A stretch of 64,000 nucleotides of DNA from Rhodococcus sp. KBS0724 (GTDB taxonomy: Bacteria; Actinomycetota; Actinomycetes; Mycobacteriales; Mycobacteriaceae): positions 2,390,001 through 2,454,000 of the forward strand of contig NZ_VCBX02000001.1 of the NCBI RefSeq assembly GCF_005938745.2, read 5' to 3'. Shown piece by piece: positions 1 through 64,000 of the stretch. The notes under the pieces are model-generated. The model was not told where the DNA came from. It searched no databases and saw only the letters and a list, made by a program, of their open reading frames with translations. Position numbers and translations under genes: made by a program. Position 1 is the first letter of the stretch. Every line of letters starts with the position of its first letter.

Positions 1-2
1 AC

Positions 3-752
3 TCGCCGACGGAGAAGTTTCCACCGGTGAATGCCGGCAATTCGTTACCGCGAACCGACGACGATCTCGATTTCGGTTCAGCGCAAGCGAATTCCGTGAC
101 CGAACAAATCCCGACATATCGTCCGGGGTCACTTGATAAACCGACTGAGGTGCTCACACGCGATACTGCGTACGAGATGCCGGCCGATCCGGTGGCGGTT
201 GCGGACCCGATTCCGGTGACCGAGGAGCCGCGTCCGAGTCGAGGAACGTTGGATCTCGGACTTCTTGCGCTCCGGTTGGCGGTGGGCGGCACCGCGTTGG
301 TGCATGGCTTGCAGAAGTTGACGGGTATCTGGAACGGCCCGGGGCTGGGCGGTTTCGAAACGATGTTGGCTGAGGCGGGATTCGAGCAGGCAAAGTTGTT
401 GGCCATTCTGGGTGCGGTCGGCGAGGTTGCTGGTGGCGCCCTGCTGATCCTGGGTCTGTTGACCCCGATTGCCGCAGCGTCGGTGCTGGCCGTGATGATC
501 AATGCGTGGGCGCTGCGCCAATTGGCCGAGCCCGGCCTCGAGTACTTTGCGCCCAGCGGAACCGAGTACGAGATGCTGTTGGGGATCTGCGCTGGTGTCA
601 TCATTCTCACGGGGCCTGGGCGAATTGCGCTCGATGGCCGTCGTGGTTGGGCGAAGCGGCCTTTCATCGGTTCGCTGGTCGTGTTGATTCTGGGTATCGG
701 CGCCGGCGTGTGCACGTGGATCTTCCTGAACGGGGCGAACCCGCTCATTTGA
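3..752 (+). CDS. DoxX family membrane protein (5' end open)
   Basis: Small integral membrane protein of the DoxX family, similar in type and position to Rv3005c of M. tuberculosis. Its biochemical role is not settled; DoxX proteins have been linked to redox homeostasis. The frame stays open to the window edge, so the true start may lie upstream; the first start inside is GTG at 27. About 75 hydrophilic, acidic, Pro-rich residues come first, then four hydrophobic segments: one with the family-like stretch ALVHGLQKL, a pair around residues 120-160, and a last one ending CTWIFL near the C-terminus. It converges on the permease gene, and a shared hairpin separates them. The family call is good; function is unknown. 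Confidence 0.8.
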   Translation, partial: SPTEKFPPVNAGNSLPRTDDDLDFGSAQANSVTEQIPTYRPGSLDKPTEVLTRDTAYEMPADPVAVADPIPVTEEPRPSRGTLDLGLLALRLAVGGTALVHGLQKLTGIWNGPGLGGFETMLAEAGFEQAKLLAILGAVGEVAGGALLILGLLTPIAAASVLAVMINAWALRQLAEPGLEYFAPSGTEYEMLLGICAGVIILTGPGRIALDGRRGWAKRPFIGSLVVLILGIGAGVCTWIFLNGANPLI

Positions 753-784
753 TCGGATGCAGAACTGAATCAGGGGCAGAACAC

Positions 785-823
785 AGCAGCCGTCGCCTTC
801 CGAGTAGGAAGGCGGCGGCTGCT
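785..823. terminator. bidirectional hairpin terminator
   Basis: A 17-bp near-perfect inverted repeat (785-801 with 807-823, loop GAGTA) lies between the convergent DoxX and permease genes. The flanking T runs are weak. Confidence 0.75.
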
Positions 824-842
824 GTTTATCGATCTGGGGTGA

Positions 843-2378
843 TCAATCCTTGACGAGCACCGGCGCAGCATTGGCGGCCGGGATTGCCGTGCCGTCCTTC
901 AGCTTGCGGCCCAGTACCGATTTGCGGTGACCGTAGGCGAAGTACACGACAACGCCGATCGCCATCCAGACCACAAATCGAATCCAGGTTTCGACCGACA
1001 GGTTGAGCATGAGCCAACCGCAGGCGAGAACCGCGAGAATCGGAACGAACGGTACCCACGGCACGCGGAATCCACGCGGCAGATCGGGGCGGGTGCGGCG
1101 AAGGACGATGACGCCGACGCAGACGAGCACAAAGGCGAACAGCGTGCCGATGTTGACCATCTCTTCGAGAGTTCCCATGGGGAAGAAGGCTGCGAGCACT
1201 GCGACGATTCCGCCGACGATCAGCGTGATGCGCAGCGGGATGCCCTTGCTCGTGGTCTTGGCAAGCTTCCGGGGCATCAAGCCGTCACGGGACATGGCAA
1301 ACAGGACGCGGGTCTGGCCGAGCATCATGACCATGACCACGGTGGTCAGGCCGGCGAGGCCGCCGAAGTTGATGGCAGTTTGTGCCCATCCGATTCCGTT
1401 GGCTTCGAAGGCGGTGGCGAGCGTGGCGCTCGAGTCGCCGACGAGGGGGCTGCCGTCCTTGAGTTCGGTGTACTTGACCATGCCGGTCAGAACCAGCGTG
1501 ACAGCGACGTACAGGACGGTCACGATGGCGAGTGAGCCGAAGATTCCGCGTGGCAGTGACTTCTGGGGGTTCTTCGTCTCTTCGGCGGTGGTGGCGACGA
1601 CGTCGAATCCGATGAAGGCAAAGAAGACCAGGCTGGCGGCGGCCAGCAGGCCGTAGGCGCCGTAACTGCTTCCGCCGGCTCCGGTGAGCCAGGAGAACAG
1701 GGTCTGGTGAATTCCGCTTGCCGTGCTCTCAGCGCCTTCGGCGGGCGGGATGAAGGGAGAGTAGTTCTCCTTCTTGATGTAGAACGCACCGACGACGATG
1801 ACAAGAAGTACAACCGCGATCTTGATCGCGGTGATGACGGCAGAGACTCGGGACGAAACCTTGGTGCCGATCGCGAGAATGAGCGTGATGGCTCCGATGA
1901 TGAGCAGTGCGCCCCAGTCGAAGCTGATCGATCCGATGTGGGCTGTGGTGCTCCCGCTGGCTCCGATCACGTTGCCGAGGTACAGCGACCAACCCTTGCC
2001 GACCACCGCGGAGGCGAGAGCAAATTCGAGGATGAGGTCCCAGCCGATGATCCAGGCCGCGAATTCGCCGAAGGTGGCATACGAGAATGTGTACGCGCTA
2101 CCGGCGACGGGAACGGTCGAGGCGAACTCTGCGTAACAGAGGGCTGCGAGCGCACACGCGATGGCTGCAAGAACGAAGGCCAGTGAGATCGAGGGGCCCG
2201 CTACGTTGCCGGCTGTTCTGGCGGTGAGGGTGAAGATACCTGCGCCGATGACAACGGCGACGCCGAAGACCGTGAGGTCCTTCGCGGTCAGTTCCTTTTT
2301 GAGCTTGGTCTCAGGCTCGTCGGTGTCCGCGATCGATTGCTCGACGGATTTGGTGCGCCATATGCCGACTCCGGGCAT
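843..2378 (-). CDS. APC superfamily amino acid permease (CAT-like)
   Basis: Cytoplasmic-membrane amino-acid transporter of the APC superfamily, 511 aa, with about 12 hydrophobic helices after a charged cytoplasmic N-terminus of about 30 residues. The first helix carries GAGIFTLTA, the APC substrate/Na site region, and the GFDVVATTAEETKNPQ loop is typical of cationic amino-acid transporter (YhdG/CAT) members. The substrate cannot be fixed from sequence. The ATG start has AAGGAG six bases upstream on the minus strand. It is transcribed alone, divergently from the STM4015-STM4011-like operon, with about 395 bp between them. Confidence 0.88.
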   Translation of the reverse strand: MPGVGIWRTKSVEQSIADTDEPETKLKKELTAKDLTVFGVAVVIGAGIFTLTARTAGNVAGPSISLAFVLAAIACALAALCYAEFASTVPVAGSAYTFSYATFGEFAAWIIGWDLILEFALASAVVGKGWSLYLGNVIGASGSTTAHIGSISFDWGALLIIGAITLILAIGTKVSSRVSAVITAIKIAVVLLVIVVGAFYIKKENYSPFIPPAEGAESTASGIHQTLFSWLTGAGGSSYGAYGLLAAASLVFFAFIGFDVVATTAEETKNPQKSLPRGIFGSLAIVTVLYVAVTLVLTGMVKYTELKDGSPLVGDSSATLATAFEANGIGWAQTAINFGGLAGLTTVVMVMMLGQTRVLFAMSRDGLMPRKLAKTTSKGIPLRITLIVGGIVAVLAAFFPMGTLEEMVNIGTLFAFVLVCVGVIVLRRTRPDLPRGFRVPWVPFVPILAVLACGWLMLNLSVETWIRFVVWMAIGVVVYFAYGHRKSVLGRKLKDGTAIPAANAAPVLVKD

Positions 2379-2773
2379 GTATTGCTCCTTGATTGATTCC
2401 CGGCGACCTTGTGGGGGACGGGAGGTGGCTGACAGTTGTCGAATGTGATGTGGGTCTCATTGACTTGATGAGAGAACCATTGGTGAGCGCAGTGCGCAAG
2501 TCGCGGCCACTGAACTGAATAAAATGATCACTTCACTCGCCATCAACCCCCCGTACTTGACTACATTGATCAGCTGGTCCCGTGCACACTACGGGAAGTG
2601 AATTCGATCACGAACGTTCTCCGTCAATGCGTCCGAATTGTCCGCAGCACCAGAGCATTCCGGCTGGTCTCCCGGCGCGTCGAGTCGAGCAATTTCAGTA
2701 CCTGTCGGTCGGTCTTGCTATCAATAAGCCGTAGCCCGCGAAGCTCGCGGTACCCGACTTGAAGGAGATCGTG
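2379..2773. other. intergenic region between divergent genes
   Basis: 395 bp without a credible gene, more A/T-rich than its surroundings near 2510-2570. It must hold the promoters of the permease (minus) and of the five-gene operon (plus). A minus-strand promoter candidate is listed separately. I found no convincing plus-strand -35/-10 pair. GATCA occurs several times around 2524-2612, but no clean operator stands out. Confidence 0.6.
2518..2546 (-). promoter_or_regulatory. candidate promoter of the permease
   Basis: On the minus strand TTGATG (2541-2546) and TTTATT (2518-2523) are separated by exactly 17 bases. This would give a 5' leader of about 130 bases before the permease ATG. Prediction by eye only. 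Confidence 0.35.
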
Positions 2774-3727
2774 ATGATCCAGGCCCACCTCGACGCGTTG
2801 CACGGGCTTCCGGCCTTCGACTTCCCGGCTGCCGACGCGACGGATTCTGCGTTGCCCGCTGCCGGTACTGTGGCGTGGCGCATCTCGGTGGAACCGTATG
2901 CGGACGACTCGGAGGAGTTTTCCGATGCCTGGGATCGGTTTGTCGAGAAGGTCGACCTGTCAGCGGTGCAGGCTCTGATCATCGGCCAGTGGGGTGAGTC
3001 GTACGAGGTCAACTCGTCGTCGATCGTGGAACTGACTGTCGGGCAACGTCACCGGTTGACATCGCTGCGCGCGCTGTTCCTTGCGGATATCACGCAAGAG
3101 CAGCAGGAGATTTCCTGGATTCAGCAGTCCGATGTCACTCCCGTCCTCGAGGCGTTTCCGGAGTTGGTCGAATTCGGCATTCGTGGTGGCACGGAATTAG
3201 AGTTCCCGGAAACGCGTCACGCTGCGTTGCGCCGGTTGACCATCGAGTCGGGTGGACTGCCCGCCGCGGCTGTCCGCGGCGTGGCATCGAGTAGCTTTCC
3301 CGCTCTCGAGTTTCTCGATCTGTGGCTCGGGACCGAGGGTTACGGCGGAGACGCTGATGTCGATGATCTGGCTGTCATTCTCGGCGGCGCGAAGCTACCG
3401 TCGTTGCGTCACCTGGGATTACGTAACAGTGAAATCCAGGACAGCATCGCCAAGGCGATTGTCGAAGCTCCGATTCTCCGCCAATTGACCACATTGGATC
3501 TCTCGATGGGCACACTCTCGGATGACGGTGCCGCAGCTCTCCTTGCCAGTACGGCTTTTTCAGGTCTCGAGTTCCTCGACCTGCATTACCACTTTCTCAG
3601 CGACGCCACGGTTGCAGAGTTGACCAGGCATTGCGCCGAGCTAGGGGTGCGGGTCGATCTGTCCGATCAGACCGAGCCGGATGAGTACGACGACGAGATC
3701 TCGCGATATGTCGCAGTCTCCGAGTAA
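2774..3727 (+). CDS. STM4015-family LRR-like protein
   Basis: First gene of the five-gene cassette, 317 aa, no known function. The N-terminal half shows no fold I recognise. The C-terminal half (from about residue 170) reads as leucine-rich repeats of the ribonuclease-inhibitor type: FPALEFLDLWLG, LPSLRHLGLRNSEI, LRQLTTLDLSMGTLSDDGA and FSGLEFLDLHYHFLSDATV. It ends in an acidic tail with DEYDDEISRY. No signal peptide is seen, so it should be cytoplasmic. The start was set at ATG 2774 because AAGGAG (2762-2767) lies six bases upstream; a TTG at 2759 would include the ribosome site in the coding region. It overlaps the next gene. The STM4015 label rests on gene order plus the LRR-like form; a role as scaffold or substrate for the neighbouring enzymes is inference. 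Confidence 0.75.
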   Translation: MIQAHLDALHGLPAFDFPAADATDSALPAAGTVAWRISVEPYADDSEEFSDAWDRFVEKVDLSAVQALIIGQWGESYEVNSSSIVELTVGQRHRLTSLRALFLADITQEQQEISWIQQSDVTPVLEAFPELVEFGIRGGTELEFPETRHAALRRLTIESGGLPAAAVRGVASSSFPALEFLDLWLGTEGYGGDADVDDLAVILGGAKLPSLRHLGLRNSEIQDSIAKAIVEAPILRQLTTLDLSMGTLSDDGAAALLASTAFSGLEFLDLHYHFLSDATVAELTRHCAELGVRVDLSDQTEPDEYDDEISRYVAVSE

Positions 3728-4835
3728 TTCTTCGGTGTTTTCTTCCCATCAAAAATTGGTGGTCATCGGAGTTCCGGGCAACCGTCGGGTGTCGGGATTT
3801 GTCGATGCAGTTACGGCAGCGGGATTGCCGGCGCCGCGGGTCCTGGGTTGGCGTCAGATTATCGGTCGAGACTACGGATTCGATGCCGGCGAGATTGTTC
3901 GAATCGATTCGCCCGGCGAAGATTCCGTGGTCGATCGATATCTTCGCGGGACGCACGAGTCGACCCGGGTTGAGGGCACGAGCACGTGGTATCGGCGATT
4001 CTCCACCGAGATTCGCGAGATTGCCGATCGAGCAGATCATGCTGGTGCTCGTGTTCTCGGTGACGCGGACGAGATTGCGGTGATGTTCGACAAACGTCGC
4101 TGCCATCGCCGTCTCGACGCTGCTGGGGTGCGTGTCCCCGCAGCGTTGGACACTGCGCCTGGCAGTTATGCCGAACTCGAGCAACTCGCAGCCGACGCAC
4201 ACATGTCGCGTGTGTTCGTCAAGCTGTCTCACGGCTCGTCGGCGTCGGGAGTGATTGCGCTGCAATGGGGTCCACGCGGGCAGGTTCGCGCCGTCACCTC
4301 GGTGGAAGTGGGTGCTGACGGTGCGCTGCACAACTCACTCCGAGTGCGCACGTATCGAACGACGGCAGCCGTCGCGTCAATCGTCGATCGACTCGCACTC
4401 GACGGACTTCACGTTGAAGCGTGGATACCCAAGGCGTCACTCGGCGGCCGGACCGCCGACGTTCGTGTGGTGGTTGTCGGAGGTGTCGCCACCCATGCGG
4501 TAGTGCGGACCAGTGCTTCTCCGATTACCAACCTGCATCTCGGCGGTACCCGCGGCGCACTTGCCGACGCGATGTCTGTTGCAGGCGAGAATTGGTCACA
4601 GCTCCTGGAATTGAGTGAGCGGGCAGCAGCGTGTTTTCCGGCAGCACCACACGTCGGAATCGACATCCTGCCCGGTGTCGGGTGGCGGCGCTTCACAGTA
4701 GGAGAGGTCAATGCGTTCGGAGATCTCCTGCCCGGGCTCACCGGTCTGCCCGGCGGCCCCGCCGAAGGTATGACTACGTATCAAGCGCAAGTTGATTCGC
4801 TACTGGAATCGGAAAACATGGAGTATGCCCGGTGA
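3708..4835 (+). CDS. STM4014-family ATP-grasp protein
   Basis: Predicted ATP-dependent carboxylate ligase of the ATP-grasp fold, 375 aa, reaction unknown. The N-terminal domain begins with LVVIGVPGNRRVSGFVDA. Next come FDKRRCHRRLDAAGV (ATP-grasp lysine region), VFVKLSHGSSASGV (glycine-rich loop over ATP), DVRVVVVGGVATHAVVRTS, and HVGIDILPG followed by VGEVNAFGDL, which places Asp, Glu and Asn where RimK-like ligases bind Mg-ATP. The start is uncertain: ATG 3708 (GAGA nine bases upstream, 20-base overlap with the previous gene) or ATG 3681 (47-base overlap). It overlaps the next gene by four bases. No membrane segments or signal peptide. Confidence 0.75.
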   Translation: MSQSPSNSSVFSSHQKLVVIGVPGNRRVSGFVDAVTAAGLPAPRVLGWRQIIGRDYGFDAGEIVRIDSPGEDSVVDRYLRGTHESTRVEGTSTWYRRFSTEIREIADRADHAGARVLGDADEIAVMFDKRRCHRRLDAAGVRVPAALDTAPGSYAELEQLAADAHMSRVFVKLSHGSSASGVIALQWGPRGQVRAVTSVEVGADGALHNSLRVRTYRTTAAVASIVDRLALDGLHVEAWIPKASLGGRTADVRVVVVGGVATHAVVRTSASPITNLHLGGTRGALADAMSVAGENWSQLLELSERAAACFPAAPHVGIDILPGVGWRRFTVGEVNAFGDLLPGLTGLPGGPAEGMTTYQAQVDSLLESENMEYAR

Positions 4836-5671
4836 ACAACCTCAATACGAGTCACCCCGACATGAATGAGGTCGTGGGGCAGGACGACATCCTGTTGCTC
4901 ACGTTGGACACGCTCCGCTACGACGTTGCGTGCGAGTTGGCGGCGAGCGGGCGCATCCCGACGCTTGCGTCGTATCTGCCAGGGGGAGTGTGGGAGAAGC
5001 GGCACGCACCAGGAAGTTTCACGTACGCCTCTCATCAGGCGATCTTTGCGGGTTTCCTCCCAACGCCCGCCAGTCAGGGTCCACACCCACGATTGTTTGC
5101 CGCACGATTTGCGGGGAGTGAATCCACCGCAGACGGAACGTATGTGTTCGAGGGCCCCAATGTGGTGGACGGATTGCGAGCGGCCGGCTATCGCACCGTG
5201 TGTATCGGCGGGGTCGGGTTCTTCAACAAAGCGGCACCCCTCGGGTCGGTGATGCCCTCGATGTTCGACGAGAGTTATTGGGAATCGCGCTTCGGAGTGA
5301 CGTCGCCGGAATCCTTCGAGGCGCAAGTCGAGTGCGCCGAGACGGTGGTCGCCGGTCTGGAACCGGACCAGAAGCTTTTCTTGTTCGTCAATGCCGCTGC
5401 GCTACATCAACCTAATTGGTTTCACCGTGCCGGCGCGAGTGCCGATTCGGGAGATACCCTTGACTCTCATGCTGCCGCACTCGAATACATCGACCGGCAT
5501 ATCGCAAAACTTCTGCAGGCCATGAGTTCACGGCGGCGCTGCTTTGCCATCGTCTGTTCCGATCACGGTACGGCGTACGGCGACGACGGCTGGACCGGGC
5601 ACCGGCTAGGTCACGACAGCGTGTGGACGGTTCCCTATGCACACTTCTTCGTGGAAGGTCCACAACAATGA
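4832..5671 (+). CDS. STM4013/SEN3800-family hydrolase (alkaline-phosphatase fold)
   Basis: Predicted metal-dependent hydrolase of the sulfatase/alkaline-phosphatase superfamily, 279 aa, substrate unknown. LLLTLDTLRYD (D26, D31) matches the first metal-binding strand. FTYASHQAIFAGFLP places Thr64 or Ser67 where the nucleophile would sit, but the sulfatase C/S-x-P-x-R signature is absent, so a true sulfatase is unlikely. CSDHGTAYG (D244, H245) and GHRLGHD (H257, H261) supply the second metal site. The protein is short for the superfamily and lacks an export signal. GTG 4832 overlaps the upstream stop in a GTGA and ATG 5668 of the next gene overlaps its stop in an ATGA, so the cassette is translationally coupled here. 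Confidence 0.78.
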   Translation: MNNLNTSHPDMNEVVGQDDILLLTLDTLRYDVACELAASGRIPTLASYLPGGVWEKRHAPGSFTYASHQAIFAGFLPTPASQGPHPRLFAARFAGSESTADGTYVFEGPNVVDGLRAAGYRTVCIGGVGFFNKAAPLGSVMPSMFDESYWESRFGVTSPESFEAQVECAETVVAGLEPDQKLFLFVNAAALHQPNWFHRAGASADSGDTLDSHAAALEYIDRHIAKLLQAMSSRRRCFAIVCSDHGTAYGDDGWTGHRLGHDSVWTVPYAHFFVEGPQQ

Positions 5672-7008
5672 GTCTCGCAGTTGCGGTACGTCCGTACCAG
5701 AATTATGTTTATGCGTATCCGCACAAGACGGCATACCGGCCGCTTGATCCCCGGCCGTCGTTGCAGAAATTGTGGGCGCCAGAGCCGAAAAACGCACTGT
5801 CGCTGTACCTCCATATTCCGTTCTGCGAGGTTCGCTGCGGGTTCTGCAATTTGTTCACCCGTATCGGCGCACCGGGTGAGATGACCACCGCGTACCTCGA
5901 CGCACTCGAGCGGCAAGCACGTGTTGTGTCGGATGCCGTCGGCGGCGGAACTCACTACGACGCAGTGGCCTTCGGTGGCGGCACCCCGACCTTTCTCGAC
6001 GCCCCCGAACTCGACAAACTGTGCGACGTCGCGGAACTCCGCATGGGTGCCGATCTTTCATCCGTTCCGTTCTCAGTCGAGGCGTCACCGTCGACGGTAA
6101 CCGCCGATCGGATGTCGGTGCTGGCCTCCCGCGGAACCACCCGTCTGAGTTTAGGAGTGCAGAGCTTTATCGACTCCGAGGCCAGGGCAGCGGCGCGTCC
6201 GCAGAAGCGGGCCGACGTCGACGCGGCGCTCGGGCGGATCCGGGACGCTCGAATTCCCGTGCTCAACATCGATCTCATCTACGGGATCGACGGTCAGACC
6301 GAGCAGACCTGGCGGCAGTCCCTCGATGCGGCGTTGGCGTGGGAACCAGAGGAGTTGTATCTGTATCCGCTCTACGTTCGGGCGCTCACAGGTCTGGGTA
6401 AGAAGGCAGCGGTCGCAGAATCCGATGCGGAGTGGGACGAGCGTCGTCTGCGCTTGTATCGGTTCGGCCGCGACTATCTCGAGCAGGCGGGATATCAGCA
6501 GGTCTCGATGCGCATGTTCCAGCGCAGCGGCGCGGTCATCGACGGGGCCACCGATTACGCGTGCCAGACCGACGGCATGATCGGATTGGGATGCGGCGCA
6601 CGCTCGTACACGGCAAACCTTCACTATTCGTTCGACTACGCGGTCGACATGCGGGAAATCCGCGGGATCATCGACACGTTCATCGCCCGTCCGGCAGACG
6701 AGTTCGCTTACGCCGAAGTCGGTCGATTCATGACTCCTGACGAGACGCGTCGCAGGCACCTCGTCCAGTCGGTGCTTCAGGCCGAAGGAATGGATGTAGC
6801 CGACTATCGCGCGCGGTTCGGAACACACCCTGCCGACGACTTTCCGGACGAATTGAATGGTTTCGAGGCAGCGGGTTGGTTGGCGGGTGACCTGCAATCC
6901 GATCGACTGATGCTCTCGCCGGAAGGTTTGGCGTACTCCGACGCTATCGGTCCGGCGTTATTCTCGGCGAGTGTTCGACGGGACATGTCGGAGTACGAGG
7001 CCAAATGA
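5668..7008 (+). CDS. STM4012-family radical SAM protein (HemW-like)
   Basis: Radical S-adenosylmethionine enzyme, 446 aa, resembling coproporphyrinogen dehydrogenase and HemW but of unknown function. The cluster motif CEVRCGFC (C53, C57, C60) is CxxxCxxC. It is followed by the HemW-type motifs FGGGTPTFLD, LSLGVQSF and DLIYGIDGQTEQTW. A C-terminal winged-helix-like part runs from about residue 350. The start is ATG 5668 (AGGTC region upstream, ATGA overlap with the previous stop); a GTG at 5623 would overlap the hydrolase gene by 49 bases. HemW itself normally sits near hrcA/dnaJ or lepA, so this cassette position argues for a different job. Confidence 0.82.
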   Translation: MSLAVAVRPYQNYVYAYPHKTAYRPLDPRPSLQKLWAPEPKNALSLYLHIPFCEVRCGFCNLFTRIGAPGEMTTAYLDALERQARVVSDAVGGGTHYDAVAFGGGTPTFLDAPELDKLCDVAELRMGADLSSVPFSVEASPSTVTADRMSVLASRGTTRLSLGVQSFIDSEARAAARPQKRADVDAALGRIRDARIPVLNIDLIYGIDGQTEQTWRQSLDAALAWEPEELYLYPLYVRALTGLGKKAAVAESDAEWDERRLRLYRFGRDYLEQAGYQQVSMRMFQRSGAVIDGATDYACQTDGMIGLGCGARSYTANLHYSFDYAVDMREIRGIIDTFIARPADEFAYAEVGRFMTPDETRRRHLVQSVLQAEGMDVADYRARFGTHPADDFPDELNGFEAAGWLAGDLQSDRLMLSPEGLAYSDAIGPALFSASVRRDMSEYEAK

Positions 7009-7901
7009 ACCCCTCGCTGTCGATTCTCTACCGTGGTCCGTTGGCGAGTTGTAATTACGACTGCCCGTACTGCCCGTTTGCGAAGCGCCGTGACCCGCCG
7101 GCTGAATTACGAGCGGACAGAGCATCGTTGGAGCGGTTTGCCACCTGGGTCACCGAGCAGACCGATCGACAGTTGTCCGTGCTGTTCACGCCCTGGGGGG
7201 AGGCGTTGGTGCGGTCCTGGTATCGCCGCACTCTCGCGGAGCTGAGCTGGTTGCCACACGTCGAACGGGTTGCGATCCAAACCAATCTCAGCGCTCGCAC
7301 CACGTGGCTTGCCGACGCCGACCCGTCGACGCTGGCGCTGTGGTGCACATTTCATCCGGGACAGATCTCGCTCGAGCGATTCCTTGCAAAATGCGGGGAA
7401 CTCGACCGAGGCGGCATCCGCTATTCGGTGGGGGTCGTCGGATTCCCGGAGCATCTCGATCTGGCCCGCGAGCTGCGGCAGAAACTGTCTGAGAACATCT
7501 ATCTGTGGGTGAATGCAGCCGAGGGACGGGTGTATTCGGACGCCGAAGCGCAGTTGTGGACCGAACTCGATCCGCTTTTCCCGTTCAGCCGACACCCGCA
7601 TCCGAGCGTCGGAAAGGCCTGCAGAACCGGAGAATCCGTCATCTCTGTCGACGGAGACGGCACCATTCGGCGGTGCCACTTTGTTCCCGAGGAGATCGGA
7701 AATCTGTACGACGGCAGTCTCGACACAACGCTGACCGCCCGAGACTGTCCAAAAGCGCTGTGTGACTGTCACATCGGCTACGTGCATCTCGAATCGCTCC
7801 CGCTCTACGACGCCTTTGCCGGCGGAGTGCTCGAGCGGATACCGGCCGTGCTGCCGAGTTCGCGAGTGAGCGGAGCGCTGCCCCTACACGTCGTGCGTTG
7901 A
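7005..7901 (+). CDS. STM4011-family radical SAM protein
   Basis: Second radical SAM enzyme of the cassette, 298 aa, function unknown. The N-terminal CNYDCPYC (C16, C20, C23) binds the SAM [4Fe-4S] cluster. FTPWGEALVR near residue 62 corresponds to the GGEP-type SAM-binding strand. The C-terminal third has five further cysteines (C206, C224, C248, C253, C255), with CPKALCDC at the end: the pattern of a twitch/SPASM-like auxiliary Fe-S cluster as in peptide- and protein-modifying radical SAM enzymes. ATG 7005 overlaps the previous stop in an ATGA. It is the last gene before a strong terminator. Confidence 0.82.
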   Translation: MNPSLSILYRGPLASCNYDCPYCPFAKRRDPPAELRADRASLERFATWVTEQTDRQLSVLFTPWGEALVRSWYRRTLAELSWLPHVERVAIQTNLSARTTWLADADPSTLALWCTFHPGQISLERFLAKCGELDRGGIRYSVGVVGFPEHLDLARELRQKLSENIYLWVNAAEGRVYSDAEAQLWTELDPLFPFSRHPHPSVGKACRTGESVISVDGDGTIRRCHFVPEEIGNLYDGSLDTTLTARDCPKALCDCHIGYVHLESLPLYDAFAGGVLERIPAVLPSSRVSGALPLHVVR

Positions 7902-7906
7902 AACAG

Positions 7907-7947
7907 AAGATCCCCGGCCGCGCGATGTCAACGCTGCCGGGGATCTT
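7907..7947. terminator. bidirectional terminator between the cassette and ilvD
   Basis: A 12-bp perfect stem (7907-7918 with 7936-7947) around an 17-base loop closes the five-gene operon and serves the convergent ilvD. Confidence 0.75.
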
Positions 7948-7963
7948 CGCTAGCTCGTGCTAC

Positions 7964-9805
7964 TTACGGGACGTACCGGACCGCGCCCTTGTCGGCAGAC
8001 GTTGCCAGCGCAGCGTAAGCGCGCAGGGCTGTGGTGACGGTGCGCTGACGGTCAACCGGGTGCCACGGACGCTCCGAAGCTTCCATCTTGGCGCGGCGCT
8101 CAGCGAGCACGTCGTCGTCGACGAGGATCTCGAGCGTGCGCGACGCGACGTCGATGCGAACCTGATCGCCGTTCTGCACCAGACCGATAACTCCGCCGGC
8201 AGCAGCCTCGGGGGAGATGTGGCCGATGGACAGACCGGACGTGCCACCGGAGAAGCGGCCGTCGGTGATCAACGCGCATTCCTTGCCGAGGCCTGCGCCC
8301 TTGAGGAAAGCGGTGGGGTGCAGCATTTCCTGCATGCCCGGTCCGCCCTTGGGTCCTTCGTAGCGCACAACGAGGACGTCGCCGGCCTTGATCTTCTTCT
8401 GCAGGATCACCGAGACGGCTTCTTCCTGCGATTCGACGACCAGAGCCGGGCCCTGGAACGAGAACAGTTCCTCGTCGATGCCGGCCGTCTTGAGGATTGC
8501 GCCGTCGACGGCGATGTTGCCGCGCAGGACAACCAGGCCGCCTTCGACGGTGTAGGCGTTCGCGACGTCGCGGATGCAGCCGCCGGCCGCATCGGTGTCG
8601 AGGGCAGACCAACGGTTGTCCGTGGAGAACGGCTCGATGGTGCGCACGCCACCGGGAGCAGCGTGGAACAGTTCGATGGCCTCGTCGGTTGCTTTGCCGG
8701 AGCGGATGTCCCAGTCGTCTAGCCACTGGTCGAAGCTCTTGGTGTGCACGGTGGAGACGTCGGTCTCGAGGAGTCCGCCGCGACGAAGCTCACCGAGCAG
8801 CGCGGGGATTCCGCCGGCGCGGTGGACGTCTTCCATGTGGTAGTCCGAGTTGGGGGAGACCTTGGACAGGCACGGAACCTTACGGCTGATCGCGTCGATG
8901 GTGTCGAGGTCGAAATCGACCTCGCCTTCCTGCGCCGCAGCCAGTGTGTGCAGGACGGTGTTGGTGGAACCGCCCATGGCGACGTCGAGTGCCATCGCGT
9001 TGCGGAACGCTGCCGGGGTCGCGATGTTGCGCGGCAGAACCGACTCGTCGCCGTCGCGGTAGTACTTGAGGGCAGCTTCGACCACGGTGGTGCCTGCGCG
9101 GGAGAAGAGTGCGTGACGAGCCTTGTGAGTTGCCAGCGTGGAGCCGTTGCCCGGCAATGCGAGGCCGAGGGCTTCGGTGAGGCAGTTCATGGAGTTGGCC
9201 GTGAACATGCCCGAGCAGGATCCGCACGTCGGGCACGCGCTGCGCTCGACCTCGTCGAGGCCTTCTTCGGACACGGCGTCGTTCGCCGAGGCGGAAATCG
9301 CGGTGATGAGGTCGGTGGGGGCTTGCGCCACACCGCCGACGACCACTGCCTTACCGGCCTCCATCGGACCACCGGACACGAAGACCGTCGGGATGTTCAG
9401 ACGCATCGCGGCGTTGAGCATGCCGGGAGTGATCTTGTCGCAGTTGGAGATACACACCAGTGCGTCGGCAGTGTGGGCGTTTGCCATGTACTCGACCGAG
9501 TCGGCGATGATCTCGCGGCTCGGGAGTGAGTAGAGCATTCCGCCGTGGCCCATGGCGATACCGTCGTCGACTGCGATGGTGTGGAACTCACGAGCGACGC
9601 CGCCGGCCTCACGAATGGCCTCGGCAACGATCTCGCCCACGTTCTTGAGATGCACGTGGCCGGGTACGAACTGGGTGTACGAGTTCGCTACGGCGACGAT
9701 CGGCTTACCGAAGTCGGAATCCGTCATTCCTGTGGCGCGCCACAGGGATCGGGCTCCGGCAGCATTACGTCCGACGGTGGTGGTGCGTGACCTCAACGGG
9801 GGCAT
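7964..9805 (-). CDS. ilvD: dihydroxy-acid dehydratase
   Basis: Cytoplasmic Fe-S dehydratase, 613 aa, converting 2,3-dihydroxy-3-methylbutanoate (or -methylpentanoate) to the 2-oxo acid in valine and isoleucine synthesis; the product also feeds leucine and CoA. IlvD/Edd signatures are clear: CDKITPGML near residue 124, [19 protein letters not shown] near 195 and [19 protein letters not shown] near the C-terminus. The length is normal for actinobacterial IlvD. ATG at 9805 is preceded on the minus strand by AAGGAA. It lies close to, but on the opposite strand from, ilvBNC; in M. tuberculosis ilvD is not at this locus. Confidence 0.95.
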
Positions 9806-9919
9806 GGGCGTGTTCCTTATGTGATCGTTGCTGATCTACTTCTGCTGCGCGAACAACAGGGCTGTGTGCTCACGCGGCGAAAAGAATTGAAGCGAGGGCG
9901 ATTCAACGCTACTCGCGTG

Positions 9920-10468
9920 CTACTTCTGTTCTGATTCGGGCTGGTCGTTCGACGGCTCGGATTCGGATTCCGGCTCAGGGGCGCGTTCGTTTGCGGACTG
10001 TTCGGCCCGTTCCGCTTCTTCGGCGTCGTAGGCTGCCGCCGCGGCAGCGTAGGGATCGGTGATGCGCCCTCCACTGGCGATCGCGATCTCGGGGAGCCGA
10101 ACGAAGCTGACTGCGGGCAGCGTCACTTCCGTTCCGTCGGTGAGTTCGGCGCGGGCCCAGCTGCGCTTCGGGAAGCGGAAGCCCTTGACTTCGTCCCAGC
10201 TCAGTGTGCGGCTGGAGAACATCGAACGAACCTCGAGGCCGTCGGGGCTGACGGTGGTACGGACCCGGGCGACGAAGTAGACGGCGATGATCGGGAGGAT
10301 CACCAACCAGCTCAATGCCGCGGGCCAGCCGAAGATCGGGAAGCTGACCGCGAAGAGCAGGAAGGCGCACGCCATGTAGGCGAGCTGCGAAATGCGGATG
10401 ACGTGCCGAAGTGGTTTCGGCGTGTGGGATGATTGAACCGGTGGCACGGGCTGCTGCGAAGTTGACAC
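9920..10468 (-). CDS. PH-domain membrane protein (CFP-6-like)
   Basis: 182-aa protein with two adjacent membrane helices (about residues 28-68), then a bacterial PH domain (VSPDGLEVRSMF, LSWDEVKGFRFP) and an acidic Glu/Pro/Ser-rich tail. Position and architecture match Rv3004 (cfp6, low-molecular-weight antigen 6) next to ilvB of mycobacteria. Function unknown. The GTG start at 10468 is uncertain because AGAGG lies almost directly against it. It is divergent from ilvB, sharing a region of about 250 bp. Confidence 0.78.
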   Translation of the reverse strand: MSTSQQPVPPVQSSHTPKPLRHVIRISQLAYMACAFLLFAVSFPIFGWPAALSWLVILPIIAVYFVARVRTTVSPDGLEVRSMFSSRTLSWDEVKGFRFPKRSWARAELTDGTEVTLPAVSFVRLPEIAIASGGRITDPYAAAAAAYDAEEAERAEQSANERAPEPESESEPSNDQPESEQK

Positions 10469-10529
10469 CTCTACATCTTCGCATTGCAGCCGATGTATCT
10501 CAGATTCTGGGACGGTTGACTCACCAAGT

Positions 10530-10558
10530 TTGCCGTTCGCGACTAGCGCCTCTACTGT
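10530..10558 (+). promoter_or_regulatory. candidate ilvBNC promoter
   Basis: TTGCCG (10530-10535) and TACTGT (10553-10558) are 17 bases apart. Transcription would begin at about 10565, which would leave the leader-peptide GTG at 10566 without any 5' leader. Confidence 0.5.
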
Positions 10559-10565
10559 CGAGTGC

Positions 10566-10613
10566 GTGAAACAGAATGAGTTGCTCGTAATCGACTGGCG
10601 CGTCGTCGCCTGA
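10566..10613 (+). CDS. ilvB leader peptide
   Basis: A 15-codon open frame from GTG, MKQNELLVIDWRVVA then TGA, rich in the regulatory residues: Leu-Leu-Val-Ile together and Val-Val near the end. It sits directly ahead of a competing hairpin and a terminator, the classic layout for attenuation of ilvB. Ribosome stalling at Leu, Val or Ile codons when charged tRNA is low would let the alternative structure form. No Shine-Dalgarno site precedes it, and the likely transcript start coincides with the GTG, so leaderless translation is probable. Confidence 0.75.
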   Translation: MKQNELLVIDWRVVA

Positions 10614-10683
10614 GTCGATAATTTTCAACTCACCAGATAACGACGCGCCACCCTCGCTCAGCAGATGCTGACGGGGGTTTTTT
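10596..10683 (+). promoter_or_regulatory. ilvBNC transcription attenuator
   Basis: The end of the leader frame (10596-10606) is perfectly complementary over 11 bases to 10640-10650. Downstream an imperfect stem (about 10651-10677, six inner pairs around a GA loop) is followed by six T (10678-10683), an intrinsic terminator. How the first hairpin and the terminator exclude each other cannot be decided by eye; an additional antiterminator pairing is expected. Confidence 0.7.
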
Positions 10684-10714
10684 GTTGCCCGGAGCCAAAT
10701 CAGAGGATTTCCCA

Positions 10715-12655
10715 GTGAGCGCACCAACAGCACGGCCTCAACCCACGCCGCGCAAGTCAGGGACACCGAGCCCGACTACCGCGGCTGCCGCATCGCAGAC
10801 GGCTACCCGTCGCCAGCTCCCCCCGGAGCGGGTAACGGGCGCGCAGTCTGTCGTTCGCGCCCTCGAAGAGCTCGACGTCGACACGGTATTCGGCATCCCC
10901 GGCGGTGCCGTGTTGCCTGTGTACGACCCGCTCTTCGATTCGGTCAAGGTCCGTCACGTACTTGTGCGCCACGAGCAGGGTGCCGGCCATGCCGCGACCG
11001 GCTACGCGCAGGCCACCGGCAAGGTCGGCGTCTGCATGGCTACCTCGGGTCCCGGTGCAACCAACCTGGTCACGCCGCTGGCCGACGCTCAGATGGACTC
11101 CGTTCCGATCGTGGCCATCACCGGCCAGGTCGGTCGTAGCCTCATCGGCACCGACGCGTTCCAGGAAGCCGACATCTCCGGCATCACCATGCCGGTCACC
11201 AAGCACAACTTCCTGATCACCGACGGCATCGACATCCCGCGCATCATGGCCGAGGCGTTCTACCTCGCCTCGAGCGGTCGTCCCGGCGCAGTCCTGGTCG
11301 ATATCCCCAAGGACATCCTCCAGGCTCAGACCACGTTCTCGTGGCCGCCGGAGATGCGTCTGCCCGGATACCGTCCGGTCACCAAGCCGCACGGCAAGCA
11401 GGTCCGTGAAGCTGCGCGTTTGATCGCCGACGCCAAGTCTCCCGTCCTGTACGTCGGTGGCGGCGTCATCAAGTCCGACTCGTCGGCCGAGCTGCTCGAA
11501 CTGGCCGAGCTGACGGGTATCCCCGTGGTCACCACGCTGATGGCCCGCGGCGCGTTTCCGGACAGCCACGACCTGAACTGCGGAATGCCCGGCATGCACG
11601 GCACCGTTGCCGCCGTTGCCGCGCTGCAGAGAAGTGATCTGTTGATCACACTCGGCGCCCGCTTCGACGACCGCGTCACCGGACAGCTGGATTCCTTTGC
11701 GCCCGACGCCAAGGTCATCCACGCCGACATCGACCCGGCCGAGATCGGCAAGAACCGCTACGCCGACGTCCCGATCGTGGGCGACTGCAAAGAGGTCATC
11801 ACCGAACTCATCGAGGCCATCCGTGCCGACATGGCCACGGGCACCACGTTCGAACTCGCCGAATGGTGGGCGTACCTGAACGACATCCGTCGTACGTACC
11901 CGCTGAGCTACGACCGTCCGACCGACGGTCAGCTGAGCCCCGAGTTCGTCATCCAGTCCGTCGGCAAGCTCGCCGGACCGGACGCTATCTACTGCGCCGG
12001 CGTCGGTCAGCACCAGATGTGGGCCGCCCAGTTCGTCAGCTACGAGAAGCCGCGCACGTGGCTCAACTCGGGTGGACTCGGCACCATGGGCTACGCGGTT
12101 CCCGCTGCCATGGGCGCCAAGATGGGCATGCCCGACACCGAGGTGTGGGCCATCGACGGCGACGGCTGCTTCCAGATGACCAATCAGGAACTGGCCACCT
12201 GCGCACTCGAAGGTATCCCGATCAAGGTTGCCCTGATCAACAACGGCAACCTCGGCATGGTCCGTCAGTGGCAGACGCTCTTCTACGACGAGCGTTACTC
12301 GAACACCAACCTCGGAACGCACGGCGCCATCCGCATCCCGGATTTCGTGAAGCTCGCAGAAGCGTTGGGCTGCCACGGAATTCGCGTCGAGCGTGAAGAG
12401 GACGTCGAAGCTGCGATCCGTGAGGCGCAGTCCATCAACGACAAGCCTGTCGTGATCGACTTCATCGTTACTGCCGACGCACAGGTGTGGCCGATGGTCG
12501 CCGCGGGAACCAGCAACGACGAGATCATGGCGGCCCGGGGTATCCGGCCGCTGTTCGACGACGACGAGGCCGCAGCCGAGCCCGCCGTCATCCATGAAGC
12601 CATGTCGCGCGAGCAAGCCGGACCCGCCGCGGGCACAGGGGAGGACAAGCAGTGA
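10715..12655 (+). CDS. ilvB: acetolactate synthase large subunit
   Basis: Catalytic subunit of acetohydroxyacid synthase, 646 aa: ThDP-, FAD- and Mg-dependent condensation of pyruvate with pyruvate or 2-oxobutyrate, first common step of branched-chain amino-acid synthesis. A variable Pro/Thr-rich N-terminus of about 38 residues precedes the ThDP pyrophosphate domain, with the catalytic Glu in [10 protein letters not shown] (E87); the ThDP motif appears as IDGDGCFQM followed by INNGN. GTG 10715 was chosen for AGAGGA seven bases upstream; a TTG at 10682 lies in the terminator T-run. It overlaps ilvN by four bases and is controlled by the upstream attenuator. Confidence 0.95.
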
Positions 12656-13155
12656 GCACCACCCACACCCTCAGCGTGCTCGTCGAGGACAAGCCAGGCG
12701 TGCTCGCTCGCGTCTCCGCCCTGTTCTCCCGCCGAGGATTCAACATCGAATCCCTCGCAGTCGGCGGCACCGAGATCCCCGAGATCTCTCGAATGACCAT
12801 CGTCGTCACGGTCGACGAGTTCCCCCTCGAGCAGGTGACGAAGCAGCTCAACAAGCTGATCAACGTCATCAAGATCGTCGAGCAAGACGGTGATGCTTCC
12901 GTCGCTCGCGAGCTTGTGCTCATCAAGGTGCGCGCAGATGCAAGCGTGCGCACCCAGGTCATCGAAACGGTGAACCTGTTCCGCGCCAAGGTAATCGACG
13001 TCTCCCCGGAGTCCGTCACCATCGAGGCGACCGGTACCCGGTCCAAGCTGGATGCACTGCTGCGGATGCTTGATCCGTACGGTATCCGGGAGATCGTTCA
13101 GTCCGGGGTCGTGGCAGTCGGTCGAGGGCCGAAGTCGATCACGGCCACCCGCTAG
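12652..13155 (+). CDS. ilvN: acetolactate synthase small subunit
   Basis: Regulatory subunit of acetohydroxyacid synthase, 167 aa. The N-terminal ACT domain ([22 protein letters not shown], then FNIESLAV) binds valine for feedback inhibition; a second alpha/beta domain follows. GTG 12652 overlaps the ilvB stop as GTGA, which fits equal synthesis of the two subunits. Confidence 0.95.
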
Positions 13156-13174
13156 TACTTTAGACACGTAATAA

Positions 13175-14209
<1,035 letters not shown>

Positions 14210-14232
14210 TTCGTAGTTTCAGCTTGTCTTCA

Positions 14233-14292
14233 CTCCGGCCTGATGCCTGTTCCGGTCCAATTATCTTGGACTGGAGCGGCATTGGGCCGGAG
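14233..14292 (+). terminator. long hairpin after ilvC
   Basis: A 60-base extended stem-loop: 14233-14240 is perfectly complementary to 14285-14292, and the pairing continues inward with small bulges to a loop near 14262. It begins 24 bases past the ilvC stop; the following T-run is weak. Confidence 0.6.
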
Positions 14293-14380
14293 GTCTTTGT
14301 CGGGCCGAACTGAGGTCCGACGCAATTCTCATTGAGAATTCGCCCGCAAAAGTGTCCACTATGTGGTATTGCCTACCGAG

Positions 14381-14411
14381 TTGTGGACGCCGAGACGGCG
14401 CGCACTAAACT
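14381..14411 (+). promoter_or_regulatory. candidate serA promoter
   Basis: TTGTGG (14381-14386) and TAAACT (14406-14411) are 19 bases apart, slightly long. Transcription would start near 14418, close to the leader hairpin at 14414-14433. Confidence 0.35.
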
Positions 14412-14413
14412 AC

Positions 14414-14433
14414 TGGGGGTTAAACCACCCCCA
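14414..14433 (+). other. serA leader hairpin
   Basis: A perfect 7-bp stem TGGGGGT/ACCCCCA with loop TAAACC lies 26 bases before the serA start. It may stabilise the mRNA 5' end or affect translation; no known riboswitch was recognised. Confidence 0.45.
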
Positions 14434-14459
14434 CACCCACCTAATCAGGGAGTTTGCAC

Positions 14460-16052
14460 GTGAGCCAGCCTGGCCGCCCCGTTGTTCTGATCGCAGACAA
14501 GCTCGCGCCATCCACAGTCGAGGCACTGGGCGACGGTGTGGAGGTGCGTTGGGTCGACGGACCCGACCGCGCTGCCCTGCTCGCAGCTGTGCCCGAGGCC
14601 GACGCGATTCTTGTTCGCTCCGCCACCACCGTCGACGCCGAGGTTCTGGCTGCAGGCACCAAGCTGAAGATCATCGGCCGCGCCGGTGTCGGCCTGGACA
14701 ATGTCGAGATCCCCGCAGCCACCGAGCGCGGCGTGATGGTCGTCAATGCACCGACCTCCAACATTCACTCGGCAGCCGAGCACGCAGTTGCACTGCTCAT
14801 GTCGACCGCTCGCCAGATCCCCGCCGCAGACAAGACCCTGCGCGAAAGCACCTGGAAGCGAAGCAAGTTCAACGGCGTCGAGATCCTCGGCAAGACCGTC
14901 GGCGTTGTCGGCCTCGGCCGCATCGGCCAGCTGTTCGCGCAGCGTCTCGCCGCTTTCGAAACCACCATCATCGCGTACGACCCCTACTTGCCTGCAGCTC
15001 GCGCAGCGCAGCTCGGCATCGAACTGGTCAGCATCGACGAGCTCGTCGAGCGTGCGGACTTCATCTCCGTGCACCTGCCCAAGACCAAGGAAACGGCCGG
15101 CCTGATCAACGCCGAGCGTCTTTCCCGCGCCAAGGACGGCGTCATCATCGTCAACGCCGCCCGCGGTGGCCTGATCGACGAAGACGCGCTGTACGACGCT
15201 CTGGTCTCCGGCAAGGTTCGCGGCGCCGGCCTCGACGTGTTCAGCACCGAACCGTGCACCGATTCCAAGCTCTTCGAGCTCGACAACGTCGTCGTCACCC
15301 CGCACCTCGGCGCATCGACGTCCGAAGCTCAGGACCGTGCAGGCATCGACGTCGCCAAGAGCGTTCTCCTGGCTCTGGCCGGCGATTTCGTTCCCGAGGC
15401 CGTCAACGTCTCCGGTGGCCCGGTCGGCGAAGAAGTTGCTCCGTGGCTCGAACTCGTCCGCAAGCTGGGTCTCCTCGCTGCGACGCTGTCTCCCGAAGCT
15501 GTTCAGACGGTTCAGGTTGTCGCCTCCGGTGAACTGTCCGCCGAAACCGTCGACATCCTCGGCCTCGCTGCCCTGCGCGGCGTGTTCTCCGCCAGCAGCG
15601 ACGAGGCAGTCACGTTCGTCAACGCTCCGGCGCTCGCCGAGCAGCGCGGCGTCACTGTGTCCGTCGAAAAGCACTCCGAGGCACTCGCTCACCGCAGCGC
15701 CGTCGAGGTTCGCGCGGTTGCCGCTGACGGCACCGTCACGTCCGTCACGGGCGCACTCACCGGCCTGCAGCAGGTCGAGAAGATCGTCAGCATCAACGGC
15801 CGCAGCTTCGACCTGCGCGCCGAGGGCCACAACATCGTTGTTCACTACAACGATCGTCCGGGCGTTCTCGGTGTCCTCGGTACCGTCCTCGGTAACGCCG
15901 GCACCGACATCCTGGCAGCAGCATTGAGCCAGGACGCCGAAGGCGAAGGCGCAACGGCCATCCTGCGCGTCGACAAGGTTGTCGCCGACGCCGATGTCGA
16001 GGCAATCGTCTCGCAGCTCGACGCTCGCGTCGCCCAGGTCGACCTTTCCTGA
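14460..16052 (+). CDS. serA: D-3-phosphoglycerate dehydrogenase
   Basis: NAD-dependent oxidation of 3-phosphoglycerate, first step of serine synthesis; 530 aa, the long actinobacterial form. Order: substrate-binding part, nucleotide-binding domain with [14 protein letters not shown], the conserved [13 protein letters not shown] and the catalytic His region [12 protein letters not shown], then an intervening domain and a C-terminal ACT domain ([18 protein letters not shown]) for serine feedback. GTG 14460 has AGGGAG seven bases upstream; a TTG at 14454 would be too close. Set apart from ilvC by a long hairpin and apparently transcribed from its own promoter. Confidence 0.95.
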
Positions 16053-16060
16053 TTGTTTTC

Positions 16061-16106
16061 ACTGTGCGCCTTTATTAACCGCCGGCGGTTAATAAAGGCG
16101 CACAGT
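16061..16106. repeat. dispersed 46-bp perfect palindrome, copy 1
   Basis: Two 23-base arms (16061-16083 and 16084-16106) are exact reverse complements; the left arm begins ACTGTGCGCCTTTATTAACC. A near copy lies at 57153-57196. It starts 8 bases after the serA stop and may act as a transcription terminator, but it has no T-tract. Confidence 0.9.
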
Positions 16107-16125
16107 TCTACCGAATGAGGATTCA

Positions 16126-17139
16126 ATGAAGCTTGCGGTCATTCCCGGTGACGGAATCGGTGTCGAGGTAACAGCTGAAGCACTCAAGGTGCTCGGCAAG
16201 TTGGTCCCCGATCTGGAAACCACCGAATACGATCTCGGTGCCCGTCGCTACAACGCCACCGGTGAACTGCTGCCTGCAGACGAGCTGGACCAGATCCGTC
16301 AGCACGACGCAATCCTGTTGGGCGCCATCGGCGATCCGCGGATCGTTGCGCCGGGCATCCTCGAGCGCGGTTTGCTGCTGAACATGCGCTTTCAGCTCGA
16401 TCATCACGTCAATCTTCGTCCGGCGCAGCTGTACCCGGGCGCGACGTCACCGCTCGCGGCGCAGCCCGAGATCGACTTCGTTGTGGTTCGTGAAGGCACC
16501 GAGGGCCCGTACACCGGAAACGGTGGAGCCATCCGCGTCGGCACCGATCACGAGATCGCGACCGAGGTGTCGATCAACACCTGGTTCGGCGCTGAGCGTG
16601 TTGTTCGTTACGCATTTGCGTTGGCGCAGACGCGTTCCAAGCACCTCACGCTGATCCACAAGACCAACGTGCTCTCCAACGCCGGAGCGATCTGGACGCG
16701 TGCGATCGAGACCGTCGGAGCGGAGTTCCCGGACGTCGAGACGGCGTACTGCCACATCGACGCTGCCACCATCTACATGGTGACCGACCCGTCGCGCTTC
16801 GACGTCATCGTGACGGACAACCTGTTCGGTGACATCATCACCGACCTGGCCGGCGCTGTAACCGGCGGAATCGGTTTGGCCGCAAGTGGAAACATCGATG
16901 CGTCCGGCACCAACCCGTCGATGTTCGAGCCCGTGCACGGCAGTGCCCCGGACATCGCCGGTAAGGGAATCGCAGATCCCACCGCCGCGATTCTCTCGGC
17001 CGCACTGCTTCTTCGTCATCTGGGCCGCGAGGACGACGCCGCTCGCGTCGAGGCTGTGGTCGCTGCCGACCTGGCTACCCGCGGCGACGGTCCGATCGTC
17101 ACCACCGAGATCGGTGACCGGATTACTGCCGCTCTGTAA
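16126..17139 (+). CDS. leuB: 3-isopropylmalate dehydrogenase
   Basis: NAD-dependent oxidative decarboxylation of 3-isopropylmalate, third step of leucine synthesis; 337 aa. Features of the isocitrate/isopropylmalate dehydrogenase family: [13 protein letters not shown] at the N-terminus, [16 protein letters not shown] (substrate arginines), [14 protein letters not shown], the Tyr region [22 protein letters not shown] (metal Asp) and [14 protein letters not shown] (NAD loop). ATG 16126 has GAGGAT upstream. Separated from serA by the palindrome, as in mycobacteria where leuB and serA are neighbours. Confidence 0.95.
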
Positions 17140-17156
17140 TCAACACTGCACGGACT

Positions 17157-17192
17157 CTGACGCGCGTGGGCCTTACGGCTTGCGCGCGTCAG
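17157..17192 (+). terminator. hairpin terminator after leuB
   Basis: A 10-bp perfect stem CTGACGCGCG/CGCGCGTCAG (17157-17166, 17183-17192) followed by a short T run. Confidence 0.65.
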
Positions 17193-17210
17193 TCGTTTCC
17201 GGCACACCGA

Positions 17211-17216
17211 TAGACT
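17211..17216 (+). promoter_or_regulatory. -10 element implying a leaderless transcript
   Basis: TAGACT ends seven bases before ATG 17224, and no Shine-Dalgarno site is present between the leuB terminator and the start. The gene downstream is probably leaderless. Confidence 0.45.
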
Positions 17217-17223
17217 TGCGCGC

Positions 17224-17997
17224 ATGCGTCTTGGTCGAATTGCCAGTCCCGATGGTGTTGCGTTTGTCAGTATCGAAGGTGAAGAGGATGCCCTCGTTGC
17301 CAAGGAAATTGCCGAGCACCCGTTCGGGAACCCCACCTTTACCGGCCGTAGTTGGCCACTAGCCGATGTGCGCCTGTTGGCGCCGATCCTTGCCAGCAAG
17401 GTGATCTGCATCGGCAAGAACTATGCGGCTCATGCTGCCGAGATGGGCGGCGAGGCACCGGCAGATCCGGTGATCTTCCTCAAGCCGAACACGTCCATCG
17501 TCGGCCCGGGTGCGCCTATTGTCCTGCCGCCCAGTTCAACTGAAGTTCACTACGAGGGCGAACTCGCCATCGTCATCGGTCAGCCCTGCAAGGATGTTCC
17601 GGCAGCAAAGGCCCTCAGCGTCGTGCTCGGGTACACCGTCGCCAACGACGTCTCTGCTCGCGATCATCAGCGTCACGACGGTCAGTGGACCCGCGCGAAG
17701 GGTCACGACACATTCTGCCCGCTGGGGCCTTGGATCGAGACGGCTCTGGATCCGTCCGACGTCGACATCAAGACCGAGGTCAACGGAGCGGTCAAGCAGG
17801 ACAGCAGCACGGCTTTCCTGCTGCACGACGTCCCGAAGATCATCGAGTGGGTCTCGGCCGTGATGACCTTGCTGCCCGGTGACGTCATCCTCACCGGTAC
17901 GCCCGAGGGCGTCGGCCCGATCGTTGCCGGCGATTCCGTCTCGGTGACGGTGTCCGGCATCGGCACGCTCACCAACCCGGTGATTGCAAAGCGCTGA
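17224..17997 (+). CDS. fumarylacetoacetate hydrolase family protein
   Basis: FAH-fold hydrolase or isomerase, 257 aa, position-matched to Rv2993c. The metal site is visible as VHYEGELAIVIG (Glu pair), later FCPLGPWIE, and GDVILTGTPEGVGP near the C-terminus; GYTVANDVSARDHQ is the family core. Members act on acylpyruvates, oxaloacetate or homoprotocatechuate-pathway intermediates; the substrate here is not evident. It stands alone between terminators, upstream of an alkane monooxygenase, and no catabolic partner genes are nearby. Confidence 0.88.
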   Translation: MRLGRIASPDGVAFVSIEGEEDALVAKEIAEHPFGNPTFTGRSWPLADVRLLAPILASKVICIGKNYAAHAAEMGGEAPADPVIFLKPNTSIVGPGAPIVLPPSSTEVHYEGELAIVIGQPCKDVPAAKALSVVLGYTVANDVSARDHQRHDGQWTRAKGHDTFCPLGPWIETALDPSDVDIKTEVNGAVKQDSSTAFLLHDVPKIIEWVSAVMTLLPGDVILTGTPEGVGPIVAGDSVSVTVSGIGTLTNPVIAKR

Positions 17998-18012
17998 CCA
18001 CCAGGTTCGGCC

Positions 18013-18045
18013 GGGGCCTCATCCTTTCGGATGGGGCCCCATTTT
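18013..18045 (+). terminator. rho-independent terminator
   Basis: A 12-bp stem with one wobble (18013-18024 and 18029-18040, loop TTTC) followed by ATTTTTCTTTTT. Strong intrinsic terminator of the FAH-family gene. Confidence 0.88.
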
Positions 18046-18341
18046 TCTTTTTCCCCGTGATAGCTGCACGGTCGCCTACGCTATTTTATCGGCCGTAACG
18101 ACAATGTGGCCAATGTCGCAATTGTGGTGGTATTCAGCCATTTGTTTGAGACGGACGGCAAGTGGCTATGCGCAAACAGCTGCTTGCACCTTTCAAGAAT
18201 GGGATTAACCCGAAAAGTCGGTCTTAGTGCCCATTTGATAACCCTAAGTTTGCCAATGTAACGATGATCCGTATTCTGTCGATATCCGAAGTGATGCCGG
18301 TGGGGTATTGATGAGTTTTCGGAAATTGGAGGCTGTGGCAC
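18046..18341 (+). other. upstream region of the alkane monooxygenase
   Basis: About 295 bp without a credible gene and visibly richer in A/T than the flanking genes. It contains the promoter candidate at 18250-18277; no clear operator palindrome was seen. Confidence 0.55.
18250..18277 (+). promoter_or_regulatory. candidate alkane monooxygenase promoter
   Basis: TTGCCA (18250-18255) and TATTCT (18272-18277) are 16 bases apart, about 65 bases upstream of the start codon. Confidence 0.45.
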
Positions 18342-19502
18342 ATGGGGGCCTTTACTGCGTACCGGCGTGCTCGGGCGATCGGGCCGGGCGAGTCCGCAGC
18401 GGCGAAGTGGCGAGACAAGAAGCGCTACCTGTGGCCGTTGGGTCTGCTGGTGCCGCTCAGTCCGTTCGCGGCGTGGTTCCTGGTGGAGAAGCTGACTCTG
18501 GGTTTGTTCTGGGCTGTCGGAGCCTGGCTGATCGTCATTGTGATTCCGCTCGTCGATCTATTGGCTGGCGAGGACGGGAACAGCCCCCCGGACGAGAAGA
18601 TTCCGGAGTTGCAGGCTGATCGTTACTACCGCTGGTGCACGTACCTGTTTCTTCCGTTGCAATACATAGGCCTCGTGTTCGCCTGCTGGTGCTGGGTGAA
18701 CTCGCCGATGGCGTCGGGGGAGAAGTTCGCGCTGGCGATGACCGTCGGGGTGGTAGCCGGCGTCGGTATCAACGCGGCGCACGAAATGGGCCACAAGAGC
18801 GAGAAGCTCGAGAAGTGGTTGGCCAAAATCGCGCTGGCGCAGTCTTTCTACGGCCACTTTTTTGTCGAACACAATCATGGTCACCATGTGCGCGTGGCAA
18901 CTCCGGAAGATCCCGCAAGCTCGCGATATCGCGAGAACTTCTGGTTCTTCCTGCCGCGGAGCGTCATCGGGGGACTGCGTTCGGGATGGCAACTCGAGCG
19001 TGCCCGCCTCGCGCGTGCGGGAGTAAGCACCTGGAGTTACAAGAACAACATCCTCAATGCGTGGGCTATGAGTGTGGTGCTGTTCGGCTCGCTCATCGCG
19101 GTGTTCGGCTGGGAGATCGCACCGTGGCTAGCAGTGCAGGCCATCGCCGGATTCACCTTCCTCGAAACTGCTAACTACCTCGAGCATTACGGGTTGCTGC
19201 GCGCCAAGCGTGAGGACGGAACTTATGTTCGCTGCTCGCCGGAGGACAGTTGGAACAGCGATCACGTCGTGAGCAATCTGTTCCTCTATCAGTTGCAGCG
19301 CCACAGCGATCACCACGCCAATCCGCGGTTGCGCTACCAAAGCCTTCGCAGCGCCGCCGACGCGCCGCAGTTGCCGGCGGGATATGCGGTCATGATCGTC
19401 TGTGCGTGGGTTCCGCCGCTGTGGCGTTCGATCATGGACAAGCGGCTTCTTGCGTACTACGACGGCGACATGACCCGGATAAACGTGTTGCCTGGGCGCT
19501 GA
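18342..19502 (+). CDS. alkB: alkane 1-monooxygenase (AlkB family)
   Basis: Integral-membrane non-haem di-iron hydroxylase, 386 aa, oxidising n-alkanes at the terminal carbon with electrons from rubredoxin. All three histidine boxes are intact: HEMGH (147-151), EHNHGHH (176-182) and LQRHSDHHA (318-326), plus the AlkB-type NYLEHYG (278-284). About six hydrophobic helices lie around them. ATG 18342 has GGAGG nine bases upstream. No rubredoxin, rubredoxin reductase or TetR-type regulator adjoins it, unlike the alkB1 and alkB2 clusters of R. erythropolis; it resembles the solitary alkB3/alkB4 type. Electron partners must be encoded elsewhere. Which paralogue it is cannot be settled here. Confidence 0.92.
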   Translation: MGAFTAYRRARAIGPGESAAAKWRDKKRYLWPLGLLVPLSPFAAWFLVEKLTLGLFWAVGAWLIVIVIPLVDLLAGEDGNSPPDEKIPELQADRYYRWCTYLFLPLQYIGLVFACWCWVNSPMASGEKFALAMTVGVVAGVGINAAHEMGHKSEKLEKWLAKIALAQSFYGHFFVEHNHGHHVRVATPEDPASSRYRENFWFFLPRSVIGGLRSGWQLERARLARAGVSTWSYKNNILNAWAMSVVLFGSLIAVFGWEIAPWLAVQAIAGFTFLETANYLEHYGLLRAKREDGTYVRCSPEDSWNSDHVVSNLFLYQLQRHSDHHANPRLRYQSLRSAADAPQLPAGYAVMIVCAWVPPLWRSIMDKRLLAYYDGDMTRINVLPGR

Positions 19503-19594
19503 CGGGTGGCGCGCTCACCACTTTCAGGGAAAACGAAGAGCCGGCGGGACTAATCTGTAGTACGACCATCCATCATCGCCGAGCCAAGTGAGCC

Positions 19595-21070
19595 ATGACC
19601 AACAGCGAAGTACGCGTCCGTTTCTGTCCGTCACCCACCGGAACCCCGCACGTGGGTTTGGTGCGCACCGCCCTGTTCAACTGGGCGTTCGCACGACATC
19701 ACGGTGGAACCTTCGTGTTCCGCATCGAAGACACCGATGCTCAACGGGACAGCGAAGAGTCTTATCAGGCGATCCTCGACGCCCTGCGCTGGCTGGGTCT
19801 GACCTGGGACGAGGGCCCGGAGGTCGGTGGGCCGCACGCGCCGTATCGCCAGTCCGAGCGTCGTGACCTGCATCTCGATGTCGTAGCCAAGCTGCTTGCC
19901 GCGGGCGAGGCCTACGAGTCGTACTCGACCAACGACGAGGTGGAAGCGCGTCACAAGGCAGCCGGACGCGACCCGAAGCTCGGCTACGACAACTTCGATC
20001 GGAATCTCACCGACGAGCAGCGTGCGGCATACATCGCCGACGGACGTAAGCCGGTAGTTCGCCTTCGGATGCCTGATCACGACCTGACGTGGAACGACCT
20101 CGTTCGCGGCGAGACCACGTTCAAGGCCGGAACGGTGCCGGACTTCGCGTTGACGCGCGGCAACGGCATTCCTCTCTACACTCTGGTCAATCCGGTCGAC
20201 GATGCGCTGATGAAGATCACGCACGTTCTGCGCGGTGAGGACCTCCTTTCGTCCACGCCGAGGCAGTTGGCTCTGTACGAGGCGATGATCCGGATCGGTG
20301 TTGCGGACTTCACACCGTCCTTCGGTCACCTTCCCTTCGTGATGGGCCAGGGCAACAAGAAGCTCTCCAAGCGTGACCCCGAATCCAACCTGTTCATTCA
20401 CCGTGACCGCGGGTTCATCCCCGAGGGACTGTTGAACTACTTGGCTCTGCTCGGCTGGAGCATTGCCGACGATCACGACGTGTTCTCGCTCGACGAGATG
20501 GTCGCGGCGTTCGACATCTCCAAGGTCAATTCCAACCCGGCGCGGTTCGACCAGAAGAAGGCAGACGCGATCAACGCCGAGCACATTCGTTTGCTCGAGC
20601 CGGCTGACTTCGCGTCCCGCCTGAAGTCGTTCCTGGTGGAGCACGGCCACATCAGCGCTGACGTGGACGAAGCGACGTTCACCGTTGCTGCGGACCTCGT
20701 GCAGACTCGCATCGTCGTTCTGTCCGACGCGTGGGATCTGCTGAAGTTCCTGTTCGTCGACGAGGCGTCGTTCGCGCTCGATCCGGCTGCTGCGGCCAAG
20801 AACCTGAAGGAAGATGCGGGTCCGGTTCTGGATGCGTCGCTTGCAGCGCTCGACGCTACGACGGAGTGGACGGCGGCAAGTATCGAGGAAGCCCTCAAGA
20901 AGGCTCTCATCGAGGATCTGGAGCTCAAGCCGCGTAAGGCCTTCGCTCCGGTGCGGGTGGCAATTACGGGCTCTCACATCAGCCCTCCGCTGTACGAGTC
21001 GATGGAATTGCTCGGTCGCGACGTCTCGCTTGCCCGATTGCGGGCCGGTAGGGCAGCGGTAACTGCTTAG
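19595..21070 (+). CDS. gltX: glutamate--tRNA ligase
   Basis: Class I aminoacyl-tRNA synthetase, 491 aa. HIGH-type motif in [30 protein letters not shown] (glutamate/ATP site), [15 protein letters not shown], and the KMSKS-type loop NKKLSKRD near residue 253, then the C-terminal helical anticodon-binding part. Actinobacteria generally lack GlnRS, so this enzyme probably charges both tRNA-Glu and tRNA-Gln, the latter being corrected by GatCAB (established knowledge). The tRNA genes for exactly these two amino acids follow at once. Confidence 0.95.
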
Positions 21071-21223
21071 TTTGGGTGCTCGCCGGCCGAAAATGAAGCA
21101 AAAAGGTGCCGTGACCATACGATTTGGTATTTGGGGCAGGGGTACTGGTAATCTTCTTTTCGGCCGGAGACGAGCCGCCAAGCATTACAGCGAAGCGGAA
21201 CGAGCAAGGCCGAGCAAGACCTT

Positions 21224-21295
21224 TGGGGTATGGTGTAATTGGCAACACAGCGGTTTCTGGTACCGCCATTCTAGGTTCGAGTCCTGGTACCCCAG
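21224..21295 (+). tRNA. tRNA-Gln(CTG)
   Basis: 72-base cloverleaf: acceptor stem TGGGGTA/TACCCCA, D-arm with AATTGGCAAC, anticodon stem GCGGT/ACCGC with loop TTCTGGT (anticodon CTG), T-arm GGTTCGAGTCC. CCA is not encoded. Confidence 0.93.
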
Positions 21296-21416
21296 CGAAA
21301 ATCCGGTCGATTTTGCAGCCGGACTCAGACAAGCTAAGCTTGCTGAGCTTCCAGAGAACAGCCCGAAAGGGAAGTTCTTGAAGTGCAAAAAATAGAACAT
21401 GCTTAAAGCGTGTCCT

Positions 21417-21489
21417 GGCCCCGTCGTCTAGCGGCCTAGGACGCCGCCCTCTCAAGGCGGTAGCGCGGGTTCGAATCCCGTCGGGGCTA
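21417..21489 (+). tRNA. tRNA-Glu(CTC)
   Basis: 73-base cloverleaf: acceptor GGCCCCG/CGGGGCT with one G-T pair, anticodon stem CCGCC/GGCGG with loop CTCTCAA (anticodon CTC), T-arm GGTTCGAATCC, discriminator A. CCA is not encoded. Confidence 0.93.
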
Positions 21490-21495
21490 CAAAAG

Positions 21496-21534
21496 AAAGA
21501 CCCTCCGATCATCTGATCGGAGGGTCTTTTTCTT
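21496..21534 (+). terminator. rho-independent terminator of the tRNA genes
   Basis: A perfect 15-bp stem (21496-21510 with 21515-21529, loop ATCT) running into TTTTTCTT, seven bases after tRNA-Glu. Confidence 0.93.
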
Positions 21535-21568
21535 ATCTGCGCGATTGGTGTGACGCCGCCGAAAAAAG

Positions 21569-21598
21569 ATCACCCCAGCCGAAATCGACTGGGGTGAT
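21569..21598 (-). terminator. terminator of the DUF5302 gene
   Basis: A 10-bp stem ATCACCCCAG/CTGGGGTGAT; on the minus strand it is followed by a run of six T. Confidence 0.78.
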
Positions 21599-21628
21599 TG
21601 TCATCTCATCGCCGCGAAGACGGCGGTC

Positions 21629-21841
21629 CTATCCGCTCTTGCGGCGGAATTCGCGTTTGTGATCAGCGGCACCATGAGTGCTGTGGACCTTCGACTGACC
21701 GTCACGATGATCGGCTGCAGTAGCGTTGCTGTGGTTCTTACGCTCGAGTGCTTCGCGGAACTTGCGCTTGTTGGCCTCCGCCGGTGTTTCCGATTCAGAC
21801 GCCGTTTCGGATTCCGGCTTGGTGCTGTCCTGCTCGCTCAT
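21629..21841 (-). CDS. DUF5302 domain-containing small protein
   Basis: Small, highly charged 70-aa cytoplasmic protein of a conserved actinobacterial family with no known function. The first 22 residues are Ser/Glu/Thr-rich; then come the family-typical KRKFREALERKN and the C-terminal KVHSTHGAADHKREFRRKSG. ATG with AAGGAG upstream on the minus strand, own terminator. Likely disordered or nucleic-acid-binding by its composition (inference). Confidence 0.78.
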   Translation of the reverse strand: MSEQDSTKPESETASESETPAEANKRKFREALERKNHSNATAADHRDGQSKVHSTHGAADHKREFRRKSG

Positions 21842-21871
21842 CTGTGTGCTCCTTGGATATTGGGCCTGTGG

Positions 21872-22381
21872 TCAAGCTACGCCTTCAGTGGCGGGAGCTG
21901 TAGACCCGGACAGTGGCATCGCCGGCATTCCGAGCTTGCGATGGTCCCAGGACCGTGTGCGTTCTGGGATAAATCGCACCGCGACGCGTTTGTGGAGCAT
22001 AGCGTCGACCGCAGGCCGAAGGTCGTCGGAGTACGGCCCGGTGTATCGCTCCCAGACGCTGATTCCGACCGCGAACAAGGCGTCGGGGTCGTCGACTATT
22101 TCTCCGACGCCTTCCATCGATACACCGCGGAGAGCGTCGTAGGTGAGACCGTCCTCGATCAAGACCGACATCCGCGAGTCGCGTCGCAGGTTCACGGCTT
22201 TCTGGGATTTGGCTTTGGTCTCGAACCAGATCTCGCCGTCCACGATCGCAAACCACATCGCGATGAGGTGCGGCATGCCGTCGCCGCTCAGCGTGGCCAT
22301 CGTTGCGGTACGGCTCTTTTCGACGAAGTCCGAGATTTCGGACTCGGTCATCGTGATCTGGCTGCGTTGTTTCCCGGTCAT
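21872..22381 (-). CDS. pyridoxamine 5'-phosphate oxidase-fold protein
   Basis: 169-aa split-barrel protein of the PPOX/FDOR superfamily, which binds FMN, F420 or haem. ISDFVEKSRTATMATLSGDGMPHL and AMWFAIVDGEIWFETK are the typical first strands, followed by KAVNLRRDSRMSVLIEDG. The cofactor cannot be assigned; a cofC gene for F420 synthesis is 8 kb away. The start at ATG 22381 has GAGGAG 12 bases upstream; ATG 22351 (MTESEIS) is an alternative. Same strand as the IclR-type gene, whose stop lies 77 bases upstream. Confidence 0.78.
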   Translation of the reverse strand: MTGKQRSQITMTESEISDFVEKSRTATMATLSGDGMPHLIAMWFAIVDGEIWFETKAKSQKAVNLRRDSRMSVLIEDGLTYDALRGVSMEGVGEIVDDPDALFAVGISVWERYTGPYSDDLRPAVDAMLHKRVAVRFIPERTRSWDHRKLGMPAMPLSGSTAPATEGVA

Positions 22382-22458
22382 GACGGCAGTGATCTCCTCG
22401 GCTGCGGGTGCTCTTGAAGTTCTTACTGTGGCACGGATTACATGATTACGTGTCTGAT

Positions 22459-23160
22459 TTACAGGCGCTTGTGCAGAGCTTCCGCTGCCGCGAGAAGATC
22501 GGCTGCCCAGCGTGCGCCGGGGCGCCGACCCATCCGGTCGATCGGTCCGGATACCGAAATCGCCGCCACAACAGTGCCGGAGCTGTCCCGTACCGGTGCC
22601 GCGACACTGGCAACTCCCGGTTCGCGCTCGGCCGCACTCTGGGCCCAGCCGCGACGACGAACTTCGAGGAGGACTCGCTCGCCGAAGGTCGCGTCGGCGA
22701 GAACGGCGCGCTGAGTCTGCGGATCTGCCCATGCGAGAAGGACCTTGGCACCCGAGCCGGCGTTCATCGGCAGGCGAGCGCCGACCAGGACGGTGTCGCG
22801 CAGGCCCGTCGGTGGTTCCATCGATGCGACGCAGACGCGTGCGGTGCCTTCGCGGCGGTACAGCTGCACGCTCTCGCCGGTGATCTCACGCAAGCGGGGG
22901 AGGATGAGCCCCGCCGCGGCGATCAGAGGATCATTGGCAGTGGCAGCCAATTCGGCGAGGCCGGGGCCGGGACACCACAGGCCGTCGGAGTCGCGGGCGA
23001 GAAGTCGATGGACCTCGAGGCCGACGGCAAGACGGTGCGCGGTGGCTCTGGGCAGGCCTGTGCGCGCACAGAGTTCGGAGAGGCTGCACGGTTCCTCGGC
23101 TACTGCATGAAGCACGCCCATTGCTTTGTCCAGCACGCCGATGCCGCTATGCTGTCTCAT
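22459..23160 (-). CDS. IclR-family regulator of leucine synthesis (NdgR/LtbR-like)
   Basis: 233-aa transcription factor with an N-terminal winged helix (SLSELCARTGLPRATAHRLAVGL, about residues 26-48) and a C-terminal IclR effector domain (ITGESVQLYRREG, AGSGAKVLLAW, VASVAAPVRDSSGTVVAAISVSGP). It is divergent from leuCD, as are Rv2989 in M. tuberculosis, LtbR in Corynebacterium and NdgR in Streptomyces, which control leuCD (established knowledge). The effector is not evident from sequence. Confidence 0.87.
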   Translation of the reverse strand: MRQHSGIGVLDKAMGVLHAVAEEPCSLSELCARTGLPRATAHRLAVGLEVHRLLARDSDGLWCPGPGLAELAATANDPLIAAAGLILPRLREITGESVQLYRREGTARVCVASMEPPTGLRDTVLVGARLPMNAGSGAKVLLAWADPQTQRAVLADATFGERVLLEVRRRGWAQSAAEREPGVASVAAPVRDSSGTVVAAISVSGPIDRMGRRPGARWAADLLAAAEALHKRL

Positions 23161-23343
23161 AGGTCGATACCAGATTCTCGCATAGTGGGATAGTAGCGCA
23201 TGATCTTCGACAGGTCAGCAGCATCCACTTTCCGGGAGTTTGATGCGCAGCATGAGAACTGTTGGGCTGTCGGACTTACATTTCACGCGCGGCGGGCCAG
23301 CCCGTAGTCCGTCGACGCGAGGCTACGTACAGAGGTGGAAGAC
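23161..23343. promoter_or_regulatory. divergent leuC/IclR control region
   Basis: 183 bp shared by the IclR-type regulator and leuCD, and the expected site of its operator. A leuC -10 candidate TACATT lies at 23277-23282 with only a weak -35. The stretch CATAGTGGGATAGTAG near 23180 is unusual, but no perfect palindrome was found. Confidence 0.5.
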
Positions 23344-24756
23344 ATGGCACAGAAAGCACGCACTCTCGCCGAGAAGGTGTGGGACGACCACGTAGTAGTG
23401 AAAGGCGAGGGACAGAATCCCGACCTGATCTACATCGATCTCCACCTCGTCCACGAAGTGACGAGCCCGCAGGCATTCGACGGATTGCGGTTGGCTGGAC
23501 GGCAGTTGCGCCGTCCCGATCTTACGATCGCCACCGAGGATCACAACGTCCCGACAGTCGACATCGACAAGCCGATCGCCGATCCCGTCTCCAAGACACA
23601 GGTCGACACCCTGCGCCGAAATTGTGAAGAGTTCGGAGTTCGCTTGCACCGCATGGGCGATCTGGATCAGGGCATCGTGCATGTCGTGGGCCCGCAGCTC
23701 GGACTGACGCAGCCGGGAACCACCGTCGTGTGCGGCGATTCGCACACGTCGACCCACGGCGCTTTCGGCGCTCTCGCAATGGGAATCGGCACCAGCGAGG
23801 TCGAGCATGTGATGGCAACGCAGACACTGTCCTTGCGCCCCTTCAAGACAATGGCGATCACGGTCGACGGCGAATTGCCGCCAGGCGTCACGAGCAAGGA
23901 TCTGATTCTTGCTGTCATTGCCAAGATCGGCACCGGCGGTGGCCAGGGATATGTGCTCGAGTACCGCGGCGAGGCGATCCGGAAACTGTCGATGGAAGCA
24001 CGGATGACCATCTGCAACATGTCGATCGAGGCCGGTGCCCGCGCCGGCATGATCGCCCCCGACGAGATCACGTACGAGTTCATCAAGGGACGTCCGCACG
24101 CGCCGACCGGCGCCGACTGGGATGCCGCTGTGGCTGCCTGGGAACTGCTGAAGACCGACGACGGAGCGGAATTCGACAACGAAGTCCACATCGACGCCAG
24201 TGCTCTGACACCTTTTGTCACGTGGGGAACCAACCCGGGACAGGGTGCGCCGCTTGGTGCCTGTGTTCCGAATCCGGAAGAAATCGTCGAAGAGAACGAA
24301 CGTCAGGCAGCCGAGAAGGCGCTCACCTACATGGGACTCGACGCCGGGATGCCGTTGCGCGACGTCTCGGTCGACACGGTCTTCGTCGGTTCGTGCACCA
24401 ACGGGCGCATCGAGGATTTGCGTGAGGTCGCCGGCGTCCTCGAGGGTCGCCATGTCGCAGAAGGCGTTCGGATGCTCATCGTTCCCGGTTCGATGCGGGT
24501 GCGCGCGCAGGCCGAAAGTGAAGGCCTGGGCGACATCTTTGTTGCTGCGGGAGCGGAGTGGCGACAGGCCGGTTGCTCGATGTGCCTGGGTATGAACCCG
24601 GACCAGCTGGCGCCAGGCGAACGTTCGGCCTCGACGTCCAACCGGAATTTCGAAGGCCGCCAAGGTAAAGGCGGGCGGACACACCTGGTTTCTCCGCTCG
24701 TCGCTGCAGCCACCGCCGTCCGTGGAACGTTGTCGGCACCGTCCGATCTGGTCTGA
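23344..24756 (+). CDS. leuC: 3-isopropylmalate dehydratase large subunit
   Basis: Aconitase-family subunit, 470 aa, that with LeuD isomerises 2- to 3-isopropylmalate. The [4Fe-4S] ligands are in [12 protein letters not shown] and [10 protein letters not shown]; other signatures are [28 protein letters not shown] and the C-terminal [22 protein letters not shown] 23344 is chosen, with AGAGGTGG ending about eight bases upstream; a GTG at 23335 lies within that site. LeuD follows after 27 bases. Confidence 0.95.
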
Positions 24757-24783
24757 CGCACTTAATACTCGAGGAGATTTTTG

Positions 24784-25392
24784 ATGGAATCCTTTAGCAC
24801 GCACAAGGGAATCGGCGTACCGCTGCGACGCTCGAACGTGGACACCGACCAGATCATCCCGGCTGTTTATCTGAAGCGGGTGACGCGCACCGGGTTCGAG
24901 GACGGACTGTTCGCCGGCTGGCGCACCGATCCGAACTTCATCCTCAACCACGCGCCGTACGACAAAGGCAGCGTCCTGGTTGCCGGCCCGGATTTCGGTA
25001 CGGGCTCGTCGCGAGAGCATGCCGTTTGGGCGCTATCCGACTTCGGTTTTCGCGTTGTGATCGCGTCGCGCTTCGCAGATATCTTCCGCGGCAACGCCGG
25101 AAAAGCGGGCCTGCTGGCCGCGCAGGTGGAGCAGAGCGACGTCGAACTGCTGTGGAAGTTGCTCGAAGAACAGCCCGGACTGGAATTGACAGTCGATCTC
25201 GAGAATCGGACAGTGAGTGCCGGAACAACGGTGGTGCCCTTTAGCATTGACGACTACACGAGGTGGCGTCTGCTCGAAGGTCTCGACGACATCGGACTGA
25301 CATTGCGCCAGGTAGAGGCGATTTCGGAGTTCGAAAAGTCAAGGCCGTCATGGAAACCGACTACCCTCCCGGCCCAAATTTCCCAGGGCTGA
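24784..25392 (+). CDS. leuD: 3-isopropylmalate dehydratase small subunit
   Basis: 202-aa swivel-domain partner of Leu[19 protein letters not shown] and [20 protein letters not shown] are the family signatures. ATG 24784 has GAGGAG seven bases upstream; a TTG lies directly before it. Last gene of leuCD. Confidence 0.95.
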
Positions 25393-25448
25393 ACGGATAT
25401 CGGGGATAGCGGGCAAGAAGAGAAATAGGTCACGATTTCGGGGCTACG

Positions 25449-25478
25449 TTGATTGAGAATTGGCGTGGCACATAGACT
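25449..25478 (+). promoter_or_regulatory. candidate hupB promoter
   Basis: TTGATT (25449-25454) and TAGACT (25473-25478) are 18 bases apart, leaving a leader of about 65 bases. That leader holds a 7-bp inverted repeat ACCGTAG/CTACGGT (25497-25503, 25517-25523). Confidence 0.5.
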
Positions 25479-25549
25479 CTTGCCGTTATCAGGTTTACCG
25501 TAGTTCTCAGTCGGTCCTACGGTGGACCATTATTTGCGGAGGAATTTCA

Positions 25550-26233
25550 ATGAACAAGGCAGAGCTCATCGATGTTCTGACTGAGAAGCTGGGTTCGGAC
25601 AGGCGCACAGCAACCGATGCAGTGGAGCACGTCGTGGACACCATCGTCCGCGCCGTCCACCGTGGCGAGAGCGTGACCATCACCGGCTTCGGTGTCTTCG
25701 AGCAGCGTCGTCGTGCGGCACGTGTCGCACGTAACCCGCGTACGGGCGAGACCGTCAAGGTCAAGCCGACGTCGGTTCCGGCTTTCCGTCCGGGCGCACA
25801 GTTCAAGGCGGTTATTGCTGGCGGCCAGAAGCTTCCGGCCAGCGGCCCGGCAGTCAAGCGCGGCGTAGCAGCACCGGCCACCAAGGCAGCAGCCAAGAAG
25901 GCAGCAGCCAAGAAGGCAGCAGCCAAGAAGACGGCAGCAAAGAAGGCTCCGGCCAAGACCGCAGCCAAGAAGACGGTTGCCGCTAAGGCTCCCGCCAAGA
26001 AGGCTCCGGCCAAGACCGCAGCCAAGAAGACGGTTGCCGCTAAGGCTCCCGCCAAGAAGGCTCCGGCCAAGACCGCAGCCAAGAAGACGGTTGCCGCTAA
26101 GGCTCCCGCCAAGAAGGCTCCGGCCAAGACCGCAGCCAAGAAGACGGTTGCCGCTAAGGCCCCCGCCAAGAAGGCTCCGGCTGCCAAGAAGGCTCCGGCC
26201 AAGAAGGCTCCGGCCAAGCGCGCTTCCAAGTAG
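25550..26233 (+). CDS. hupB: DNA-binding protein HU (HupB) with Lys/Ala-rich tail
   Basis: Nucleoid-associated protein, 227 aa. Residues 1-90 are a normal HU fold ([52 protein letters not shown]). The long tail is histone-H1-like, built of AAKK/PAKK units, and includes four tandem 19-residue repeats encoded by 57-bp DNA repeats. Mycobacterial HupB has the same two-part architecture; the tail is where it is acetylated and methylated (established knowledge). ATG 25550 has GGAGGA upstream; an in-frame GTG at 25460 lies before the predicted promoter. Followed by a very strong terminator. Confidence 0.95.
25943..26170 (+). repeat. four tandem 57-bp repeats inside hupB
   Basis: Units start at 25943, 26000, 26057 and 26114, each beginning AAGGCTCCGGCCAAG. 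They are identical apart from a T-to-C change in the last unit, and a partial fifth begins at 26171. Each encodes 19 residues including [14 protein letters not shown]. Confidence 0.93.
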
Positions 26234-26275
26234 TCGCGTTCGGGCGAAAAGCCTGACGCTGGAAAGCAAGCAGTA

Positions 26276-26331
26276 AAAGCAAGAGGCCCAGTTGCGATGA
26301 CGATCGCAACTGGGCCTCTTGCTTTGTTTTC
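26276..26331. terminator. strong terminator after hupB
   Basis: A perfect 22-bp stem (26276-26297 with 26304-26325, loop TGACGA) followed by GTTTT. It lies between convergent hupB and mutT1 and may serve both. Confidence 0.92.
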
Positions 26332-26339
26332 AGAACTCT

Positions 26340-27266
26340 TTACGAATTGGCGACTTTCGGGAGCGGGCTGTCGAGATGATCAGCCGCAATCAGTCGGTCG
26401 CCCACCAGTGAGAGAACCCAGGTGCTGGCCTTGCGGTTGCGCGCTGAGGGCAGTGTTACACCGGCTGATTCGCTCCACCAGGCCATCAGATCCGGAATGA
26501 CGCCTCCTTGGCTACAGATGACCGGTGTGCCGCCTGCAGACGCAATCTCGAGCACCCGCGCACGGGCGGCCGCTGGATCTTCGGCGTATCCTTCTTCGCT
26601 CAGAAGAGGTTCGATCCCGATCTCCACTCCGAGAGCCTCGGCCAGCGGCATCACAGTTTCGATGCAGCGAGTTCGGTCGGCGGAATAGACGGTGTCTGCA
26701 CCGAAGATGCGGAGCTGCTCGACTAAGGCCGCGGCCTGTTCTTTGCCTTTGGCTTCGAGAGGGCGGAGCGTGTCGTCGCCCTTGTACCGCTTACGACTTC
26801 CCGCTTTTGCATGACGGACCAGCAGTACGGTGCGCGTATCGGGTGGTGCGGAGACAAAGCGGCGCAGGATCATCCGATCCATCGGATACGAGAGATGGTC
26901 AGGGACTTCGTCGATCGGAAGCCAGTGCAGAACGTCCACTTCGCTGTTCGGACCAAAATCTCCGTCGACGGCTTCTGCGGCCCAGTATTCGACCCGCTTC
27001 AGTTTGCGGTGTCCAGGAACCGGATAGGTGACACCGCCGAGGTGACGACCGAAGCGGCCGGTGATGGACGTTTCTTCCTGGACTTCACGAACGGCGGCTG
27101 TCAGGAAAGTTTCACCCGGATCGAGTTTTCCTTTGGGAAAAGACCAGTCGTCGTATTTGGGGCGGTGAACAACGGCTATTTCGATGGCCTCCGAATTATC
27201 GGGAGCCTTTCGCCATAACACTGCGCCGGCGGCAAAGATATTCGCTTTGACAGGTTTGTCAGCCAT
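26340..27266 (-). CDS. mutT1: Nudix hydrolase / histidine phosphatase (MutT1-type)
   Basis: 308-aa two-domain enzyme like mycobacterial MutT1 (Rv2985), which removes 8-oxo-guanine nucleotides and diadenosine polyphosphates. The N-terminal Nudix box begins GKLDPGETF and has REVQEE (metal-binding glutamates). The C-terminal histidine phosphatase domain has LLVRHAKAG (RHG motif), the ADRTRCIETV arginine region, and CSQGGVIPDL where the second catalytic His is normally expected; here Gln-Gly replaces His-Gly, which merits attention. ATG 27266 is taken as start, 11 bases after the ppk stop, so both are probably one transcript. Confidence 0.9.
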   Translation of the reverse strand: MADKPVKANIFAAGAVLWRKAPDNSEAIEIAVVHRPKYDDWSFPKGKLDPGETFLTAAVREVQEETSITGRFGRHLGGVTYPVPGHRKLKRVEYWAAEAVDGDFGPNSEVDVLHWLPIDEVPDHLSYPMDRMILRRFVSAPPDTRTVLLVRHAKAGSRKRYKGDDTLRPLEAKGKEQAAALVEQLRIFGADTVYSADRTRCIETVMPLAEALGVEIGIEPLLSEEGYAEDPAAARARVLEIASAGGTPVICSQGGVIPDLMAWWSESAGVTLPSARNRKASTWVLSLVGDRLIAADHLDSPLPKVANS

Positions 27267-27277
27267 GGCAGCGACCG

Positions 27278-29548
27278 TCAGGATCCGCTGGACGTGCGAC
27301 TGCGCATCAACGAATGCTGATGCTCGCGCACATCCTCGCCGTGTTCGGGGGAGGCAACCCAACTTCCGTCGGGATGGAGTACCCAGCACCGGGTGCGTGG
27401 GTCGAGCGCGGAATCGAAGATGTCGCCCAACTGCTTCGCCAGCTTGGGATCCGTCACCTGAACCATCACCTCCACTCGGCGATCGAGGTTGCGGTGCATC
27501 ATGTCTGCGCTTCCGATCCAGAATTCGTCGGCGGCCCGGAAATGGAACATGCGTGAGTGCTCGAGGAATCGTCCGAGAATGGAACGGACTTCGATGTTGT
27601 CGCTCAGTCCCGGTACCCCGGGCTTGAGCGCGCAAATTCCGCGAACCACGATCTCCACGGGCACGCCGGCCTTGGATGCCCGGTACAGCGCATCGATAAC
27701 CTGTTCGTCGACAAGTGCATTGGCCTTCATGCGGATGGCAGCATCACGCCCGGCCAACTTGTGTTCGATCTCGGCTTCGATGCGTTCCACGATTCCGCGG
27801 CGCACACCGTACGGAGCGACCAGCAGGTTGCGGTAGTTGGTCTTGCGCGAGTAACCGGTCAACGAGTTGAAGAGGTCCGTGAGGTCGGCGCCGACCTCCG
27901 GTGCGGCTGTGAACAATCCGACGTCCTCGTACAACCGTGCGGTCTTGGGGTTGTAGTTGCCCGTTCCGATGTGGCAGTACCGCCGGATGGTCGAGCCTTC
28001 ACGCCGAACCACGAGGCACGTTTTGCAATGAGTCTTGAGTCCGACCAGGCCGTACACGACGTGCACTCCGGCCTGTTCGAGTTTGCGAGCCCACTTGATG
28101 TTTGCCTGCTCGTCGAAGCGAGCCTTGATCTCCACAAGGGCGACAACTTGTTTGCCGGCTTCTGCGGCGTCGATAAGCGCGTTGACGATCGGCGAATCAC
28201 CGGACGTTCGGTAGAGGGTTTGCTTGATCGCAAGAACCTGCGGGTCGGCAGCCGCCTGCTCGATGAACCGCTGAACGCTCGTGGAGAACGAGTCGTACGG
28301 ATGATGGACGAGTACGTCACCGTCACGCAGAGTGGAGAACACGCTCTTGGGTGTTTCGCGTTCACCGAATGCCGGGTGCGTGGCCGGAACGAAGGGTGCG
28401 TCCTTGAGCGCCGGACGGTCGACGGCGTAAACCTGCCAGAGGCAGGACAAGTCGAGCAGACCGGAAACCTCGATGACGTCGGCGGGGTCGACGTCGAGTT
28501 CACGAAGCAGCAAGTCGAGCATGTGTTCGGTCATGTCGTCGGCAACTTCGAGTCGGACCGGTGATCCGAAACGGCGGCGCGCCAGTTCGCGCTCCAGCGC
28601 CTGCAGGAGATCCTCGTCGCGATCTTCCTCGACCTCGAAATCGGCGTTGCGTGTGATGCGGAAGGCGTGGTGCTCCACGATTTCCATTCCGGGGAACAAC
28701 ACGTCGAGGTGCGCCGAGATCAGTTCTTCCAACGGGATGAACGAGTCGATCGACGACGTGGTGCTCTTGACCCGAACAAAGCGGCCGACGTTGTCGGGAA
28801 CCTTCACGCGGGCGAAGTGCTCGCCACCCGTCAGGGAATCCTTCACCGTCACTGCGAGGTTGAGACTTAGCCCGCTGATGTACGGGAACGGGTGTGCGTG
28901 GTCGACGGCGAGTGGAGTGAGAACGGGGAACACCTGTTCGGTGAAATGCACCGAGAGACGCTCGTGATCGTCGTCGCTGAGGTCAGACCACCGAACGATC
29001 GAGATTCCTTCTGCCGCTAGGGCCGGGCGAACGGAATCGAGAAAGACGTGTGCGTGCTTGTCTGCGAGTTCCTGTGTCCGCTGTGCGATGAGAGCCAACT
29101 GTTCGCGCGGGGAGAGTCCGTCGGCAGAACGGACGGACAGGCCGGTTTCGTCGCGACGCTTGAGTCCGGCAACACGAACCATGAAGAACTCGTCGAGGTT
29201 GGACGCGAAGATAGCGAGGAACTTTGCGCGTTCGAGGAGGGGGAGTGACTCGTCGGCTGCCAACGCGAGAACGCGGGCATTGAAATCGAGCCAGCTGAGT
29301 TCGCGGTTGAGATAACGGTCTTCGGGTAAGCCACCGAGGAGGACCGCGGGAATGGCCTTCGTGGCTGCCGGCGGCGCACTCGGTATGTGGGTGGGTGATC
29401 CACTGACCGGTGGTCGCCCCGACGGCTGCGGTGTCGAAGGCTGCTGCCCGTCACCGGTTTTTACCGTGTTGTTCTCGCCAACTTCTGGCGAGGTCGTTTC
29501 TGTCTTGTTTGCGGACTTGCGGTGCTCGAGTGCTTCGCCGTTGCTCAC
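27278..29548 (-). CDS. ppk: polyphosphate kinase 1
   Basis: Reversible synthesis of polyphosphate from ATP, 756 aa. A disordered 65-residue N-terminus is followed by [19 protein letters not shown] (PPK N domain), the middle domain, and catalytic domains with [25 protein letters not shown], whose His is the autophosphorylated residue, and the second HKD-like region [12 protein letters not shown] 29548 was chosen (GGGGGA about ten bases upstream); the longer open frame codes Arg-rich residues typical of a shadow. Neighbour order ppk-mutT1-hupB matches M. tuberculosis. Confidence 0.92.
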
Positions 29549-29601
29549 GTGTCGATCATCCCCCACAATTGCGCGCTTCGACAATCGATGATCGAAAAAG
29601 G

Positions 29602-30324
29602 TTAATGCGTGTTGGTTGTGGCGCGATGGAACCGCGTCAACGATGCCAGAGTTGCCGGGCCGACGCCGAGCGCGCGGGCGGTGTCGAGATCTGTTGCGGT
29701 GTCGACGTCGGTCCGCAGACCCGGCCATTCTCCGATGAGTCGCCTGGCACCGGAATCCGTGTGACCACGGGCGGATTCGGGGCCGAATCGTGGATCGAGC
29801 GGTAGGTCGGGATCGCACGAGAACAGTGCGGCGGTGCCGGTTCCGTGGTGATCGACGACGATGGAACGGCCGCCGGTGCGGGCGGCGCTGAGGGCTTCGA
29901 GCAGTTCGGCCGGTTGCAACGACGGAAGATCCGCTTGGATGACAACAAGATCCACCGTGCCGTGTTCGGTGCGGATGTGGGTGGCCGCGGCGTCGAGGGC
30001 GGAGTTCAGTGAATTCTCGGTGGACCGATTCGAATCCGTGGACCTACTCGAATCGGGATCGGCGTACACGTTCACTCCCGCGGCGTATGCGAGTGCGGCG
30101 ACGGTCGGATCCGGAGTCACCACGGTGACGCCGTCGATGGCAGACACACCCGTAACCGTGGCGAGAGTGTCGTGAAGCATCGCGAGAACAAGATCGGCAC
30201 GGGCGTCGACATCGAGTTCGGCGGCCAGCCTGGACTTCGCGGATCGGAGGTCTTTCACCGCGACGATGGCATGCATCGGGCGCGGATGTTCCGATCTGGT
30301 TGCGCTCGGCCTCGCACTGGTCAT
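29602..30324 (-). CDS. cofC: 2-phospholactate/PEP guanylyltransferase
   Basis: CofC/FbiD-family nucleotidyltransferase, 240 aa from ATG 30324, for coenzyme F420 side-chain synthesis. In actinobacteria it activates phosphoenolpyruvate with GTP (Rv2983, FbiD). Visible are [40 protein letters not shown] (metal-binding Asp) and [15 protein letters not shown] 30354 (MVATDW) is an alternative. It is 53 bases upstream of ppk on the same strand and divergent from gpsA. Confidence 0.85.
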
Positions 30325-30494
30325 CCTTCGATCTTGCCAGTCGGTTGCCACCATGTCTGTCTCTGCCTGCCTCACCGGGGCGTCTGCCGACCCGACTTCG
30401 GTCCGGGCGATAGTCTGTGCAGGCGATTTCATTGCCGGGTCGCAACACAACCGGCGTCCTGGCGAACGTCACGAGGGGTAGACGAGGTGACTGT

Positions 30495-31493
30495 GTGAGT
30501 AAGGCAGCAGTATTGGGTGCAGGCTCATGGGGAACGGCGTTGGCGAAGGTCATGGCCGAGGCCGGCACCGAGGTGACGATGTGGGCACGCCGCAAGGAAG
30601 TCGCCGATCGGATCAACGCGACGCACGAGAACAGTGACTACCTGCCAGGCATCGCGTTGCCCGAGTCGATTCGTGCGACGGATCGCCACGAGGAGGCGAT
30701 GGACGGAGCCGACTTCATTGTTCTGGCTGTCCCGTCGCAGTCACTACGAGGGAACCTCGAGCAGTGGAAGGATTCGATCGGTCCGAACGCGACTCTCCTG
30801 AGTCTGGCCAAGGGCATCGAAACCGGCACCTTGATGCGGATGAGTCAGGTGATCGTGTCGGTCACCGGCGTCGAACCCAGTCGTGTCGCCGTGCTGTCCG
30901 GTCCCAATCTCGCGCGCGAGATCGCCAGCCGTCAACCGGCCGCGACGGTCATCGCCTGCACTGATTCCTCCCGGGCATTGGCTCTTCAAGATGCTTGTGC
31001 CACAGGTTATTTCAGGCCGTATACCAACTCCGACATCATCGGCTGCGAAATCGGCGGCGCCTGCAAGAACGTGATCGCCTTGGCGTGCGGAATGGCGGCA
31101 GGCAGTGGATTCGGCGACAACACGGTCGCGAGCATCATCACGCGCGGACTGGCAGAGACGATCCGGCTCGGCGTTGCGCTCGGCGGACAGGCATCCACGT
31201 TCTCGGGGCTGGCCGGCGTCGGCGATCTTGTTGCCACCTGCACGTCGGAGCTGTCACGAAACCGGACGTTCGGTGAGCACTTGGGCCGAGGCGGTTCCAT
31301 GGAATCGGCGCAGCAGGCCACCAACGGTCAGGTAGCCGAGGGTGTGAAATCGTGCACGTCCGTGCGCGCACTCGCCGCCGGATACGACGTCGAAATGCCG
31401 TTGACGGACGCCGTTCACCGCGTGTGCCACGAAGGAATCGCGGTCAGTGAGGCGATAGGCCAACTGCTCGGCCGGCGGACCAAACCCGAATGA
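30495..31493 (+). CDS. gpsA: glycerol-3-phosphate dehydrogenase [NAD(P)+]
   Basis: 332 aa; reduces dihydroxyacetone phosphate to sn-glycerol 3-phosphate for phospholipids. Rossmann motif [38 protein letters not shown], the catalytic Lys region [15 protein letters not shown] and [19 protein letters not shown] 30495 has GAGG seven bases upstream. It overlaps the next gene by four bases (ATGA). Confidence 0.94.
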
Positions 31494-32641
31494 CACCGGT
31501 AGACGGTTACGGCGATTCCACCCGGTGTGTGAGCAGCGTCGGGAGCTCGCACGCGCCTGGTCAGCCTATGCAGTTGGGACCGGTATTTGCTGCGCCGTAC
31601 CAGCTTTCGGAGGTCGAGGGCAGCGAGAGCGACACCTATGCCCGTGCCTCGAATCCGGGTTGGCGCGGCCTCGAGGCGGCGCTCGGCACACTGGAAGGGG
31701 CGGATCACACCGTTGTCACCGGGTCCGGGATGTCCGCCGTCACGGTGACATTGCGCAGCCTGCTCCAGGCGGGCGATACCGTCGTCGTTCCGTCGGACGG
31801 TTACTACCAGGTGCGGCGCTACGCCCAAGAAGCTCTGGCCCTGCTGGGAATCGGCGTTCGTGAGGTGTCCACGACGGGAATGGGTGATCCGAGTTTTGCG
31901 GACCTGCTGTCCGGGTTGCCGGGACGCGTTGTCGTGGTCGCCGAGACACCGTCCAATCCGTTGCTCGACGTCGTCGATCTGCGCGCGTTGTCACGGATGT
32001 GCCACCGCGTCGGAGCAATCCTGGTGGTGGACAACACGACCCCAACTCCGCTCGGTCAACGTCCCCTGGAACTGGGAGCGGACGTCGTGGTTGCCAGTGG
32101 AACGAAAGCTCTGAGCGGGCACAGTGATCTGTTGATGGGCTACATCGCCACGTCCGACGCAGATATCGCTGCGAAGGTCGAGCGCGAGCGCCTGCTGTCC
32201 GGGACGGTTCTCGGTCCGTTCGAGACGTGGCTTGCGCATCGCAGTCTCGGAACGGCGGGGCTGCGATTCGGCCGCCACTGTGACAATGCGCAGGCGCTCG
32301 CCGACATGTTGTCCGGGCATCCGGCTGTCGCGTCCGTCCGTTATCCGGGGCTGCGAACAGACCCGTCGCACGCCATTGCGTCGGAGCAGATGCACAGGTT
32401 CGGCGGCTTGGTGAGCATCGAACTGGAATCCGCAGCGGCTTTCCATTCCTTTGTCGCAGTAAGTGAACTTGTCACGTCCGCGACCAGTTTCGGCGGCATC
32501 CACACCACCGCTGATCGGCGGGCTCGGTGGGGAGATCAGGTCAGCGAAGGGTTTGTCCGGATCTCGTGCGGCATCGAGGACACCGTGGATTTGTTGGCGG
32601 ATGTTGAGCGCGCACTGGGCGGACTGACGTCCAGTCGGTAA
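31490..32641 (+). CDS. PLP-dependent trans-sulfuration enzyme (cystathionine gamma-lyase/synthase family)
   Basis: 383-aa Cys/Met-metabolism PLP enzyme. [21 protein letters not shown] (substrate and PLP entry), [20 protein letters not shown], the PLP Asp in [10 protein letters not shown], and [15 protein letters not shown] with the Schiff-base lysine. Family assignment is firm, but gamma-lyase, gamma-synthase or another thiol lyase cannot be told apart here. Its ATG overlaps the gpsA stop, so it is co-translated with gpsA, though no metabolic link is obvious. I do not recall a gene here between gpsA and ddl in M. tuberculosis. Confidence 0.85.
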
Positions 32642-32695
32642 TTTATCCACTGCCCGATCGCGTGCCGAAGTCGATTCGACGGTACGGTTTGACGC

Positions 32696-33802
32696 GTGAA
32701 TAACAGCCGTACCCGTGTAGCCGTGATCTTCGGTGGCCGGAGCAATGAACATTCTGTGTCGTGCGTATCCGCCGGGAGCGTCCTCGCGCATCTCGATCCG
32801 GAACGCTACGACGTCGTGCCGATCGGCATCACCGCCGACGGGGCGTGGGTTCTCGGTTCCACCGATCCCGAATCGCTGGCCATCAGCGGTCGTGAGTTGC
32901 CCACCGTCGACAAGGACGGGACGGCGCTGACGCTGACTGCCGATCCGACGCGTTCCGGTGCGCTGCTCGCGCTCGACGGAACGGACGTGGGTTCTGTCCT
33001 GGCAACCGTCGACGTCGTATTTCCCGTGCTGCACGGTGCGTACGGCGAGGACGGCACCATCCAGGGTCTGCTGGAAATGGCCGGCATTCCGTATGTCGGT
33101 CCCGGCGTGCTGGCGAGTGCCGCCGGTATGGACAAGGAATTCACCAAGAAACTGCTTGCCGCCGAGGGGTTGCCGGTCGGTGTGCAGGTTGTCCTGCGTC
33201 CGGGAACGGCGACTCTGAGCGACGAGCAGAAAGAGCAATTGGGGCTTCCGGTCTTCGTGAAGCCGGCGCGCGGCGGATCGTCGATCGGCATCACGCGGGT
33301 CACCGCGTGGGACGGCCTCGAAGGCGCGATCGCCCACGCTCGCCTGCACGATCCGAAGGTCATCATCGAGGGCGCGATCATCGGGCGGGAAGTCGAGTGC
33401 GGTGTGCTCGAATTCCCGAGCGGCGACGTCAAGGCGAGTGTGGTCGCAGAGATCCGGATGCCCGCCGACGACGGTGATTCGGACGCGTTCTACGACTTCG
33501 ACACCAAGTATCTCGACGACGTCTGCGAATTCGACGTCCCCGCACACTTGGACGAGGCTGTCAGTGATCAGATTCGTGAGTTGGCGGTACGCGCTTTCAC
33601 CGCACTCGATTGCCAGGGGCTCTCACGAGTGGACTTCTTCGTCACCGAAGACGGACCCGTGATCAACGAGATCAACACCATGCCGGGATTCACGTCCATC
33701 TCGATGTATCCGAAGATGTGGAAGGCAACCGGAATCGATTACGGCACTTTGCTTTCGACGTTGGTCGACACGGCACTCGCCCGCGGGACCGGATTGCGCT
33801 GA
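32696..33802 (+). CDS. ddl: D-alanine--D-alanine ligase
   Basis: ATP-grasp ligase making the D-Ala-D-Ala dipeptide of peptidoglycan, 368 aa. N-terminal [60 protein letters not shown], and C-terminal [24 protein letters not shown] are the family signatures. Starts at GTG 32696, 54 bases after the PLP enzyme. Confidence 0.95.
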
Positions 33803-33808
33803 CGGTAG

Positions 33809-33832
33809 GGGGGCCGGGTTTGCCCGGCCCCC
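33809..33832. terminator. bidirectional terminator
   Basis: A perfect 10-bp G/C stem GGGGGCCGGG/CCCGGCCCCC with loop TTTG between convergent ddl and the DUF3515 gene. Confidence 0.75.
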
Positions 33833-33842
33833 GCCGTGTCGA

Positions 33843-34439
33843 TCAGGGAACCGCGATCGGCGCCGGGTCGAGTGGCTGCTGCGGGATCGTCGCAGAGATG
33901 GTGTCCGAGATTTCCTGAATCGGAGTGGGGCCGGTGCCGTCGGGAACGGTGATACCGATGTACTCGCCGCGATCGACGGCAAACCAGGTGCTGGCGGCCA
34001 AGCCGATGTCGGTGCCCGAGATCTGGAACCACTGGACGCCGTTGACTACCTGAAGTGCCGCGGCCTGATCGAACTCCACGGGCCGGTCGAGTCCGCAGCG
34101 CAGGACGATCGGTTCACTCTCGCTGCGTTGCCAGGCTGCGGCGCCGGCCGGTGCGGGTTCCGCCAGCTCGGCCTTGGTGAAGTCGTCGATGTCCTCGGGA
34201 AGTGCCTCCAGAAGTGCGACGCAGGCCTCCGAATTCGCGTTGGGCGCCGGAACCGGGCCGAGTGCGACCGGTTCGAGCGTGGGGTTCTTTCCGGCGATCA
34301 CGGCGGCGATCACCAGCCCGACGATCAGGGCCACCGGCAGCGCGATGGCGGTGGCAATCAATGCCGGACTACGACGCTCGACCTCGTCGAGGTCGGTGCC
34401 GTCCGGCTCGTTCGTCTCGGGGGACGTGTTTTCAGACAT
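33843..34439 (-). CDS. DUF3515 domain-containing membrane protein
   Basis: 198-aa predicted membrane-anchored exported protein, position-matched to Rv2980. A charged N-terminus of about 25 residues (MSENTSPETNEPDG) precedes one hydrophobic helix (LIATAIALPVALIVGLVIAAV), then an external domain with two cysteines (NSEACVALLEALP, VLRCGLDRP) that could form a disulfide. Function unknown. Divergent from thiL. Confidence 0.82.
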   Translation of the reverse strand: MSENTSPETNEPDGTDLDEVERRSPALIATAIALPVALIVGLVIAAVIAGKNPTLEPVALGPVPAPNANSEACVALLEALPEDIDDFTKAELAEPAPAGAAAWQRSESEPIVLRCGLDRPVEFDQAAALQVVNGVQWFQISGTDIGLAASTWFAVDRGEYIGITVPDGTGPTPIQEISDTISATIPQQPLDPAPIAVP

Positions 34440-34564
34440 GCTCAGTTCTTCGTTCGGTTCTTCGTTTGGTTGCTGCGGGTGCTCGCGTGGTCATCGGTAG
34501 AATTGCCACTGCTTTGACGGTACCGCAGGCCGCTTTCGGTCCGATCTGCGCTGAGAAATTGGGA

Positions 34565-35575
34565 GTGCTCATCTCGTCATCAGGATCGACCTCGCATGAA
34601 CAGGCATCTTCATCGCCCCGCACGGTTGCGCAGGTGGGGGAGTTCGACGTGATCGCCCGCTCTCTTGTCGGTCGGATTCAACCGCTGACGACGGAGTTGG
34701 GTCCCGGTGACGATGCGGCGATTGTCACTGCGGCCGACGGCCGGGTCGTCATTTCCTCGGACATGCTGGTCGAGGGGCGGCATTTTCGGCTGGACTGGTC
34801 CGCGCCTCGCGACGTCGGGCGCAAGGCGGTGGCGCAGAACGCCGCCGACATCGTGTCGATGGGTGCGCGACCGAGCGCCTTCACGGTGTCGTTGGGTTGC
34901 CCACCGTCTACTCCCATCGACGTGATGGACGAAATATCCTCGGGAATCTGGGATGCTGCAACGGATCTCGGTGCCGGCATCGTCGGTGGGGATTTAGTGC
35001 AATCGCAGGAGATTGTCGTCTCGGTGACTGTCCTCGGCGACCTGGGTGGCCGACGGGCAGTCATGCGGTCCGGTGCCCAGGTGGGTGACCGTGTTGCCGT
35101 TGCCGGGTTGTTCGGTTGTTCGGCAGCAGGTTTGGCGTTGCTACTTGCAGGCGATCGATCGTTCCCGGACTTGCTGGCGCTCCACCGTGTTCCGGCGCCG
35201 CCGTACGAGTCTGCGTGGGCCGCGGCCGACACTGCTCACTCGATGACCGATATCTCGGACGGGGTGATCGCTGATCTTCGCCACCTCGCGGTGGCGTCGG
35301 GCGTCCAGGTCCGCATCGATTCCGGTGCTGTGCCGACATCGGCCGACGTGCCGAAAGCCGCAGCGGCTCTGACGCTCGATCCACTGGAGTGGATACTCGA
35401 AGGTGGCGAAGATCACGGTTTTGCCGCGACCTTTGCAGCGGGTGAAGATCTGCCTGTGGGGTGGACCGTCGTCGGGGACGTCGTTGCCGGCGCCGGAGTT
35501 GTGGTGGACGGCGAACTCCGTGAATCCGGCGGCGGCTGGCACAGCTTTTCGGCTACGGGCACCACCGCGGTATAG
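34565..35575 (+). CDS. thiL: thiamine-monophosphate kinase
   Basis: 336 aa; ATP-dependent phosphorylation of thiamine monophosphate to thiamine diphosphate. PurM-like fold with GEFDVIARSL, LGPGDDAAIV (metal-binding Asp), SSDMLVEGRHF, KAVAQNAADIVSMGARP, GIVGGDLVQSQ and DISDGVIADLRHL. GTG 34565 is preferred; GTG 34634, just before the conserved domain, is possible but would make it short. No TPP riboswitch was seen upstream. Nine bases before the next gene. Confidence 0.92.
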   Translation: MLISSSGSTSHEQASSSPRTVAQVGEFDVIARSLVGRIQPLTTELGPGDDAAIVTAADGRVVISSDMLVEGRHFRLDWSAPRDVGRKAVAQNAADIVSMGARPSAFTVSLGCPPSTPIDVMDEISSGIWDAATDLGAGIVGGDLVQSQEIVVSVTVLGDLGGRRAVMRSGAQVGDRVAVAGLFGCSAAGLALLLAGDRSFPDLLALHRVPAPPYESAWAAADTAHSMTDISDGVIADLRHLAVASGVQVRIDSGAVPTSADVPKAAAALTLDPLEWILEGGEDHGFAATFAAGEDLPVGWTVVGDVVAGAGVVVDGELRESGGGWHSFSATGTTAV

Positions 35576-35584
35576 GTTCTCCTC

Positions 35585-36106
35585 ATGGCTGTTTATGCAC
35601 TAGGAGACAAGGTTCCGGACATTCATCCGGACGCGTACGTACATCCCGACGCAGTGGTGATCGGTAACGTGAGCCTCGCTGCGGGAACATCGATCTGGCC
35701 GCAGGCCGTACTGCGCGGCGACTACGGAACCATCTCGGTGGGTGTCGGATCGAACATTCAGGACGGCACCGTGATTCATTGCACGGTTACCGAACCCACG
35801 ATCATCGGCGCGGGATGTGTTGTGGGCCATAACGCGCACATCGAGGGGTCCACGATCGAGGAAGGGTGCCTGATCGCGTCCGGGTCGATCGTGCTCAACG
35901 GTTCGGTGATCGGTGCGGGGTCGATCGTGGGTGCCGGCGCCGTGATCGCCCGCGGTTTTGTCGTACCACCGCGCAGTATGGCTTTGGGAGTGCCCGCCAA
36001 GATTCGCGAAGGCTACGAAGTTCCGCTCGGTCATCTCGAAGCGAATGTCGCGAACTACTCTGCCAACGCCGCGCACTACCGCGACGCTCTGCGCAGGCTC
36101 GACTGA
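35585..36106 (+). CDS. gamma-carbonic-anhydrase-like hexapeptide-repeat protein
   Basis: 173-aa left-handed beta-helix protein (YrdA/PaaY/gamma-CA type). Hexapeptide repeats run from about residue 18 to 125 ([24 protein letters not shown] onward). The metal-site histidines are present in VIHC and VGHNAH. It may be a carbonic anhydrase or a thioesterase-like helper; activity is not decided. Its stop overlaps the ung ATG by one base, so it is in an operon with thiL and ung. Confidence 0.87.
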
Positions 36107-36798
36107 TGGACACCCACATCGAATCCGGCTGGGCCACGGCGCTGGAACCGGTTTCCGAGCAGATCGCCCTGATGCAGAGGTTCCTCGACAACGAGACTGC
36201 AGCAGGCCGTGAATATCTGCCCGCTCGCGAGAATGTGCTGCGCGCGTTCACGAATCCGTTCGAGGACGTCAAAGTCCTTATCGTCGGACAAGATCCGTAT
36301 CCGACACCAGGTCATGCGGTGGGCCTGAGCTTTTCGGTTGCCCCGGATGTTCGACCCGTTCCGCGCAGTCTGGTCAACATCTACAAGGAATACCACCAGG
36401 ATCTGGGACTGCCGATTCCCGACGACGGGGATCTGACACCGTGGTCGAATCAGGGTGTGTTGCTGCTCAATCGTGTGCTGACCGTAGCGCCGGGGGCGGC
36501 GGCGTCACATCGGAAAAAGGGATGGGAACCGGTAACCGAACAGGCAATTCGCGCTCTGGTGGCCAGGCCCGCTCCGATGGTTGCCATCCTGTGGGGCCGC
36601 GACGCCGCAACGCTGGCGCCGCTACTGGGAGATACCCCCATTATCGAATCTGCGCACCCGTCACCACTTTCGGCGTCGCGTGGGTTTTTCGGTTCGCGCC
36701 CGTTCAGTCGGGCAAACCAACTGCTGACGGAGATGGGGGCCACCCCGGTCGACTGGAATCTGGGATCAACCGCGAGCGTGACCGAACCACTCTGGTGA
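36106..36798 (+). CDS. ung: uracil-DNA glycosylase
   Basis: 230 aa, family 1; removes uracil from [22 protein letters not shown] holds the catalytic water-activating Asp; [15 protein letters not shown], and [21 protein letters not shown] with the catalytic His region follow. ATG 36106 overlaps the preceding stop by one base. Confidence 0.95.
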
Positions 36799-36823
36799 GA
36801 GCGGTCCGGTCACGCGAGCGTGA

Positions 36824-37618
36824 TCAAGCCTGCTTGGCAGCTACAAAATCGGGGCGACGCTTCTCGACAAACGCATCGACGCCCTCGCGGCCGGTCGGAC
36901 TGTTGGCGGCAATCGCGATGGACGCTCCTTCGGCGTCGAGTTGCTCGGCGAGCGTGTTGGTTCGTGACGAGCGCAACAGTTCCTTGATGCCGGCGTACGA
37001 CGACGTCGGGCCGTGGGCGAGGCTGCGTGCGAGCCGAGCGGCTTCTTCCTGAACCTCGTCGTCACCGACGAGACGTGTCAGGATGCCGAGGCGAACGGCT
37101 TCGTCGCCGCCGAGTACCGAATCGTTGAGCAGGATTTCACGAGCGCGAGCTGCGCCGACAATACGGGGGAGCGTCCAGGACATTCCTCCGTCGGGAGTGA
37201 ATCCGATGGAGGGGTACGCCGGGCGAAGTTTGGTGCTGGTGCCACCGATCGCAATATCCGCGAGGCACACCAGGCTCATGCCTGCGCCCGCAGCCCATCC
37301 GTGCACTCCGGCAACAACAGGGGCAGAGGCCGCGTCGAGGGCGCGCACGAAGACATGGAATACCCGGGCAACTTCCCCGACGTACTCGCCGCGATCCGGA
37401 GCCGACGCAAAAGCGCGGACATTTCCGCCCGCGCAGAAGTTTCCGCCCTCGCCGACGAGGAGGATGCTGCCGACGTCGTTGCCGAACTGCTCCAGTGCCA
37501 GCGCGCCCTGGACCATCCCTTCGTCGTCGAGGGAGGTGCCGTTGGCGGCGGTGGAAATGGTGATGCGGAGTACGCCCTCGTCGAGCGTTACTTTGCTGAG
37601 GTCATCGATGGAAGTCAC
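36824..37618 (-). CDS. enoyl-CoA hydratase/isomerase family protein
   Basis: 264-aa crotonase-fold protein. GEGGNFCAGGNVRAFA forms the first oxyanion strand, GVHGWAAGAGMSLVCLADIAIG the second, and FTPDGGMSWTLPRIVG carries a residue pattern of the family, with Asp in place of one usual catalytic Glu. This suggests an isomerase or other crotonase activity rather than a classical hydratase. The GTG 37618 start (MTSIDDL) is likely; GTG 37627 is an alternative. Confidence 0.85.
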   Translation of the reverse strand: MTSIDDLSKVTLDEGVLRITISTAANGTSLDDEGMVQGALALEQFGNDVGSILLVGEGGNFCAGGNVRAFASAPDRGEYVGEVARVFHVFVRALDAASAPVVAGVHGWAAGAGMSLVCLADIAIGGTSTKLRPAYPSIGFTPDGGMSWTLPRIVGAARAREILLNDSVLGGDEAVRLGILTRLVGDDEVQEEAARLARSLAHGPTSSYAGIKELLRSSRTNTLAEQLDAEGASIAIAANSPTGREGVDAFVEKRRPDFVAAKQA

Positions 37619-37757
37619 CTCACGCACATTACGGGTGCGGTGTCCGGGTCGTCGCAGGAGGGACCCAGAGAAAGACACGACAAAGACACGACAAAACAAC
37701 TCTGCCCCCGACACCGAAGTGACGGGGGCAGAGCTTGCAATCGTTGTGCTCGGGCAA

Positions 37758-37949
37758 TCAGCCCCGAGCGACCTTGCCTGCCTTCAGGCAGGAGGTGCAC
37801 ACGTTGACCTTACGGGTGTTACCCGGGGCAACCTCGGTACGAACAGACTGAATGTTCGGGTTCCAGCGACGATTGGTACGCCGGTGCGAGTGCGAGACCG
37901 ACTTACCGAAGCCGGGCCCCTTGGCGCATACGTCGCAGACGGCAGCCAT
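37758..37949 (-). CDS. rpmB: 50S ribosomal protein L28
   Basis: 63 aa. Begins [14 protein letters not shown] after the initiator Met and contains [18 protein letters not shown] and [13 protein letters not shown]; the two CxxC pairs mark the zinc-binding (C+) form. ATG 37949 has AAGGAG upstream on the minus strand. It does not show the paired rpmG of zinc-free ribosomal protein clusters. Confidence 0.95.
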
Positions 37950-38306
37950 AGTCGCGAACTCCTTGTTAGAAATGAATATTGAAGTGGTCACCCTACACAG
38001 TAGGACGGGCAGAATGACAATTCGAATATACGCTGTGGATCTTGCGATACCGAATCGGTCCCTGACCGCTTACGGTGCAGTCGAGCGTGACAACACAGAA
38101 CACTGTTGTAGACGATGCACCGGAGTGCACTGTTTGCAGCAATATTTGGTGTAGCCCGTTCGAGGCAACCGTGTAACAGTAACTGCTGACCGGTGGATTG
38201 ACCAAACCGGCCTGCAAAACGGTGATTTCGGTGTGTGCCCGACTACCCTCGACAGCATTCGTTTCCGTCCCGCGCGAAGGGACGTTTCCGCAGAGGGGAA
38301 TTGCCA
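37950..38306. other. divergent intergenic region rpmB / FakA-like gene
   Basis: About 355 bp without a credible gene. It must carry both promoters. The stretch 38100-38155 shows an imperfect inverted repeat around TGCACCGGAGTGCA and short repeated CACTGTT motifs; its role is unknown. Confidence 0.5.
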
Positions 38307-40007
38307 GTGGGGGATGTGCCGGTGGGGGATGTGCAACACCACGGAGCGGACGCTACCGCCGACGGTCTCCTGCTGCGCCGGTGGGCGCGACGCTCGGTCG
38401 ATTGCCTCGAGGAGCGGCGCGGAGAGATCAACAGCCTCAACGTCTTTCCCATCCCTGATTCCGACACCGGCACAAATCTGCTGTTCACGATGCGTGCCGC
38501 GCTCGATTCGGCGGAGGCTCTGGATGGCGACGTCACCAGCGCTACCCGCACTGCCAATGCGCTGGCGCGGGGCGCGGTGGCGGGAGCCCGCGGCAACTCC
38601 GGCGTCATCCTGTCCCAGGTGATTCGTGGGATCGCGGAGACGGTGCGCGGTGAGCGGATCAACGGGCGCGATCTCGCGGAAGCACTGCAGACGGGTACCG
38701 AGCTTGCGTCGCGTGCGGTGACGGACCTGGTCGAAGGCACCATCGTGACCGTTCTCCGGGCGTCGGGTGAAGCGGCCGCGCAGTGCGTCGGCGTGGATCT
38801 CCAGTCCGTTGCACTCGCCGCGGCAGACGCGGCGGCGCACGCCCTGGTCAAAACCCCACAGCAGCTCGACGTGCTTGCGTCGGCTGGTGTTGTGGATGCC
38901 GGTGGACTTGGCTTGCTGGTGATTTTGGACGCTTTGGTCGAGTCGGTGTCCGGGCGTTCACCGGATCGGGCGGAACTGGGCGCCGGCCGCAGTCACGGTC
39001 TGATCGCGGAGGTCAGCAGACGTGACCATGACTGGGACCGGAAATCGGGTCCGCTCGAGTGTGGCGACGATTCGGCGCAGGACTTCGAGGTGATGTACCT
39101 CGTTGACGAATCCGATGACGATCTGATGGCGGCCCTGCGCACCCGATTGGCGGTGCTCGGCGACTCGATTGTGATCGTCAGTGACGGATTCGGTGGTTGG
39201 TCGGTTCACGTGCATTGCTGTGATGCGGGCGCTGCGGTCGAGGCAGGCCTCGAAGCCGGCCGGGTGCACGGAATTCGGATCAGCAGTTTCCTCGTCGACG
39301 AACGTGATCAGTTGGTTGCCCGTCAGGAGATGAAGTTCCAGGGCCACGATGCGCGTGGTGTGCTCGCCGTTGTGGCCGGCGACGGCGCCGCGGCGCTGTT
39401 CGAGAGTGAAGGTGCCTCGGTGCTGCGATGCGACGACGCACCGGTGACCCGCGCGCAACTCCTGGGCCATATCCGCACCATGGATCGCACCGAAGTGCTG
39501 GTGCTGCCCAACGGCGCGCTGAGCGCTCAGGAACTGGTTGCGGTCAGTGCGGCGGCCCGAGATCCGCTGCACCAGGTGCTTCTGCTCTCGACATCCTCGA
39601 TGGTCCAGGGGTTGGCGGCACTGGCGGTCCACGACGGCAGTCGCAACGTCGCCGACGACGGATTCACCATGTCGGAGTCGGCAGCGGCTACTCGGTGGGG
39701 TTCCTTGCGGATCGCCGTCGAACGTTCTCTGACGTTTGTCGGAACCTGCGACCCGGGCGATGCGATCGGACTGATGGGGCACGAGGTGGTGGTCATCGGA
39801 CCGGACGTCGAGGCGTCCGCAGCGCGGTTGATCGATCTTGCGCTGGGATCGGGTGGCGAATTGGTCACACTGCTCATGGGCGCCGACGCCGCCGACGGCT
39901 TGGCCGAGCAGATGGAAGCGCATGTCATCAGCACCTACCCAGGCGTCGACGTGATGATTTATCAGGGCGGTCAGCCGGGGGATCTGTTTCAGCTGGGCGT
40001 GGAGTGA
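38307..40007 (+). CDS. DAK2-domain protein (FakA/YloV-like)
   Basis: 566-aa cytoplasmic protein, matching Rv2974c by position. The N-terminal DAK2/DhaL domain has NVFPIPDSDTGTNLLFTMR (metal-binding aspartates) and GAVAGARGNSGVILSQ, with VVDAGGLGLL near residue 195; the C-terminal FakA-type domain runs from about residue 240. In Firmicutes FakA phosphorylates fatty acids bound to FakB; that role here is inference. GTG 38307 is chosen for AGAGGGG about eight bases upstream. The first codons contain a tandem DNA repeat encoding VGDVPVGDV. Confidence 0.82.
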   Translation: MGDVPVGDVQHHGADATADGLLLRRWARRSVDCLEERRGEINSLNVFPIPDSDTGTNLLFTMRAALDSAEALDGDVTSATRTANALARGAVAGARGNSGVILSQVIRGIAETVRGERINGRDLAEALQTGTELASRAVTDLVEGTIVTVLRASGEAAAQCVGVDLQSVALAAADAAAHALVKTPQQLDVLASAGVVDAGGLGLLVILDALVESVSGRSPDRAELGAGRSHGLIAEVSRRDHDWDRKSGPLECGDDSAQDFEVMYLVDESDDDLMAALRTRLAVLGDSIVIVSDGFGGWSVHVHCCDAGAAVEAGLEAGRVHGIRISSFLVDERDQLVARQEMKFQGHDARGVLAVVAGDGAAALFESEGASVLRCDDAPVTRAQLLGHIRTMDRTEVLVLPNGALSAQELVAVSAAARDPLHQVLLLSTSSMVQGLAALAVHDGSRNVADDGFTMSESAAATRWGSLRIAVERSLTFVGTCDPGDAIGLMGHEVVVIGPDVEASAARLIDLALGSGGELVTLLMGADAADGLAEQMEAHVISTYPGVDVMIYQGGQPGDLFQLGVE

Positions 40008-40098
40008 GCGGTTTGTCGGGTAGTCCGGTGTGGAGCATGTGTGTCGGCGGCTACTGATATACGAATACCTGTGCATTTCGATCTGCGAGGAAACTGAC

Positions 40099-42360
40099 AT
40101 GGCAACGCTCGCCGACACCTTGGATCGGCTACTGGGAAAGAAGACCGCGGACGCGCTGGCCGAGGCCTTCGAGATCCACACGGTCGAGGATCTGCTGCGC
40201 CACTACCCGCACCGGTACGCGTCGGCCGGTAAGGAACTTGCCGACAAGGAGCCGCCGGAAGGCGAGCACATCACGATCATCGCTCGGGTGGCGTCCGCGA
40301 ACATCGTGAACATGAAGTCCCGGACGGGCCAGATGCTCAAGGTCTCGCTCACGACGGACACACAGACGGTCGACGTCACCTTCTTCAACCCGTACAAGGT
40401 GAAGCACGCCATCAAGCCCGGCGTACGGGCGATGTTCTCCGGCACGGTCAAGTACTTCCGGAACAAGTGGAGTCTGACGCACCCCAGTTATCTGATCCTG
40501 CCGGAACCTCGTGCAGGGGAAGAAGATTCGGTGATTCCCCTGAAGGCAGTCAAGGGTGCCGGTGATCTCGCGGGGCTGGCGCGTGCCAGTTCGGGGCCGG
40601 GCGCCGAACTCGACTACTCGATTTTCGAGCGTGAATTCATCCCGCTGTATCCGGCCACGCGCGAGGTGGAGAGCTGGACGATCATGCGGTGCGTCCGACA
40701 AGTTCTCGACCAACTTGATCCGATTCCCGAACCACTCCCGGCCGAGACTCTGGCCGAACATCATTTTGTCGGGTTGGACGAGGCCCTGAGAACGGTGCAC
40801 CTGCCCGACACCAAGGACGACATCGAACGTTCCCGCGAGCGATTGCGGTTCGACGAGGCGCTGTCGTTGCAATTGGTTCTGGCGATGCGGCGTCACGACA
40901 ATTCCGAGCGGGTGGCACCGGCGTGCCTGCCTGTCGCGGGCGGCATCGCCGAGCAGTTCGAGGAAATGTTGCCGTTCACCCTGACGGAAGGGCAGCAAGC
41001 CGTCGCCGCGGAGATCGCGGCCGATCTCTCGCAGACCCACCCCATGAGCAGACTCCTGCAAGGTGAGGTCGGCTCGGGTAAGACCATCGTGGCGCTGCGG
41101 GCGATGCTCCAAGCGGTTGACGCGGGATACCAATGCGCACTGCTCGCGCCCACCGAGGTACTGGCCAATCAGCATGCCAGGTCACTGCGCGCGATGATGG
41201 GCCCGCTCGCAACCGGGGGAGAGCTGGGTTCGGCCGAGCACTCCACTCGGATCGCCCTGCTCACCGGTTCACTCCCCGTCGCTGCGAAGCGTGCCGCACT
41301 TCTCGACGCGGTGACCGGTGCTGCGGGAATTGTCATCGGAACTCACGCTCTCATCCAGGACAGTGTCGAGTTCTTCAACCTCGGCATGGTTGTAGTGGAC
41401 GAGCAGCACAGGTTCGGAGTGGAGCAACGAGATCACCTACGCTCGCGAGCCCGCGACGGCCTGAGCCCCCACCTGCTGGTCATGACGGCTACTCCGATTC
41501 CGCGCACGATCGCGATGACGGTGCTCGGCGATCTGGAAGTGTCCACGTTGCGCGAATTGCCTCGTGGGCGTAGCCCGATCAAGAGCAGCGTCGTGCCGGC
41601 CAAGCAGAAACCCGCGTGGGTGGATCGGGCGTGGGCCAGGATTCGCGAGGACGTCGCAGACGGGCGTCAGGCCTACGTCGTGTGTTCTCGTATCGGTGAC
41701 GGCGAACCTGCTGCGGGCGAGGATCAGTTCACCGAGGAGAAGCAGCCCGAAACGAAGTCGGCCGTCGACGTTTTCGAGGAGTTGTCCAGCGGCCCGCTTT
41801 CCGATCTGCGCGTCGGTCTCCTGCACGGCCGCCTGCCCTCTGACGAGAAAGACGTTGTCATGAGCGCATTCAACGTCGGCGACATCGACGTACTCGTGTG
41901 TACCACCGTCGTGGAGGTCGGCGTGGACGTGCCGAACGCGACGGTCATGGTGATCGTCGACGCCGAGCGTTTCGGTGTCAGCCAACTACATCAGCTGCGT
42001 GGCCGAGTGGGGCGTGGAAAACACCAGGGACTGTGCATTCTCGTGACGGGAAGCAGCCCCGGCGGACCGGCGTACGAGCGACTATCCGCGGTAGCTGCCA
42101 CCAACGACGGCTTCGAACTGGCGCAACTCGATCTCGCGACGCGCCGTGAGGGAGACATCCTCGGAGCTGCCCAATCCGGCACGACATCCAACCTGCGATT
42201 GCTCTCGCTCATTGCGCACGGTGACATTCTCGAATCCGCGCGAGATTTCGCGACCGGGATTGTCGAACGGGACCCGACGCTCGCCCAGCATCCCGCACTG
42301 GCGTCGATGGTGAGCGCCGCCCTGGACTCCGATCGGATCGAGTATCTCGAGAAATCGTGA
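40099..42360 (+). CDS. recG: ATP-dependent DNA helicase RecG
   Basis: 753-aa superfamily-2 helicase that remodels stalled forks and branched DNA. An N-terminal OB wedge domain (EHITIIARVASANIV, VTFFNPY), Walker A LQGEVGSGKTIVAL, motif II VVDEQHRFGVEQR, motif III TATPIPRTIAMTVLG, and motif VI LHQLRGRVGRGKHQG. ATG 40099 has GAGGA seven bases upstream. Follows the FakA-like gene by 91 bases, as Rv2974c-recG in M. tuberculosis. Confidence 0.95.
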   Translation: MATLADTLDRLLGKKTADALAEAFEIHTVEDLLRHYPHRYASAGKELADKEPPEGEHITIIARVASANIVNMKSRTGQMLKVSLTTDTQTVDVTFFNPYKVKHAIKPGVRAMFSGTVKYFRNKWSLTHPSYLILPEPRAGEEDSVIPLKAVKGAGDLAGLARASSGPGAELDYSIFEREFIPLYPATREVESWTIMRCVRQVLDQLDPIPEPLPAETLAEHHFVGLDEALRTVHLPDTKDDIERSRERLRFDEALSLQLVLAMRRHDNSERVAPACLPVAGGIAEQFEEMLPFTLTEGQQAVAAEIAADLSQTHPMSRLLQGEVGSGKTIVALRAMLQAVDAGYQCALLAPTEVLANQHARSLRAMMGPLATGGELGSAEHSTRIALLTGSLPVAAKRAALLDAVTGAAGIVIGTHALIQDSVEFFNLGMVVVDEQHRFGVEQRDHLRSRARDGLSPHLLVMTATPIPRTIAMTVLGDLEVSTLRELPRGRSPIKSSVVPAKQKPAWVDRAWARIREDVADGRQAYVVCSRIGDGEPAAGEDQFTEEKQPETKSAVDVFEELSSGPLSDLRVGLLHGRLPSDEKDVVMSAFNVGDIDVLVCTTVVEVGVDVPNATVMVIVDAERFGVSQLHQLRGRVGRGKHQGLCILVTGSSPGGPAYERLSAVAATNDGFELAQLDLATRREGDILGAAQSGTTSNLRLLSLIAHGDILESARDFATGIVERDPTLAQHPALASMVSAALDSDRIEYLEKS

Positions 42361-42469
42361 GAAGTATGACGACGAACCGAATACGAATAGCCGCAGGACC
42401 ATCACGTTTGTTTCTCGATTCAGTTCTAAGATGTGGGACGCCGTGTGCTTGTGCAGACGGAATTCACGG

Positions 42470-42475
42470 TAGTTT
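42470..42475 (+). promoter_or_regulatory. -10 element implying a leaderless pyc transcript
   Basis: TAGTTT ends six bases before ATG 42482. The six bases between are TTCCCC and offer no Shine-Dalgarno site. Confidence 0.4.
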
Positions 42476-42481
42476 TTCCCC

Positions 42482-45400
42482 ATGTTCTCCAAAGTGCTCG
42501 TCGCGAACCGCGGCGAAATTGCGATCCGTGCATTCCGTGCCGCCTACGAACTAGGTGCTGGAACTGTTGCGGTGTTCCCGTACGAGGATCGGAACTCGAT
42601 CCACCGTCTGAAGTCCGATGAGAGTTATCAGATCGGGGAGAAGGGCCACCCGGTTCGGGCGTACCTGTCGGTGGAGGAGATCGTGGCCGCGGCACAAAAT
42701 GCCGGTGCCGATGCGATCTATCCGGGCTACGGGTTCCTGTCCGAGAATCCGGATCTGTCGGCGGCGTGCGCGGCGGCGGGCATCAAGTTCGTCGGCCCGT
42801 CCGCGGAGATCCTCGAGCTGACCGGTAACAAGGCGCGGGCGATTGCAGCGGCGAAGGCTGCGGGTCTTCCGGTGCTGGCGTCGTCGGAGCCCTCGTCCGA
42901 TATCGACGAGTTGCTCGCTGCCGCGGAGGACATGACGTTCCCGATTTTCGTGAAGGCCGTCGCCGGTGGTGGTGGCCGCGGTATGCGCCGCGTCGCCGAG
43001 CGGTCCCTGCTCAAGGAATCCATCGAAGCCGCGGCGCGTGAAGCGGAATCCGCTTTCGGTGATCCGACGGTGTTCCTCGAGCAGGCTGTCATCGACCCTC
43101 GCCACATCGAGGTGCAGATCCTCGCCGACGAGCACGGCAATGTCATTCACCTTTTCGAGCGTGACTGCTCGTTGCAGCGTCGCCACCAGAAGGTGATCGA
43201 GCTTGCTCCGGCCCCGAATCTGTCGGAGGAGTTGCGGGCCAAGATCTGCGCTGACGCTGTGGCTTTCGCGAAGCAGATCGGGTACACGTGCGCCGGTACG
43301 GTGGAGTTCCTTCTCGATACGCGTGGCAATCACGTGTTCATCGAGATGAATCCGCGAATCCAGGTGGAGCACACGGTCACCGAGGAGGTCACCGATGTCG
43401 ATCTGGTCCAGTCGCAGCTGCTCATCGCTTCGGGTTCGACACTCGACGACTTGGGTTTGACGCAGGATTCGATCAAGCTGCGCGGCGCGGCGTTGCAGTG
43501 CCGTATCACCACGGAGGACCCGGCCAACGGGTTTCGCCCGGACACGGGCCGGATTACCGCGTACCGCACCCCGGGCGGCGCCGGTATCCGTCTCGACGGC
43601 GGCGCGACTCTCGGCGCCGAGGTCGGTGCGTACTTCGACTCCATGCTCGTCAAGCTCACCTGCCGTGGGCGCGACCTCGAGGCCGCTGTGGCGCGGGCGC
43701 GCCGCGCGGTCACGGAGTTCCGTATCCGTGGTGTGTCGACGAATATCCCGTTCCTGCAGGCGGTTCTCGACGACCCGGACTTCAAGGCGGGCCGGGTGAC
43801 CACCTCGTTCATCGAGGAACGTCCGCACCTGTTGACGCAGCGTTCCTCGGCGGACCGCGGTACCAAGATCCTCACGTACCTTGCCGACGTCACGGTCAAC
43901 AAGCCGCATGGTGAGCGTCCGTCGGCGGTATATCCGCAGGACAAGTTGCCGAACATCGACCTGTCGACGCCGCCGCCGGCCGGTAGCCGTCAGCGGTTGC
44001 TCGAGCTCGGGCCGGAAGGCTTCGCGAAGGCGCTGCGCGAGCAGAAGGCCGTTGCAGTTACCGACACCACGTTCCGTGACGCACACCAGTCGCTGTTGGC
44101 GACGCGCGTGCGGACCAGCGGCCTGCTCGACGTCGCCGGTCACGTTGCCCGGTTGACGCCGGAGTTGCTGTCCATCGAGGCGTGGGGCGGCGCGACCTAC
44201 GATGTGGGACTTCGTTTCCTGCACGAGGATCCGTGGTACCGCCTCGCGGCGCTGCGTGAAGCGATCCCGAACATCAACCTGCAGATGTTGCTGCGTGGTC
44301 GAAACACGGTGGGCTACACGCCGTATCCGGAAAAGGTCACCCGCGCGTTCGTGCAGGAAGCCACCGACACCGGTATCGACATCTTCCGAATCTTCGACGC
44401 GCTCAACAACGTCGACCAGATGCGGCCCGCCATCGACGCGGTCCGTGAGACCGGTACGGCTCTCGCGGAGGTTGCGTTGAGTTACACCGGCGACCTGTCG
44501 GATCCGAACGAAACGCTCTACACCCTCGACTACTACCTGAAGCTGGCCGAGGAAATCGTCGACGCCGGCGCTCACGTGTTGGCGATCAAGGACATGGCCG
44601 GTCTGCTCCGCGCGCCGGCCGCGACGAAGCTCGTGACCGCGTTGCGCTCGAACTTCGATCTGCCGGTGCACGTGCACACGCACGACACCCCCGGTGGGCA
44701 GTTGGCGACGTACTTCGCTGCCTGGCAGGCGGGCGCCGACGCTGTCGACGGCGCGTCGGCGGCGTTGGCGGGCACCACCAGCCAGCCCGCGCTCTCGGCG
44801 ATCGTGGCGGCCGCGGCGCATTCGGAGTTCGACACCGGACTGAATTTGCAGAACGTGTGCGACCTCGAGCCGTACTGGGAGGCGCTGCGAAAGGTGTACG
44901 CGCCGTTCGAGTCCGGGCTACCGGCCCCGACCGGACGTGTCTACACGCACGAGATCCCCGGCGGTCAGCTCTCCAACCTCCGCACTCAGGCAGTGGCATT
45001 GGGCCTCGGTGACCGCTTCGAGGAAGTCGAAGCGAAGTACGCCGACGCCGACCGCATGCTCGGGCACCTGGTGAAGGTGACGCCGTCGTCGAAGGTTGTG
45101 GGCGACCTCGCCCTGCACCTCGTCGGCGCGGGTGTTCCGTCGGAAGAGTTTGCCGCGGACCCGGCGAAGTTCGACATCCCCGACTCGGTTGTCGGGTTCC
45201 TGCGCGGTGAGTTGGGTACCCCGCCCGGCGGCTGGCCGGAACCGTTCCGCAGCAAGGCACTAGAGGGTCGCGGCCCGGCCAAGCCGGAAACACCGCTCTC
45301 CGCTGCCGACGAGGCACTGCTCGAAGGTTCGTCGAAGGACCGTCAGGGCGCGTTGAACCGTCTGCTGTTCCCCGGCCCGACCAAGGAATTCCTCGAGCAC

Positions 45401-45886
45401 CGCGACAAGTACGGGGACACGTCCCGGCTCTCGGCGAACCAGTTCTTCTACGGCCTGCGCCGCGGCGAGGAGCATCGCGTCGAACTGACGCCGGGTGTTC
45501 AGTTGATCATCGGGCTCGAAGCGATCTCCGAACCCGACGAGCGTGGTTACCGCACTGTCATGTGCATCCTCAACGGGCAGTTGCGTCCGGTGTCCATCCG
45601 GGACCGGTCCATCGCCAGCGATGTGCCGGTGGCCGAGAAGGCCGACAAGAACAACCCAGGTCACGTCGCGGCGCCGTTCGCCGGTGTTGTCACGCTGGCT
45701 GTCGCGGAAGGTCAGAAGATCGAGGCCGGAGACACCGTCGCCACGATCGAAGCGATGAAGATGGAAGCGGCGATCACCTCACCGCGCGGCGGCATCGTCT
45801 CCCGCATCGCGATCAGCGCAGTCCAGCAGGTCGAAGGCGGTGACCTCCTCGTGGTCGTCTCCACCGGGGAGAGCGCCGCAGAGTGA
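42482..45886 (+). CDS. pyc: pyruvate carboxylase
   Basis: 1134-aa single-chain biotin enzyme that carboxylates pyruvate to oxaloacetate. Biotin carboxylase domain (residues 1-450: VAVFPYEDRNS, VKAVAGGGGRGMRRV, EMNPRIQVEHTVTE), carboxyltransferase domain (TDTTFRDAHQSLLATRVR, HVLAIKDMAGLLR, HVHTHDTPGGQL), and C-terminal biotinyl domain with IEAMKMEAAI, whose Lys is biotinylated. All domains are complete. It overlaps rsmD by four bases. Confidence 0.97.
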   Translation: MFSKVLVANRGEIAIRAFRAAYELGAGTVAVFPYEDRNSIHRLKSDESYQIGEKGHPVRAYLSVEEIVAAAQNAGADAIYPGYGFLSENPDLSAACAAAGIKFVGPSAEILELTGNKARAIAAAKAAGLPVLASSEPSSDIDELLAAAEDMTFPIFVKAVAGGGGRGMRRVAERSLLKESIEAAAREAESAFGDPTVFLEQAVIDPRHIEVQILADEHGNVIHLFERDCSLQRRHQKVIELAPAPNLSEELRAKICADAVAFAKQIGYTCAGTVEFLLDTRGNHVFIEMNPRIQVEHTVTEEVTDVDLVQSQLLIASGSTLDDLGLTQDSIKLRGAALQCRITTEDPANGFRPDTGRITAYRTPGGAGIRLDGGATLGAEVGAYFDSMLVKLTCRGRDLEAAVARARRAVTEFRIRGVSTNIPFLQAVLDDPDFKAGRVTTSFIEERPHLLTQRSSADRGTKILTYLADVTVNKPHGERPSAVYPQDKLPNIDLSTPPPAGSRQRLLELGPEGFAKALREQKAVAVTDTTFRDAHQSLLATRVRTSGLLDVAGHVARLTPELLSIEAWGGATYDVGLRFLHEDPWYRLAALREAIPNINLQMLLRGRNTVGYTPYPEKVTRAFVQEATDTGIDIFRIFDALNNVDQMRPAIDAVRETGTALAEVALSYTGDLSDPNETLYTLDYYLKLAEEIVDAGAHVLAIKDMAGLLRAPAATKLVTALRSNFDLPVHVHTHDTPGGQLATYFAAWQAGADAVDGASAALAGTTSQPALSAIVAAAAHSEFDTGLNLQNVCDLEPYWEALRKVYAPFESGLPAPTGRVYTHEIPGGQLSNLRTQAVALGLGDRFEEVEAKYADADRMLGHLVKVTPSSKVVGDLALHLVGAGVPSEEFAADPAKFDIPDSVVGFLRGELGTPPGGWPEPFRSKALEGRGPAKPETPLSAADEALLEGSSKDRQGALNRLLFPGPTKEFLEHRDKYGDTSRLSANQFFYGLRRGEEHRVELTPGVQLIIGLEAISEPDERGYRTVMCILNGQLRPVSIRDRSIASDVPVAEKADKNNPGHVAAPFAGVVTLAVAEGQKIEAGDTVATIEAMKMEAAITSPRGGIVSRIAISAVQQVEGGDLLVVVSTGESAAE

Positions 45887-46449
45887 CACGCATTATCTCG
45901 GGGCTCGCAGGCGGCCGCCGCCTGCGAGTCCCGCCGAGCGGAACCAGGCCCACCTCGGACCGGGTCCGCGAGGCTCTTTTCAGTGCGCTCGAAGCGCGTA
46001 TCGACCTCGACGGTTGTGCTGTCCTCGACCTGTTCGCCGGTTCCGGAGCCCTTGGCCTCGAGGCGCTCTCGCGTGGTGCCGAGCACGTGATGCTCGTCGA
46101 GTCCGATGCAAAAGCAGCAGCAGTGATCAAGGACAACATCGGTGTTGTCGGACTGCCGGGCGCGGTCCTGCGGGCAGCGCCGGTCGCGGCTGTCGTCTCC
46201 GGCCCGAGTGCTCGTGAATACGACATCGTCATCGCAGACCCGCCGTACGCGGTCACCGATGACGCGGTGGTATCCATCCTCCACAACCTTCAGTCCAACA
46301 ACTGGGTGGGGGACGGCACGATCGTCGTCCTCGAACGATCGTCCCGGTCGCCGGAGACCGTCTGGCCGGACGGGTTCGAACCCGTCAAGGCGAAGAAGTA
46401 CGGCGAAGCCCGGATCGAACTGGCAACCTGCTACGGTCTGGACTCATGA
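45883..46449 (+). CDS. rsmD: 16S rRNA (guanine(966)-N(2))-methyltransferase
   Basis: 188-aa SAM-dependent RNA methyltransferase. N-terminal [37 protein letters not shown] site [19 protein letters not shown] and catalytic [11 protein letters not shown] 45883 overlaps the pyc stop as GTGA, and coaD overlaps it in turn by four bases: pyc-rsmD-coaD form one operon. Confidence 0.94.
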
Positions 46450-46940
46450 CTGGCGCCGTTTGCCCCGGATCCTTCGACCCTGTGACCAACGGTCACCTCG
46501 ACGTAATCGGAAGAGTTGCTGCGCAATTCGACGAGGTCGTGGTCACCGTGATGATCAACAAGAACAAGCGCGGAATGTTCACGGTCGAAGAGCGCATCGA
46601 GATGCTCGAAGACGCGACAAGCCACCTGCCCAACGTTCGAGTGACGTCCTGGCACGGGCTTCTGGTCGACTACGCGAAGCAAGAGGGCATCACCGCGATC
46701 GTCAAGGGTCTGCGCGGTGCCAACGACTTCGACTACGAACTGCAGATGGCGCAGATGAACAAGAAGCTCAGCGGCGTCGACACGTTGTTCGTCGCGACCA
46801 ACCCCACGTACAGCTACCTGTCCAGCTCGCTCGTCAAGGAAGTTGCCACCTTCGGTGGTGATGTCGCTGACATGTTGCCCGCAAAAGTGCACGCCCGTTT
46901 GCTCGACCGCATCGCGGAACGGGCAGCCGAAAACAGCTGA
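46446..46940 (+). CDS. coaD: phosphopantetheine adenylyltransferase
   Basis: 164 aa; penultimate step of coenzyme A synthesis. [16 protein letters not shown] holds the TNGH ATP motif; [20 protein letters not shown] and [13 protein letters not shown] (ISSTxxR-type motif) follow. Overlaps rsmD by four bases. Confidence 0.95.
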
Positions 46941-47075
46941 TACCCGACACACCGCCCCCAGACGCACCTGGGGAGCCGATCTTCCGGCAAACTTGTCGTC
47001 AAGGAACGGGCGCAGATCCAGGTGGATCGGTGACGATGTGGGCCGATAGTTGGCCGGTGAAGATTGGGGTTGCTT

Positions 47076-47837
47076 GTGTACCGGGTATTCGAGGCGCTTG
47101 ACGAACTGGTCGCGATAGTCGAAGAGGCACGAGGCGTTCCGATGACTGCCGGGTGCGTCGTCCCACGTGGCGACGTGCTCGAGCTGCTCGACGATGTCCG
47201 TGATGCTATTCCGAGTGAGCTCGACGACGCCCAGGACGTCCTCGATCATCGCGACAAGTTGGTCTCGGACGCGCGTTCCACTGCCGACAAAACCGTCAGC
47301 AGCGCCAACGCGGAAGCAACGTCGACGGTCGAGAATGCCCGCGACGACGCCGATCGGATCCTGTCCGACGCCAAGGCTCAGGCAGACCGCATGGTTGCCG
47401 AGGCGAGCGCTCACGCCGACCAGCTGGTCGCCGACGCAGAGGTGGAAGCCGAACGCACGGTCACCGACGGTCGACGCGAGTACGACGCCGTCACTTCTCG
47501 TGCGCGCGACGAGTCCGATCGCATGATCGACGCCGGCAAGGCGTCGTACGACCGCTCGGTCTCCGAGGGCACTGCCGAGCAGGCACGCCTGGTTTCCCAG
47601 ACCGAGGTCGTCCAGACCGCACGCGCCGAGTCGGCTCGGGTGATCGACGCCGCGCACGCGGAATCCGACCGGATGCGATCGGAGTGCGACCTGTACGTCG
47701 ACACCAAACTTGCGGAGTTCGAGGAGTTCCTCAACGGGACTGTTCGATCCGTCGGCCGCGGTCGTCAGCAACTGCGGACGGGTTCGGGCGTACCGGACTA
47801 TCTCGATGACGATCGGCGTCAGGATCGACGACGCTAG
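47076..47837 (+). CDS. sepIVA: DivIVA-like septal protein SepIVA
   Basis: 253-aa predominantly coiled-coil protein, highly similar to mycobacterial Rv2927c, which regulates septation and cell-envelope synthesis (SepIVA, established knowledge). It begins MYRVFEALDELVAIVEEARG, then has a continuous helical region with repeated Asp-Ala-x-x-x-Ala-Asp-Arg pattern (DADRILSDAKAQADRMVAEA) and ends EFLNGTVRSVGRGRQQLRTG. GTG 47076 is chosen over TTG 47064 for agreement with the family N-terminus. Confidence 0.88.
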   Translation: MYRVFEALDELVAIVEEARGVPMTAGCVVPRGDVLELLDDVRDAIPSELDDAQDVLDHRDKLVSDARSTADKTVSSANAEATSTVENARDDADRILSDAKAQADRMVAEASAHADQLVADAEVEAERTVTDGRREYDAVTSRARDESDRMIDAGKASYDRSVSEGTAEQARLVSQTEVVQTARAESARVIDAAHAESDRMRSECDLYVDTKLAEFEEFLNGTVRSVGRGRQQLRTGSGVPDYLDDDRRQDRRR

Positions 47838-47924
47838 GGTCTTCATCCGGATTGGGCCTGCTGCGCACTCTCGGGTATTGTGGAGTGGTTGCCCATCCAG
47901 TTTCAGCAGTTAGGTGAGTTCTCT

Positions 47925-48536
47925 TTGTCAACGCATCGTCGTCATTCATCGCATCAGTCAACTGATGCGGGATTTTTGCTGGACACCGTCAAGTTAGGTC
48001 GGCGTCCAGGGTCGATGCGCACTGTCGAGAGAACGATCCAGTCGCCGAATCGCATCGGTCTCGATCTCATCGCGATCGAAGCTGGTTCGGACATAGATCT
48101 CGATCTTCGTATGGAAGCGGTATCCGAGGGCGTTCTCGTCACCGGTACCGTGCACGCACCCACTACGGGTGAGTGCTCACGGTGTCTCGAGCCGTTCACG
48201 AGCGTTGTGGACGTCTATCTCACGGAGTTGTTCGCTTACCCGGACAGCGTCACCGAGGAGACAACCGAGGAGGGCGAGGTTTACCAGGTCGAAGACGAAG
48301 AAATCGATCTGGAACCGGTCATCGTCGATGCAGTCGGACTGGCGCTTCCGCTCCAGCCTTTGTGCAGTGACGATTGCCTGGGATTGTGCTCAGAATGTGG
48401 CATTCGCCTGGCGATTGCGGAATCTGGGCATGGGCATGACATACTTGATCCTCGCTGGGCTGGTCTCGCGGCCAAATTTGGCGTGGAATCAAACACCAGT
48501 GAAAATCTTGTGATCACCGAAGCCGAGGAGAAGTAG
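47925..48536 (+). CDS. yceD: YceD family protein (DUF177)
   Basis: 203-aa protein of the DUF177/YceD family, involved in 23S rRNA handling in other organisms. Zinc-binding type cysteines: [10 protein letters not shown] and [13 protein letters not shown]; also a conserved acidic loop [17 protein letters not shown] 47925 is the likely start: AGGTGAG lies six bases upstream, while an in-frame GTG at 47880 has no site. It is three bases ahead of rpmF, the usual yceD-rpmF pair. Confidence 0.87.
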
Positions 48537-48538
48537 AA

Positions 48539-48721
48539 GTGGCTGTCCCCAAGCGCAAAATGTCGCGATCCAACACGCGGTCGCGTCGTAGCCAGTGGAA
48601 GACCACTGTGCCCACCCTCGTTACCTGCCCCAACCGTGGCTGTGGCGAGCAGACCTTGCCCCACATCGCGTGCCCGTCCTGCGGTACGTACAAGGGCCGC
48701 CAGGTAACCGCTGCTGTCTAG
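48539..48721 (+). CDS. rpmF: 50S ribosomal protein L32
   Basis: 60 aa. [19 protein letters not shown], and a CxxxxC..CPSC arrangement (CPNRGC, CPSC) marking the zinc-binding form. GTG start just after the yceD stop, with AGGAGAAG ahead. Confidence 0.95.
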
Positions 48722-48740
48722 TTCTCCACGGAGAAAGACT

Positions 48741-49526
48741 ATGACGAGCGACAATACAGTTTCAGCCGCTGGCGGCGAGGGCAATCACGACACGCTCCTC
48801 GCCGCTATCGGCGTCGATATAGAGCCTGGCCTCTTGACGCTGGCTCTCACCCACCGCTCGTACGCCTACGAGAACGGTGGCCTGCCGACGAACGAGCGCC
48901 TCGAGTTTCTCGGGGATTCCGTTCTCGGTCTCACCGTTACCGAAAATCTTTACCTGTCACACCCCACCAAATCCGAGGGTGACCTCGCCAAGATTCGTGC
49001 GAGCGTAGTCAACATGCACGCTCTGGCCGAGGTTGCGCGGACTCTGGGTGAAGGTGGACTCGGAGCGCATCTGCTTCTGGGCAAGGGCGAGGAAATGACG
49101 GGTGGCCGTGACAAGCCGTCCATCCTTGCCGACGGCATGGAATCCATTCTGGGTGCCATCCACTTGCAGCACGGAATCGATACCGCGCGCCGTGTGGTCC
49201 TCGATCTGTTCGACGATCTTCTGACCCGTGCTCCGCTTCTGGGTGCCGGTTTGGACTGGAAGACCAGTCTGCAGGAGTTGACCGCAGAACACAGTGCCGG
49301 CGTTCCCGTGTACGAGATCACGGCCACCGGCCCCGATCACGACAAGGAATTCACTGCCACTGTGCTTATCAGCGGCAATCCCTTGGGCGTCGGCGTCGGT
49401 CGGTCCAAGAAGGAAGCCGAGCAGAAGGCAGCAAGCACGGCATGGAAAGCGATGTCGGAGAAGGCTTCCGAGGACGCTGCTGTCGCCGAGAACGCTGCCG
49501 ATGCTCCTGTCGATCTGGCCGGCTGA
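48741..49526 (+). CDS. rnc: ribonuclease III
   Basis: 261 aa; cleaves double-stranded RNA in rRNA and mRNA processing. Signature [14 protein letters not shown], second metal site Asp/Glu in [13 protein letters not shown], and a C-terminal dsRBD ([29 protein letters not shown] end). A short Ala/Asp-rich tail follows. Nineteen bases after rpmF. Confidence 0.95.
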
Positions 49527-49535
49527 GTTCTTCTC

Positions 49536-50408
49536 TTGCCTGAACTTCCCGAAGTCGAAGTCGTTCGCCGCGGCCTACAGTCTCACGCTGTAGGTGCGGC
49601 GATCGAGGCTGTCGAAGTTCTCCATCCTCGCGCCATTCGCCGCCATGTTCTCGGGTCGGATGATCTGATCGGGCAATTGACGGGTCAGACCATCGCCTCG
49701 GCCGAGCGCCGCGGCAAATACCTGTGGCTGGTTCTCGAACCTGCCGGTGTCGGTGTGGTGGTTCACCTGGGAATGAGCGGGCAGATGCTCGTTCAGCCGC
49801 CCACCGTGGACTGGGAAAAGCACCTACGTATCCGACTGGCTCTGGATTCCGGAGCCGATCTTCGGTTCGTCGATCAGCGCACCTTCGGTGGCTGGTCGAT
49901 TTCGCCGTTGGTGGAGGTTGACGGGACCCTGCTGCCGGAGTCGGTGGCGCACATCGCGCGTGACCCGATGGACGAGGCCTTCGATCTCGAATCGGTGGTG
50001 AGCGTTCTGCGCGGCAAGCACAGCGAAATCAAACGCGCACTACTCGATCAAACCGTCGTCTCCGGAATCGGCAACATCTATGCCGACGAATCACTGTGGC
50101 GGGCAAAGGTTCACGGCAACAGAATTGCCGAGACCCTGACAAAGCCGAAATTGCGTGAACTCGTGACGGCAGCCCGCAGTGTCATGGGCGAGGCACTCGA
50201 GCAGGGCGGTACGTCCTTCGATGCGTTGTACGTCAACGTCAACGGAGAGTCCGGCTATTTCGATCGTTCACTCTCCGCCTACGGTCAGGAAAACCTGCCG
50301 TGCCCGCGGTGCGGTGCGCCCATCCGGCGTGAGAAGTTCATGAACCGATCGTCGTTCAGTTGCCCGCGTTGCCAACCGGCACCCAGGTCGCGGCGAAACG
50401 TAGCGTAG
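49536..50408 (+). CDS. mutM: formamidopyrimidine-DNA glycosylase
   Basis: 290-aa bifunctional glycosylase/AP lyase for 8-oxoguanine. The TTG start at 49536 is fixed by chemistry: the mature protein must begin PELPEVE, Pro2 being the nucleophile and Glu3 catalytic. Lys61 (RRGKYLWL) and the C-terminal zinc finger ([16 protein letters not shown]) complete the active enzyme. Ten bases after rnc, as in mycobacteria. Confidence 0.96.
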
Positions 50409-50450
50409 GTCGTCGCACCCGCCACGACAGGGTGGTGGCAAGATTGCGGC

Positions 50451-50894
50451 ATGGCTGAACAGACTGCTGACAACGCACCTGCACACACCGAACTCTGGGT
50501 CGAACGTACCGGCACCCGCCTCTACACCGGCAAGAGTTCGCGGGGCGCCGAAGTTCTCATCGGATCGGAATCGGTACCGGGTGTTTTCACACCGGGTGAA
50601 CTTCTCAAGATCGCTTTGGCAGCCTGCTCGGGAATGAGTTCGGATTTCCCGATTTCGCGCCGCCTCGGCGACAACTACGACGCGACCATTCGTGTCTCGG
50701 GAACCGCTGACCGCGAGAACGAGGTGTACCCGCAATTGGACGAGGTACTCGAACTCGACCTCAGTGAACTCGATGCCGATGCCCAGCAGCGGTTGATCAC
50801 GTTGATCGAACGGTCCGTCGACAAGGTCTGCACGGTGGGACGCACCCTCAAAGCCGGTACCAAGGTCACGTTGACCATCGATACGGACGCCTGA
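50451..50894 (+). CDS. OsmC family protein
   Basis: 147-aa OsmC/Ohr-fold protein, Rv2923c-like. The two peroxidatic-type cysteines are visible in ALAACSGMSSDF (about C59) and VDKVCTVGRTLKAG (about C126). The exact peroxide substrate is unknown. It overlaps the next gene by one base. Confidence 0.88.
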   Translation: MAEQTADNAPAHTELWVERTGTRLYTGKSSRGAEVLIGSESVPGVFTPGELLKIALAACSGMSSDFPISRRLGDNYDATIRVSGTADRENEVYPQLDEVLELDLSELDADAQQRLITLIERSVDKVCTVGRTLKAGTKVTLTIDTDA

Positions 50895-51805
50895 TGCTCC
50901 GCGCCGGCAGTGTTGTCGCTGCGCTGGTACTCGGTTGTGCTGTAGCAGTGTCCACTCCGGCGGCCGCCGCCGTCGATGGTTGCGGTGAGTGGACGTCGAC
51001 GCTCGTGACTTCCGGCGCGGGAATGCTCGAAAATCTGGAGTTCGACGGAGCCGGATCGATGGTGTTGTCGCAGTCCGCCCCCGTCGGTCCGGGATCGCTG
51101 CTGACCGTTGCGCCGGACGGAAGTCGAAAGACTCTGGTGAGTAATGTGAACGGCCCTGGTGGGCTGGTTGCCCAAGACGGCGCCGTGTACTTCACCACCG
51201 GAAACTCTGCAGTCTCAGGACTGTTCGGGATCGCCGACGGAACTGTGGGCCGAGTCGACGTTGCGGACGGGTCGGTGACGAAGATCGCCGACGGCCTGGT
51301 GATGCCCAATGGCCTTGTGCCGCTGGACGGCAATCGATTCCTGACGACGCGCACCCTGACAAGACCTGGGTTGACTGTGATGGGCAGTGACGGTTCGACG
51401 ACCCTGGTGCGCGAGGACTTGGGAACCGTCGACGGGTTGACCCGATCGGGGCAGAATATTTTTGTGACAACAACATTCGATCTCACCACGGCAATTCACA
51501 TCCTCGATGCCGACGATCTGGGCGGCGCTGTGCGAACCATTGCGTTGCCGGGGTTCGGTCCTGCGAACATGGCCGACGACTTGACTGTCGGACCGGACGG
51601 AGCGCTGTACGTGGCGTTCAACGCCGGTGGCAAGGTTGTGCGGGTTGATCCGGAGTGGGGAACCTCCTGTGAGATTGCTTCCAGTTTGCCGTTGACCTCG
51701 GCGGTCAAGTTCGGGGCGGGGCCGGGGTGGGATCCGAATGCGCTGTACACCACCAGTTTCCTGGGTGACGTGCACAAACTGGAGCGGGTCGGCGGCGTGT
51801 CATGA
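50894..51805 (+). CDS. secreted SMP-30/gluconolactonase-like beta-propeller protein
   Basis: 303 aa with a clear Sec signal peptide (hydrophobic core VVAALVLGCAVAVS, cleavage after TPAAAA). The mature part has repeated propeller-blade motifs: VAPDGSRKTLVS, VADGSVTKIADGLVMPNGLVPLDG, MGSDGSTTLVRED and VGPDGALYVAFNAGG. Its substrate is unknown. It is translationally coupled on both sides (one-base overlap with the OsmC gene, four-base overlap with acyP). I do not recall an equivalent at this spot in M. tuberculosis, so it may be an insertion. Confidence 0.78.
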   Translation: MLRAGSVVAALVLGCAVAVSTPAAAAVDGCGEWTSTLVTSGAGMLENLEFDGAGSMVLSQSAPVGPGSLLTVAPDGSRKTLVSNVNGPGGLVAQDGAVYFTTGNSAVSGLFGIADGTVGRVDVADGSVTKIADGLVMPNGLVPLDGNRFLTTRTLTRPGLTVMGSDGSTTLVREDLGTVDGLTRSGQNIFVTTTFDLTTAIHILDADDLGGAVRTIALPGFGPANMADDLTVGPDGALYVAFNAGGKVVRVDPEWGTSCEIASSLPLTSAVKFGAGPGWDPNALYTTSFLGDVHKLERVGGVS

Positions 51806-52080
51806 GTGATCCGGTGCGGTTGACGGCGTGGGTGCACGGCTTCGTCCAAGGTGTCGGGTTCCGGTGGTGGACCCGGGCGCGCGCTTTGGAATTGGGGCTG
51901 GTGGGATACGCGTCGAATCAACGCGACGGTCGGGTACTCGTTGTCGCTGAGGGTGATCGGGAGTCGCTGGAAAGGTTGCTCGAACTGTTGCGCTCGGGCA
52001 CCACGCCGGGAAGCGTAGACCTGGTTGTCGACAGTTGGGACGCCGCGCGGGGAGACCTGTCCGGGTTCGTCGAACGCTGA
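51802..52080 (+). CDS. acyP: acylphosphatase
   Basis: 92 aa; hydrolyses acyl phosphates. The family signature [18 protein letters not shown] contains the catalytic Arg, and [13 protein letters not shown] the catalytic Asn. ATG 51802 overlaps the preceding stop. Ends 25 bases before smc. Confidence 0.94.
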
Positions 52081-52092
52081 CCGCGATGACGG

Positions 52093-52098
52093 TAAAGT
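52093..52098 (+). promoter_or_regulatory. -10 element implying a leaderless smc transcript
   Basis: TAAAGT ends seven bases before ATG 52106 and no Shine-Dalgarno site is visible. Confidence 0.5.
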
Positions 52099-52105
52099 TC
52101 TCCGC

Positions 52106-55100
52106 ATGCATCTCAAGAGTCTGACGCTCAAAGGCTTCAAGTCTTTTGCGTCGGCAACGACTCTGCGATTCGAACCCGGCATCACCTGCGTGGTCGGTCC
52201 TAACGGTTCCGGAAAATCGAATGTCGTCGACGCGCTGTCCTGGGTCATGGGTGAGCAGGGCGCCAAGGCGCTGCGCGGCGGAAAAATGGAAGACGTCATC
52301 TTTGCCGGAACCTCCGGCCGGGCACCGCTCGGCCGCGCCGAAGTGACGTTGACCATCGACAACTCCGACGGCGCTCTTCCGATCGACTACACCGAGGTCT
52401 CGATCACGCGGCGGATGTTTCGCGACGGCGCCGGGGAATACGAGATCAACGGCTCGTCGTGCCGGTTGATGGATGTGCAGGAGTTGCTCAGCGACTCCGG
52501 TATCGGCCGTGAAATGCACGTCATCGTCGGCCAGGGCAGGCTTGCGGCGATTCTGGAATCGCGGCCGGAGGATCGCCGCGCATTCATCGAGGAAGCTGCC
52601 GGCGTGCTGAAACACCGGCGACGCAAGGAAAAAGCGGTACGCAAACTCGATTCCATGCAGGCAAACCTCGCCCGGTTGAGCGATCTCACCGCGGAATTGC
52701 GACGCCAACTCAAACCGCTCGGGCGTCAGGCCGAGGTTGCGCGGCGCGCGCAGACCGTGCAGGCAGATCTGCGCGACGCCAAGATGCGTTTGGCCGCAGA
52801 CGATCTCGTGACTCGGCGCAACGACCTTCAGGATCAAGCGCAGGACGAGAAGGCTGCGCGTGAGCAACACAATCAGGTGGCCGCCGCACTCGACGAAGCC
52901 AACCTCGAACTCGGACGCCAAGAACAGGCGCTGGCCCGACTGACGCCCGGCGCAGAAGCTGCGGCGCAGAGCTGGTTCCAATTGTCGGCGCTGGCGGAAC
53001 GAGTCAATGCCACAGTGCGTATCGCACGTGAGCGTGCACGTCACCTCGACACCGAACCGATTGGCGCGCGTGGCCAGGATCCGGACGAGATGGAGGCGCG
53101 TGCCGAGCGAATGGCAGCCGAGGAAGCCGAGCTGATCGAAGGCGTCGAGATTGCTCGTGCTGCAGCCGAAGCTGCCCGTGAACAGTTGGCCGCCACGGAA
53201 GACGCTGCAGCAGAAGCGGAACGGGCACACATGGCCGAGGTGCGCGCTGTTGCCGATCGCCGCGAGGGGCTCGCTCGACTGTCCGGGCAGGTAGACACCC
53301 TGCGCACGCGCGTCGAATCCGCGGATGCCGACGTTGCGCGGCTCACCGAATCCATCGAGGAATCACGCCGACGCGGAACCGACGCGGAAGCCGAATTCGA
53401 GACCGTGCAGGAGAGCATCGGCGACCTCGACGCCGGCGAAGTCGGTCTCGACACCAACCACGAGCGCGCCGTCGAGGCTCTCGCGATCATCAATGCGCGG
53501 GTTGACGAGTTGCGCGCCGAGGAGAAGTCGAGCGGCCAGCGCATCGCGTCGTTGAGCGCTCGGATCGAGGCGCTCTCGATCGGGTTGGCCCGCAAGGACG
53601 GCGCCGGCTGGCTACTGGAGCACCACGACGGCGTCACCGGCGCGCTGGCCGACATGATCCGCGTGACACCGGGCTACGAGAGTGCAATTGCCGCAGCGAT
53701 GGGCCCGGCCGCGGACGCTGTTGTCGCGCAGTCGAATGATGTCGCACGATCTGCGGTGTCGGCGTTGGCCGAGCACGACGGCGGGCAGGCGGCATTGATC
53801 GTCCACGGGCACGCCGGCGTGCCCGCTCCGGTCGACCTGGGTCCGGGTATTCGCCGGGCCGTCGACGTCATCGAGTGCGCCGACGAACTGCGAGCCGGAC
53901 TCAACGCGCTTCTGGGCGACGTGGTTCTGGTCGATACCGTCGACGAGGCGATGCGAGTTGTGTCCGAGCACAGCATGATTCGGGCCGTAGACAGATCCGG
54001 GAACCTGCACGGCCGGGGGTGGTTCGTCGGCGGTTCCGATCGACAGCCGAGCACGCTGGAAACCCAAGCGTCCATTGATGCGTCCGCAGCCGAACTCACG
54101 CTGACACAACTGCGGGCCGAGGAGTTGGACGCAGGGTTGGCCGGCGCGCTGGCCGAACAGGCAGCCCGGCAGGAAACTGCAGAACAGACTCTTGCCGCCC
54201 TCAACGAATCCGATGCGGCGATCTCCGCGATCTACGAACAGTTGGGCAGACTCGGTCAGGCGGTGCGCGTCGCACACGAAGAATCGGAGCGACTGACGTT
54301 GCACCGTAGTCGCGCCGAAGCGCGTCGAGTCGAATCTCTCACTGCGCTGACCGAACTGGAAGAACGTCTTCGACGCGTGGAGGACACCGGCGGGTTCGAA
54401 GCCGGAGAACCGGAATCGACTACCGCCGACCGCGACATGGCGGCGGCAGCGCTCGCGGAAGTGCGTATCGTCGAAATGGATGCGCGACTCACCGTGCGGA
54501 CTGCCGAGGAACGCGCCGAATCCGTTCGCGGAAAAGCAGATTCGCTGCGCCGCGCTGCGGCCGCAGAACGCGAAGCGAGGGTGCGCGCAGAACAAGCCTT
54601 ACGGGCACGCGCCCACGCGGCCGCAGTTGCGGCGGCAGTTGCAGAATCAGGTGTGCGGGTCGCAAGCGAACTCGAAACCGTCGTGGCGTCGGCGGTGGCT
54701 CACCGTGACGACCTGGCGCGCGCCCGCACCGAATGCGTCGCCAAGCTCGACCAGGTCCGTGAGATCGTCAAGGCGCTGAACGGGCAGCTCGCGTCGTTGA
54801 CCGATGCCGTGCACCGCGACGAAGTTGCCAAGGCACAGGCAGCACTTCGCATCGAGCAACTGGAAGAGTCCATTCTCGATCAGTACGGAATCGGACTTGA
54901 CGATCTGGTCGCCGAGTACGGCCCCGACGTCGAACTGCCGCCGACCGCCCTCGAGTTGGCGGAGTACGAAGACGCCAAGGCCCGCGGCGAGCAGGTCACG
55001 GCTCCGGCGCCCGCTCCGTACGACCGCGCCACACAGGAGCGTCGGGCCAAGCGGGCCGAGAAAGACCTTGCGACTCTCGGCAAGGTCAATCCGTTGGCGC

Positions 55101-55690
55101 TCGAAGAATTTGCCGCCCTCGAAGAGCGGTACACCTTTCTTTCCACCCAACTCGAAGACGTCAAAACCGCGCGCAAGGACCTCCTCGCGGTGGTCGCCGA
55201 CGTCGACGCCCGGATCTTGCAGGTGTTCACCGAGGCGTACACCGACGTCGCCCGTGAGTTTGTCGGTGTATTCGAGACGCTGTTCCCCGGCGGCGAAGGC
55301 CGACTCGTTCTCACCGACCCGTCCGACATGCTCACCACCGGCATCGAGGTCGAAGCGCGACCACCGGGAAAGAAAGTCAAACGGCTCTCCTTGCTCTCGG
55401 GTGGGGAGAAATCCTTGACAGCGGTGGCCATGCTCGTCGCGATTTTCCGGGCCCGGCCGTCACCGTTCTACGTCATGGACGAAGTGGAAGCCGCACTCGA
55501 CGACACCAACCTGCGCCGCCTCATCGGGCTCTTCGAGCAGTTGCGGGAAAAATCGCAGCTGATCGTGATCACGCACCAGAAACCCACCATGGAGATCGCG
55601 GATGCTCTGTACGGAGTGAGCATGCGCGGAGACGGTATTACGACGGTCATTTCCCAGCGATTGCGCGGGCAAGACCTCGCCGTTCGGTAA
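52106..55690 (+). CDS. smc: chromosome segregation protein SMC
   Basis: 1194-aa condensin ATPase. Head N-half with Walker [22 protein letters not shown], first long coiled coil (about 160-500), hinge (about 505-650; [20 protein letters not shown]), second coiled coil, and head C-half with signature [18 protein letters not shown] and Walker [14 protein letters not shown]. The length is typical. ATG 52106 begins [14 protein letters not shown], the usual SMC start. Confidence 0.96.
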
Positions 55691-55732
55691 GCCTTGGTCA
55701 CTTTCTGTTGCCAGGCCTGAAACAATGAGCCG

Positions 55733-57148
55733 GTGACTACCCAGGCTTGGATCATCATCGCGGCTGTCGCGGCCGTAATACTTATTGCTCTCGTGGCGGG
55801 TTTCCTGCGCTACCGCAGCCGCCAGGTGTCGTTGAAGGCACCCGAGACGAAGCCGGAACTCGGTGCACCGGAGAAGGACAAGTCGGGCGGCTACAAAGCC
55901 GGCGGCGGGTTCAACTTCAGTGAGGGGTCAACGGCAACGGCGCCGCCACCAGCGCCGGTCCCGCCGACAAAGCCGGCTGTACCGGAAAAGCCAGTTGTCC
56001 CGGAGAAGCCGGTTGTTCCGGAACCGGCACCACCGGTTGTTGAAGAACCCGTTGTTGAAGAACCCGTTGCCGAGGAACCGGTTGTCGAAGCCCCGGTCGT
56101 CGAAGAGCCGGTCATTGAAGAACCGGTTGTCGAAGCCCCGGAACCCGTTGTCGAGACAGCTCCGGTCGAACCCGTAGTGGTTGAGCCCGCACCCGTCGAG
56201 CCCGCCCCGCGGGTTCTCGACGAGATCGAACCGACTGAAGGACGACTCGATCGCCTGCGCGGTCGCCTGTCCCGCTCACAGTCGGCCGTCGGCAAGAGCT
56301 TGCTGGGTCTGCTCGGTGGCGGCGATCTGGACGAGGATTCGTGGGAAGAGGTCGAGGACACCCTGCTGATCGCGGATCTCGGTTCTGCGACGACGGAGAA
56401 GATTGTCACCACGCTGCGGGCGCAGATGGCGGCCCGCAGTGTTCGGACCGAGGCCGAGGCACGTGCATTGCTGCGCGAGGTACTGGTCGCGGAGCTTCGT
56501 CCGGAACTGGATCGCTCGATCCGGGCACTTCCGCACGACAATCATCCGGCAGTGCTTCTTGTTGTCGGTGTGAACGGAACCGGTAAGACCACCACGACGG
56601 GCAAGCTGGCCCGTGTGTTGGTCGCAGACGGACGACGGGTACTTCTCGGTGCCGCCGATACGTTCCGCGCTGCTGCGGCCGATCAGCTGCAGACGTGGGG
56701 CGAGCGCGTCGGCGCTGACGTTGTTCGCGGTAAGGAAGGCGGCGATCCCGCTGCTATTTCCTTCGACGCCGTCACCCGTGGCATCGAGGAGGGCGTCGAC
56801 GTCGTATTGATCGACACCGCCGGCCGCTTGCACACCAAGACCGGTTTGATGGACGAGCTCGGCAAGGTCAAGCGCGTGATCGAGAAGAAGGCGTCGGTCG
56901 ACGACGTTCTGTTGGTTCTCGACGCCACCGTGGGGCAGAACGGTCTCGCTCAGGCTCGCGTGTTTGCCGAAGTCGTCGATATCACCGGTGTTGTTCTGAC
57001 CAAGTTGGACGGCACTGCAAAGGGCGGAATCGTCTTCCAGGTTCAGCATGAACTCGGGGTTCCGGTGAAGCTTGTCGGCCTCGGTGAGGGTGCTGACGAC
57101 CTGGCTCCGTTCGAACCGGGAGCGTTTGTCGACGCCCTATTGGGCTGA
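55733..57148 (+). CDS. ftsY: signal recognition particle receptor FtsY
   Basis: 471-aa SRP receptor GTPase. Unlike E. coli FtsY it has an N-terminal membrane helix (WIIIAAVAAVILIALVAGFL, residues 6-25). Next is a Pro/Glu/Val-rich linker (about residues 65-150) made of EEPVV and VPEKP units, then the NG domain: VGVNGTGKTTTTGKLA (G1), LGAADTFRAAAADQL, LIDTAGRLHTKTG (G3) and LTKLDGTAKGG (G4). GTG 55733, 42 bases after smc. Forms the SRP pathway with Ffh at 61.7 kb. Confidence 0.95.
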   Translation: MTTQAWIIIAAVAAVILIALVAGFLRYRSRQVSLKAPETKPELGAPEKDKSGGYKAGGGFNFSEGSTATAPPPAPVPPTKPAVPEKPVVPEKPVVPEPAPPVVEEPVVEEPVAEEPVVEAPVVEEPVIEEPVVEAPEPVVETAPVEPVVVEPAPVEPAPRVLDEIEPTEGRLDRLRGRLSRSQSAVGKSLLGLLGGGDLDEDSWEEVEDTLLIADLGSATTEKIVTTLRAQMAARSVRTEAEARALLREVLVAELRPELDRSIRALPHDNHPAVLLVVGVNGTGKTTTTGKLARVLVADGRRVLLGAADTFRAAAADQLQTWGERVGADVVRGKEGGDPAAISFDAVTRGIEEGVDVVLIDTAGRLHTKTGLMDELGKVKRVIEKKASVDDVLLVLDATVGQNGLAQARVFAEVVDITGVVLTKLDGTAKGGIVFQVQHELGVPVKLVGLGEGADDLAPFEPGAFVDALLG

Positions 57149-57152
57149 CTCC

Positions 57153-57196
57153 CTGTGCGCCTTTATCAACCGCGGACGGTTGATAAAGGCGCACAG
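57153..57196. repeat. dispersed palindrome, copy 2
   Basis: 20-base arms 57153-57172 and 57177-57196 with loop CGGA; the left arm begins CTGTGCGCCTTTATCAACCG. It matches copy 1 at 16061-16106 except for a compensated T/C change and the centre. It starts five bases past the ftsY stop codon. Confidence 0.9.
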
Positions 57197-57249
57197 CAGA
57201 ATCAAGAATGCCAGCACGAAACTTACTTGCAACAAAGTTGGGTAATTGG

Positions 57250-57265
57250 TTCACGTCCGCGAAAC
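57250..57265 (+). promoter_or_regulatory. candidate GlnR box upstream of amt
   Basis: TTCAC-n6-GAAAC has the spacing and half-site sequence of the actinobacterial GlnR consensus GTNAC-n6-GAAAC, with one mismatch. A second GAAAC-n6-GCAAC pair lies at 57218-57233. By eye only. Confidence 0.35.
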
Positions 57266-57350
57266 GCAAGCGCGCCACGGACGAAACACCAGCCCAGCAG
57301 TCTTCTACTCAACGACGTGCCACCCGGCACGTGCGACTAGGAGGTAGTAA

Positions 57351-58655
57351 GTGAGTACCGACGATTTGTTGGCGAACTCCGGTAACGCCGCATGGATGCT
57401 GATGGCCGCATCACTGGTTCTGCTGATGACACCGGGTGTCGCATTCTTCTACGGTGGCATGTCTCGGTCCAAGTCCGTGCTCAACATGATGATGATGTCC
57501 TTCGGTTCGATGGCCGTCATCGGTGTTATCTACGTGCTGTGGGGATGGTCCATGTCCTACGGCACCGAGAACATCGGTGGCATCTTCGCGAATCCCTTCG
57601 AGTTCTTCGGACTCAAGGACAGCATCACCGACGCGGACGGTAACTTCATTGCCGGTGCGTGGGGCTACCCCAATGTCATCGACATCGCCTTCCAGGTGAC
57701 GTTCGCCATCATCACGACCGCACTGATCAGCGGTGCGTTGGCCGAGCGCGTGAAGTTCGGCACGTGGATGCTGTTCTCGGGCATCTGGGTCACCGTTGTC
57801 TACTTCCCGCTCGCTCACATGGTGTGGGGTGGCGGACTGCTCTCGGGTTCCGAGGACGGTATTGCTGCAAAGATCTTCGGCACCACCGACGACGGTGACG
57901 GTGGCCTGGTTGCCGCAGTCCCGCCGATCGACTTCGCCGGTGGCACAGTCGTTCACATCAACGCCGGTATGGCCGCTCTGGTACTCGCTCTGATCGTCGG
58001 CAAGCGCGCCGGCTTCGGCAAGACCGCGTTCCGTCCGCACAACCTGCCGCTCGTCATGCTCGGTGCGGCTCTGCTCTGGTTCGGTTGGTTCGGCTTCAAC
58101 GCCGGTTCCGCATTCGCTGCCGACGGTTTTGCCGGTCTCGCCTGGGTCAACACCACAACCGCTACTGCTGCTGCAATCCTCGCTTGGTTGCTCACGGAGC
58201 GTATCCGTGACGGACATGCCACCAGCCTCGGTGCTGCTTCCGGTGCCGTCGCCGGCCTGGTCGCCATCACTCCGGCCGCTGGTGCACTGAACCCGGTCGG
58301 CTCGATCTTCCTGGGCGCAATCGCCGGCATTCTGTCTGCTCTCGCCGTCGGCCTGAAGTTCCGTTTCGGCTTCGACGATTCGCTCGACGTTGTCGGTGTT
58401 CACCTCGTCTCCGGCCTGTGGGGCACGATCGGTATCGGCTTCTTCGGTACGTCGACCGGTCTCTTCTACGGCGGTGACTACAAGCAGTTGGTGGTTCAGA
58501 TCGTGATTGCAGTTGTCGCTCTTGTCTTCACCGGTGTTCTCACCGCGATCATCGGCTACGCACTCAAGCCCCTCGGATGGCGTATCTCGCCCGAGGACGA
58601 GGCTCGTGGAATCGACGAGACCCAACACGCAGAGACCGCATACGACCTCGCGTGA
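57351..58655 (+). CDS. amt: ammonium transporter
   Basis: 434-aa Amt/Mep/Rh channel with 11 predicted helices. WMLMAASLVLLMTPGVAFFYGGM at the start, DFAGGTVVHINAGMAALVLALI (first pore His), and HLVSGLWGTIGIGFFG (second pore His). GTG 57351 has AGGAGG six bases upstream. Followed at once by glnK and glnD: the nitrogen-control cluster. Confidence 0.95.
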   Translation: MSTDDLLANSGNAAWMLMAASLVLLMTPGVAFFYGGMSRSKSVLNMMMMSFGSMAVIGVIYVLWGWSMSYGTENIGGIFANPFEFFGLKDSITDADGNFIAGAWGYPNVIDIAFQVTFAIITTALISGALAERVKFGTWMLFSGIWVTVVYFPLAHMVWGGGLLSGSEDGIAAKIFGTTDDGDGGLVAAVPPIDFAGGTVVHINAGMAALVLALIVGKRAGFGKTAFRPHNLPLVMLGAALLWFGWFGFNAGSAFAADGFAGLAWVNTTTATAAAILAWLLTERIRDGHATSLGAASGAVAGLVAITPAAGALNPVGSIFLGAIAGILSALAVGLKFRFGFDDSLDVVGVHLVSGLWGTIGIGFFGTSTGLFYGGDYKQLVVQIVIAVVALVFTGVLTAIIGYALKPLGWRISPEDEARGIDETQHAETAYDLA

Positions 58656-58670
58656 TCAGCACGTGATTAA

Positions 58671-61548
<2,878 letters not shown>

Positions 61549-61567
61549 CGACACGCCTGAAAGCGCT

Positions 61568-61601
61568 TACGTCCGCATCGGCTGGGATCGATGCGGACGT
61601 A
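61568..61601 (+). terminator. hairpin after glnD
   Basis: A perfect 13-bp stem (61568-61580 with 61589-61601) ends the nitrogen cluster before ffh; no T-run. Confidence 0.65.
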
Positions 61602-61664
61602 GCGGCTAGGCTGGTGCCCGAGAATATCCACGGCAAACTCGCACGACCTTCAGGAGCGCACTCG

Positions 61665-63242
61665 GTGTTCGAATCCCTTTCCGACAGATTGACCGGATCT
61701 CTCAAGGATCTGCGTGGTAAGGGTCGTCTGTCCGGCGCCGATATCGACGCGACCGCCCGTGAGATCCGCCTCGCACTTCTCGAGGCCGACGTGGCGCTGC
61801 CCGTCGTGCGCAGCTTCATCGCCAAGATCAAGGAACGTGCCAAGGGCGCCGAGGTGTCCGGTGCGCTCAACCCGGCGCAGCAGGTCGTCAAGATCGTCAA
61901 CGAGGAGCTTGTTCAGATCCTCGGCGGCGAAACTCGCCGGTTGCAGTTCGCCAAGAACCCGCCGACGGTCATCATGCTGGCTGGTCTGCAGGGCTCCGGT
62001 AAGACCACTCTCGCCGGCAAGCTGGCCAAGTGGCTCAAGGACCAGGGCCACACGCCTCTCCTCGTCGCGTGTGACCTTCAGCGTCCCGGCGCCGTCACGC
62101 AGCTGCAGATCGTCGGCGAACGCGCCGGTGCCGCGGTATTCGCACCGCACCCGGGTACGTCCATCGGTGGCGGCGACAACGCACTCGGCGTGTCCGCTGC
62201 CGACCCCGTCGAGGTAGCCCGAGCGGGCGTCGAAGAGGCACGAAACAAGCAGTACGACGTGGTCATCGTCGATACCGCCGGCCGACTCGGCATCGACGCG
62301 GATCTGATGGAGCAGGCTGCCGGTATTCGCGACGCCGTCAACCCGGACGAGACAATTTTTGTTCTCGACTCGATGATCGGTCAGGACGCCGTCAGCACCG
62401 CCGAGGCGTTCCGCGAGGGTGTCGGCTTCACCGGCGTTGTCCTCACCAAGCTCGACGGCGACGCCCGTGGTGGCGCCGCGCTCAGCGTTCGTGAGATCAC
62501 GGGCCAGCCCATTCTGTTTGCGTCGACGGGCGAGAAGCTCGAAGACTTCGACGTCTTCCACCCGGACCGTATGGCCAGCCGCATCCTCGGCATGGGCGAT
62601 GTCCTGAGCCTTATCGAGCAGGCCGAGCAGGTTTTCGACGCCGATCAGGCCGAAGCAACGGCCGCCAAGATCGGTTCCGGTCAGCTGACGCTCGAGGATT
62701 TCCTCGATCAGATGATGGCTGTCCGCAAGATGGGCCCGATCGGCAACCTCCTCGGCATGCTGCCAGGTGCAGGCGGCATGAAGGACGCGCTGGCCAACGT
62801 CGACGAGAAGCAACTCGACCGCATCCAGGCGATCATCCGCGGTATGACGCCCGCCGAGCGTGAAGACCCCAAGATCATCAACGCGTCGCGTCGTCTGCGC
62901 ATCGCCAACGGTTCCGGTGTCAAGGTCTCCGACGTCAACCAGTTGGTCGACCGGTTCTTCGAGGCCCGAAAGATGATGGCCGCCATGGCCGGTCGCATGG
63001 GTATGCCCGGCGCCCGCAAGCAGGTGCGCAGCAAGAAGGGCAAGAAGGGCAAGAAGGGCGGCAAGGGTCCGACGCAGCCCAAGATGCGCGGAGGGTTCCC
63101 CGGTATGGGCGGATTCCCGGGTATGCCCGGCGGCATGCCTGCCGGAATGCCCGACCTGTCGAACATGCCCAAGGGACTCGATCAGTTGCCGCCCGGACTC
63201 GAAGGCATCGACCTGTCGCAGCTCAAGCTGCCCAAGAAGTAG
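61665..63242 (+). CDS. ffh: signal recognition particle protein Ffh
   Basis: 525-aa SRP54-type GTPase. N domain, then G1 LAGLQGSGKTTLAGKLAKWL, VACDLQRPGAVTQL, G3 IVDTAGRLGIDADL, G4 LTKLDGDARGG, and an M domain rich in Met (LLGMLPGAGGMKD, MMAAMAGRMGMPG) that binds 4.5S RNA and signal peptides. The Lys/Gly- and Met/Gly-Pro-rich tail (GMGGFPGMPGGMP) is usual for actinobacteria. GTG 61665 has AGGAG eight bases upstream. Confidence 0.95.
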   Translation: MFESLSDRLTGSLKDLRGKGRLSGADIDATAREIRLALLEADVALPVVRSFIAKIKERAKGAEVSGALNPAQQVVKIVNEELVQILGGETRRLQFAKNPPTVIMLAGLQGSGKTTLAGKLAKWLKDQGHTPLLVACDLQRPGAVTQLQIVGERAGAAVFAPHPGTSIGGGDNALGVSAADPVEVARAGVEEARNKQYDVVIVDTAGRLGIDADLMEQAAGIRDAVNPDETIFVLDSMIGQDAVSTAEAFREGVGFTGVVLTKLDGDARGGAALSVREITGQPILFASTGEKLEDFDVFHPDRMASRILGMGDVLSLIEQAEQVFDADQAEATAAKIGSGQLTLEDFLDQMMAVRKMGPIGNLLGMLPGAGGMKDALANVDEKQLDRIQAIIRGMTPAEREDPKIINASRRLRIANGSGVKVSDVNQLVDRFFEARKMMAAMAGRMGMPGARKQVRSKKGKKGKKGGKGPTQPKMRGGFPGMGGFPGMPGGMPAGMPDLSNMPKGLDQLPPGLEGIDLSQLKLPKK

Positions 63243-63246
63243 ACAC

Positions 63247-64000
63247 GTGAGCGCCCTCCATCTGCGGGGTATCGGTCTGCCCGACGCCGCGCCGATCGAA
63301 CTGTGGGTTGTCGACGGCCGGATCACTTTCGAACCGGTCACAGGCGCCGAGACGATTGTCGACGCGGGGTGGATCACGCCCGGTCTTGTCGACGCGCATT
63401 GCCATGTCGGTATTCGCTTCGGCGGGGGCGGCGGCGAGACCGTCGACGGTCTGATCGCTCAGGCGCAGACCGAGCGCGACGCGGGTGTCCTGTTGTTGCG
63501 TGATGCGGGATCACCTGTCGATACCCGATTCATCGACGATCGGGCGGATCTTCCGCGGATCATCCGCGCGGGTCAGCACATTGCTGCGCCCAAGCGGTAC
63601 ATCCCGGGGTTGCCGGTCGATCTCGAAGACGAATCGCAGTTGCCGGCCGAGGTCGTGCGTCAGGCGAGGGCCGGTGACGGCTGGGTCAAGCTTGTCGGGG
63701 ATTGGATCGACCGTTCTGTCGGTGACCTCGCGCCGCTGTGGAGCGACGAGATCCTGGTGGAAGCCATTGCCGCGGCTCACGCGGAAGGCGCCAAGGTCAC
63801 GGCCCACGTTTTTGCCGAGGACGCGCTTCCCGGCCTGATCAACGCCGGTATCGACTGCATCGAGCACGGCACCGGATTGACCGACGAGACCATCGAGTTG
63901 ATGGTTGCTCACGGCACCGCGCTGGTACCGACGCTGATCAACATCGCGACGTTCCCCGGCATCGCCGACTCCGCGACGCGGTACCCGATCTACGCGGCCC
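63247..64000 (+). CDS. amidohydrolase family protein (3' end outside the window)
   Basis: Partial metal-dependent amidohydrolase, position-matched to Rv2915c. Begins GTG 63247, four bases after the ffh stop, and stays open to the edge (251 codons). WITPGLVDAHCHVGI holds the HxH metal-binding motif; AHVFAEDALPGLINAGIDCIEHGTGL the further histidine ligands. Substrate unknown. Confidence 0.85.
   Translation, partial: MSALHLRGIGLPDAAPIELWVVDGRITFEPVTGAETIVDAGWITPGLVDAHCHVGIRFGGGGGETVDGLIAQAQTERDAGVLLLRDAGSPVDTRFIDDRADLPRIIRAGQHIAAPKRYIPGLPVDLEDESQLPAEVVRQARAGDGWVKLVGDWIDRSVGDLAPLWSDEILVEAIAAAHAEGAKVTAHVFAEDALPGLINAGIDCIEHGTGLTDETIELMVAHGTALVPTLINIATFPGIADSATRYPIYAA

Follow-up and report, generated by a model that had tools for sequence, protein, structure and literature searches.

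The window analysed here is a 64,000-nt stretch of the genome of Rhodococcus sp. KBS0724, and all coordinates are positions within it. Five overlapping ORFs on the + strand run from 2774 to 7901 in the order of the Salmonella genes STM4015-STM4014-STM4013-STM4012-STM4011. They encode a leucine-rich-repeat (LRR) protein of the STM4015 family (2774..3727, 317 aa), the proposed substrate or carrier; a RimK/LysX-like ATP-grasp ligase of the STM4014 family (3708..4835, 375 aa); a hydrolase of the STM4013/SEN3800 family with an alkaline phosphatase fold (4832..5671, 279 aa); a HemN-like radical SAM enzyme of the STM4012 family (5668..7008, 446 aa); and a twitch-type radical SAM enzyme of the STM4011 family (7005..7901, 298 aa). 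All five exceeded the NCBIfam curated cut-offs (STM4015, 378 vs 275 bits; STM4014, 413 vs 175; STM4013, NF038075, 407 vs 250; STM4012, NF006067, 624 vs 380; STM4011, NF038073, 409 vs 200), so that the HMM search confirmed the gene identities and the overlapping one-strand arrangement proposed in the initial annotation. Successive genes overlap by 20, 4, 4 and 4 bases under the chosen starts. The three overlaps of exactly four bases noted earlier therefore hold, that of STM4013 and STM4012 hinging on the choice of ATG 5668, while default ORF calling opens each frame at the earliest start codon that follows a stop (for example TTG 2759, ATG 3681 and GTG 5623). As for the flanks described in that annotation, the permease is present at 843-2378 on the strand opposite to the cassette. 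The terminator corresponds to a 17-bp-arm inverted repeat at 7906..7948 between STM4011 and the convergent ilvD, where the scan reported no T-tract terminator.

Searching with STM4011 gave 461 confirmed relatives, and the order 4015-4014-4013-4012-4011 is kept in 73 of the best 80 loci, which all came from actinomycetes. Such conservation of the gene set is far beyond chance. STM4014 and STM4011 were both over cut-off in 41 of 101 Streptomyces genomes, and STM4015 was present in all 41. Exceptions to co-occurrence are genomes G231 and G555, which have STM4011 without STM4015: G555 retains STM4012 and STM4011 (locus L123), and G231, within the stretch fetched, has only STM4011 (L105). The cluster of G281 is broken (L104). 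Copies of the cassette were also found in Bacillota, Deinococcota and Pseudomonadota, and a broken copy with a HAD phosphatase fused to STM4011 was found in Bacteroides (Bacteroidota). The initial annotation had made its reading of a shared pathway depend on the genes occurring together in other genomes, as this neighbourhood comparison finds across phyla, and on the families not having known, unrelated functions; the open-access literature found assigns no function to the STM4011-STM4015 families. A HAD-IIB phosphatase gene is additional in the enterobacterial copies opened, including Salmonella, unlike the five-gene set of Rhodococcus. Many actinomycete, Deinococcus and Methylobacterium copies also carry a DUF6745 gene and a gene for a protein of about 100 aa (61 and 62 of the 80 actinomycete loci, respectively). 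We rejected these two neighbours as an obligatory core, as a profile search of the 64-kb window found neither; the single DUF6745 match of the window genome lies elsewhere.

The earlier suggestion of a transferable unit gains support from plasmid-borne copies in Paenibacillus, Methylobacterium, two Deinococcus and Streptomyces, from the broken Bacteroides copy and from a patchy presence: 6 of 217 genomes of the phylum were over cut-off, counting the window genome, as were 43 of 101 Streptomyces and 154 of 5,426 E. coli genomes. A Salmonella copy labelled as plasmid-borne is weak evidence for mobility because it adjoins typA, glnA and the yih genes, the same setting as the E. coli chromosomal copy. 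A phage origin was rejected, as there was no PHROG match at E 1e-3 and STM4013, used as query in a single scan of viral contigs, had no confirmed relative there. For anti-phage defence, PADLOC matched no model convincingly, its hits being only PDC-M51A (6e-7), which covers part of STM4012, and a weak pVip (0.036).

By predicted structure (AlphaFold, pLDDT 93.2), STM4014 folds as a RimK/LysX-type ATP-grasp enzyme, with RimK and LysX/ArgX as its nearest neighbours. Ranks 1 to 8 among its structural matches are occupied by ArgX-LysW, RimK, LysX-LysW-gamma-AAA and RimK-RpsF, and other ATP-grasp enzymes fall 1.5 to 4 Z units under the top match. Alignment with E. coli RimK by hhalign gave an E value of 3.5e-6 over 200 columns. 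NCBIfam matches to rimK_fam and LysX were weak, STM4014 missing the cut-off of RimK family TIGR00768 (22.5 vs 143.4 bits), and so were matches to solved sequences, where LysX is among the best, equal to a biotin carboxylase. A Bacteroides STM4014 also matches the alpha-L-glutamate ligases MptN and CofF, under cut-off. Residues R189 and N262 of RimK are described as holding the terminal Glu, with R189 of the Pseudomonas enzyme contacting Glu E5, in the part of the report that we draw on (PMC10092738). That numbering is of Pseudomonas RimK, and we carried it over unchanged to the E. coli protein. STM4014 Arg253 (4464..4466, + strand) aligns with Arg189 and Asn335 (4710..4712, + strand) with Asn262, both invariant in 44 sequences and in 7 from several phyla.

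STM4011 combines a CxxxCxxC motif with auxiliary-cluster cysteines C206, C224, C248, C253 and C255 (7620..7769, + strand), the features of twitch/SPASM peptide maturases. In our alignment these cysteines end in the CX4CXC signature named for the peptide-modifying enzyme SkfB; they are invariant in 7 sequences and at least 97% conserved in 87. Among solved structures the best relative is SkfB, matched in its twitch domain at E 3e-4, followed by a weak match to anSME (E 0.03). STM4012 is related to HemN (1olt, E 1e-52) and to the methyltransferase NocN (9p2u, E 4e-33), which acts in a RiPP pathway, and scores under the curated cut-offs for HemN (136.7 vs 325 bits), HemW (140.6 vs 205) and ChuW (143.5 vs 400). 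For STM4013, the nearest solved sequences are nucleotide pyrophosphatase/phosphodiesterases (NPP). The predicted nucleophile Thr64 (5021..5023, + strand) is invariant in 8 sequences and aligns by HMMER with the NPP Thr. Formylglycine sulfatases use Cys or Ser at the nucleophile position, where STM4013 has Thr64. Of the phosphate or sulfate ester hydrolysis put forward earlier, the phosphoester part is therefore favoured by sequence, and sulfate ester hydrolysis appears less likely because the nucleophile is Thr, as in nucleotide pyrophosphatases. The metal-hydrolase motifs, the two CxxxCxxC clusters and the extra C-terminal cysteines of STM4011 seen in that first reading proved invariant in 7 to 8 sequences from several phyla.

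STM4015 consists of an LRR solenoid of about 300 residues, an acidic linker at about residues 297-310 (3662..3703, + strand), whose length varies between relatives, and a conserved C-terminal tail R-Y-V-A-V-S-E-stop (3704..3727, + strand). The terminal residue is Glu in all 115 in-cassette copies, and 114 of them end in [GSAT]E. Every one of the best 120 among 2,136 homologues, most of them under a Streptomyces name, ends in Glu as well, and so do 115 of the best 120 of 235 homologues across phyla. Of the remaining five, three are short and break off ahead of the tail, another has an unrelated end and the last ends in STM4014 sequence. A further count of 108/108 in one alignment is no evidence for Glu, as its sequences were pre-filtered for a Glu ending. 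Tails read RYVAVSE, xxMLTE, MYTE and similar, so that Glu is the sole invariant position and the remaining positions drift. Elsewhere in the protein, an alignment of 47 chosen full-length sequences, every one Glu-ending, has no Arg or Lys and one His among its other invariant or nearly invariant columns; with no conserved Arg or Lys, a structural salt bridge for the Glu is not evident. Conservation through overlap with the next gene was rejected, as in 30 of 115 pairs that gene begins to align no less than 30 nt past the stop of STM4015, and six of nine STM4015 copies outside the gene run still have the tail. A degenerate tail-plus-stop pattern matched once in the 7.25-Mb window genome, in STM4015 itself. 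A small precursor peptide was sought as other tail-bearing ORFs, and the sole one among 16,992 ORFs in the loci, beyond the called STM4015 set, was 5209-6420 of L043.

A free, flexible tail is unsupported by the AlphaFold model, in which the last two 10-residue blocks reach pLDDT 94 and 95. Furthermore, the crystal structure of a Bacteroides homologue (PDB 2ra8, Q64V53_BACFR), an uncharacterised structural-genomics entry for which our literature search found no paper, has a homologous part that ends in ITE and aligns to the STM4015 model through residue 317. The confidence of the model and this alignment suggest that the tail is probably docked and ordered rather than a free arm.

We then compared STM4015 copies left over in genomes without an intact STM4011. 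The starting set was eight genomes that were positive for STM4015 but had no STM4011 match at E 1e-30. G322 was dropped from it, since that genome does have the cluster (L118), its STM4011 and STM4012 being broken across several frames. G282 and G306, the latter retaining a small STM4011 fragment containing a stop, were added from the first sample, giving nine. STM4015 ends in [GSAT]E in two of these nine and in any Glu in four, compared with 114 and 115 of the 115 in-cluster copies; the canonical tail was thus lost in seven. The LRR part of the leftover copies has drifted somewhat too, retaining 83-97% (mean 91%) of 36 LRR key positions against an in-cluster mean of 97.5% (106 copies). Outlying copies in cassette-bearing genomes lost the tail in three of nine cases, and the difference in retention between leftover (2/9) and outlying (6/9) copies is not significant (p = 0.15) in a comparison that is small and counts related genomes as if independent. 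No STM4014 over cut-off was found in G241, G306 or G282, the three genomes searched for it; in the remaining six, the other cassette genes were sought within about 6-7 kb on each side.

The co-occurrence of a conserved terminal Glu with enzymes of end-extending and radical types suggests that these enzymes act on the end of STM4015. We favour, at odds slightly better than even (roughly 55%), the reading that the LRR protein is modified at its C-terminus by the enzymes encoded beside it. The initial annotation had proposed a shared pathway modifying a protein or small molecule, with the substrate left open and the LRR protein counted simply among the components; the gene run and the presence of that protein stand, and the evidence now points to its C-terminus as the likely substrate. 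STM4014 would spend ATP activating a carboxylate of the terminal Glu and attach an amine to it, either an amino acid or an amino sugar, as RimK does on S6 and LysX on LysW. STM4011 and STM4012 would next remodel the newly attached moiety or else the Glu, and STM4013, together with the HAD phosphatase in some copies, may act on a phosphorylated donor or intermediate. The product could stay on STM4015, making it a modified effector or adaptor, or be released later, making it a carrier; we lean somewhat towards the former. This reading starts from the gene set, the tail conservation, the fold and motif kinship and the canonical-tail loss in seven of nine leftover copies, and from these we infer the catalytic steps, their order and the fate of the product. 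Its most specific form, a widespread and mobile system in which STM4014 loads the LRR-protein Glu and the radical SAM pair makes a new group that stays on the protein, is tentative and less likely than not. Against modification of the tail stand its probable order in the AlphaFold model and 2ra8, unlike the arm expected of a ligase substrate, the loss of the tail in three of nine outlying copies and its persistence in two of nine leftover ones, and the score of STM4014 far under the RimK-family cut-off.

That same order of the tail would suit a structural piece folded back on the LRR solenoid, or a dock to one of the enzymes, with STM4015 serving as an adaptor and STM4011-STM4014 making the true substrate, a free small molecule. 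LRR and WGR domains often serve in binding, and a WGR domain occurs in 13 of the best 120 of 235 homologues, N-terminal in the four scanned. However, complete invariance is limited to the last residue, the LRR part stays largely conserved despite the tail loss in genomes without intact STM4011, and ligase kin attach amino acids to a terminal Glu; we regard docking as rather unlikely. A metabolite might instead be built on the terminal Glu and freed by a host peptidase, like lysine on LysW. LysX/ArgX-LysW complexes are among the closest structural matches of STM4014, but the STM4015 fold is an LRR solenoid rather than a small zinc-binding globular domain, the presence of up to six diverged copies of STM4015 at a single locus (L067) seems needless for a mere carrier, and none of the five cassette genes encodes a release peptidase. 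The LysW pathway proceeds through a kinase, a reductase, an aminotransferase and a peptidase downstream of LysX/ArgX, whereas the cassette has radical SAM enzymes and a phosphoesterase. The sections on LysW-type carriers in two reports describe a C-terminal EDWGE and work with LysX (PMC10433800; PMC9303977); STM4015 shares the terminal Glu and lacks the EDWGE motif. A carrier role, the released-product share of the main reading's probability, is doubtful.

A RiPP-like scheme, in which the radical SAM enzymes act on the C-terminal peptide as a core, the ATP-grasp enzyme perhaps cyclises it and it is then cut off, would fit the SkfB- and NocN-like enzymes, which belong to RiPP pathways, and the conserved tail after a variable acidic stretch. 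We regard it as improbable: no tail residue besides Glu is invariant, a folded part of 300 residues takes the place of the expected short leader, and the five genes include neither peptidase nor exporter. Furthermore, although STM4011 shares CxxxCxxC and the twitch CX4CXC with SkfB, the Cys that donates the sactipeptide thioether is missing from the last seven residues of the window STM4015 and of the listed relatives' copies, so the product is not a sactionine. The main text of a graspetide survey mentions neither leucine, LRR nor STM4 names.

Among the closest known systems, RimK is alike in fold and in the residues aligned with R253 and N335, while STM4014 differs in having an LRR protein partner and two co-encoded radical SAM enzymes. 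Pearlin pathways use a short peptide and an aminoacyl-tRNA-dependent ligase, where the cassette has a large LRR protein and an ATP-grasp enzyme. As proposed for the cassette, they assemble a group at the C-terminal end of a carrier polypeptide. The pearlin carriers are TglA and TmoA, and the tmo cluster has a radical SAM methyltransferase, according to the passages on them in one report (PMC9303977). The STM4011-STM4015 family labels and the Salmonella gene order were known before; new here are the invariant terminal Glu of STM4015, the RimK/LysX-ArgX kinship of STM4014, the SkfB signature of STM4011 and the tail-loss pattern. The 2,136 STM4015 relatives returned by a single protein search indicate that the cassette is common, yet its family names are placeholders. 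If the terminal Glu is the substrate, this orphan five-gene system becomes directly testable and would couple C-terminal ligation by an ATP-grasp enzyme to radical SAM chemistry, both on a folded repeat protein; our searches of open-access papers found no such pairing described. Should the new group also stay on the protein, STM4015 would be an LRR module for recognition that carries its own warhead or cofactor at the C-terminus, and tandem copies with different LRRs would bring one group to different targets.

The cassette occupies positions 2774-7901 of the window on the forward strand. A profile search confirmed the family labels given in the initial annotation, as each of the five genes passed the NCBIfam cut-off of its family (in order, STM4015, STM4014, STM4013, STM4012 and STM4011). 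The tight overlaps described there were also found and measure 20, 4, 4 and 4 bases, given the chosen starts. An amino-acid permease gene lies upstream on the opposite strand, and ilvD lies downstream, convergent with STM4011. The terminator claimed there corresponds to an inverted repeat with 17-bp arms between STM4011 and ilvD, which the scan did not call as a terminator. At 27-752, a small protein weakly matches the HvfX RiPP-maturation family (22.9 bits, far under the cut-off of 80). An open-access literature search found no paper on the function of the STM4011-STM4015 families, whose names occur without function in tables of PMC2784778 and PMC3844500; the accessible parts of two reviews or surveys (PMC4431377 and PMC8939145) make no mention of LRR.

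At the C-terminus of STM4015 proteins, an acidic stretch leads into a conserved peptide. The usual actinomycete tail is R-[YF]-[VT]-[AS]-V-[GSA]-E; enterobacteria carry MYTE or MFTE, Bacteroides ITE, and NAMLTE, YPMLTE and similar tails apparently belong mostly to Bacillota. The last residue is Glu in 120/120 of the best 120 of 2,136 homologues, in 115/115 in-cluster copies, and in 115/120 of a cross-phylum set (best 120 of 235), where the exceptions are three short sequences, one unrelated end and one protein ending in STM4014 sequence. E317 is among the 11 invariant columns of an alignment of 47 hand-picked full-length sequences, and no other tail position is invariant in a set pre-filtered for a Glu end. 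Since Glu alone is invariant in the tail, it is the sole side chain offered by every STM4015 end, and our main reading is that this residue would be the substrate. In three outlying copies (loci L093, L095 and L096), the Glu tail is replaced by a shared ending, I-[SC]-V-G-P-[LV]-[TS]-Y; these copies perhaps form a separate functional branch. At 5209-6420 of locus L043, an ORF that was not among the called STM4015 copies has a tail-like end, FVAVSE, and is possibly part of a second STM4015 copy.

Nine genomes bearing STM4015 without an intact STM4011 served as a natural control. The [GSAT]E end was kept in 2/9 of these leftover copies vs 114/115 in-cluster copies (Fisher 4e-9), and any terminal Glu in 4/9 vs 115/115 (Fisher 6e-7), both tests ignoring kinship. 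The leftover copies retained 83-97% (mean 91%) of 36 LRR key positions, compared with an in-cluster mean of 97.5% (n=106). Outlying copies in cluster-bearing genomes kept the tail in 6/9 cases, and the tail contrast between these and the leftover copies of genomes without an intact STM4011 was not significant alone (p = 0.15).

Paralogue arrays reach six tandem STM4015 copies in Actinomadura rifamycini (L067) and five in Yinghuangia (L069), all with terminal Glu. A WGR domain occurs in 13 of the 120 proteins of the cross-phylum set and is N-terminal in 4/4 scanned. Because the tail is constant and the recognition parts are varied, we lean towards a modified STM4015 as the final product and away from a role as simple carrier.

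STM4011 contains CX3CX2C plus C206, C224, C248, C253 and C255, and the CX4CXC at its end is the same signature as that named for SkfB in PMC6231123, a paper which reports that the auxiliary cluster of SkfB is actually a [2Fe-2S] one with ligands CX33CXC. SkfB is the best solved relative of STM4011 (E 3e-4), anSME being weaker (E 0.03). STM4012 matches both HemN (1olt, E 1e-52) and the NocN methyltransferase (9p2u, E 4e-33), and scores under the NCBIfam cut-offs of HemN, HemW and ChuW. The nearest relatives of STM4013 are nucleotide pyrophosphatase/phosphodiesterases, and its predicted nucleophile is Thr. In the copies opened from Salmonella and E. coli, STM4011 is followed by a HAD-IIB phosphatase gene; on a Bacteroides finegoldii plasmid, STM4011 is itself fused to a HAD-IIB phosphatase domain (L127 7328-8893), and STM4013 and STM4012 are present there only as fragments. 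These hydrolases suggest that the pathway may involve a phosphorylated donor or intermediate.

An STM4011-alignment scan of genome contigs confirmed 461 relatives, the best 80 of which are all from actinomycetes. Among these 80 loci, 73 have at least one STM4015 followed by 4014-4013-4012-4011. Contig ends cut four of the other seven (L014, L024, L027 and L034), L044 has all five genes, one additional overlapping frame having been called as another STM4012, and the gaps in L016 and L084 appear real. Presence of the cassette is patchy: STM4011 exceeded its cut-off in 6/217 genomes of the phylum, including the 7.25-Mb genome of the window's host, and both radical SAM genes were found in 154/5,426 E. 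coli genomes. The expected co-occurrence was borne out in 101 Streptomyces genomes, where STM4015, STM4014 and STM4011 exceeded their cut-offs in 45, 42 and 43, respectively; STM4014 and STM4011 occurred together in 41, and STM4015 in 41/41 of these. Across 326 presumed Streptomycetaceae genomes, STM4015 was found in 157 and STM4011 in 151 (both in 149, STM4015 alone in 8, STM4011 alone in 2). Both E. coli copies opened sit between ompL and typA. In one E. coli isolate (L126 2986-5001), an IS1 element lies within STM4012, the other four genes not being flagged as broken.

A tblastn search with STM4013 returned 16 plasmid records, nine of which were opened. Six have all five genes in order (Paenibacillus, Salmonella, Methylobacterium, two Deinococcus and Streptomyces fungicidicus), one (Bacteroides) has a broken cassette, and two, from Streptomyces albidoflavus (L003) and Kitasatospora (L008), have an STM4013 homologue on its own. 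The Salmonella record says little about mobility, because its neighbours ompL, typA and glnA are the same as those of the E. coli chromosomal copy. Features close to the L003 homologue (8693-9729) include type I-E CRISPR-Cas genes, an annotation reading 'lasso peptide B2' and a NUDIX gene. Profiles of the cassette genes matched STM4013 alone in L008, one of three tblastn places in the Kitasatospora record and the one opened.

Beside the cassette, a DUF6745 protein is paired with a protein of ~100 aa in actinomycetes, Deinococcus and Methylobacterium (L005 4498-5823; L006 11019-12340; L007 3171-4635; L009 10949-12246), including 61-62 of the 80 actinomycete loci (best 80 of 461 relatives). The ~100-aa protein bears a GEVTGHSH/EEH-like pattern. 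Most of the DUF6745 proteins terminate in P-x-x-[EQ]-T, with EA in both Deinococcus ones, and one Deinococcus copy gave weak LRR-type matches.
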